IMG/VR virus record: IMGVR_UViG_3300033144_005945
Coordinates: 1 to 28,852 of that record
Length of the DNA: 28,852 bases
Strand: one strand, 5' to 3'
From: a virus
Both the position numbers and the translations under genes were made by a program. Positions within the stretch are counted from its first letter, which is position 1, and every line of letters starts with the position of its first letter. Below, piece after piece: positions 1 to 28,852 of the stretch. The notes beneath the pieces are model-generated. The model was not told where the DNA came from. It made no database searches and worked only from the letters and a program-made list of their open reading frames with translations.

Positions 1-1
1 T

Positions 2-292
2 AATAAAAAGATCCTTACCCTTTCTCGTGAAGGTGAAGGACAAAAACAAAAAGATATCGAGATCGCCAAAGGCTGGACAGCAAAGATTGCAGCCATCGGT
101 AAAGAGAATTATCTCGAATTGGAAAGGCTGAAGTTGGTCTTGGATGCCGCAGTAAAGAATCCCGAAATTGTTAAAGTTCCTATGACTCAGGTTCTTGGCG
201 GTGGAAATGACTTTACAGCTGGAATGGCAGTACTAGGTTCCAGTAATGTGGGCATGAGTTTAATGAAAAAAGCTCAAAAACCAATCAAGTAA
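2..292 (+). CDS. C-terminal part of an SPFH/flotillin-like protein (5' end outside window)
   Basis: An open frame enters from the left edge and stops at TAA 290-292, giving 96 residues. It begins with a charged helical stretch (REGEGQKQKDIEIAKG), then a helix containing AAIGKENYLELERLK, and ends in a glycine-rich tail (QVLGGGND onward). A charged helix followed by a short glycine-rich tail resembles the C-terminus of SPFH/band-7 (flotillin/stomatin-like) membrane scaffold proteins. The diagnostic N-terminal domain is outside the window, so this is a guess from general character. Codons are richer in G/C-ending forms (ATC, GCC, CTC, GGC) than in the virion genes downstream, which hints at a different origin. 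A strong terminator follows directly. Confidence 0.6.
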   Translation, partial: NKKILTLSREGEGQKQKDIEIAKGWTAKIAAIGKENYLELERLKLVLDAAVKNPEIVKVPMTQVLGGGNDFTAGMAVLGSSNVGMSLMKKAQKPIK

Positions 293-310
293 AAGCAGTT
301 TAATCATATT

Positions 311-353
311 AAAAAGTGAGGCAATTAGACCGTTTAATTGCCTCACTTTTTTT
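311..353 (+). terminator. Rho-independent terminator
   Basis: An A-rich 5' arm with GTGAGGCAATTA pairs with TAATTGCCTCAC across a short loop and runs into a T tract (346-353). The stem is about 16 bp. It closes the gene ending at 292. It also rules out a TTG start at 338 for the next gene, because that codon lies in the 3' arm of the hairpin. Confidence 0.9.
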
Positions 354-364
354 ACGGTGAGTAT

Positions 365-1261
365 ATGTCATTTGGAGAAAGAAGTAGAGATATGGGATTA
401 ACGAATTTGGGAGATGGAAATTTTCATTATGCCGACAGGAATTGTGAAGTAATGTATACTTATCTTAGTCATAATGAAGTCGAAGCATCAGTTATGTATT
501 TTCCTGCAGCAAGAATTCCAAATCTTGCAATCCATACAAGAAGGGATGATTCAGGAGATTGGAGATACACAGGATGTATAGTTTCTGACCTCTATAAATT
601 TGAGGGCAATGAGGCTATAAATAATGGCGTAAGAGGGTCAATAGCACAAATAGGTACTCCTATATTAAGAGAGGAAACTCTCATGTCAGACGATTTTACG
701 CGCATGCACAATATAATAATTATTCAAAATCCTACAAACATTCCTGCGGTTGGGGATATCTATCCTCAAATAAGTGTAGGTAATTCGTACAATGGAAAAT
801 GGTCTAAATCAATTACATTTGGAATAAACATCAAAGAAGAAAACAGAAACATTAACTTTGGTTTTCAGACATCATTGGGTTCATTAAGACAAATCCATCA
901 TCAACATCATGGCTCAAATATTGTATCACCTATTGGAACAATGATAGATAAATTTGCTGGAGATATAACTGCTCTTTTTGAATCAAACATCCATAATCGT
1001 CTTAGTGAAGAAGACATAATGAATACTCTTGATTTAGTTGAAAAGGCTGGAAAGAGAAGAAGGAATATAGTATCAACATATATTGATGAATTAACTGCTG
1101 ACAGTCCTATTAGTTCTTGGCAAATGTTTTTAGCTATTGCCAAGTTTTCAAGCACTGAAAGAAACCTCAATGCAAAAAGACTTCTTGAAGATGTTGCTGA
1201 AAGAGTATTGATTCTTCCTGTTGAAATGTTAGGTATGGTTGTTAAAGATGTTTCTATCTAA
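365..1261 (+). CDS. DUF932-like phage protein of unknown function
   Basis: This is a 298-residue protein. I chose ATG 365, preceded by GGTGAG, because the upstream TTG at 338 lies inside the terminator hairpin. The centre (about residues 140-180) contains NSYNGKWSKSITFGI. The C-terminal third has a helical run ending in SSWQMFLAIAKFSSTERN. This resembles the layout of DUF932 phage/plasmid proteins, which have a central NSYDGS-like strand pair and a C-terminal T-W-x-x-x-N-A-type helix. The match is by eye and weak. There are no signal peptide or membrane segments. It overlaps the next gene by 14 bases, so it is probably in one operon with the two zinc-finger genes and the hub gene. Confidence 0.75.
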   Translation: MSFGERSRDMGLTNLGDGNFHYADRNCEVMYTYLSHNEVEASVMYFPAARIPNLAIHTRRDDSGDWRYTGCIVSDLYKFEGNEAINNGVRGSIAQIGTPILREETLMSDDFTRMHNIIIIQNPTNIPAVGDIYPQISVGNSYNGKWSKSITFGINIKEENRNINFGFQTSLGSLRQIHHQHHGSNIVSPIGTMIDKFAGDITALFESNIHNRLSEEDIMNTLDLVEKAGKRRRNIVSTYIDELTADSPISSWQMFLAIAKFSSTERNLNAKRLLEDVAERVLILPVEMLGMVVKDVSI

Positions 1262-1550
1262 GGCGGAATATGAAGCTCTATTTCCAGACGGACCTTCAAT
1301 TATTTCGATTGACAGTAGTCCTTCTGTTGGGATTAAACTTCCAAACCATGTAGGGAAATCAACTTCTCCTCCATGCACCAATCAGTATGTGAAAATTAAA
1401 CTCCATAAATGCCCAGAATGTTTTAGTAAACCTGGTATTAGAAGGAAAGATCCAAAGACAGGACGATGGAAAGATGTGCAATGTTATAAGTGCGGTGGTA
1501 GTGGTATTATGGATTGGTTAACACAAATGATGCTGGGGATTAAAAACTAA
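1248..1550 (+). CDS. Small DnaJ-type zinc-finger protein, copy 1
   Basis: This 100-residue protein has two CxxC knuckles in its C-terminal half (CPEC and CYKC). The second runs into GGSGIMDWLTQMMLGIKN. The CxxCxGxG style is that of DnaJ cysteine-rich zinc-binding modules. The N-terminal half lacks cysteines except one near residue 44 and is not recognised. The start at ATG 1248 overlaps the preceding gene; its Shine-Dalgarno is weak, suggesting translational coupling. A TTG three codons earlier (1239) is possible. Its last 18 residues match those of the next gene, so the two are paralogous. The position just before the baseplate hub gene suggests a role in tail or baseplate assembly, but that is inference. 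Confidence 0.8.
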   Translation: MFLSKAEYEALFPDGPSIISIDSSPSVGIKLPNHVGKSTSPPCTNQYVKIKLHKCPECFSKPGIRRKDPKTGRWKDVQCYKCGGSGIMDWLTQMMLGIKN

Positions 1551-1747
1551 TGTTGAAGTGTTATGATGGTGTATGGATGGAAAAGCCATTGGAAGAAGAA
1601 GATTGTACATTTTGTGACGGGATTGGATTTCGTCTTATTAATGATGTTAATGATGATTACGGTGAGCATAAGGCATTTTGTAAATATTGTACTGGGTCCG
1701 GTAAAATGGATTGGATTACAAAAATTAAGTTGGGGGTTAAAAACTAA
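1550..1747 (+). CDS. Small DnaJ-type zinc-finger protein, copy 2
   Basis: A 65-residue protein whose ATG shares an A with the preceding stop (TAATG), so it is translationally coupled. It carries CTFC-DGIG and CKYC-TGSG, a complete two-knuckle zinc site, and ends TGSGKMDWITKIKLGVKN, which aligns without gaps to the end of copy 1 (GGSGIMDWLTQMMLGIKN). The final 30 or so bases are also similar as DNA. It looks like a tandem duplication in which this copy lost the longer N-terminus. Function unknown; zinc binding is a safe inference from the cysteines. Confidence 0.85.
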   Translation: MLKCYDGVWMEKPLEEEDCTFCDGIGFRLINDVNDDYGEHKAFCKYCTGSGKMDWITKIKLGVKN

Positions 1748-1773
1748 TCTCCAGCTTTTTTTCGCTTACTTTT

Positions 1774-1790
1774 TAGAACAAATAATAAAG
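1774..1790 (+). promoter_or_regulatory. Candidate late promoter motif upstream of hub gene
   Basis: TAGAACAAATAATAAAG lies 16 bases before the ATG of the hub gene, with an AGGAG ribosome site between. Near-identical sequences lie before the terminase, HAD/tail-tube and 27136 virion genes. The AATAATAAA half resembles the -10 box of T4-type late promoters. Confidence 0.55.
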
Positions 1791-1806
1791 ATTAATAGGA
1801 GTTACT

Positions 1807-3075
1807 ATGGCAGGATATGAAGAAGGATTATTTCCAGGTAGAAGCTATGATTTTAAATTGACTGTTAAGGATCAAGATTATAGCAACAATGTATATGGAG
1901 TGCGGTTTGTTAACTCAATGGCTACTGCTTATATGATGGTTATTTTAGATCTACATGTAATACCTGGTGATATGATTACAGATGAAATATTTGGTCAGGA
2001 TCCTATTACATTAGAAATGAAAAATATGGGAACTGGTGATGCTATAATAGAGGAACTATCATGGGATTTAATGTTTGTAAGAACTAATTATAGTATTTCT
2101 ATAACTGAGGAATCTCTTGAAAACGAAGGTAAGGGATCACAAGCTGATGCGGTTCCTGTTTCTATCCTTACTGTTGTAAGACCATCATATACTATTATGA
2201 CCTGGATGATTAATATGGTTTTTGGGTATGACTTCGCACCAAAGAAAATGCAATCTTTAATTGAAGATGTGGTTAATGAAACTCCAGGTAATTTAGAATT
2301 TGATACAGAAGGTATCAATGAAGAAGAGATAAGTCAGGTGCTTATGTTACCTACTACTCTATATAAAAATTTAAAATACATTGATAATACATTTGGGATA
2401 TATGATGGTCCTGCTATGATATATTGCGCTGGACCGTCAGGTAATGACATTTTTATTAAAAATTTACAAAAAGAAATTAAGAGAGCAGAGAAATATACAA
2501 TCTTCCATTTAGCTACACAAACTAAAACTGAAAAAGAAATTATTGAAAAAGAAGAGCAAACAATGGAAGGTAAAAGTTATTACACGCATTCTGATATTGA
2601 TACAGAAGAAGTCCAAAATCCTAAATGGAATAGTATTGGAAATAATATGGTTCATATTGTTAAACCAAATAATACACTATCTCATAAAATAGAGCATGAC
2701 TTAACTACAATTTCAACAGAAAATGGACTTGTTGATGAAGGTCCTGCTTTATTTCCAGATGTTGTTATTAATAGGACTAAGTATTATACTGAACATTCTG
2801 GGATGAATTATTCAGAAACATTTGCCAAGTCTATGATATCTAAGAAAATTTTTAATATGGCTACTGTTAAAATTACATTAGAAAGAAGTGTAAGAATAGA
2901 ACCATTATTAGAGATTGGTATTCCTATTAGATTCAAAACAAAGACTGCTGAATATATAGATATAACAGGAAAGTATATTGTTCACATGACTGACAATACA
3001 TTTAATAAAGCTCAAGGTGGATGGGAAGTGTTTACTGATATAAGTTTAATAAGGTCAACAAAATTAAAAAAATAA
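1807..3075 (+). CDS. gp27-like baseplate hub protein
   Basis: This 422-residue protein starts at ATG 1807 behind AGGAG. The N-terminal part is beta-rich (about residues 1-110). A middle section contains a hydrophobic helix around TIMTWMINMVFGYDF, then a hub-type segment LPTTLYKNLKYIDNTFGIYDG. The C-terminus (about 360-415) has RIEPLLEIGIPIRFKTK and a strand-rich end. This order of beta domain, helical insertion and late beta strands matches T4 gp27 / gpD-like hub proteins, which form the trimeric base of the central spike. It is followed by a terminator and is probably expressed late from the promoter motif at 1774. The family call rests on pattern and context rather than one catalytic motif. 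Confidence 0.7.
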   Translation: MAGYEEGLFPGRSYDFKLTVKDQDYSNNVYGVRFVNSMATAYMMVILDLHVIPGDMITDEIFGQDPITLEMKNMGTGDAIIEELSWDLMFVRTNYSISITEESLENEGKGSQADAVPVSILTVVRPSYTIMTWMINMVFGYDFAPKKMQSLIEDVVNETPGNLEFDTEGINEEEISQVLMLPTTLYKNLKYIDNTFGIYDGPAMIYCAGPSGNDIFIKNLQKEIKRAEKYTIFHLATQTKTEKEIIEKEEQTMEGKSYYTHSDIDTEEVQNPKWNSIGNNMVHIVKPNNTLSHKIEHDLTTISTENGLVDEGPALFPDVVINRTKYYTEHSGMNYSETFAKSMISKKIFNMATVKITLERSVRIEPLLEIGIPIRFKTKTAEYIDITGKYIVHMTDNTFNKAQGGWEVFTDISLIRSTKLKK

Positions 3076-3097
3076 CAAAAAAAATAAGCACAAAAAT

Positions 3098-3132
3098 AAT
3101 CTGGTTCCCCATTTGGGGAAACGATCCAGATT
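3098..3132. terminator. Bulged, probably bidirectional terminator
   Basis: AATCTGG pairs with CCAGATT. Nested inside, TTCCCC pairs with GGGGAA around an ATTT loop, with an unpaired ACGAT on the 3' side. On the minus strand the hairpin is followed by ATTTTTGTG, and on the plus strand by a T-rich stretch. It lies between the convergent ends of the hub gene (+) and a small minus-strand gene. Confidence 0.7.
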
Positions 3133-3172
3133 GTTATAGTTTTTCGTTTCCAAAATACTAGGGTGTAACATG

Positions 3173-3295
3173 TCAATATGTGAGGTTACCTCCTAAGTGT
3201 TTAAAGATAGTAATTAAGTTACTCTTCCTTTTACTAGTATTATAATTGTTCATGTTAATAACTCCTTTCCCGTTACTAGTATTAAACTTGTTCAT
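3173..3295 (-). CDS. Small 40-residue protein with duplicated start region
   Basis: The frame reads MNKFNTSNGKG..., 40 residues, basic and Asn/Ser-rich, ending in TGA. It starts at ATG 3295 behind AAGGAGTCACC. A second in-frame ATG (3253) has its own strong site, AAAGGAGTTATTAAC, and starts MNNYNTSK, almost repeating the first start (MNKFNTSN). The two copies of ribosome site, ATG and ACTAGT arose by a short tandem duplication. The gene is convergent to the hub gene and ends just before the bulged terminator. No known family. The strong ribosome site and terminator favour a real gene; the tiny size keeps confidence moderate. Confidence 0.5.
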   Translation of the reverse strand: MNKFNTSNGKGVINMNNYNTSKRKSNLITIFKHLGGNLTY

Positions 3296-3448
3296 GGTGA
3301 CTCCTTGTGTTCCAGAGGTTTCTCTTACCTTGAGAATAATAATCAAGATTCTTTTAGTTAATTTTTTTCTATATTAGCTCCTTAACGGTTTTGGTTTATC
3401 TCCCCTTATAGAAACTCCAAAATAAAATATGGAATTCCTATCATTAAG

Positions 3449-3460
3449 TAATATATATAG
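3449..3460 (-). promoter_or_regulatory. CTATATATATTA element (candidate non-late promoter)
   Basis: On the minus strand this reads CTATATATATTA inside ATCTATATATATTACTT, a 17-base string that is repeated exactly at 19011-19027. It faces the small minus-strand gene and lies 39 bp from the divergent TAGAACA motif. Confidence 0.4.
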
Positions 3461-3499
3461 ATTCAATGGTTTATATAAGATCTTATATTTGGGTATATT

Positions 3500-3516
3500 T
3501 AGAACAAATATAAAAT
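3500..3516 (+). promoter_or_regulatory. Candidate late promoter motif upstream of terminase
   Basis: TAGAACAAATATAAAAT lies 39 bases before the terminase ATG. It is one of four close copies of TAGAACAAATAATAAA found before virion genes. Confidence 0.55.
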
Positions 3517-3555
3517 AGGGATACAACATCCCGTATTAAAAAGGACTATACTTTA

Positions 3556-5226
3556 ATGATGACAACCGAAATTACTAAAGCAGAAAAGAATAAACGAAGC
3601 CTTCAAGTAGGCGCTGAAAAGTTTATTAATGAATATTTGAGGTGTAAGAATTCGTTTTTATATTTTTGCTCACGGTACATCAAGATTGAACAAGTAGGTG
3701 GAGATGTTGCAATGCATCCCTACGGTCCTCAAAAGAATTTAATTAATACTATACAAAATGATAACTTTGTCTTGGTGTTAAAATCAAGGCAGATTGGTAT
3801 ATCAACAATCATCCAAGCATATTGTACATGGTTAACATCATTCTATGACAATGTTGTAGTAGGTATTATTTCAAAAGATGCTGCTGAAGCTACAGACTTC
3901 GCAAGAAAAATTAGGGGTATGGTTGATAAATTACCTAAATGGATGTCACCTGGATATGATAAATATACAGAGCAATCATTCATTTTAAAGAACGGAAGTA
4001 AGGTTTATGCTTCTCCTGTTAACCCAAATGCTCCAGAAAAGACTCTTCGTGGTAAAGCTATTACATTCCTAGTAATAGATGAGGCTGCCTTCATTAAATT
4101 TATTGACGATGCATGGACTTCAATGGTACCAGCATTATCAACATCACAAATGCATGCTAGAAAAAATGATGTTCCTTATGGAACAATTGTTCTTTCAACT
4201 CCTAACAAAACAGTTGGAACAGGTAAATGGTTCTATGAAAAATATTCTAAAGCAGAAGGGAATGATGATATATTCACACCTTTTGTTATACATTGGAAAG
4301 ATGTTGAAGAACTGGCTTCTGATCCTGATTGGTATGAAACTCAGTGTCAGTTGTTTGATAACGATCCTAAAAAGATTGAACAAGAGCTTGAACTCAAATT
4401 TTTAGCTACATCTGGTTCATTCTTTGATGATGAAACAACAAGACAATTACAAGAGATAAACGAAAAGCCAGTTGAAACACAAAAGTTATTTAATGGTGAA
4501 GGATGGAGATATGCACCAGCTGAACTAGGAAGATATTATATAACAGGAGTTGATACAGCTCCAGAACATGGTGAAGATTTTTCTGCCCTATCTGTTTGGG
4601 ACTATCAAACATTAGAACAAGTATATGAATATCAAGGTAAATGTAAAGTTGAAGATTTTGTTAAAGTTGTTAAAGCTGTAATTAGTCAATACCCAGGATT
4701 AGTAGTAGTAGAATCAAACTCTTATGGAAACCAAGTTGTTGAAGCTATAAATAGTAGTGAGTATTCTGCAATGCTATATAAAGAAAAACGAGGATCTACA
4801 AAGAAATTAGTTGCTGGTTTGAGTACTAATTCAAAGACAAGACCTTTAATGATTGATGCTTTATATTCTTATGTATCTCAATTCACAGAAGGAGTTAAAT
4901 CTAAAAGGTTAATATTAGAATTGATTGGTCTAATATCAAAAACAAACGGAAGGGTTGAAGCAGACACAGGATGTCACGATGACTTAGTTTTCTCTGCTGC
5001 TCTAGCGTTTTATGTTCATAAATGGGATCCTCCAATGATGTTACAGACAGCATCAACTGCTTTAATGAGAGGAGATTTGAATGATGTTTTAAGTATGAAT
5101 GATGGGATACTTTCTCATTCACCTCAAGCAGGTATGCTGAAAAAAATTAAGAAAGAATTAGATGAAGTTGAACCAGGAACAGATATGCAATTTGTTGACA
5201 TTCTATCTATGTACCAAAATAATTAA
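3556..5226 (+). CDS. Terminase large subunit (DNA-packaging ATPase/nuclease)
   Basis: This 556-residue motor cuts concatemeric phage DNA and pumps it into the prohead. The ATPase domain has a Walker-A-like loop KSRQIGIST at 76-84, Walker B FLVIDEAAFI with D175-E176, and coupling motif LSTPN at 213-217. The C-terminal RNase H-like nuclease domain shows D333 in GVDTAPEHGEDFS, E386 in VVVESNSYG and D475-D476 in GCHDDLVFS. These are the expected three acidic clusters. The length is close to T4 gp17 and other headful-type terminases. Translation can start at ATG 3556 or the adjacent ATG 3559. No small-subunit gene is recognisable beside it. Tail genes, not head genes, follow. Confidence 0.97.
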   Translation: MMTTEITKAEKNKRSLQVGAEKFINEYLRCKNSFLYFCSRYIKIEQVGGDVAMHPYGPQKNLINTIQNDNFVLVLKSRQIGISTIIQAYCTWLTSFYDNVVVGIISKDAAEATDFARKIRGMVDKLPKWMSPGYDKYTEQSFILKNGSKVYASPVNPNAPEKTLRGKAITFLVIDEAAFIKFIDDAWTSMVPALSTSQMHARKNDVPYGTIVLSTPNKTVGTGKWFYEKYSKAEGNDDIFTPFVIHWKDVEELASDPDWYETQCQLFDNDPKKIEQELELKFLATSGSFFDDETTRQLQEINEKPVETQKLFNGEGWRYAPAELGRYYITGVDTAPEHGEDFSALSVWDYQTLEQVYEYQGKCKVEDFVKVVKAVISQYPGLVVVESNSYGNQVVEAINSSEYSAMLYKEKRGSTKKLVAGLSTNSKTRPLMIDALYSYVSQFTEGVKSKRLILELIGLISKTNGRVEADTGCHDDLVFSAALAFYVHKWDPPMMLQTASTALMRGDLNDVLSMNDGILSHSPQAGMLKKIKKELDEVEPGTDMQFVDILSMYQNN

Positions 5227-5236
5227 GGAGAATTAA

Positions 5237-6259
5237 ATGCCTGTAAATCTACCAGACACATATCCAGGTGATATACGAGGTCCTATAAATAGCCCTTTGG
5301 ATGATGAAGATCCAAACAAACCTACTTATAATCCAGACGAAGAGATAGATCAAATGAAAGGTGAGAAAGGTTTGTCAGAACTTATGAATATGCCTATCAA
5401 CGCTGTCCATGTATCAACCATTGATGGACAAAAATTATATTCAAGTGATAAGCTGAAAGATAACTTCGTTAAGGCAATGGCTAAATCTAAAAAGCTAAAA
5501 AGTATAAATAGTACAGTAGCTAAATATGTTGAGAACGGAACTATAAATGTATGTTGGATGACAAATAACCCTGCAAAGTTTATATTTACTAAAATATTCT
5601 TAGGTGGAGTGGGATCTATTCTAGGTTTTTATAATCCCGATGATCATAAAATGTATTTGATGATAGACTCAAATACAAACATATTTGGATTTGCTTCAAA
5701 TAAAAATTTATCAGAATTAGTACTGCATGAATCAATGCACATGGCTGCAAGGTCAATGAAAACCTCATTCATTAAATTGTTTGAAAACGAATTGACTGCG
5801 TACTATGCTGCTTTATTTAAAGAGATATTTCAAATAGAAAAGAAACAAAATATTGATAAGGAAGCAAAAGAAATATATGAGTGGCTTTTCAAAATGAGAA
5901 TGGCACTTAAAGGAATGACATTAGGTCCTTATATCAATAAATATCATGAGTTACTTGGGAATAAATTTAAACATCTAACTCAAAACCCTGAGCAATTTGA
6001 GGATACAAAAAACTTATACTTAGCTTTATTGTCTATATATTTTAAAAGTCCAAAAGCCTATGTTCAAATATACTATAAGTATCCTCAAATAATAAAACCG
6101 TTATATAACTCATATAACGCAATAGAGAAGATGCCTGCTAAAGCTGTTAGGTTTTTAGCAGTTCAAGAAATGTTTACTCCTTCTGAAGTTATTGCCATTT
6201 ACTCAGAATATACAAAAAGCTTATCCAAAATATATCAAGCATTTAATAAGATCAAGTAA
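5237..6259 (+). CDS. HEXXH zincin-like putative metallopeptidase, virion operon
   Basis: This 340-residue protein starts behind AAGGAG. An acidic, proline-rich N-terminus (about 1-45) is followed by a core with LHESMHMAAR. H164-E165-x-x-H168 is the zinc-binding/catalytic motif of gluzincin-type metallopeptidases. E183 or E185 in FENELTAYY, 15-17 residues after the second His, could be the third zinc ligand. The C-terminal half is helical. There is no signal peptide. It lies between terminase and tape measure in a tight operon, so it may process or accompany virion proteins. The usual phage prohead protease is a serine enzyme (S73/S78), so this would be different. Catalytic activity is inferred from the motif only. 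Confidence 0.8.
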   Translation: MPVNLPDTYPGDIRGPINSPLDDEDPNKPTYNPDEEIDQMKGEKGLSELMNMPINAVHVSTIDGQKLYSSDKLKDNFVKAMAKSKKLKSINSTVAKYVENGTINVCWMTNNPAKFIFTKIFLGGVGSILGFYNPDDHKMYLMIDSNTNIFGFASNKNLSELVLHESMHMAARSMKTSFIKLFENELTAYYAALFKEIFQIEKKQNIDKEAKEIYEWLFKMRMALKGMTLGPYINKYHELLGNKFKHLTQNPEQFEDTKNLYLALLSIYFKSPKAYVQIYYKYPQIIKPLYNSYNAIEKMPAKAVRFLAVQEMFTPSEVIAIYSEYTKSLSKIYQAFNKIK

Positions 6260-6270
6260 GGAAATAAAAC

Positions 6271-9200
6271 ATGCCAGACGAAATTAAACAAACAGAACAA
6301 CAACTCAAGACTGCTGAGCAGAAACTTGAGAGACAAATTGAGAGAGTCCAAAATGTCAGTTCTGTATCTGCTGCGTTGATGAAGATGCAAAAGAAGCCAG
6401 AAGTAATTGTAAAGGAAGATATTGATTCTAAAGAAGATACTAAAGTTATCATTGGATCATTAAACTTTGCAATGAAAAATCTAGCAAGGGCTTCTGTTAG
6501 TCTTGCAGATGGTGCGAAACGAATAACAATTGAATCTGCAAAAGGAATTAGAAATTTATCAATATCTGGAAGTAGAGCTATAGTTGATGCTTCTGGTCAG
6601 TATGCTAAAGCTATAGGAGAAGATATAAATGTTAATAGACAAAACCTTATGGTAATGTCTATTGGAAAGATAAGCCCAGTTGTTGGATACGCTACAGCTA
6701 AGTTATTTGAAACAGAAGTATTTAAAGACATGACTCAAAATGTCAAGACAAAGCTTGGAGATTCTATATCAGCTGTAGGTCATAAGTTTAAAGATATTGC
6801 ATCTCAAGGGTTTGAAAAGAGTAAAGAAGCAGTAACAAGTATCGTTGACAGAGTTAAAGGTGCTGACAGACAACCTAAAGAAAGAATTAAAGAAGCTAAG
6901 ACAACTGCTGGCGCTGCAAAGCAAGCACTAAGCGAAAAGCTTGAATCAGTTTTATCAGATGCGGATAGTAACAAAGAAGTAAAACAAAAGATTGAAGCAA
7001 TTGAAAAGAAAATACCACACCTTCAAGAGGGTGGTTTGGTTACAAAGACTGGTATAATTAAGGCGCATGCTGGAGAGCTTGTAGCTCCAGTAAAAAATGT
7101 TACTGATACTCTTCTTGAAGCTCTTAATAGAAATATAGATAAACGAGGAATGCAGGAAGAAGACTATAGCACTCAGTTTAGGTTATCGCCTGCACAGAAA
7201 GCGAACCAAAGCATGTTAGCTAGTATTAAAGATGCGATAATCTTAACTGAAAAACGTCAGTATGGACTTCAAGAAAAGATCTTTTATAAACAAGAACAAG
7301 AAAAGTCTAGGAATCCATTAAAAACCTTTGTAAATATGTATAAACAAGAGGCTCAGACACATCAGAGACCTTGGCAAGAAAGGTTACTTAGAGAAATGGT
7401 TCTTGTTAAATTAGGTATATATGGTAAGCAACAAGACTTAATGAAAGTTGCTTGGGAAAAGACTTTACTTGAGCATCCTGTGCTAAGATACTTAACTACA
7501 GCTACTAAGAAAATAGCAAAGGGGATGTTTGTTGGAATTACATTTCCATTTAGAAAAAGAGGTGGGTATGAAGGAGATGTTCCTACAGGTGGTCAGGCAC
7601 TAGAGACCTCTGCTCAAATTTTAGGTTTAACTTATGCAGGTCAAATGTATAGGTTAGACCAAATGATTGCAGAATCTAAAAGGAGTGCAGAAGGGATTGA
7701 TGCTATTTCAACTCACTTCACTGGAGACGAAAGACAAAAAGAAAAAGATGTAGTGAGAAAGCAATGGACTATTTTCCAAAAAGGGCTTAGAGGTATTGCA
7801 GCTCCTATTGAATGGGCTGTTAAGAAAACATTACCAGAAAAGTTATCAGAGGCTCTTACAAAGAAAAGAACTAAAAAAGGAGCATTAATAGATATCGTAA
7901 CAAACAGTACTAATATGATGTCTAAGCTTCTTTTTGGTATTGATATTAAAGAAATACTAAAAAATAAAGCCGAAGCTGAAAGTGAGACAGAGGATAGACA
8001 ATTAACAATACAAGAGTTATTGCAAGGTATACATGATCATACTGAATTACTTGCTCAATATGCAGGAGTTGGAGTTGGAGCTGGAGCTGGTACAATAGAA
8101 GGAAAAGCAGCAGAAGCTATTACTCCTTATACACAAAATAAGATCAATGAAATAAAAGAAAGAATTTCTTTGGAACAATATCACCGCGAAAAAGGCGAAG
8201 AAGAAACACCAAAGAAGAAAACTAAAATATGGGAAGATTTTAAATTCGCATTTAAACAAGTTGAAGCTGAGAAGACTGCTAAAGAGGGTAAGGATCGAAA
8301 GAAATCTTGGAAATACTTATCAGAGATCGCATCTAGAAAAGATCCATTCCCTACATTCAGAAAAATGTTAGGTCTGCAAAAGAAACAATCAAAGACCATG
8401 GGATTCATTTCTAAATATACTAAGAAAATGATGAGCGGTATTAGAAGACTTAGGTTTGGACTTGGTAAAAAATTGAGAGGTATAGGAAGTTCATTAATGA
8501 CATTTGGTTTAATGATTATGGGAGTAATAAAAACATCAATTGGATGGTTACTAACTCCATTAAAAGCTGTTAGAAGATTAATGGGTACATTAGTAATGGC
8601 ATTTGCAAGAGGAGGACTTGGTGGGTTAATTAGATCAGGGATACCAGCATTAATGAAATTGATTTCTCCTATGATTCCAGCTATAATATCAGTTGCATTA
8701 CCAGCAATAGCTCTTGCGGGTGCTGCGTATGCTGGAGCTAAGATTGGTGGTTATGCATGGAATAAATGGATTAAGCCAATAGTAGATTCAAATTTCAAAG
8801 AAATGATGGGTAAAGCTGACAAATCCAGAATGAAGGGCGATGTTTCCATGCAGGATAAAGCCAAAGATATAGCATCTGGTAAATTAACAAGAGAACAAGA
8901 AGCGAAAAATATTCAAGAAATAAAGATGAAAAAGTCGATGGCTATGGGTCATGACGTAAAAATGGCTTCTCTTCGTCGTGTAAAAATGGATGCTGACCCA
9001 GAAGAATATCAAGCAGTCACTCAAGCTCAACGAGAATATATGGGTAGACGAATAGGTGACTACTTACCTTATGGATATGCTCAAGTTGATGAAATGAGAC
9101 AGAAGTGGATTAGGATAGGAAACATGGACGACATGGACTGGTTAGATAGGCCAGAAGATTATGGAATCCGAAGAGAAAAAACATTCCTAGAATTTTTGAA

Positions 9201-9948
9201 AAAGCATGGTAAGCCAATCGGCGAAAAACAAATGATGAAACAATCATTTGACCTTGCTGAAAAGCAATCTATGTATGGTGTTAAAACTGACTTTCAAAAG
9301 AAAGTTATTGCTGCTAAGGATAAAGGCAAAGAAATTATTGAGGATGTTAAAGGTAAAGCAGGAGCCGCTAAAGACATGGCAAAAGAGAAGTTTGATGAAA
9401 CTAAACTTATTGCTGAAGCAAATTATCGTGAAGCTTATGAACAAGCAATGTTTTTTAAAGGTAGACTTGCAAAAGGCAGTAAAGAAAAATATAAAGCATG
9501 GATGAAGACAGCAGAACGATGGAAGGAAAAAGCAGGCATTAAAGAAAAAATAAGTGGTGTTGAATCACAAGGAAAGACTGCTCTAATTGATATAAGAGAA
9601 AGAGCTAACATTCATAAGGCTAGAGCTGAAGCATATATTGATGCATCAGGAACTAAAGTACAGGAACAATACCAAGATGCTAAAGTAAAAGTTGCTCAAG
9701 TTGGTGCTGCTGGTGAACAAAGAGTAGTAGATATGTGGGAAAGACAAATCAAAGCTAATGAAAAGATAGCTGAGAATACATCAGCGGATACTAAAAACAT
9801 AGTAACTTCAATGTCTAATATAGTTGATAAATCTGTTAAGTCAATTACACAATCATCTCAAACAAATAATAATAGTGGTGGTGGCAGAAGTAAATCAATG
9901 ACCCACCATCCAGAGATAGCAGAATTAACTTCAGCATCACATAATTAA
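6271..9948 (+). CDS. Tail tape-measure protein
   Basis: This 1225-residue protein sets tail length and is threaded through the tube. It has a helical, Lys/Glu/Ala-rich N-terminus. Around 251-273 lies LQEGGLVTKTG...AHAGELVAP, the GG-(L/I)-V ... H-x-GE-x-V-x-P motif typical of tape measures. Two hydrophobic blocks follow, near 743-760 (FGLMIMGVIKTSIGWLL) and 790-830 (ending ALAGAAYAGAKIGGYAW). A second long coiled-coil-like section (about 930-1190) rich in KAK/EKF repeats comes next. The GG/HxGE motif usually lies nearer the C-terminus, so its N-terminal place is unusual. The length suggests a long tail. It is followed 18 bases later by the tube-cap gene, as expected for a tail operon. Confidence 0.88.
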   Translation: MPDEIKQTEQQLKTAEQKLERQIERVQNVSSVSAALMKMQKKPEVIVKEDIDSKEDTKVIIGSLNFAMKNLARASVSLADGAKRITIESAKGIRNLSISGSRAIVDASGQYAKAIGEDINVNRQNLMVMSIGKISPVVGYATAKLFETEVFKDMTQNVKTKLGDSISAVGHKFKDIASQGFEKSKEAVTSIVDRVKGADRQPKERIKEAKTTAGAAKQALSEKLESVLSDADSNKEVKQKIEAIEKKIPHLQEGGLVTKTGIIKAHAGELVAPVKNVTDTLLEALNRNIDKRGMQEEDYSTQFRLSPAQKANQSMLASIKDAIILTEKRQYGLQEKIFYKQEQEKSRNPLKTFVNMYKQEAQTHQRPWQERLLREMVLVKLGIYGKQQDLMKVAWEKTLLEHPVLRYLTTATKKIAKGMFVGITFPFRKRGGYEGDVPTGGQALETSAQILGLTYAGQMYRLDQMIAESKRSAEGIDAISTHFTGDERQKEKDVVRKQWTIFQKGLRGIAAPIEWAVKKTLPEKLSEALTKKRTKKGALIDIVTNSTNMMSKLLFGIDIKEILKNKAEAESETEDRQLTIQELLQGIHDHTELLAQYAGVGVGAGAGTIEGKAAEAITPYTQNKINEIKERISLEQYHREKGEEETPKKKTKIWEDFKFAFKQVEAEKTAKEGKDRKKSWKYLSEIASRKDPFPTFRKMLGLQKKQSKTMGFISKYTKKMMSGIRRLRFGLGKKLRGIGSSLMTFGLMIMGVIKTSIGWLLTPLKAVRRLMGTLVMAFARGGLGGLIRSGIPALMKLISPMIPAIISVALPAIALAGAAYAGAKIGGYAWNKWIKPIVDSNFKEMMGKADKSRMKGDVSMQDKAKDIASGKLTREQEAKNIQEIKMKKSMAMGHDVKMASLRRVKMDADPEEYQAVTQAQREYMGRRIGDYLPYGYAQVDEMRQKWIRIGNMDDMDWLDRPEDYGIRREKTFLEFLKKHGKPIGEKQMMKQSFDLAEKQSMYGVKTDFQKKVIAAKDKGKEIIEDVKGKAGAAKDMAKEKFDETKLIAEANYREAYEQAMFFKGRLAKGSKEKYKAWMKTAERWKEKAGIKEKISGVESQGKTALIDIRERANIHKARAEAYIDASGTKVQEQYQDAKVKVAQVGAAGEQRVVDMWERQIKANEKIAENTSADTKNIVTSMSNIVDKSVKSITQSSQTNNNSGGGRSKSMTHHPEIAELTSASHN

Positions 9949-9966
9949 AAGAAAGGAAAATAAATC

Positions 9967-11202
9967 ATGCCAAAAATACCAGATATAATTGGACTGCCGC
10001 CAGCATCTAATATTAGCAATGAAAAAATACATCAATCAATGCCTGTAGCTAATATATTACCATCTATACCTACACCATCTTTAGGATTATCATTATTTCA
10101 ATTAAAACCGGCTTTAACTGATTATAGAAACATATTGACTGCGCATGGATTTGATTTTCAGGGGGATAGATTGAGGTTAGCATTTTTAGCTGATAACTTT
10201 CCAACTGATAGTTTTACAAATGAATACGGTGAGAGTTTTATTCAAAAATTCTCTGATGTTGCTTCTTCTGGAATGTCTGATATAGCCCAATTCTTTGGAG
10301 CTAAAGATGTAGGTCAAGTAATAGACGAATCAGCAGCGATGATGAAAGCAAGTAAAAGTAATACAATGGGTATGGCTGGAGACTTTATAGCTGGAGCTAA
10401 AAAAGCTGGCGGAGATATGGTTAAAAACTGGGAAAATATGGAAGGAGCAGGAGGGTCTGTAGGGCGGGCTATGGCTGGAATGGGGCGTTTAGCATCTAAA
10501 GTTATGGCTGGTCAGAGAGTTGATTTCCCTCAAGTATGGAGAGGTAGTGGGTTTGCACCATCATATACAATGACAGTTAGATTATATAATCCAAATCCAC
10601 AAAGTGAAGAAGCAACAAATGAGTTTATTGTAGGTCCTCTATGCGCTATTCTAGCTTTAGCTCTACCTCAAACTGATGATGGGCAAACATATTCCTGGCC
10701 GTTCTTTCATCAAATTGAAGCAAAGGGTTTATACCATTTACAAACAGCTATGGTAACTTCAATATCAGTAATAAAAGGTGGAGATCAACAATCAATTGCT
10801 TATAACCAAAGGATGGGTATTGTTGATGTAAGAATAGATTTTGGAAGTTTATATAATAGTCTTGTTGTTGAACAAAATATAGGAACTGTAAATAATAGAC
10901 CAACTTTAAGGAAATATCTTGAAGCTATAAAAAACGAATCTTCAGATAAATTTATTGATCCTGACGGAGAAAGAGCCGCATTAATTACAAGTAACGGAGT
11001 AACAATTTCTCATAATAAACTTAAAGAGAAAACTCCAACAAAAAAAGATCCATCACAAGCAATAGGAAAAAATCAGGCGGCTCAACAAGAGTCAACCGAG
11101 AAAAATAGAACACAGAATCAAAAGGAAGTTAATACAGAAAAAACATTAACAGAAGGCAGTTCTATACATTTAACTCAAGATAATAGTGACAGAGTTTCTT
11201 AA
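9967..11202 (+). CDS. gp48/gp54-like baseplate tail-tube cap or initiator
   Basis: This 411-residue protein starts behind AAAGGAAA. The N-terminus is proline-rich (DIIGLPPAS). The middle is Ala/Gly/Met-rich and helical (about 95-175). A beta core follows, with FPQVWRGSGFAPSYTMTVRL, then PLCAILALALPQTDDG, YSWPFFHQIEAKG, MVTSISVIKGG and VDVRIDFGSLY. That string of short motifs matches the T4 gp48/gp54 family, which joins the baseplate hub to the first tail-tube ring. The last 75 residues are a low-complexity Lys/Gln/Thr tail. Its stop overlaps the stop of the convergent gene by a few bases. Whether it corresponds to gp48 or gp54 cannot be told; the single copy may do both jobs. Confidence 0.75.
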   Translation: MPKIPDIIGLPPASNISNEKIHQSMPVANILPSIPTPSLGLSLFQLKPALTDYRNILTAHGFDFQGDRLRLAFLADNFPTDSFTNEYGESFIQKFSDVASSGMSDIAQFFGAKDVGQVIDESAAMMKASKSNTMGMAGDFIAGAKKAGGDMVKNWENMEGAGGSVGRAMAGMGRLASKVMAGQRVDFPQVWRGSGFAPSYTMTVRLYNPNPQSEEATNEFIVGPLCAILALALPQTDDGQTYSWPFFHQIEAKGLYHLQTAMVTSISVIKGGDQQSIAYNQRMGIVDVRIDFGSLYNSLVVEQNIGTVNNRPTLRKYLEAIKNESSDKFIDPDGERAALITSNGVTISHNKLKEKTPTKKDPSQAIGKNQAAQQESTEKNRTQNQKEVNTEKTLTEGSSIHLTQDNSDRVS

Positions 11203-12302
11203 CAAATGATATTACGCATTACCATCGTTACGTAATAAGCTAGGTAGGTATCAATCAAAAATTGAGTTTGCTTTGTAAGGGATTCATACTTTTTAGTATG
11301 TCTTATATCTTTTAAAAGAAGAAGTAATAATACATGGACATAGAATTTAAAGTTCGGCTTATTGCTTCTTCTTATCGCCATTAATTTTTTCACATACGCG
11401 ATGTATTCGTGTCCACAAAGTTCCTTCACAGACTTAACATCTAGTAAAAACGATTCTAACACGATTTTTATTTCATCGGAATACTTAGTATTCGTAAGCG
11501 ACTTGGCGAGCGATGTGGCTAAAGCTGCGGAGATTTTCGATATGTTTCTAGCATCATTAATCGCCTTAGTATCAACATGTTTATACACAGTTATTTTCTT
11601 AATTGTTTCATTCACAACGATTGTAGTTCTCTCAACATCTTTATATTGAGTAGCTCCATCACCATCCTCATAAGGGTTTCTTATCCCTTCTCCACTCTCA
11701 TGTAACTTATAATATAATTCCGCAAACTTTTTTATACTTTGGGATAGTCTTCCTCTATATTCTTGAATCCATCTCTTAGATATTATATCTTTATCCTGCG
11801 CTAACAAACCATCTGCCCATTTCTTTTGTATCTGTTTTGACAAAAATATAATCGCATTGGATACAGTTTTCTCTCTTGAAAATAAATGGGTTTTTGATAG
11901 ACGCTCTAAGGTGAGTTTGAATACTCTAGGATTACATGTTTTGATTTGTCTATGCATTTGATTGGTATAATATCTTATACCTATAAAAGAAGCCATAGCA
12001 AAATAGCCAGTTTTATTTTTTGTCTTTAGCATATACCATGTAAGGAATAAGTAAAACATCGCAACATTATCAGTCTGAAGATGCCATTTAGCTTGAGGCA
12101 TTCCAGCCCAAAATTCTTTAACGAAAGCTTTAATATCTGTTTCTTTTAACTGACAAATATATAATAGCTCATAGTAATATTTTTTAAGTTCGGGATAGTA
12201 GCAAGGCTCTGCTAAATTAGATAACTCTTTTGATACTATCCTCATAACTAAAGAATTTAGCTTGGAATTATTAATCTTTGCTTTCTTTAAAAGCTCTTCC
12301 AT
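11199..12302 (-). CDS. Unknown protein at the end of the baseplate operon
   Basis: This 367-residue protein is mostly helical and basic, with many Lys/Tyr/Leu. It begins three bases after the stop of the gp6-like gene, with GGAG inside that gene's end. Hydrophobic stretches (AMFYLFLTWYML, YVHVLLLLLL) look like packed helices rather than clear membrane spans. There are no catalytic motifs. Position as the last gene of the baseplate operon suggests a virion or baseplate-assembly component. No family recognised. Confidence 0.8.
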   Translation of the reverse strand: MEELLKKAKINNSKLNSLVMRIVSKELSNLAEPCYYPELKKYYYELLYICQLKETDIKAFVKEFWAGMPQAKWHLQTDNVAMFYLFLTWYMLKTKNKTGYFAMASFIGIRYYTNQMHRQIKTCNPRVFKLTLERLSKTHLFSREKTVSNAIIFLSKQIQKKWADGLLAQDKDIISKRWIQEYRGRLSQSIKKFAELYYKLHESGEGIRNPYEDGDGATQYKDVERTTIVVNETIKKITVYKHVDTKAINDARNISKISAALATSLAKSLTNTKYSDEIKIVLESFLLDVKSVKELCGHEYIAYVKKLMAIRRSNKPNFKFYVHVLLLLLLKDIRHTKKYESLTKQTQFLIDTYLAYYVTMVMRNIIC

Positions 12303-12305
12303 GCT

Positions 12306-14987
12306 TTACTCCGTGAATACTCTAATAGATATATTTTCTTCTGTAAAGAAAACCCACTCAGGAGCATAGTCTAACAATTCCTGTTGAGTAAAATTATCTA
12401 TATTGAAATTAAAGAATATACTTGATTGAGGTTGAAGTAATCTACAATAAGATACACCGTCAACAGATTGGACTACATCAATAATTTCAGATCTATGTAA
12501 AGTAACATTCGGTCCGAACCTATCTTGAAACGCATCCATAATTGCTACTTTAATTGTATTAATTAAATCTTGTTCAGCTATAGTTCCTGCTGCTGATGAT
12601 CTAAATACCTCTAATGATATTTGTAAAGGAATAGTGTAATTAGGAACTATCCAACCAGAGTGAGTATAAATATACTTAACTCCTTTTTCTAATACTTGAC
12701 TTATATCATTTGTAACAGGATCGATAAATTCCCATTCAATTGGATCTATCATTGGGTCATTTATAATTCCGTCATCTCTTACTTTAGCTATATTGTTATG
12801 CTCACCATCCCAAGGAACTCCCTCATATCCTGTAGCAATAAATCTATGCCCTCTATCAATACTATATTGGATTCCGTTTGTCAGGTCGTCTGCTATGTAT
12901 AATGTATCAGGAATTGAAGTTAAACCAAGATTTAATACATCTCCAATATTAGTTTCATTCAATAACATGTTTCTCATATTCCCTGTTGTATTACATAACT
13001 TAATATTAACAAAGTCAGTTAACATTCTATAGTTAGTCATATCAATACTGGTAAGGAACGCTTGCATAACTTCAGCTTCAAATGCTGGTTTAGAATCAAG
13101 ATTATTATACCAATCTTGTTCAATAACAGGAATATCATATACAACTACATCAATTTCATTAGCGTTTACAACAGCGTTTGAAATCATATATGATCTTAAA
13201 CTTTTTCTAAAGATAAAGTTAACAGAATATTCAGATTTAAAAATTCCTTCTGATACTGACGGATGAGTTACAATGAATCTTAATTTTACATCATCTATAG
13301 GTAAATCAGAATAATCTAATTCTAATGTAAATCTATTATTTAAATCATCATTAGTCATACTATGAGTTACGCCAGTCCCAGACTCAACTTCCATATTACA
13401 TACAGCCAAATCATAATCAGGTTCGGTAGAATAATAATCTAAAATTACATCAACCTTAACATCGAATAATCCTCCACCTAAATCAACTTCTCTTCTTGAT
13501 ACTACAACTCCTGTAGCACTAAATGTATAAGCATCTTGTACTGAAGCTCCTGTAGCTGTACTCTCTAAGAACGGAACTAATTCTAATGTTTCAAGTGAAT
13601 ATGAATAATAAACCTCTTGGTTTAAATTATCATATTCCATATCGAATATAGTTAAATAATCTATATTATCTATTGTAATGATAGTATTTCTTGGAATTAA
13701 AGTATCAGTTACAACTATATCATATCTAGCATTTCTTGTTGGAACAAGTTCTCCTGCGAAATTAAATGTGGTAAATAACTGAATCTCATTTACTTTAATG
13801 TCTGATCTTTTTAGAACAGGAATTGAATTAGCAGCCAATGGAGAACTAGGAATTACAACTCCAGCATTAATATAATCTTCTTCTGATACAAGTCTATTTA
13901 ATGATGTTAGATTTGCTATAGCATTTGATCTAACCTCTTGAATTGATTCTTCATCTTCTCCACCAAATGCAGGTGAAGCATTTGTTACATCATAATTTAC
14001 AATCTCTGCTACTCCACTCAAAACTTCTGTGTATATTCTTTGACCATTTACAATTGAATTAGCAATGACATTTCCGTCTGATCCTTTTGTTTCCTTTACA
14101 TCAACTATAACAGTAGAACCACCAATTGGTTGTTGTCCTAAAATACCATTACCAAATGTAATTGTCCTTCCTTCATAACTCTTTCTTGTAATATACATTT
14201 GGTCAGTCGGAGCCATAGTATATAAACTGTTTGTTATATTTCCTGCATTGTCCTGAGATACAAGCCATTCATCTTCCGGTGCAGGATTGTCAGAATCTCC
14301 ACCAGGAGGGATAACCCATACTTCTAATTCAGCAAGTTTATTTGTAACAGGAACATCTATTGAAACAAATCTATAAGGCTCAAGTAAGTCCTCAATTGCG
14401 AATTGGTTTCTGATTGTTTCATATTGTCTTACAGGTAAAACAAATTGCAGAATTTGTGTATTGTCATCTGTAATAACCTGACTTCTTATATTAAATAATT
14501 TTCCATCTAGATTGATTATTATATTAGCCGTAGCACTATCAATAATTTCAATTTCTGTTATGTAATATGTTAGGAAAACTATTCCATCTGTACTTGTAAA
14601 CTGAAAAGGTTTATCAGAAGCGCCTATATAAATAAGAGTGCTTCCTGATGGATCGAATGATTTTAACCCTTTATTATCAGTTAAAGGAATAGACATAAGG
14701 AGGTTGGCTGTTGAGAACTGTGCATCCTGTGGGGTATAATTAATGAACGACGCTAAGTTGTGAACACTTTCTGGTAGTTGAGCTTTAGTTAAAAAGAATT
14801 CCTTATATACATTTGTTTCATAAAACATTATATTTGATGATAAAGTAGATAAGACTTCTATTAGATATGATAAGAAGGATGATTTCGTAAGATCTACATT
14901 CTCTAACTCTAGGTACTGCTTAGTAAGCTCAACTATTTGATTTCTAATGTTGTCTCTTGAAACATAAATATCTTGAGATGTAGGCAT
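12306..14987 (-). CDS. gp6-like baseplate wedge protein (baseplate-J family)
   Basis: This 893-residue protein starts behind AAGGAAA. The N-terminus (about 1-100) has the typical opening of these wedges, with SFLSYLIEVLSTLSSNIMFYE and the helix FFLTKAQLPESVHNLASFINY. Long beta-rich sections follow, with ITFGNGILGQQPIGGSTV around 275-295 and EESIQEVRSNAIANL before the conserved SEEDYINA. The C-terminus contains FGPNVTLHRSEIIDVVQSVDGV, a standard baseplate-J motif. The T4 counterpart (660 aa) forms the iris ring that holds the hub and controls sheath contraction; this version is about 230 residues longer. It sits in one operon with gp25 and other baseplate genes. Confidence 0.92.
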   Translation of the reverse strand: MPTSQDIYVSRDNIRNQIVELTKQYLELENVDLTKSSFLSYLIEVLSTLSSNIMFYETNVYKEFFLTKAQLPESVHNLASFINYTPQDAQFSTANLLMSIPLTDNKGLKSFDPSGSTLIYIGASDKPFQFTSTDGIVFLTYYITEIEIIDSATANIIINLDGKLFNIRSQVITDDNTQILQFVLPVRQYETIRNQFAIEDLLEPYRFVSIDVPVTNKLAELEVWVIPPGGDSDNPAPEDEWLVSQDNAGNITNSLYTMAPTDQMYITRKSYEGRTITFGNGILGQQPIGGSTVIVDVKETKGSDGNVIANSIVNGQRIYTEVLSGVAEIVNYDVTNASPAFGGEDEESIQEVRSNAIANLTSLNRLVSEEDYINAGVVIPSSPLAANSIPVLKRSDIKVNEIQLFTTFNFAGELVPTRNARYDIVVTDTLIPRNTIITIDNIDYLTIFDMEYDNLNQEVYYSYSLETLELVPFLESTATGASVQDAYTFSATGVVVSRREVDLGGGLFDVKVDVILDYYSTEPDYDLAVCNMEVESGTGVTHSMTNDDLNNRFTLELDYSDLPIDDVKLRFIVTHPSVSEGIFKSEYSVNFIFRKSLRSYMISNAVVNANEIDVVVYDIPVIEQDWYNNLDSKPAFEAEVMQAFLTSIDMTNYRMLTDFVNIKLCNTTGNMRNMLLNETNIGDVLNLGLTSIPDTLYIADDLTNGIQYSIDRGHRFIATGYEGVPWDGEHNNIAKVRDDGIINDPMIDPIEWEFIDPVTNDISQVLEKGVKYIYTHSGWIVPNYTIPLQISLEVFRSSAAGTIAEQDLINTIKVAIMDAFQDRFGPNVTLHRSEIIDVVQSVDGVSYCRLLQPQSSIFFNFNIDNFTQQELLDYAPEWVFFTEENISIRVFTE

Positions 14988-14997
14988 TTTTATTTCC

Positions 14998-15648
14998 TTA
15001 TACCATGTAGAATCCTATATTTGGGTCCCACATGTTTCTTAATCTTTGGTTAAGCTCCTCGTTTTTAGCAAGCATTTCCGCTAAGTCTAATGACTCTTGA
15101 AGTGTATGTATTTGCTTATCATAGTCAAAAAATACATAAGTATCTTCTGTCTGTAATTCCATTTCATCTACAGTCCTACTTTCAAATACCTTTATCTTTA
15201 ATCTCCAAAATCTTCTATCTGTATTTGGATGAATATCAACTCCAGTAACTATAAATATAGGATATGTATTTAAATATGGTCTGAGAAACTGTTGGTCTAA
15301 TTTAACAACATCTCCTACTAATGGCGTAACTCCATATGATGATGGAATAACTATTGTAGTCTCTTGATCTTTTATTTGACCTGTTTCCTGACCATCAAAT
15401 GATACTGATATTTCCTCTGGAAAATATACAGGGAGTACTAGATACTTGTCCCATCTCATTCCTGTTAGATCCCCAACTCTTTCGTAGGATCCTCCAAATA
15501 AGTTTTTATCATCCCATACAGTAACGTCTTTATTGATATTCCAATAAGTAGTTAAAAAGGCTACTGCATGTTTACTATAGTATTCATATAAAAGATTCTG
15601 ATACTCTTCTATATAACTGTATAGTCTTGTCCAATTTTGAATAGCCAT
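14998..15648 (-). CDS. Baseplate-operon protein of unknown fold
   Basis: A 216-residue protein whose ATG lies about 10 bases after the gp25 stop, with GAGGT upstream. It contains VWDDKNLFGGSYERVGDLTG near residues 44-63, then a beta-rich middle (VTPLVGDVVKLDQQFLRPY, FWRLKIKVFESRTVDEMEL) and an acidic helical end. The place between gp25 and gp6 fits a baseplate wedge or neck-joining protein. A distant likeness to T4 gp14 or gp53 is possible but I cannot support it. It is surely translated as part of the operon. Confidence 0.85.
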   Translation of the reverse strand: MAIQNWTRLYSYIEEYQNLLYEYYSKHAVAFLTTYWNINKDVTVWDDKNLFGGSYERVGDLTGMRWDKYLVLPVYFPEEISVSFDGQETGQIKDQETTIVIPSSYGVTPLVGDVVKLDQQFLRPYLNTYPIFIVTGVDIHPNTDRRFWRLKIKVFESRTVDEMELQTEDTYVFFDYDKQIHTLQESLDLAEMLAKNEELNQRLRNMWDPNIGFYMV

Positions 15649-15657
15649 TATTTACCT

Positions 15658-16080
15658 CTAGATCTTACTGTATAAATCCTCATTAATTATGGATGTAAAA
15701 TCTCCTTTTTCTCCAGCATATAAAACTTCAATTTGAAAAACGAACCCTTTTTTATTGGGTAAAAATTCAACCTCAATACTTGATACTTGAGCTCTATCAT
15801 CATAATATTGAAGTCTGATTTGTATTTCATCTTTAATTGCTTGTTTTGTAATTTCATCTGCAGGCTCGAATACATACTTAAATAACTCACTTCCATATTC
15901 TGGATCAAATGTAAAACTTCTAACCTGAGTAAGTAATATATTATTCCATGATTTCAAAATAACCGCAAGTTTACTATTCCTTCTAAAATCTCCACTAGAC
16001 GTAATGATATCATCATAGTCATATATAGTACCATCGGAACCTATTACATTGTCTTGGAATTTATCTAGTAAATTAGCCAT
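15658..16080 (-). CDS. gp25/W-like baseplate wedge protein
   Basis: A 140-residue protein of the GPW/gp25 family, which joins wedge and sheath and shares the T4 gp25 lysozyme-like fold without needing activity. Visible marks are the N-terminal Asp/Tyr-rich strand GSDGTIYDYDDI, the helix NNILLTQVRSFTFDPEYGSEL, where gp25 proteins have R-x-x-x-P-x-x-G-x-x-L, then EPADEITKQAIKDEIQIRL and a final strand pair. It overlaps the preceding small gene by eight bases. Confidence 0.9.
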   Translation of the reverse strand: MANLLDKFQDNVIGSDGTIYDYDDIITSSGDFRRNSKLAVILKSWNNILLTQVRSFTFDPEYGSELFKYVFEPADEITKQAIKDEIQIRLQYYDDRAQVSSIEVEFLPNKKGFVFQIEVLYAGEKGDFTSIINEDLYSKI

Positions 16081-16267
16081 TTTGTTGACTCTCTTTAATT
16101 AATTTATTTTTTTCGTCCTCTAAGTCAGATTTCCATTTTAAGTAATCATAAAATCTTTTAACAGGCATCTTCATAGTTTCGTAATATGATTGTTTACTTA
16201 ATTCCATACAAGAAAAAATGTTTGACGATAATGTTTCTCTATATGCATCTACTCCGGTATCACTCAT
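16073..16267 (-). CDS. Small chaperone-like protein after gp26/51-like gene
   Basis: A 64-residue helical protein whose start overlaps the preceding stop in ATGAGTGA and whose end overlaps the gp25 start. Its core MKMPVKRFYDYLKWKSDLE is the kind of short helical segment found in tail-assembly chaperones. No slippery heptamer is visible at the overlap, so it is a separate, coupled ORF rather than a frameshift product. Role is inferred from context. Confidence 0.7.
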   Translation of the reverse strand: MSDTGVDAYRETLSSNIFSCMELSKQSYYETMKMPVKRFYDYLKWKSDLEDEKNKLIKESQQNG

Positions 16268-17042
16268 ATAGTGCGCGAAAGAACTGAGACACGATATCTA
16301 TGTCCACCACCTCTTCAGCCCCACAATGAGTACATGTGGTCTTCATTTTTAAATCAATACCATATTTCCCAAAGTTTTCAGTATACGCTTCTTGTATTGC
16401 TCTTTTATCTCTCGGAGGGAGAGATTTATAAGCATCTAAAATATCAACAGGCTCATTATATTCTATTTTCTTTCCGTCTTCTTTTTCTTGAATGAATCCG
16501 GCTAAGACCAATGTCTCTGTTACTATATCTATTGTAGATCCTGGTCTTGCACTTAACTCACCAATAATTATTTGCTCATCTGCTAAAGTGGGTTGTTTGA
16601 TGTATGCTGAAACACCAGTCGAGACAGGCAGGTCAAGTTTTACCTTTTTATTTAAAACATCATCACCTGGATATGGAATTGTATTGAATGTAGTGGAAGC
16701 TTTAATAGTAACCGAAAAGTCTTTAAAGCATGTACCGCATTTAATATCATAGTTTCTTATCTCTTCATAAGTTATATGATATAAGCCATATATCAGAGCA
16801 TCTCTATCCTTTAAAGTCATGCCTTCCATGAAACTTTTATAGTCAGTAATTGATTCTGGTTTAGTGACTATAACTTCATATAGACATTTGTTTAGATGGT
16901 CTGTAATCTTTTGGGCTGTTACTAGACTTCCTTTTAATCTTTCCTCCTCGGCAACATTTAATGATCTTACCATAAATGATTGTTTCATTTGAGGAGTAAC
17001 GACTTCATACTCGGGATACGTTAAATCAAATCCTTTAAACAT
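16260..17042 (-). CDS. T4 gp26/gp51-like baseplate hub assembly protein
   Basis: This 260-residue protein starts behind AAGGAG. The N-terminal LTYPEYEVVTPQMKQSFMVRSLNVAEEERLKG fits the T4-baseplate (gp26/gp51) family opening as I remember it. Two CxxC pairs (CGTC near residue 100 and CTHC near 238) could form one zinc site. The middle has GVSAYIKQPTLADEQII. In T4 these proteins help build the hub around the tape measure. In other myoviruses the relatives are thought to act with a following small ORF as tail chaperones, and exactly such an ORF follows here. Confidence 0.75.
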   Translation of the reverse strand: MFKGFDLTYPEYEVVTPQMKQSFMVRSLNVAEEERLKGSLVTAQKITDHLNKCLYEVIVTKPESITDYKSFMEGMTLKDRDALIYGLYHITYEEIRNYDIKCGTCFKDFSVTIKASTTFNTIPYPGDDVLNKKVKLDLPVSTGVSAYIKQPTLADEQIIIGELSARPGSTIDIVTETLVLAGFIQEKEDGKKIEYNEPVDILDAYKSLPPRDKRAIQEAYTENFGKYGIDLKMKTTCTHCGAEEVVDIDIVSQFFRALYE

Positions 17043-17102
17043 TGTTTGATCTCCTTGTTTTCGATTTTTATTAGTAAGTAATTCGCAGTGTAAATTTAAA
17101 AC

Positions 17103-17627
17103 TTATTTATAATCTGTGCCTCTTTCTTTAGCTTGTGCTTGATAATTAGCAACTTTCTTTTGAAACTTAATTACTTTAAGTTGTAGTTGAGCTTTTTGTT
17201 TTGTATCTTTTGTTTTAGATAACATGGCTTGATGTTTGGCTAAATTACATTTTGCCATACATACTTGTCTTCTTACAGTATTAAACTCATAAGTTCCACA
17301 TGCTTTAGTACATTTATCGGCAGCACCTCTTATTGTTCTATAAATAAGATATGGAATACCATAAAAAGAAGTTCCTCCCGCTACGCTTGCGAATGATTTT
17401 ACCTTAGTTATAGCTCCGCCTTCTACTAAGAATCTATCTTTTATAATTTGCTTATCTGTTTCAGTAAGTTTTTTAACAATCCTACCATCTAAAATAAGTG
17501 CCATTAATTGATATGAGTCAGCTTCCTTTTGGATAAAATTAAGAAGCTGAATCTTTCCTTCTTTGGATATTTTTGATCTAAACACTGCTTCAGCGCAGTA
17601 TAATTTTAGACTCGCATTTTTCTTCAT
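17103..17627 (-). CDS. Twin CX3C helical protein in tail operon
   Basis: This 174-residue protein starts behind AAGGAG. The N-terminal half is helical. The middle has a Gly/Ala/Phe stretch (ASVAGGTSFYGIPYLIYRTI) that might insert in a membrane or pack in a virion. Then comes CTKAC, twelve residues, CMAKC: a twin CX3C pattern on two helices. A basic coiled-coil-like tail (KTKDTKQKAQLQLKVIKFQKK) follows. Twin CX3C pairs can form two disulfides clamping a helical hairpin, or hold metal. I do not recognise a phage family. It lies between the tube gene terminator and the hub-assembly gene. Confidence 0.75.
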   Translation of the reverse strand: MKKNASLKLYCAEAVFRSKISKEGKIQLLNFIQKEADSYQLMALILDGRIVKKLTETDKQIIKDRFLVEGGAITKVKSFASVAGGTSFYGIPYLIYRTIRGAADKCTKACGTYEFNTVRRQVCMAKCNLAKHQAMLSKTKDTKQKAQLQLKVIKFQKKVANYQAQAKERGTDYK

Positions 17628-17643
17628 TTTAATATCTCCTTAT

Positions 17644-17682
17644 GTAAAAAGGGTGCCATCGGTTAAGATGACACCCTTAAAA
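17644..17682 (-). terminator. Terminator after tail tube gene
   Basis: Read on the minus strand, AAGGGTGTCATC pairs with GATGGCACCCTT, with one U-G pair, around a six-base loop, and is followed by TTTTT. On the plus strand the wobble becomes a C-A mismatch, so it is built for minus-strand transcripts. It separates the abundant tube mRNA from the baseplate genes. Confidence 0.85.
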
Positions 17683-17687
17683 TCGTA

Positions 17688-18413
17688 TTATACGGTTGCA
17701 GAATATTCTTTGATTCTTGCATCAGAGAACTTAGAAACAAATGTAGACTCAATTTTTTCTTTAACCCATGCTTCATGCCATACATAATCGACATTAAATT
17801 CAATCTCGACATCCAGCTTTCCTACAGTTTCTACATCACTTGTGAATAGATCTTGAGGATCCTTGGTTGGAAATACACCATCATAACAAGCATAGTATTC
17901 TACTGTTTTTGCATCAGGTGCAGTTGTCCAGTAATACATTACTCCAGCATATGTGGATTTTGTGTATCCTCCTGGTGCTGTTGCAGGGTTATCTTGTAGT
18001 TGAGAGATACCTGTTCTAAAATCTCTTATAGATTTAATCCATGAGTGTATAATTGAAGAAACAGGTAATGCTTGCATTTCTAAGAATTTTACTGACACTG
18101 AATTACCATAATCAATATTTCCTGGAACTGCCCATTTGACTCCACCTAATCCGGTGAACTCAACTTTATTTAAAGTTCCACCTGGAGGTGTAACTGATAA
18201 ACAAGTACCTGATAATAGGTTTTGTGCATCACCTTTTTCCATATCATTTCCAGCAGGAGTTTCATGTAAATTAGCATGAATGGCAGCCCACGGAAGTTTC
18301 TCAAACCAAATAAAGTGATAGCCAGTAACATAAGGATCTGCAACCCCTACATTAGTACCACCAAATTTTCTACTTAATAAATTCTTTGTTGTTTCTGAAA
18401 ATGAATTTTTCAT
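17688..18413 (-). CDS. Tail tube protein (gp19-like)
   Basis: This 241-residue protein starts behind AAGGAGG. The N-terminus carries a long segment with FIWFEKLPWAAIHANLHE. The core has WAVPGNIDYGNSVSVKFLE, then ALPVSSIIHSWIKSIRD, and later YYACYDGVFPTKDPQDLFTSD and DVEIEFNVDYVWHE. The G-(N)-x-x-V-x-F-x-E, I-x-x-W, and P-x-x-P-x-x-D pieces match T4 gp19-type tube subunits, which stack as hexamers inside the sheath. The length exceeds T4 gp19 (163 aa). A strong terminator directly after the stop fits a gene expressed at high level. Confidence 0.85.
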   Translation of the reverse strand: MKNSFSETTKNLLSRKFGGTNVGVADPYVTGYHFIWFEKLPWAAIHANLHETPAGNDMEKGDAQNLLSGTCLSVTPPGGTLNKVEFTGLGGVKWAVPGNIDYGNSVSVKFLEMQALPVSSIIHSWIKSIRDFRTGISQLQDNPATAPGGYTKSTYAGVMYYWTTAPDAKTVEYYACYDGVFPTKDPQDLFTSDVETVGKLDVEIEFNVDYVWHEAWVKEKIESTFVSKFSDARIKEYSATV

Positions 18414-18458
18414 TATTAAATCCTCCTTAATTATGCTCTATTATCTATCACTAAGTAA

Positions 18459-18935
18459 TTAACCATTCGTAATTTCATCTAACTTATTTAAAGTATCTTT
18501 CCAATTGCCTTCGAATCGTATGGCTCTATCATCTATGTATGCAACTGCAGCCAATTTCTCAGCAGTTATATTATCGTAATAAATGTCATGATCCTTAAGC
18601 CATTGTTTAACATTTTTTATAAGCTCATCTGACGATGGTTGTGAATTACTTAGAGTAGAAGCTCTTGTCGTAAATATTACTATTTCGTATCCTTGTTTAT
18701 GGAGTTCATCAATTGTTTCTTTAGCTCCCTCTATTACTTCATCATTCAGCCTTCCGTCATTCCATGATTCGTATTGGTGAATAACACCGTCAAAGTCAAT
18801 CATTATTCTTTGTTGTTCGGACGTACCCAGTTCATTAGGGTAACTTATTTTTAAAGGTCTCTTCCTGGTATGGATAGAATCCATAGCAAAAATAGATTCA
18901 TCTTGTATCTTTTTAAGATAATTCTCAATTATCAT
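18459..18935 (-). CDS. HAD-superfamily phosphatase-like protein
   Basis: A 158-residue protein. I chose ATG 18935 because GGAG lies six bases upstream; an ATG five codons earlier has no such site. After a 43-residue extension comes RIMIDFDGVIHQY with D47-x-D49 (HAD motif I: nucleophile and acid). VIFTTRAS (motif II threonine) follows, then EKLAAVAYIDDRAIRF with lysine and the DD of motifs III/IV. The cap is small, so substrates could be nucleotides or polynucleotide ends, but this is not determinable. It is the first gene of the minus-strand tail operon, under a TAGAACA motif, so it would be made late with the tube protein, which is an odd partner. Confidence 0.9.
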   Translation of the reverse strand: MIIENYLKKIQDESIFAMDSIHTRKRPLKISYPNELGTSEQQRIMIDFDGVIHQYESWNDGRLNDEVIEGAKETIDELHKQGYEIVIFTTRASTLSNSQPSSDELIKNVKQWLKDHDIYYDNITAEKLAAVAYIDDRAIRFEGNWKDTLNKLDEITNG

Positions 18936-18956
18936 ATAGACTCCATGCAATTTCTA

Positions 18957-18973
18957 CTTTATAATTTGTTCTA
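18957..18973 (-). promoter_or_regulatory. Candidate late promoter motif upstream of HAD/tail tube
   Basis: On the minus strand TAGAACAAATTATAAAG ends 21 bases before the HAD gene ATG. It is near-identical to the motifs before the hub and terminase genes and is paired with a divergent CTATATATATTA 39 bp away. Confidence 0.55.
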
Positions 18974-19012
18974 TATATATTGGTTAATTAGATTAGTTTT
19001 TAAATATTAGAT

Positions 19013-19024
19013 CTATATATATTA
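19013..19024 (+). promoter_or_regulatory. CTATATATATTA element upstream of accessory operon
   Basis: The element reads CTATATATATTA on the plus strand, 64 bases before the ATG at 19077. It lies inside a 17-base string repeated exactly (reverse strand) upstream of the terminase. A second, weaker CTATATATATT is at 18971. Confidence 0.45.
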
Positions 19025-19076
19025 CTTTATGATAGCAAACATTTGATAATTTTTATTTTACATATAAGGAGAGGAA

Positions 19077-19262
19077 ATGAATACACCAGAGAAAATGAAA
19101 GAGTGGGCTGAATTTTTAGAAAAGATTACTGGGATCCCTCAAATGGTTCCGTTAAACGAGGTAGGTCTTTCAATGGCTATTGCTGAATTAGTTACATTCT
19201 ATCCAGAAGAAAAGCCTTTATTAAAACAGGCATGTTCACAACTGAGGATATTACGAAAATGA
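19077..19262 (+). CDS. Small hypothetical protein, first gene of accessory operon
   Basis: A 61-residue, slightly acidic, helical protein starting behind a strong AAGGAGAGG. It has no cysteines except one near the C-terminus and no known motif. Its TGA overlaps the ATG of the metallophosphoesterase (ATGA), so the two are coupled. Confidence 0.7.
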   Translation: MNTPEKMKEWAEFLEKITGIPQMVPLNEVGLSMAIAELVTFYPEEKPLLKQACSQLRILRK

Positions 19263-19933
19263 AAATAATCGTGGTTGGTGATGTACATGCAAGGTGGCAA
19301 CATCTCAATAGATTAATCAGATCCGAATCCCCTGACATTATTCTTCAAGTGGGGGATTTCGGAATCTGGAATGATAGACCAATAGATGTCAAAAATGAAA
19401 GAGGAACCAAAATTTATTTTTGCGACGGAAATCATGAGGACTATAATATATTGAGAATGTTTAATGAAGATATGAATGAGATAGCTCCTGGTATATTTTA
19501 CATGAGAAGGGGCTCAACATTAACCCTCCCAGACGGAAGGAATGTCCTATTCATGGGAGGAGCTCAATCAACTATAATTTCTCCTGGTCAAATAACGGGA
19601 TTTGATTTATTCCCAAAGGATGAAATTATAAGCAGTGGTGATTTGGATAGATGTCCTAATCCAAAAGAAATGACTATTGATATAGTCATAAGTCATACAT
19701 GCCCTCATCATGCCCTTGGTGAAATGCAGAAATATGATATGAATAAAAAGAGAGATTGTTGTCCAATAGCATTATGGCAAATCATGGACACATTCAATCC
19801 CAAGTTGTGGTACTTTGGACATTGGCATCACTTCAAACAAGGTGAGGCAGCAGGATGTAAATGGACTGCCTTAAACTATGCAAGCTTTAGAGAAACGGAG
19901 CCAGAAGAAAAATGGTGGATAACCCTAGAATAA
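19259..19933 (+). CDS. Calcineurin-like metallophosphoesterase
   Basis: A 224-residue enzyme with the complete two-metal site of the family: GDVHA near residue 8 (D and H), GDFG near 33 (D), GNHED near 60 (N and H), HTCPHH near 140 (H) and GHWHH near 184 (two H). Such enzymes hydrolyse phosphomonoesters, phosphodiesters or nucleotides; the substrate is unknown here. I prefer ATG 19259, which overlaps the preceding TGA; an in-frame ATG at 19232 adds nine residues without a good ribosome site. It overlaps the radical SAM gene by 22 bases, so the two are tightly coupled. Confidence 0.93.
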   Translation: MKIIVVGDVHARWQHLNRLIRSESPDIILQVGDFGIWNDRPIDVKNERGTKIYFCDGNHEDYNILRMFNEDMNEIAPGIFYMRRGSTLTLPDGRNVLFMGGAQSTIISPGQITGFDLFPKDEIISSGDLDRCPNPKEMTIDIVISHTCPHHALGEMQKYDMNKKRDCCPIALWQIMDTFNPKLWYFGHWHHFKQGEAAGCKWTALNYASFRETEPEEKWWITLE

Positions 19934-20913
19934 AAATAATTCGCACAAAGAAGTACGGAATAATGTTTGACTTAGACTTAGGAATCGAAGTCTTAAAAGG
20001 ACTCAATGGAAATCCAGACCCGTTCGTTTTAAATGGTCCGAGTCTTTTGGATGTTGGTGTTATGGGGCATTGTCATAATAATTGTGCATGGTGTTATCAA
20101 GGATCTAATAAACAGGATCATATGACAATTGAAAACTTTAAAATGATTGTTGACCAATGTAAACACATGACAAATCAAATAGCATTAGGAGGTAGAGGAG
20201 ATCCAAATTTACATCCTGACTTTAAGGAGATGTTACAATATTGTAGAGATAATCAAATAGCTCCCAATTATACTACATCAGGAAATATGTTAACTGACGA
20301 ACAAATAGAAGCATCTAAGTTATGTGGTGCTGTTGCAGTATCAATGTATAATATGCCATTTACTTTTAGCGCATTAAAAAGGTTAATGGAACATAAGATA
20401 AAGACTAATATACATTTTGTCGTAACTAGTTCGACATTATCGCAAGCTATTAGTTTGATTTACGATGATAATATATGGAGAAGATTTATTGATTTAGATA
20501 ATTTAAATGCAATAATATTTTTATTATTTAAACCTGTAGGGAAGGGAGTTAAGTATAAACATCTTAGCCCTAATCTTCAAAGTATAGAACATTTTGCAAA
20601 AGCAATCCAAAACCAAAAATGTAAGTTTAAAATTGGTATGGATACTTGTATGATGAACAAAATAAGTCAGGTAAGAGAACTAACTCCAGAAGAAGAATTA
20701 ATGGGAGATACATGTGAGTCAGCAAGGATGTCTGCTTATATATCTCCTGATATGGTAATGAAACCATGTTCATTTTCATCTGATGGTAATTATGTAATAG
20801 TAACAAAAGAACAAACAATAGAACAAATCTGGAAACAGAGTAGCGAATTTGAGAAGTATAGGAAACTTTTATTAACCAAAAAGGACGAATGTCCAATATT
20901 TAAAGGAGAGTAA
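19912..20913 (+). CDS. Radical SAM enzyme with SPASM-like C-terminus
   Basis: A 333-residue enzyme. GHCHNNCAWCYQG holds C54, C58 and C61, the CX3CX2C ligands of the 4Fe-4S cluster that cleaves S-adenosylmethionine. GGRGDPNLHP (about 95-104) takes the place of the GGEP motif that holds SAM. The C-terminal part has CMMNK, then GDTCESARMSAYISPDMVMKPC and a final cysteine in DECPIF, which resembles a Twitch/SPASM auxiliary-cluster region. Members with such ends often modify peptides or proteins. It is not obviously QueE or an NrdG-type activase. It sits with a metallophosphoesterase upstream and two proteins sharing an N-terminal motif downstream. The substrate is unknown. Confidence 0.9.
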   Translation: MVDNPRIKIIRTKKYGIMFDLDLGIEVLKGLNGNPDPFVLNGPSLLDVGVMGHCHNNCAWCYQGSNKQDHMTIENFKMIVDQCKHMTNQIALGGRGDPNLHPDFKEMLQYCRDNQIAPNYTTSGNMLTDEQIEASKLCGAVAVSMYNMPFTFSALKRLMEHKIKTNIHFVVTSSTLSQAISLIYDDNIWRRFIDLDNLNAIIFLLFKPVGKGVKYKHLSPNLQSIEHFAKAIQNQKCKFKIGMDTCMMNKISQVRELTPEEELMGDTCESARMSAYISPDMVMKPCSFSSDGNYVIVTKEQTIEQIWKQSSEFEKYRKLLLTKKDECPIFKGE

Positions 20914-20915
20914 TT

Positions 20916-21221
20916 ATGGTACCCGGTTTCGTATTTTTCGTATTTTGTGTAATTGTGGTGATTGGAATGCTGTTTGTATTTAAGGGAATGCAGAATAAGT
21001 CTGGAATAAAGAACCTACAGCTGGATAATCTTCTGTCAATCATCAAAAGTAATCTCAACTATGCTGAAGTTGACGATTTTACATTTCGTCAGATTACCAG
21101 ACAAGCGTGGGCTTTACTTGAAGGAACCAATTATCCAATCACTGCTCAGAGGTCGAGCGACCAAATGGCGATGATTGATGCAATCCTCCAGGCGGGCAAG
21201 AGGCATGAAAATAAAGTCTGA
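20916..21221 (+). CDS. Small single-pass membrane protein
   Basis: A 101-residue protein starting behind GGAGAG, whose last bases overlap the radical SAM stop region. Residues 4-22 (GFVFFVFCVIVVIGMLFVF) form one membrane helix with a short outside N-terminus, followed by a soluble helical domain with no known motif. Its codons are more GC-rich than those of the neighbours. Its 3' end overlaps the next start by 17 bases. Confidence 0.75.
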   Translation: MVPGFVFFVFCVIVVIGMLFVFKGMQNKSGIKNLQLDNLLSIIKSNLNYAEVDDFTFRQITRQAWALLEGTNYPITAQRSSDQMAMIDAILQAGKRHENKV

Positions 21222-21786
21222 TTTCGTTACCAACTCATCTTCGAGTGCATTTACATTCATCTTTAAAGGCGAGGACAAGATAGATTTAATTAGATCAATT
21301 GTCCTCGCCTCAGATGTTTTTGACTTAGATTATTATCATTATGATAAATCAGAGCATCACTTTGATGCATGGGATTTAATTAGAGCAATTGATGCTATTG
21401 TGTTTAGTGTTACTGATCCAAATGACCTTTGGATTAAGCCTTCACCAATAGATATAGATGTTGCGATTACACGAGTTCAAGATGATGTTGATAGATGGAA
21501 AGAGGATATCGGAAGAGAAAGGAAAAAACCAATCAAGAATAATTCTGAATATTCAGAATCATCATTAAGGATTTATACTGAAGCATTACAAAATGATACT
21601 GAGGCTCTTAAAGGACTTAAAAGAGCTAAAATGAAAAAATTTAATAAGGTAGTTGAAATAACCGTTGGTGATAATGAAGGCTTCATCAAAGGCACTCCAT
21701 TCGCTATTGCTATGGATCAGAATAGCACTCACTTCAATGGGATACAAACAAAAGATTTAATCATTTACACGGAGGGAAGGCATTGA
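21205..21786 (+). CDS. DFVTNSSS-motif protein 1
   Basis: A 193-residue acidic protein. I prefer ATG 21205, ten codons into the longer frame, because it gives MKIKSDFVTNSSSSAFTF, which aligns with the start of the next protein. The ribosome site is weak (AAGAGG), fitting translational coupling to the upstream gene. Beyond the motif the body is unrelated to the neighbour: an Asp-rich section (DVFDLDYYHYDKSEHHFDAWD) and a helical section with KEDIGRERKKPIK. I recall similar N-termini on otherwise unrelated bacterial and phage hypothetical proteins, but cannot check this. Function unknown. Confidence 0.8.
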   Translation: MKIKSDFVTNSSSSAFTFIFKGEDKIDLIRSIVLASDVFDLDYYHYDKSEHHFDAWDLIRAIDAIVFSVTDPNDLWIKPSPIDIDVAITRVQDDVDRWKEDIGRERKKPIKNNSEYSESSLRIYTEALQNDTEALKGLKRAKMKKFNKVVEITVGDNEGFIKGTPFAIAMDQNSTHFNGIQTKDLIIYTEGRH

Positions 21787-22148
21787 AAATTAAGATGGAC
21801 TTCGTGACTAATAGTAGTTCTGCTTCTTTTATTTTGTCTATTTTAAGTCATGTAGCTTATGATGAAGAAGGATTCAAGGAGAAAGTATTAGAACCATTGA
21901 TAGCAGACTTTAAGTCAGAATATACATATTCAAATAGGAAAGTTGACTCGGGTTATCTTTTTCCTAAAGAGATAAGAAGGTTAGATGACAATCACTTTGA
22001 GATAGAAGATTGGACTTCAATGTTTAATTCTTTTGATGACATGACGGTGTTCTTTGAATACTTAATGATACAGCATTTTCTTGGATCTCTCAAAAAGGTT
22101 TATTACTGTGAGATAGAATCATTCAGAGTAGAGAGGAATCAAGGATAA
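21783..22148 (+). CDS. DFVTNSSS-motif protein 2 (TTG start)
   Basis: A 121-residue acidic protein. TTG 21783, overlapping the preceding TGA and lying behind GGAGGGAAGG, gives MKIKMDFVTNSSSASFIL. The alternative ATG at 21795 would cut off MKIK. The match to the neighbour's MKIKSDFVTNSSS decides for TTG. The rest is aromatic and acidic with no known domain and no likeness to protein 1. It is the last gene of the operon, closed by a strong terminator. Confidence 0.8.
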   Translation: MKIKMDFVTNSSSASFILSILSHVAYDEEGFKEKVLEPLIADFKSEYTYSNRKVDSGYLFPKEIRRLDDNHFEIEDWTSMFNSFDDMTVFFEYLMIQHFLGSLKKVYYCEIESFRVERNQG

Positions 22149-22149
22149 T

Positions 22150-22187
22150 AATCTTAGGGTGAAATATAACACCCTAAGATTTTTTTT
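22150..22187 (+). terminator. Rho-independent terminator after accessory operon
   Basis: AATCTTAGGGTG pairs perfectly with CACCCTAAGATT around an eight-base loop, followed by seven to eight T. It ends the operon that begins at 19077. Confidence 0.95.
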
Positions 22188-22188
22188 G

Positions 22189-22200
22189 CTATATATATTA
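22189..22200 (+). promoter_or_regulatory. CTATATATATTA element
   Basis: GCTATATATATTAAT here is identical to 27248-27262. Both lie about 75-82 bases before a start codon, and both genes share the ribosome-site string CTGTGGGAGG. No late-type motif is near, so the element probably acts on its own as a promoter. Confidence 0.45.
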
Positions 22201-22263
22201 ATTAATAGTATATGATTATTTGACTTGATTTTAATATAATAAATCAGCTGTGGGAGGATGATT

Positions 22264-23115
22264 ATGGGAAAAGAAAGGAAGATTATTGGTAATCTAAATT
22301 CTGAAGAAACAGGATTTAAGGATGAACCAATTTTCGCAGGGGAGGATCCAATAGAGGATCGAAAGAAGAAAAACGAAGCTGAGGCTGCGGAAGAAGAGAA
22401 GGGCCGCGAAATTCGCAGCAATCACAGAAGTGAAATAGGAGGTCGTTCTATTCATGTCAAGCGGTCTAAGTCTCAAAAAGTAACCAATATAAAATCACAT
22501 AAAAGAAAAGATGTAAATAAACCAACACGAAAATTTCCATGCTTTTCAATGAAAAAACTATTATCATTTACGGAGGAAAATTTTATGGAATTGACAAAAT
22601 ACCTCAAAGAACATGAGGACTTTCAAGCTCCAGAAGGAAAGAATGATACCAAAATTTTAAATATTTTAATGGCCGGCGGCAGGAAAGTAACATATGATGA
22701 TATTGTTCCTAAAGACAAAATAAACAAAACATCATATGTTGCAAGAGTATGGAAGGCTTTGGGAGATGAAGAAGGGCTTTGTTTATTAACCAAAGCAGGA
22801 ACAAAGCCTGTTGTATTTACAAAATCTCATTTCTTCAGTAGGTTAACAGTTGGTCAATATTATATGCTGGTTCAGCAGTTTGGATCAAAAGATCTGGTGT
22901 TACCTGAGGGCGCTATACAGAACATGAAAGATTATCTTTCATCTCTTAGAGGGAGAGTCCAAGAATCTAAAACTCCTGATAAGCATCCTGCACCTACACC
23001 AGAACATTTACAGCAATTCAGTATTCCTGAGAGAATCATAGTTGACGTCAATGTCAATGTAAATTTGAATTTCAAAGGTCTTCTTGACGGACTTTCTAAA
23101 CTGTTTAAACAATAA
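22264..23115 (+). CDS. Unknown basic protein with charged N-terminus
   Basis: This is a 283-residue protein. ATG 22264 lies six bases after GGGAGG; an ATG at 22258 directly abuts the site and is less likely. The N-terminal 95 residues are highly charged, probably disordered (acidic run, then a Lys/Arg/Ser run near 60-90). A compact region (about 125-205) with KNDTKILNILMAGGRKVTYDDIV and TSYVARVWKALGDEEGLCLL could be a winged-helix-like DNA-binding unit. The end carries a linker and VDVNVNVNLNFKG. It may be a phage transcription or nucleoid factor, but no family is recognised. Confidence 0.75.
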   Translation: MGKERKIIGNLNSEETGFKDEPIFAGEDPIEDRKKKNEAEAAEEEKGREIRSNHRSEIGGRSIHVKRSKSQKVTNIKSHKRKDVNKPTRKFPCFSMKKLLSFTEENFMELTKYLKEHEDFQAPEGKNDTKILNILMAGGRKVTYDDIVPKDKINKTSYVARVWKALGDEEGLCLLTKAGTKPVVFTKSHFFSRLTVGQYYMLVQQFGSKDLVLPEGAIQNMKDYLSSLRGRVQESKTPDKHPAPTPEHLQQFSIPERIIVDVNVNVNLNFKGLLDGLSKLFKQ

Positions 23116-23126
23116 CAACGTACCAA

Positions 23127-23162
23127 GTTCCCCATGTCATGCATCATTAAGACATGGGGAAC
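23127..23162. other. Perfect 12-bp hairpin without T tract
   Basis: GTTCCCCATGTC pairs with GACATGGGGAAC around a 12-base loop, between two convergent genes. Neither flank has a run of T, so it is not a standard terminator. It may still stop or stabilise converging transcripts. Confidence 0.6.
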
Positions 23163-23171
23163 ATGTTACGG

Positions 23172-23363
23172 TTACGATTTGTCGTTTTCGATTGATACTG
23201 AGCGATACTCTTTCATAAGAGTTGAAAGGGACATAGAAGCTTTACGGGCACGAAGAGAAGCCGCTTTACTTCCGCGTCCTTCCTTTCCTGCTTCAGCGTT
23301 GTTTATAAAGTCTTCCCAAGTGTTCTTCATTTCATTCAGTTTTTGTTCATAGATTACAGACAT
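23172..23363 (-). CDS. Histone H1/Hc1-like small DNA-binding protein
   Basis: A 63-residue protein. ATG 23363 follows AAAAGGAGAATTGAA; a start six codons upstream would overlap this ribosome site. The C-terminal half GRGSKAASLRARKASMSLSTL followed by MKEYRSVSI resembles the NKAAGTRARKASLELEKLLKEFRK pattern of histone H1-like Hc1 proteins, here in a short version ending IENDKS. The N-terminal half is an acidic helix (NTWEDFINNAEAGKEG). Hc1 compacts DNA in Chlamydia and related small proteins occur in several bacteria. In a phage it may bind phage or host DNA. A TAGAACA-like motif at 23422-23441 may drive it. Confidence 0.75.
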   Translation of the reverse strand: MSVIYEQKLNEMKNTWEDFINNAEAGKEGRGSKAASLRARKASMSLSTLMKEYRSVSIENDKS

Positions 23364-23421
23364 TTCAATTCTCCTTTTCAAAATTACTAAGTTGATTAAT
23401 CAAATTACCACTCAAATTTAA

Positions 23422-23441
23422 AATACATATATATGTTCTAA
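23422..23441 (-). promoter_or_regulatory. Divergent variant of the TAGAACA motif
   Basis: On the minus strand TTAGAACATATATATGTATT lies 58 bases before the histone-like gene. The TAGAACA half fits the late motif; the second half is TATATA rather than AATAATAAA, so this is a weaker match. Confidence 0.3.
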
Positions 23442-23483
23442 GGATATGGGAAATGATCCCAAAAACATACAGGAGGAGATCCG

Positions 23484-23816
23484 ATGGAGGTTGATGAAAA
23501 AACTAAAAAATTAAGAGTTGAGTACATGGAGTACCTGACGACAATAATCAGCAATGCTATTATGCAGTTTGCTAAAATGGGATTGTGGGGAAACCTTTAC
23601 AAGGTTATGGAAGATGCTACACATCATATGCATCTTGCTGTAACTCAAAACATGAAAGACCATGAGCAGATTACCCCTGACCATCAGAAAATTATGGACC
23701 ATGCTGTATTGGTTCGCAAGAGTATTAAGATGGATTATGATGATCTGGCGCGAGCTTTTCAGCTCCTGGAAATGGAAAAGAAAAGTGATGCTGGGGAGGG
23801 GCTCTTCATACCATGA
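23484..23816 (+). CDS. All-helical protein coupled to nucleotidyltransferase
   Basis: A 110-residue protein behind AGGAGGAGATCCG. It is helical throughout, Met/His-rich (ATHHMHLAVTQNMKDHEQ), with no cysteines. Its TGA overlaps the ATG of the nucleotidyltransferase gene. Such pairing recalls HEPN/MNT modules, but the R-x4-6-H motif of HEPN RNases is absent. A small GGGA-AATGA-TCCC hairpin precedes its ribosome site (23447-23461). Function unknown. Confidence 0.75.
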   Translation: MEVDEKTKKLRVEYMEYLTTIISNAIMQFAKMGLWGNLYKVMEDATHHMHLAVTQNMKDHEQITPDHQKIMDHAVLVRKSIKMDYDDLARAFQLLEMEKKSDAGEGLFIP

Positions 23817-24298
23817 AAATAACCAAAGACCATAATTCAAACGAGGTGCTCTTATTAACAAGAGCAAATGGCGTAGTCAAGTTGTTTAACCGAATGAAGA
23901 AGGAACTAAAAGATGATGGAAGTAAAACCTTCTTCGGTGGCAGTAGAGCAATTGGATACAACTGTGATAATTCTGATGTTGATGTATTCCTTTATTTCGA
24001 TGATCCTGATTTTGAATCAGACTTTATCGAGCTATTAGAAGGTGATGGATATGAAAAGGAAACTTCAACTGAAGCTAGTAAGCATGATGCCTGCTCTGTA
24101 TATAACTGTAATAACGTTGACATATGTTTTGTTAATGAAGAAGAAGATTTTGATGATATGAAAAAGAAAACATCTCTTCTGAAAAATGTAATAAAAGGAA
24201 ATAAAGATCTTATCGCATTATGTGTTTCGATGAACGTAAATGACACCCATGCAGAAGTATTCGCCCGGATGAGTAAAGCGTTTCTAGATTCAGAATGA
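23813..24298 (+). CDS. Minimal nucleotidyltransferase (pol-beta superfamily)
   Basis: A 161-residue protein with FFGGSRAIGYNCDNSDVDVFL: G43-S44 binds the nucleotide phosphates and D55-x-D57 bind metal. D103 in NNVDICFV is the third carboxylate. This is a complete MNT-type active site of the GS-x(9-10)-D-x-D family, which transfers a nucleotide to a protein, RNA or small molecule. Only a short helical tail follows, so the acceptor must be bound by a partner, possibly the 110-residue protein with which it is coupled by ATGA. A strong terminator follows. Confidence 0.88.
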   Translation: MKITKDHNSNEVLLLTRANGVVKLFNRMKKELKDDGSKTFFGGSRAIGYNCDNSDVDVFLYFDDPDFESDFIELLEGDGYEKETSTEASKHDACSVYNCNNVDICFVNEEEDFDDMKKKTSLLKNVIKGNKDLIALCVSMNVNDTHAEVFARMSKAFLDSE

Positions 24299-24304
24299 CA
24301 ACGT

Positions 24305-24348
24305 AAAAAAGACAGGGATAAAGTTTCCAATATCCCTGTCTTTTTTTT
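24305..24348. terminator. Bidirectional Rho-independent terminator
   Basis: AAAAAAGACAGGGATA pairs with TATCCCTGTCTTTTTT around a ten-base loop. It serves both the nucleotidyltransferase (+) and the tail sheath (-), whose ends converge here. Confidence 0.95.
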
Positions 24349-24353
24349 CGCTT

Positions 24354-26390
24354 TTACTTAATGAAGAAGTTAAGCTCAATCTTCTCAACTACTCTTGTAG
24401 GTTCTAGTGTTACATTAACATGGAAGGTTTTTGTTTTCTTCTCATATTCTGTAGCACCAACATCCACTGAATAATTATACAGTCCTCTCTTCTTTTTAAT
24501 CTGCTCTAAGAATAGATTAATATCTCCAGCAACTGAACTCCAAGTAATTGCATCATTTTGCTCAAAGATAAAGAAGCGACAATATTGCTCAAGAGCTCTC
24601 TTAGCATAAAGAACCAATCTAACGATATTGATATCCTGCAGTGCGCTTGGCTTAGCTTGTGATGTAAGCTGACCAAACACTGTATAACCAGGATTGAATT
24701 TAACTATTGGGTTTAATTGTTTTAAGTACATCTGGTCTCTCTGACCCAAGCGAGGATTATACTTCAACTCTTTAATAGAGTCAATAGATCCTCTATTGAA
24801 ACCAGCAGCAGCAAACCAGATTTCACCAATACGATCATTCCTTGGCATCAAGTATGACATATGGTAAATAGGTGAGAACCATACATCCCTACCTGTGAAT
24901 GTATCGTATACTTTATTGTATGATTCAAATAGAGCTACAAAGTAATTGTTGAATGTATTATCATCCAACCTTGCAGTCATAGCATCGCTGTATGTATCGT
25001 TATTACCATTATCCATAATACCCATACAGTCTCTTCTTGTTTGACACAGAGCAGAGATTTGTTGTTTTACTTCAGTTGGATAACCGCAATCAAATACAAG
25101 TGAGAAGTAAATATTCTCACTATCGAAAACATCATCAACAAGAGTTGTTCCATCTACAGCGCTTTTTAGAAGTCCTGCATAACCATCTGATAGAGCATCT
25201 AATGGATGATTGATTCCACCATCATCTGTGAATAGTCTTCCTTGGGAATCAAATAATAGACCATCAGATCCTTTCTTTAATGGGACAGGGTCTGAATCTG
25301 TGAAGGCATCTCCTACAAGAGCAGAAGATTTCTTTACTACATATGTAATTTCACTATCTTCATCAAATGCAGTTAATGCGTCAGCATGCTCTGTTGCAAC
25401 ATCATCTCTTGGTAAGAAATTTTGAACAGGTGCACTTGCTACTAATCTTGCATCCCAAATATCAACTGTCTCATTATCTACTCCAGAAGCAGCACCCAAG
25501 AAACCAGTCAGCTCATTTCCTGTTCCATCTTTCAGAATAACCATAAATTCAAATGGAGCAGCTCCAGTAGCCCATTGTGAAAAGTCTTGTTTGGTATCTG
25601 TCAGTGTAGCAGCGGCGTCAGTTTCAACAACAGAAACAACACCAATGTTTGAGTCATAATCTTTGATGATTAACTCATGACCTTCACTATATTCTCCATT
25701 GGCTAATTCCATTTCACATCTTAAAATTCCAGAGTAAGATGCTAATACATTTTGAATCCAAACGGAATCACCTGTACTATCTACAGCTCTAGGATCAAAT
25801 GAAACTTCAAATGACTCAACGATTACTTCGCTTCCGTCAGCTTGGGTCTCATAGATATCTAGAATATAAACACCAGATAGCATTGGATTTGCTGCTTGAA
25901 CTAATCTAACTGAAAGGTTGTTGTAATATTCGCCTCTACCAATTGGTCGAAGTACACATAGAGGGAAGGTTGTAGCTCCTGCCTCTAATGCTGTTTGTAA
26001 TTCATTTAGATTGCTGGCGTTAGCGCTAGAAACATATGATAATGTCATTGTTGGTTGTTCTTCTGTCGCATCATTAAATTCTGCATTGATGTAGATATTT
26101 GCAAATGCTGCAGTGTCAGGCATAGCTCTAATGAAGAATAGAGATCCAGAATCTCCTAAGTAATTGTAAGCACAATAAGAGCCTTGACCATACCTAGTTC
26201 CAAAGTCAGCGATATTAGGCTCACCCATTTCAGCAATAAACTCACTTCTAGAACTAAAGAATTTTAGTTTATTGTCTTCGCCTTTCTTTGTTAGTCCAGT
26301 AATAAATCCAATAGTGGATGGTACTTGCTGAACGAATGTAGAAAGGTCAATAATCTTGGTATACACACCTGGTGATATGTTACTTGCCAT
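24354..26390 (-). CDS. Tail sheath protein (gp18-like)
   Basis: A 678-residue contractile sheath subunit starting behind AGGAGG. The N-terminus MASNISPGVYTKIIDLS has the SPGVY motif of sheaths and is followed by GFITGLTKKG and GSLFFIRAMPD. The C-terminal domain has SYLMPRNDRIGEIWFAAAGFNRG, YTVFGQLTSQ, INIVRLVLYAKRALEQYCRFFIFEQND and VTLEPTRVVEKIELNF, all typical of the conserved sheath core. The length matches T4 gp18 (659). It is transcribed away from its partner tube protein, about 8 kb distant. A direct repeat and an AT-rich element upstream may be its own promoter. Confidence 0.97.
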   Translation of the reverse strand: MASNISPGVYTKIIDLSTFVQQVPSTIGFITGLTKKGEDNKLKFFSSRSEFIAEMGEPNIADFGTRYGQGSYCAYNYLGDSGSLFFIRAMPDTAAFANIYINAEFNDATEEQPTMTLSYVSSANASNLNELQTALEAGATTFPLCVLRPIGRGEYYNNLSVRLVQAANPMLSGVYILDIYETQADGSEVIVESFEVSFDPRAVDSTGDSVWIQNVLASYSGILRCEMELANGEYSEGHELIIKDYDSNIGVVSVVETDAAATLTDTKQDFSQWATGAAPFEFMVILKDGTGNELTGFLGAASGVDNETVDIWDARLVASAPVQNFLPRDDVATEHADALTAFDEDSEITYVVKKSSALVGDAFTDSDPVPLKKGSDGLLFDSQGRLFTDDGGINHPLDALSDGYAGLLKSAVDGTTLVDDVFDSENIYFSLVFDCGYPTEVKQQISALCQTRRDCMGIMDNGNNDTYSDAMTARLDDNTFNNYFVALFESYNKVYDTFTGRDVWFSPIYHMSYLMPRNDRIGEIWFAAAGFNRGSIDSIKELKYNPRLGQRDQMYLKQLNPIVKFNPGYTVFGQLTSQAKPSALQDINIVRLVLYAKRALEQYCRFFIFEQNDAITWSSVAGDINLFLEQIKKKRGLYNYSVDVGATEYEKKTKTFHVNVTLEPTRVVEKIELNFFIK

Positions 26391-26421
26391 GTTAATTTCC
26401 TCCTAAACGGTTTAAATAAAT

Positions 26422-26448
26422 TTTCTCAATATTAATTTTTCTCAATAT
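26422..26448. repeat. Direct repeat upstream of tail sheath
   Basis: TTTCTCAATAT occurs at 26422-26432 and 26438-26448 (ATATTGAGAAA twice on the coding strand), 16 bases apart and about 32 bases before the sheath start. It could be part of a promoter or a protein-binding site. Confidence 0.4.
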
Positions 26449-26460
26449 GAAATGACCTTT

Positions 26461-26486
26461 CATTGAATCTATAATTTATATATTAT
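26461..26486 (-). promoter_or_regulatory. AT-rich element upstream of tail sheath
   Basis: On the minus strand the stretch contains TATAAATTATAGATTCAATG. The last 13 bases (TATAGATTCAATG) recur before the terminase at 3456-3468. The TATAAATTA part resembles a T4-type late promoter. It overlaps the end of the upstream gene. Confidence 0.35.
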
Positions 26487-27136
26487 GTATAGATGTACCA
26501 TACAAATACTAATGTTCTTGATGAATCCTTTACTATAGCTGGGAATGTAACTCTAGAGAATAGCTTGTACGCTGAAGCAATGATTGGGTCGTTACTATTT
26601 GAAATATAAAGACCAGCTTCATTCAGTGTAGTGCCGTTAGCATCGTCAAGACTGATTGTAACAGTTACTTTAGCAACCAGCCATATTGATTCAGGTGCTA
26701 GAGCATCATCGACCTCAAAATCAACTGTCGTGTCATAGGGATGTTTATATCCACTATCAGCCATCTCTGGATTTATAGCATTGATTAATACACTGTTTGC
26801 TAGGTCGCCATCATTGGCAGTTGGTGCATCAGGTCCTAATGCTGGACCTGTAGCTCCATCTCCTATACCAAACCAACAAATATACCAATCGTTTGTTTCT
26901 GGTGCAGTGAATGCATTGTTTGCGTCAAATATTCTTTCTGCAATCCACTCTCTTCCTTGGTAAACAACTAGGTTACTTTTATCAACCAGCTGTCTTTTAC
27001 CATCAGCGTCTTGTTCATATATCTCAACACGACCTAATGGTTTTCGCTCAATCGCTTGCTTCTGATTGCATCCATCTGAGATACAACCTTCACCGTAGGT
27101 ATCGGTAATGTTAATAACAGTTTTATTATCGCTCAT
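26483..27136 (-). CDS. Virion protein, tail-fibre/baseplate-associated type
   Basis: A 217-residue acidic, beta-rich protein behind AAGGAG. It begins with a short Cys-containing stretch (EGCISDGCNQ), then GRVEIYEQDADGKRQLVDKSN and GREWIAERIF, then WFGIGDGAT, LNEAGLYISN and LFSRVTFPAIVKDSSRTLVFVW. The series GxxxIA, G-x-G, N-E-A-G-L-Y and L-F-x-R-V-x-F-P is one I associate with a common family of phage tail or fibre-associated proteins, though its exact role is undefined. It is transcribed together with the sheath, possibly from the TAGAACA motif at 27194. Confidence 0.8.
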   Translation of the reverse strand: MSDNKTVINITDTYGEGCISDGCNQKQAIERKPLGRVEIYEQDADGKRQLVDKSNLVVYQGREWIAERIFDANNAFTAPETNDWYICWFGIGDGATGPALGPDAPTANDGDLANSVLINAINPEMADSGYKHPYDTTVDFEVDDALAPESIWLVAKVTVTISLDDANGTTLNEAGLYISNSNDPIIASAYKLFSRVTFPAIVKDSSRTLVFVWYIYT

Positions 27137-27193
27137 ACGATAGCTCCTTACAATTTGAATCTTTTATATTCGTAACACTATGAAGTCGTATTG

Positions 27194-27210
27194 GTTTATT
27201 ATTTGTTCTT
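27194..27210 (-). promoter_or_regulatory. Candidate late promoter motif upstream of virion genes
   Basis: On the minus strand AAGAACAAATAATAAAC lies 57 bases before ATG 27136. Sixteen of 17 positions after its first base match the hub-gene copy except the last. A divergent CTATATATATTA lies 38 bp away. Confidence 0.55.
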
Positions 27211-27248
27211 AGAACTTGTGAGTATTAGCACCTATTAAAAGATAATTG

Positions 27249-27260
27249 CTATATATATTA
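27249..27260 (+). promoter_or_regulatory. CTATATATATTA element upstream of small-gene operon
   Basis: CTATATATATTA within GCTATATATATTAAT, identical to the site at 22188-22202, 82 bases before ATG 27331. It is the likely promoter element for the accessory genes to the right. Confidence 0.45.
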
Positions 27261-27330
27261 ATACTTAATATAAGAAGTATTTATCAATTATTATTAACGC
27301 ACCTTAACCTATACTGTGGGAGGTATAAAT

Positions 27331-27582
27331 ATGACATTTGTAAAGAAGTTATTAACCATGTTAGAGGAACGAGGTCTGTCTAAAGCACAGGCAGAGGGAA
27401 TTATTGACCTCGCTAAAGTAGATGAAAGAATACCTGCAATGGATAATAGATGGAATGAACAGGTAGAAGGATATCCTGATCAAGTCATTTCTCTTTTGTG
27501 GATGTCGGTAAGTGACATTGCTTTGGAATGGATCGATGCGAATTGTCCTAAAGCATGGTTCCGAGCGATGTTTGTACAATAG
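27331..27582 (+). CDS. Conserved small phage protein of unknown function
   Basis: An 83-residue protein. ATG 27331 lies behind GGGAGGTATAAAT; the frame opens upstream but those codons overlap the ribosome site. It contains LTMLEERGLSKAQAEGIIDLAK, then RWNEQVEGYPDQVISLLWMSV and ALEWIDANCPKAWFRAMF. I recognise this as a widespread small phage/enteric hypothetical pattern (W-x-x-x-VEGYP, WIDxNxPxAxxRPMF). No function is known to me. Confidence 0.85.
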   Translation: MTFVKKLLTMLEERGLSKAQAEGIIDLAKVDERIPAMDNRWNEQVEGYPDQVISLLWMSVSDIALEWIDANCPKAWFRAMFVQ

Positions 27583-27593
27583 GGAGGAATCTT

Positions 27594-27773
27594 ATGGAGT
27601 TGTTATTTATAGCAGTACTATTGATGACGATGCTATGGAAACCATTATGGATGTTCCGGGTCTTCCTATACATCTTCGTGGCAGCCTTATTAGTATGCTT
27701 CTTTTCATATAAGGTATTAACATTTATTGTTAAATCATTTTTACCAAAAGGAATAACCTGGAAGAATGGGTAG
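27594..27773 (+). CDS. Two-helix small membrane protein
   Basis: A 59-residue protein behind GGGAGG. Almost all of residues 1-50 is hydrophobic, with two helices (LLFIAVLLMTMLWKPLW and VFLYIFVAALLVCFFSYKV) and a short polar end. It could be a holin-like or a superinfection-exclusion-like protein, but no endolysin is adjacent, so neither can be claimed. The next ribosome site overlaps its TAG stop. Confidence 0.75.
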   Translation: MELLFIAVLLMTMLWKPLWMFRVFLYIFVAALLVCFFSYKVLTFIVKSFLPKGITWKNG

Positions 27774-27782
27774 GAGGTGCCC

Positions 27783-28229
27783 ATGTATATTTATATAACT
27801 GATAATGAGGGACAGTTAATGGTTCATGTTCCAAAACCCGAGAGGAGGAAAAAGAAGAGAATCAATAAGTATAAAAGAGAAAGTAACTTAGAGATGTTTT
27901 TTGATATTCCTGTGCCTGAACCTGATCTTTCTATTACAGGCGAAATAGTAGATGCCTTAATTGGTCTTAATGACATTGAAGGAAAAAGGGCACAGAAGTT
28001 TTCAAGGAAGTTCAAACATTCTCTTAAATTAATTGATTTATATTCAAGTGACGATCCTCTTGAAAATTTAGATGGATTAGAAACGGCAGAAGATAGATAT
28101 TTAGCTTCTGCTATATTTAGTCTTAGAAACACACTTGCATTTACAGTAATAAAAACAATCGTTGAAATGCTCCTAAGATTATCTATGGATCATCCGACGG
28201 GAATTTTTCATGTAGTACGGGAACGATAG
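27783..28229 (+). CDS. Unknown accessory protein
   Basis: A 148-residue protein starting at ATG 27783, five bases after AGGAGG; a GTG two codons earlier is inside the site. It has a strand-like N-terminus (MYIYITDNEGQLMVHV), a very basic run (PERRKKKRINKYKR), an acidic middle and a helical C-terminus. No family recognised. Confidence 0.75.
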   Translation: MYIYITDNEGQLMVHVPKPERRKKKRINKYKRESNLEMFFDIPVPEPDLSITGEIVDALIGLNDIEGKRAQKFSRKFKHSLKLIDLYSSDDPLENLDGLETAEDRYLASAIFSLRNTLAFTVIKTIVEMLLRLSMDHPTGIFHVVRER

Positions 28230-28231
28230 TC

Positions 28232-28366
28232 ATGCCCTTTGGTATCTCATATACAGGGTATGATAACATTCAATTGCTCACTCCCACAATAGAGCAGTTG
28301 GAACACCTATGTATAGTTCGTTATTGTACCCTGTCTATGGGGTATCGGAGGAATACCAATGTCTGA
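28232..28366 (+). CDS. Possible 44-residue coupled small ORF
   Basis: ATG 28232 follows the preceding TAG by two bases; the frame reads MPFGISYTGYDNIQLLTP onward and ends at TGA, overlapping the next start by eight bases. There is no convincing ribosome site, so it would depend on coupling. It may just be a spacer. Confidence 0.35.
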   Translation: MPFGISYTGYDNIQLLTPTIEQLEHLCIVRYCTLSMGYRRNTNV

Positions 28367-28511
28367 ATTTCAAATTAGGAAACTAGTTAATCCAATTAAA
28401 GGAATCACTGTGATAGATGGAAACACCTGTCCAAATTGTCAAGCACCAATGATGCAAGAAACAGAAAGAAAACACAGATGTACAGAATGTAAATACGTAG
28501 AGTGCAATTAA
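28359..28511 (+). CDS. Small zinc-ribbon protein
   Basis: A 50-residue protein behind GGAGGAATACC. It has CPNC and, 17 residues later, CTEC (plus a final cysteine in YVECN), giving a compact four-cysteine zinc ribbon. Similar tiny ribbons are common accessory phage proteins that bind nucleic acid or host polymerase. The role is unknown. Confidence 0.75.
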   Translation: MSEFQIRKLVNPIKGITVIDGNTCPNCQAPMMQETERKHRCTECKYVECN

Positions 28512-28536
28512 ATTATTCTCATGGAGGAAATTACAA

Positions 28537-28852
28537 ATGAAGAAACTTATCACTATCGTAGCAGTACTGTTAACCCTTGGTTTTGTATCAATGTCAACTG
28601 CCGGTGAAGATGGATCAATCAACATTCATACCATCGCCAGCATGGACGGTAAGGTTTATTATGCCCATCACAGCCTGAACCCCAACGCCGCAATCGCCCA
28701 AATGTTGGTTGAGCTGGAAGTTATCACCTTGGAAGATGCAATGGCTGCCAAGTTTATGAACGAAGGCGACTATATTGAAATCGTCCTGACTGTTACCGGC
28801 CGTATGGTGGACTACAGAGCACTTTCTGATTTATCTGAAAAGGGTAATGGTT
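28537..28852 (+). CDS. Secreted protein, 5' part (runs off window)
   Basis: The frame starts at ATG 28537 behind GGAGGAAATTAC and is open to the edge (105 residues seen). MKKLITIVAVLLTLGFVSMSTA is a standard Sec signal peptide with a likely type-I cut after STA; there is no lipobox cysteine. The mature part is acidic and mixed alpha/beta, with no known motif. After the first 20-25 codons the base composition turns clearly more GC-rich (ATC, GCC, CTG, AAC codons) than that of neighbours, suggesting recent acquisition. Confidence 0.8.
   Translation, partial: MKKLITIVAVLLTLGFVSMSTAGEDGSINIHTIASMDGKVYYAHHSLNPNAAIAQMLVELEVITLEDAMAAKFMNEGDYIEIVLTVTGRMVDYRALSDLSEKGNG

Follow-up and report, generated by a model that had tools for sequence, protein, structure and literature searches.

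The window, i.e. the whole stretch of 28,852 nucleotides that was analysed, is a viral contig (28.9 kb) from IMG/VR which encodes a T4-type terminase and contractile-tail genes. Positions 19232-22148 hold a tight run of five genes on the plus strand, leading from a metallophosphoesterase to the second of two proteins with a common N-terminal tag. The features of this region are as follows, with the evidence in brackets.

19232..19933, plus strand: metallophosphoesterase gene (Metallophos, 5.6e-14; phrog_1649)
19912..20913, plus strand: radical-SAM enzyme of 333 amino acids with a C-terminal SPASM/twitch-like part (Pfam, AF2 model, fold, family alignment)
20916..21221, plus strand: 101-amino-acid protein with a hydrophobic N-terminal segment (open reading frame and gene overlaps)
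21205..21786, plus strand: tagged protein 1, 193 amino acids, ATG start (open reading frame; conserved family)
21205..21252, plus strand: N-terminal tag of protein 1, MKIKSDFVTNSSSSAF (read from the sequence; tag alignment)
21771..21775, plus strand: GGAGG, resembling a Shine-Dalgarno site, for the TTG start of protein 2 (read from the DNA itself)
21783..22148, plus strand: tagged protein 2, 121 amino acids, TTG start (open reading frame; conserved family)
21783..21830, plus strand: N-terminal tag of protein 2, MKIKMDFVTNSSSASF (read from the sequence; tag alignment)
22150..22187, plus strand: inverted repeat AATCTTAGGGTG / CACCCTAAGATT with a T-run, resembling an intrinsic terminator (read directly from the sequence)

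The metallophosphoesterase gene overlaps the 5′ end of the radical-SAM gene and probably belongs to the same operon; as far as seen in the loci described below, it is not a recurrent partner. The gene of the 101-amino-acid protein, for which no family match above cut-off was obtained, is located between the enzyme gene and the first tagged gene in the same operon. For protein 1, the open reading frame program places the start upstream at position 21175, and all relatives begin at the MKIK encoded from position 21205. The start of protein 2 overlaps the stop codon of protein 1 (...CATTGA...), and the operon ends at its 3′ side with the terminator-like inverted repeat and T-run. Two further genes are found in the vicinity: a HAD-like phosphatase-type gene on the minus strand (18459-18950), which adjoins the metallophosphoesterase gene, and a small nucleotidyltransferase-like gene (23813-24298; NTP_transf_2 above the Pfam cut-off).

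An earlier note on this DNA had drawn attention to the motif shared by the two adjacent, otherwise unrelated proteins. Both open reading frames are present, and their tags are identical in 12 of 16 residues (start codon left out). Eight of these 12 residues are encoded by different codons (29 of 48 nucleotides are identical) and the bodies display no similarity (BLASTP E=4.3), so that recent DNA duplication does not explain the match, as the note had argued. Each body has a conserved family of its own, with 7 members for protein 1 and 12 for protein 2 in the first set of loci, all of them tagged; targeted scans found the two families at 15 and 56 loci, respectively, the weakest of the 56 matching through the tag alone. 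The bodies are thus not homologous over their full length. Nor is the motif part of one ordinary domain; a single shared domain was considered and is ruled out by the unrelated bodies.

A search for the motif together with its neighbours, as the note had proposed, displays a phenomenon far larger than first seen. The pattern used for scanning DNA was ATG-AAR-ATH-N6-GAY-TTY-GTN-ACN-AAY-WSN-WS, and it matched at least 119 stretches of viral contigs and at least 118 stretches of bacterial or archaeal genomes, with almost no matches for reversed-pattern controls. The scanned loci contain at least 460 tagged open reading frames, often two to seven in tandem. When the bodies are clustered without the tag, at least 93 groups unrelated by BLAST result; among the matches listed, 51 groups have a single member. 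The pattern MK[IV][KR]x[DG]F[VI][TS]NSSS is found at the start of at least 93 protein families without BLAST similarity to one another, which come from phages, archaea and bacteria (Bacillota, Bacteroidota, Pseudomonadota and Desulfobacterota-like). This bears out the mention in the note of similar N-termini on unrelated hypothetical proteins. The tagged proteins comprise about 80-700 amino acids, and their bodies are mostly ordered or unrelated. Pfam, NCBIfam and PHROGs, applied to 88 bodies, provide no function for most of them, the only matches being a leucine-rich repeat (LRR) pair and scattered weak ones; phrog_7397 (unknown function) matches 26 of the 88, probably largely via the tag. 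Short-peptide tblastn and phmmer searches with a 20-residue tag query found nothing, as expected at that length.

Over about the first 16 residues the fuller consensus reads MK[IV][KR]x[DG]F[VI][TS]NSSS[STAV][SANC][FY]. In a set of 419 unique tags, conservation reaches 98-100% for D, T, N and the three S; the percentages for D, F, V, T and N are biased, as these residues are fixed by the scan pattern itself, and the bias does not extend to the third S, to the positions after it or to tags picked up solely as neighbours. The three serines are followed by S/T/A/V, S, F/Y and I/V, and conservation stops abruptly at about residue 18. The serine codons are divided between AGY and TCN. With codons varying freely over hundreds of genes, DFVTNSSS fixed and the bodies unrelated, the selection at protein level postulated by the note is well founded. 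The position of the motif is equally strict: in all loci fetched, every one of the 501 distinct cases of [DG]F[VI][TS]NSS[ST] is preceded, at a distance of exactly five codons, by an ATG, GTG or TTG, and none of them is internal. One copy in the window does use a TTG start, as the note remarked, but this is nothing special, given 26 TTG and 21 GTG starts among the 501 tags.

Relatives of the enzyme were found by means of a profile built from the radical-SAM protein of the window. The enzyme is present at 155 of 237 loci fetched by the tag (68 of 119 viral, 87 of 118 genomic; among the matches listed), many of the loci lacking it being cut by contig ends. It is nearly always encoded on the strand of the tag, mostly at a distance of one to a few genes, and among the matches listed it is the most frequent gene family at these loci. 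All 15 tag-bearing whole genomes (G001 and 14 others) contain the enzyme. For 19 tag-bearing viral records in which the fetched stretch was mostly without the enzyme, it was found in 10 of 10 records over 90 kb and in 2 of 9 shorter fragments. The enzyme is rare overall, occurring in 9 of 347 genomes of one phylum and 0 of 246 of another (centres excluded). The bare pattern is rare too: among 196 genomes of one bacterial class it was seen in just three, the centre being one of them, and all three have the enzyme.

Conversely, a tagged gene lies next to the enzyme or close by in all 13 randomly drawn enzyme genomes; enzyme genomes were drawn as five from the class of the tag genome (centre included) and nine more from its phylum (centre excluded). 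Two genomes without the exact pattern (G058 and G083) were considered as exceptions and rejected as such, since they carry D-to-G variants of the tag, MKYRTGFVTNSSS and MKIRKGFVTNSSS. Viral loci fetched by the enzyme alone contain tag genes in 47 of 79 cases, with 106 of 106 tag open reading frames on the strand of the enzyme and none for the reversed-motif control. The genomic coupling of tag and enzyme thus holds in both directions. In the remaining 32 of these 79 loci, a phage subgroup with close relatives of the enzyme, no tag was found within reach in records of up to 41 kb; the pairing is therefore not absolute in this subgroup, where it can be lost or the partner sits elsewhere. At six loci (L253, L254, L255, L266, L283 and L286), bodies like tagged ones (...IEHYLSIREST...) that have lost the tag are located just downstream of the enzyme.

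The enzyme of the window belongs to the Radical SAM superfamily (Pfam Radical_SAM PF04055, 40.5 bits versus a cut-off of 29.5). Its cluster motif CHNNCAWC is of the type CX3CX2C, and the family alignment displays C246, C268, C286 and C327 as conserved. The score for SPASM (PF13186) is below cut-off (16.5 versus 21.5 bits), with C268, C286 and C327 conserved, and a relative (L164) passes TIGR04085 (39.9 versus 27). None of the NCBIfam radical-SAM equivalogs (mycofactocin, PQQ, NirJ, viperin, HxsC and others) reaches its cut-off with five members of the family; for viperin (NF038283) the window enzyme scores 23.8 and its relatives 36.8-37.7 against a cut-off of 180 bits, and PADLOC matches the family to pVip at 1e-6 to 2e-14. 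The family includes the cysteine spacings CX3CX2C, CX7CX6C, CX7CX2C and CXCX4CX3C (L075, L053, L408, window 19912-20913 and relatives). CX7CX6C accounts for 60 of 61 long-loop cases, and CX7CX2C occurs in T4-like and Vibrio phages. At least four spacings of the radical-cluster cysteines inside one enzyme family are unusual. In one phage (L068) the enzyme open reading frame begins at about position 3795 and comprises 778 amino acids. The gene is interrupted by an intein-like insert of about 400 amino acids, located at the conserved Q-C-ALGG motif for SAM binding (ends ...ISHN|C).

The AF2 model of the window enzyme has a pLDDT of 94. The nearest solved folds are SuiB (Z 26.4 over 311 residues), SkfB (23.8), PqqE (21.0) and anSME (about 20), followed by CteB and ChlB (19) and then viperins (19). 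By this modelling, the predicted fold is closest to peptide maturases. The model displays three strands and no helices before residue 36, and the SuiB alignment begins at residue 1. In the model of tagged protein 1, residues 1-11 are disordered and the body is ordered from residue 14; fold searches with this protein gave nothing significant. No part of the protein 1 family is better conserved than the tag, and a tail predicted to be flexible yet invariant is what would be expected of a peptide handled by another protein.

The subtype of the enzyme is reflected in the tag. At loci with a long cysteine loop in the enzyme, tag position 4 is only R (98 R, 0 K), and at loci with CX3CX2C enzymes it is mostly K. 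Codon or GC bias as the sole cause is ruled out at fixed GC: below a GC content of 0.35 there are 38 K and 8 R with CX3CX2C enzymes, and 0 K and 32 R with long-loop enzymes (p=1e-14). Furthermore, pairs of tagged proteins with unrelated bodies at one locus agree at position 4 in 98% of cases, versus 50% when shuffled. This agreement is inflated by shared descent, yet it is what a common reader predicts. The covariation of K and R with the enzyme could likewise be due in part to shared descent rather than contact.

The association extends to distant and cultured cases. Distant enzymes with 25-29% identity still accompany tags. Pseudo-T-even phages (RB43, RB16, Lw1, Miro and kin) carry an enzyme with only 26-29% identity to the queries used, and two tagged genes (MKIRSGFVSNSSSSSF; gp116 and gp111 in Lw1); among 50,697 phage records, 173 match the pseudo-T-even enzyme and 175 the tagged gp239, and the hosts of the two sets are distributed in almost the same way. 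Vibrio phage D479 has an enzyme and five tagged genes, and on Agrobacterium and Rhodobacter plasmids MKIK[LM]DFVSNSSSTSF genes are located directly upstream of the enzyme. In Klebsiella phage Miro (L420, 66500-73000), the tagged gp239 and gp244 flank gp241, which has a vWA domain, the enzyme gene being about 20 kb off. The tagged genes of phages have the appearance of accessory genes.

A different setting recurs in bacteria. At about 20 genomic loci (among the matches listed), a protein of an 858-amino-acid type with NACHT-like and Avs2-like matches adjoins the pair of tag and enzyme, and at 15 of them a 134-amino-acid protein is present as well. The large protein of Agrobacterium combines a SMEK domain with NACHT. 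The recurrent set of genes comprises an Avs2-like (SMEK-)NACHT NTPase, often the 134-amino-acid protein, a tagged protein of about 138 amino acids, and the enzyme (examples: L221, 1741-4314; L182; L164; L406, 2566-5217; others). This arrangement is a candidate for an undescribed defence operon, and because of these neighbours the gene content suggests a possible role in defence or conflict for the pair of tag and enzyme in some bacteria.

The earlier note had left the choice between a sorting signal, a leader, a binding tag and a modification site, and it had not connected the radical-SAM gene to the tags. The tight association with one radical-SAM family favours a leader or binding tag combined with a modification site; sorting by itself is less favoured. 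We consider it likely that the motif is a portable N-terminal substrate tag, and that the dedicated radical-SAM enzyme, encoded two genes upstream here, modifies the tag itself. This reading is based on the two-way coupling, the register, the covariation at position 4, the predicted disorder of the tail and the peptide-maturase fold. The following account of physical binding, of tag modification and of its chemistry and purpose is inferred. Any tagged protein would bind to the enzyme by its flexible N-terminal tail, whose start MK[IV][KR]x[DG] would set the register. The 5′-deoxyadenosyl radical would then abstract hydrogen from one residue within the invariant [TS]-N-S-S-S, leading to a stable product, which may be a side-chain or backbone cross-link or, in decreasing order of preference, an oxidised serine or a D-residue. 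The diverse bodies would act as distinct effectors, which one and the same modification would activate, anchor or stabilise. In phages these would be accessory proteins; in some bacteria the effector would be a small protein of an operon with an Avs2-like STAND NTPase.

Whether this amounts to a general radical-SAM tagging code, in which a fixed N-terminal peptide can be placed on any body and its TNSSS be converted to a new residue or cross-link, appears to us an evenly balanced question. Such a code would be operated by an enzyme family with unusually variable cluster-binding loops and be common to phages, bacteria and archaea, with phages using it for sets of accessory proteins and some bacteria in Avs2-like operons; these parts stand at the same even chances.

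The enzyme may instead dock at the tag merely as a leader and modify residues elsewhere in the body, as RiPP maturases do. The fold is indeed close to the leader-dependent maturases SuiB, SkfB and ChlB, and a conserved N-terminal segment resembles a leader. Yet across at least 93 BLAST-unrelated body families there is no shared core on which the enzyme could act, the bodies are proteins of considerable size (about 80-700 amino acids), and conservation is strictest in [TS]NSSS itself, beyond the needs of a docking motif; we regard this explanation as unlikely. Slightly less probable still is that the tag serves as an address, a sorting or binding signal for another factor (compartment, chaperone, virion, protease), the enzyme being a neighbour from the same pathway. 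While the strict N-terminal position, the flexible tail and the occurrence on both phage and cellular proteins would also fit an address, among the matches listed no gene other than the enzyme accompanies tags repeatedly in phages, several bacterial phyla and archaea alike, and the enzyme's subtype predicts a residue of the tag. It appears very improbable that the enzyme makes a small molecule or radical which is loaded on a tag serine by the logic of carrier proteins or activators, the tag not being rearranged: the serine-rich exposed tail, the viperin-like nucleotide-modifying folds among the matches and the PADLOC pVip scores (1e-6 to 2e-14) speak for it, but the best-matching folds act on peptides and the viperin scores (23.8 and 36.8-37.7 versus 180 bits) are far under the NCBIfam cut-off. 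That the common start arose by chance or through copying of a gene start, as the adjacency of the two genes might suggest, is practically refuted by hundreds of independent occurrences, the different codons, the unrelated bodies and the near absence of matches for reversed-pattern controls.

Modification of the tag itself, if true, would extend radical-SAM chemistry beyond short natural-product peptides to a tag on scores of unrelated proteins. It would provide a function and an enzyme for hundreds of unannotated proteins of phages, gut and rumen bacteria and archaea, and join phage accessory genes and bacterial STAND-type operons by one chemistry. It would also offer a very short portable tag for obtaining a modified N-terminus on any protein. 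The theory is testable, since the enzyme and two tagged genes are present in coliphages that are in culture, RB43 and Lw1.

In the open-access literature searched, the strings DFVTNSSS and NSSSSSF are absent, and FVTNSSS occurs only in an unrelated paper on food peptides. Neither a description of the pair of tag and enzyme in that literature nor a family model was found; priority is not certain, because the subscription literature was outside the search. This data suggests that tag and enzyme may form an undescribed system, in which the enzyme would recognise and modify tagged proteins.

Several known systems are comparable. The His-Xaa-Ser system and other radical-SAM target peptides (Haft and Basu) also combine a conserved serine-containing motif with radical-SAM genes, but motif and enzymes differ, and the NCBIfam HxsC model scores far under its cut-off with the window enzyme (19.7 versus 267.9 bits). 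For the vWA-MoxR-FtsH conflict systems, a passage of PMC7159879 proposes that a radical-SAM enzyme modifies a peptide effector encoded by a standalone gene. The tagged genes of Miro flank a vWA protein; that passage of PMC7159879 contains neither a motif nor a phage context.

The anaerobic sulfatase-maturating enzymes (anSME) resemble the window enzyme in fold (Z about 20) and act on Ser or Cys of full-size, functionally diverse proteins. Their substrates bear a C/S-x-P/A-x-R signature. The tag consensus does not contain this signature, the candidate site is at the very N-terminus, and the bodies are not sulfatases.

The radical-SAM/SPASM maturases of RiPPs (SuiB of streptide, SkfB, CteB, ChlB, PqqE) are alike in predicted fold, in a radical-SAM core with a putative SPASM/twitch-like C-terminus and in a gene that adjoins the presumed substrate. 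In contrast to them, the model of the window enzyme displays three N-terminal strands only, with no complete RRE domain (an N-terminal winged helix) evident, several cysteine spacings occur within one family, and genes for an exporter or a leader peptidase or other protease, the former two expected for a secreted RiPP, are not recurrent at the loci. The tagged proteins do not conform to RiPP precursors either, i.e. to short peptides with a variable core and a leader that is removed: the candidate substrates are many unrelated, full-size proteins which share only the N-terminal tag.
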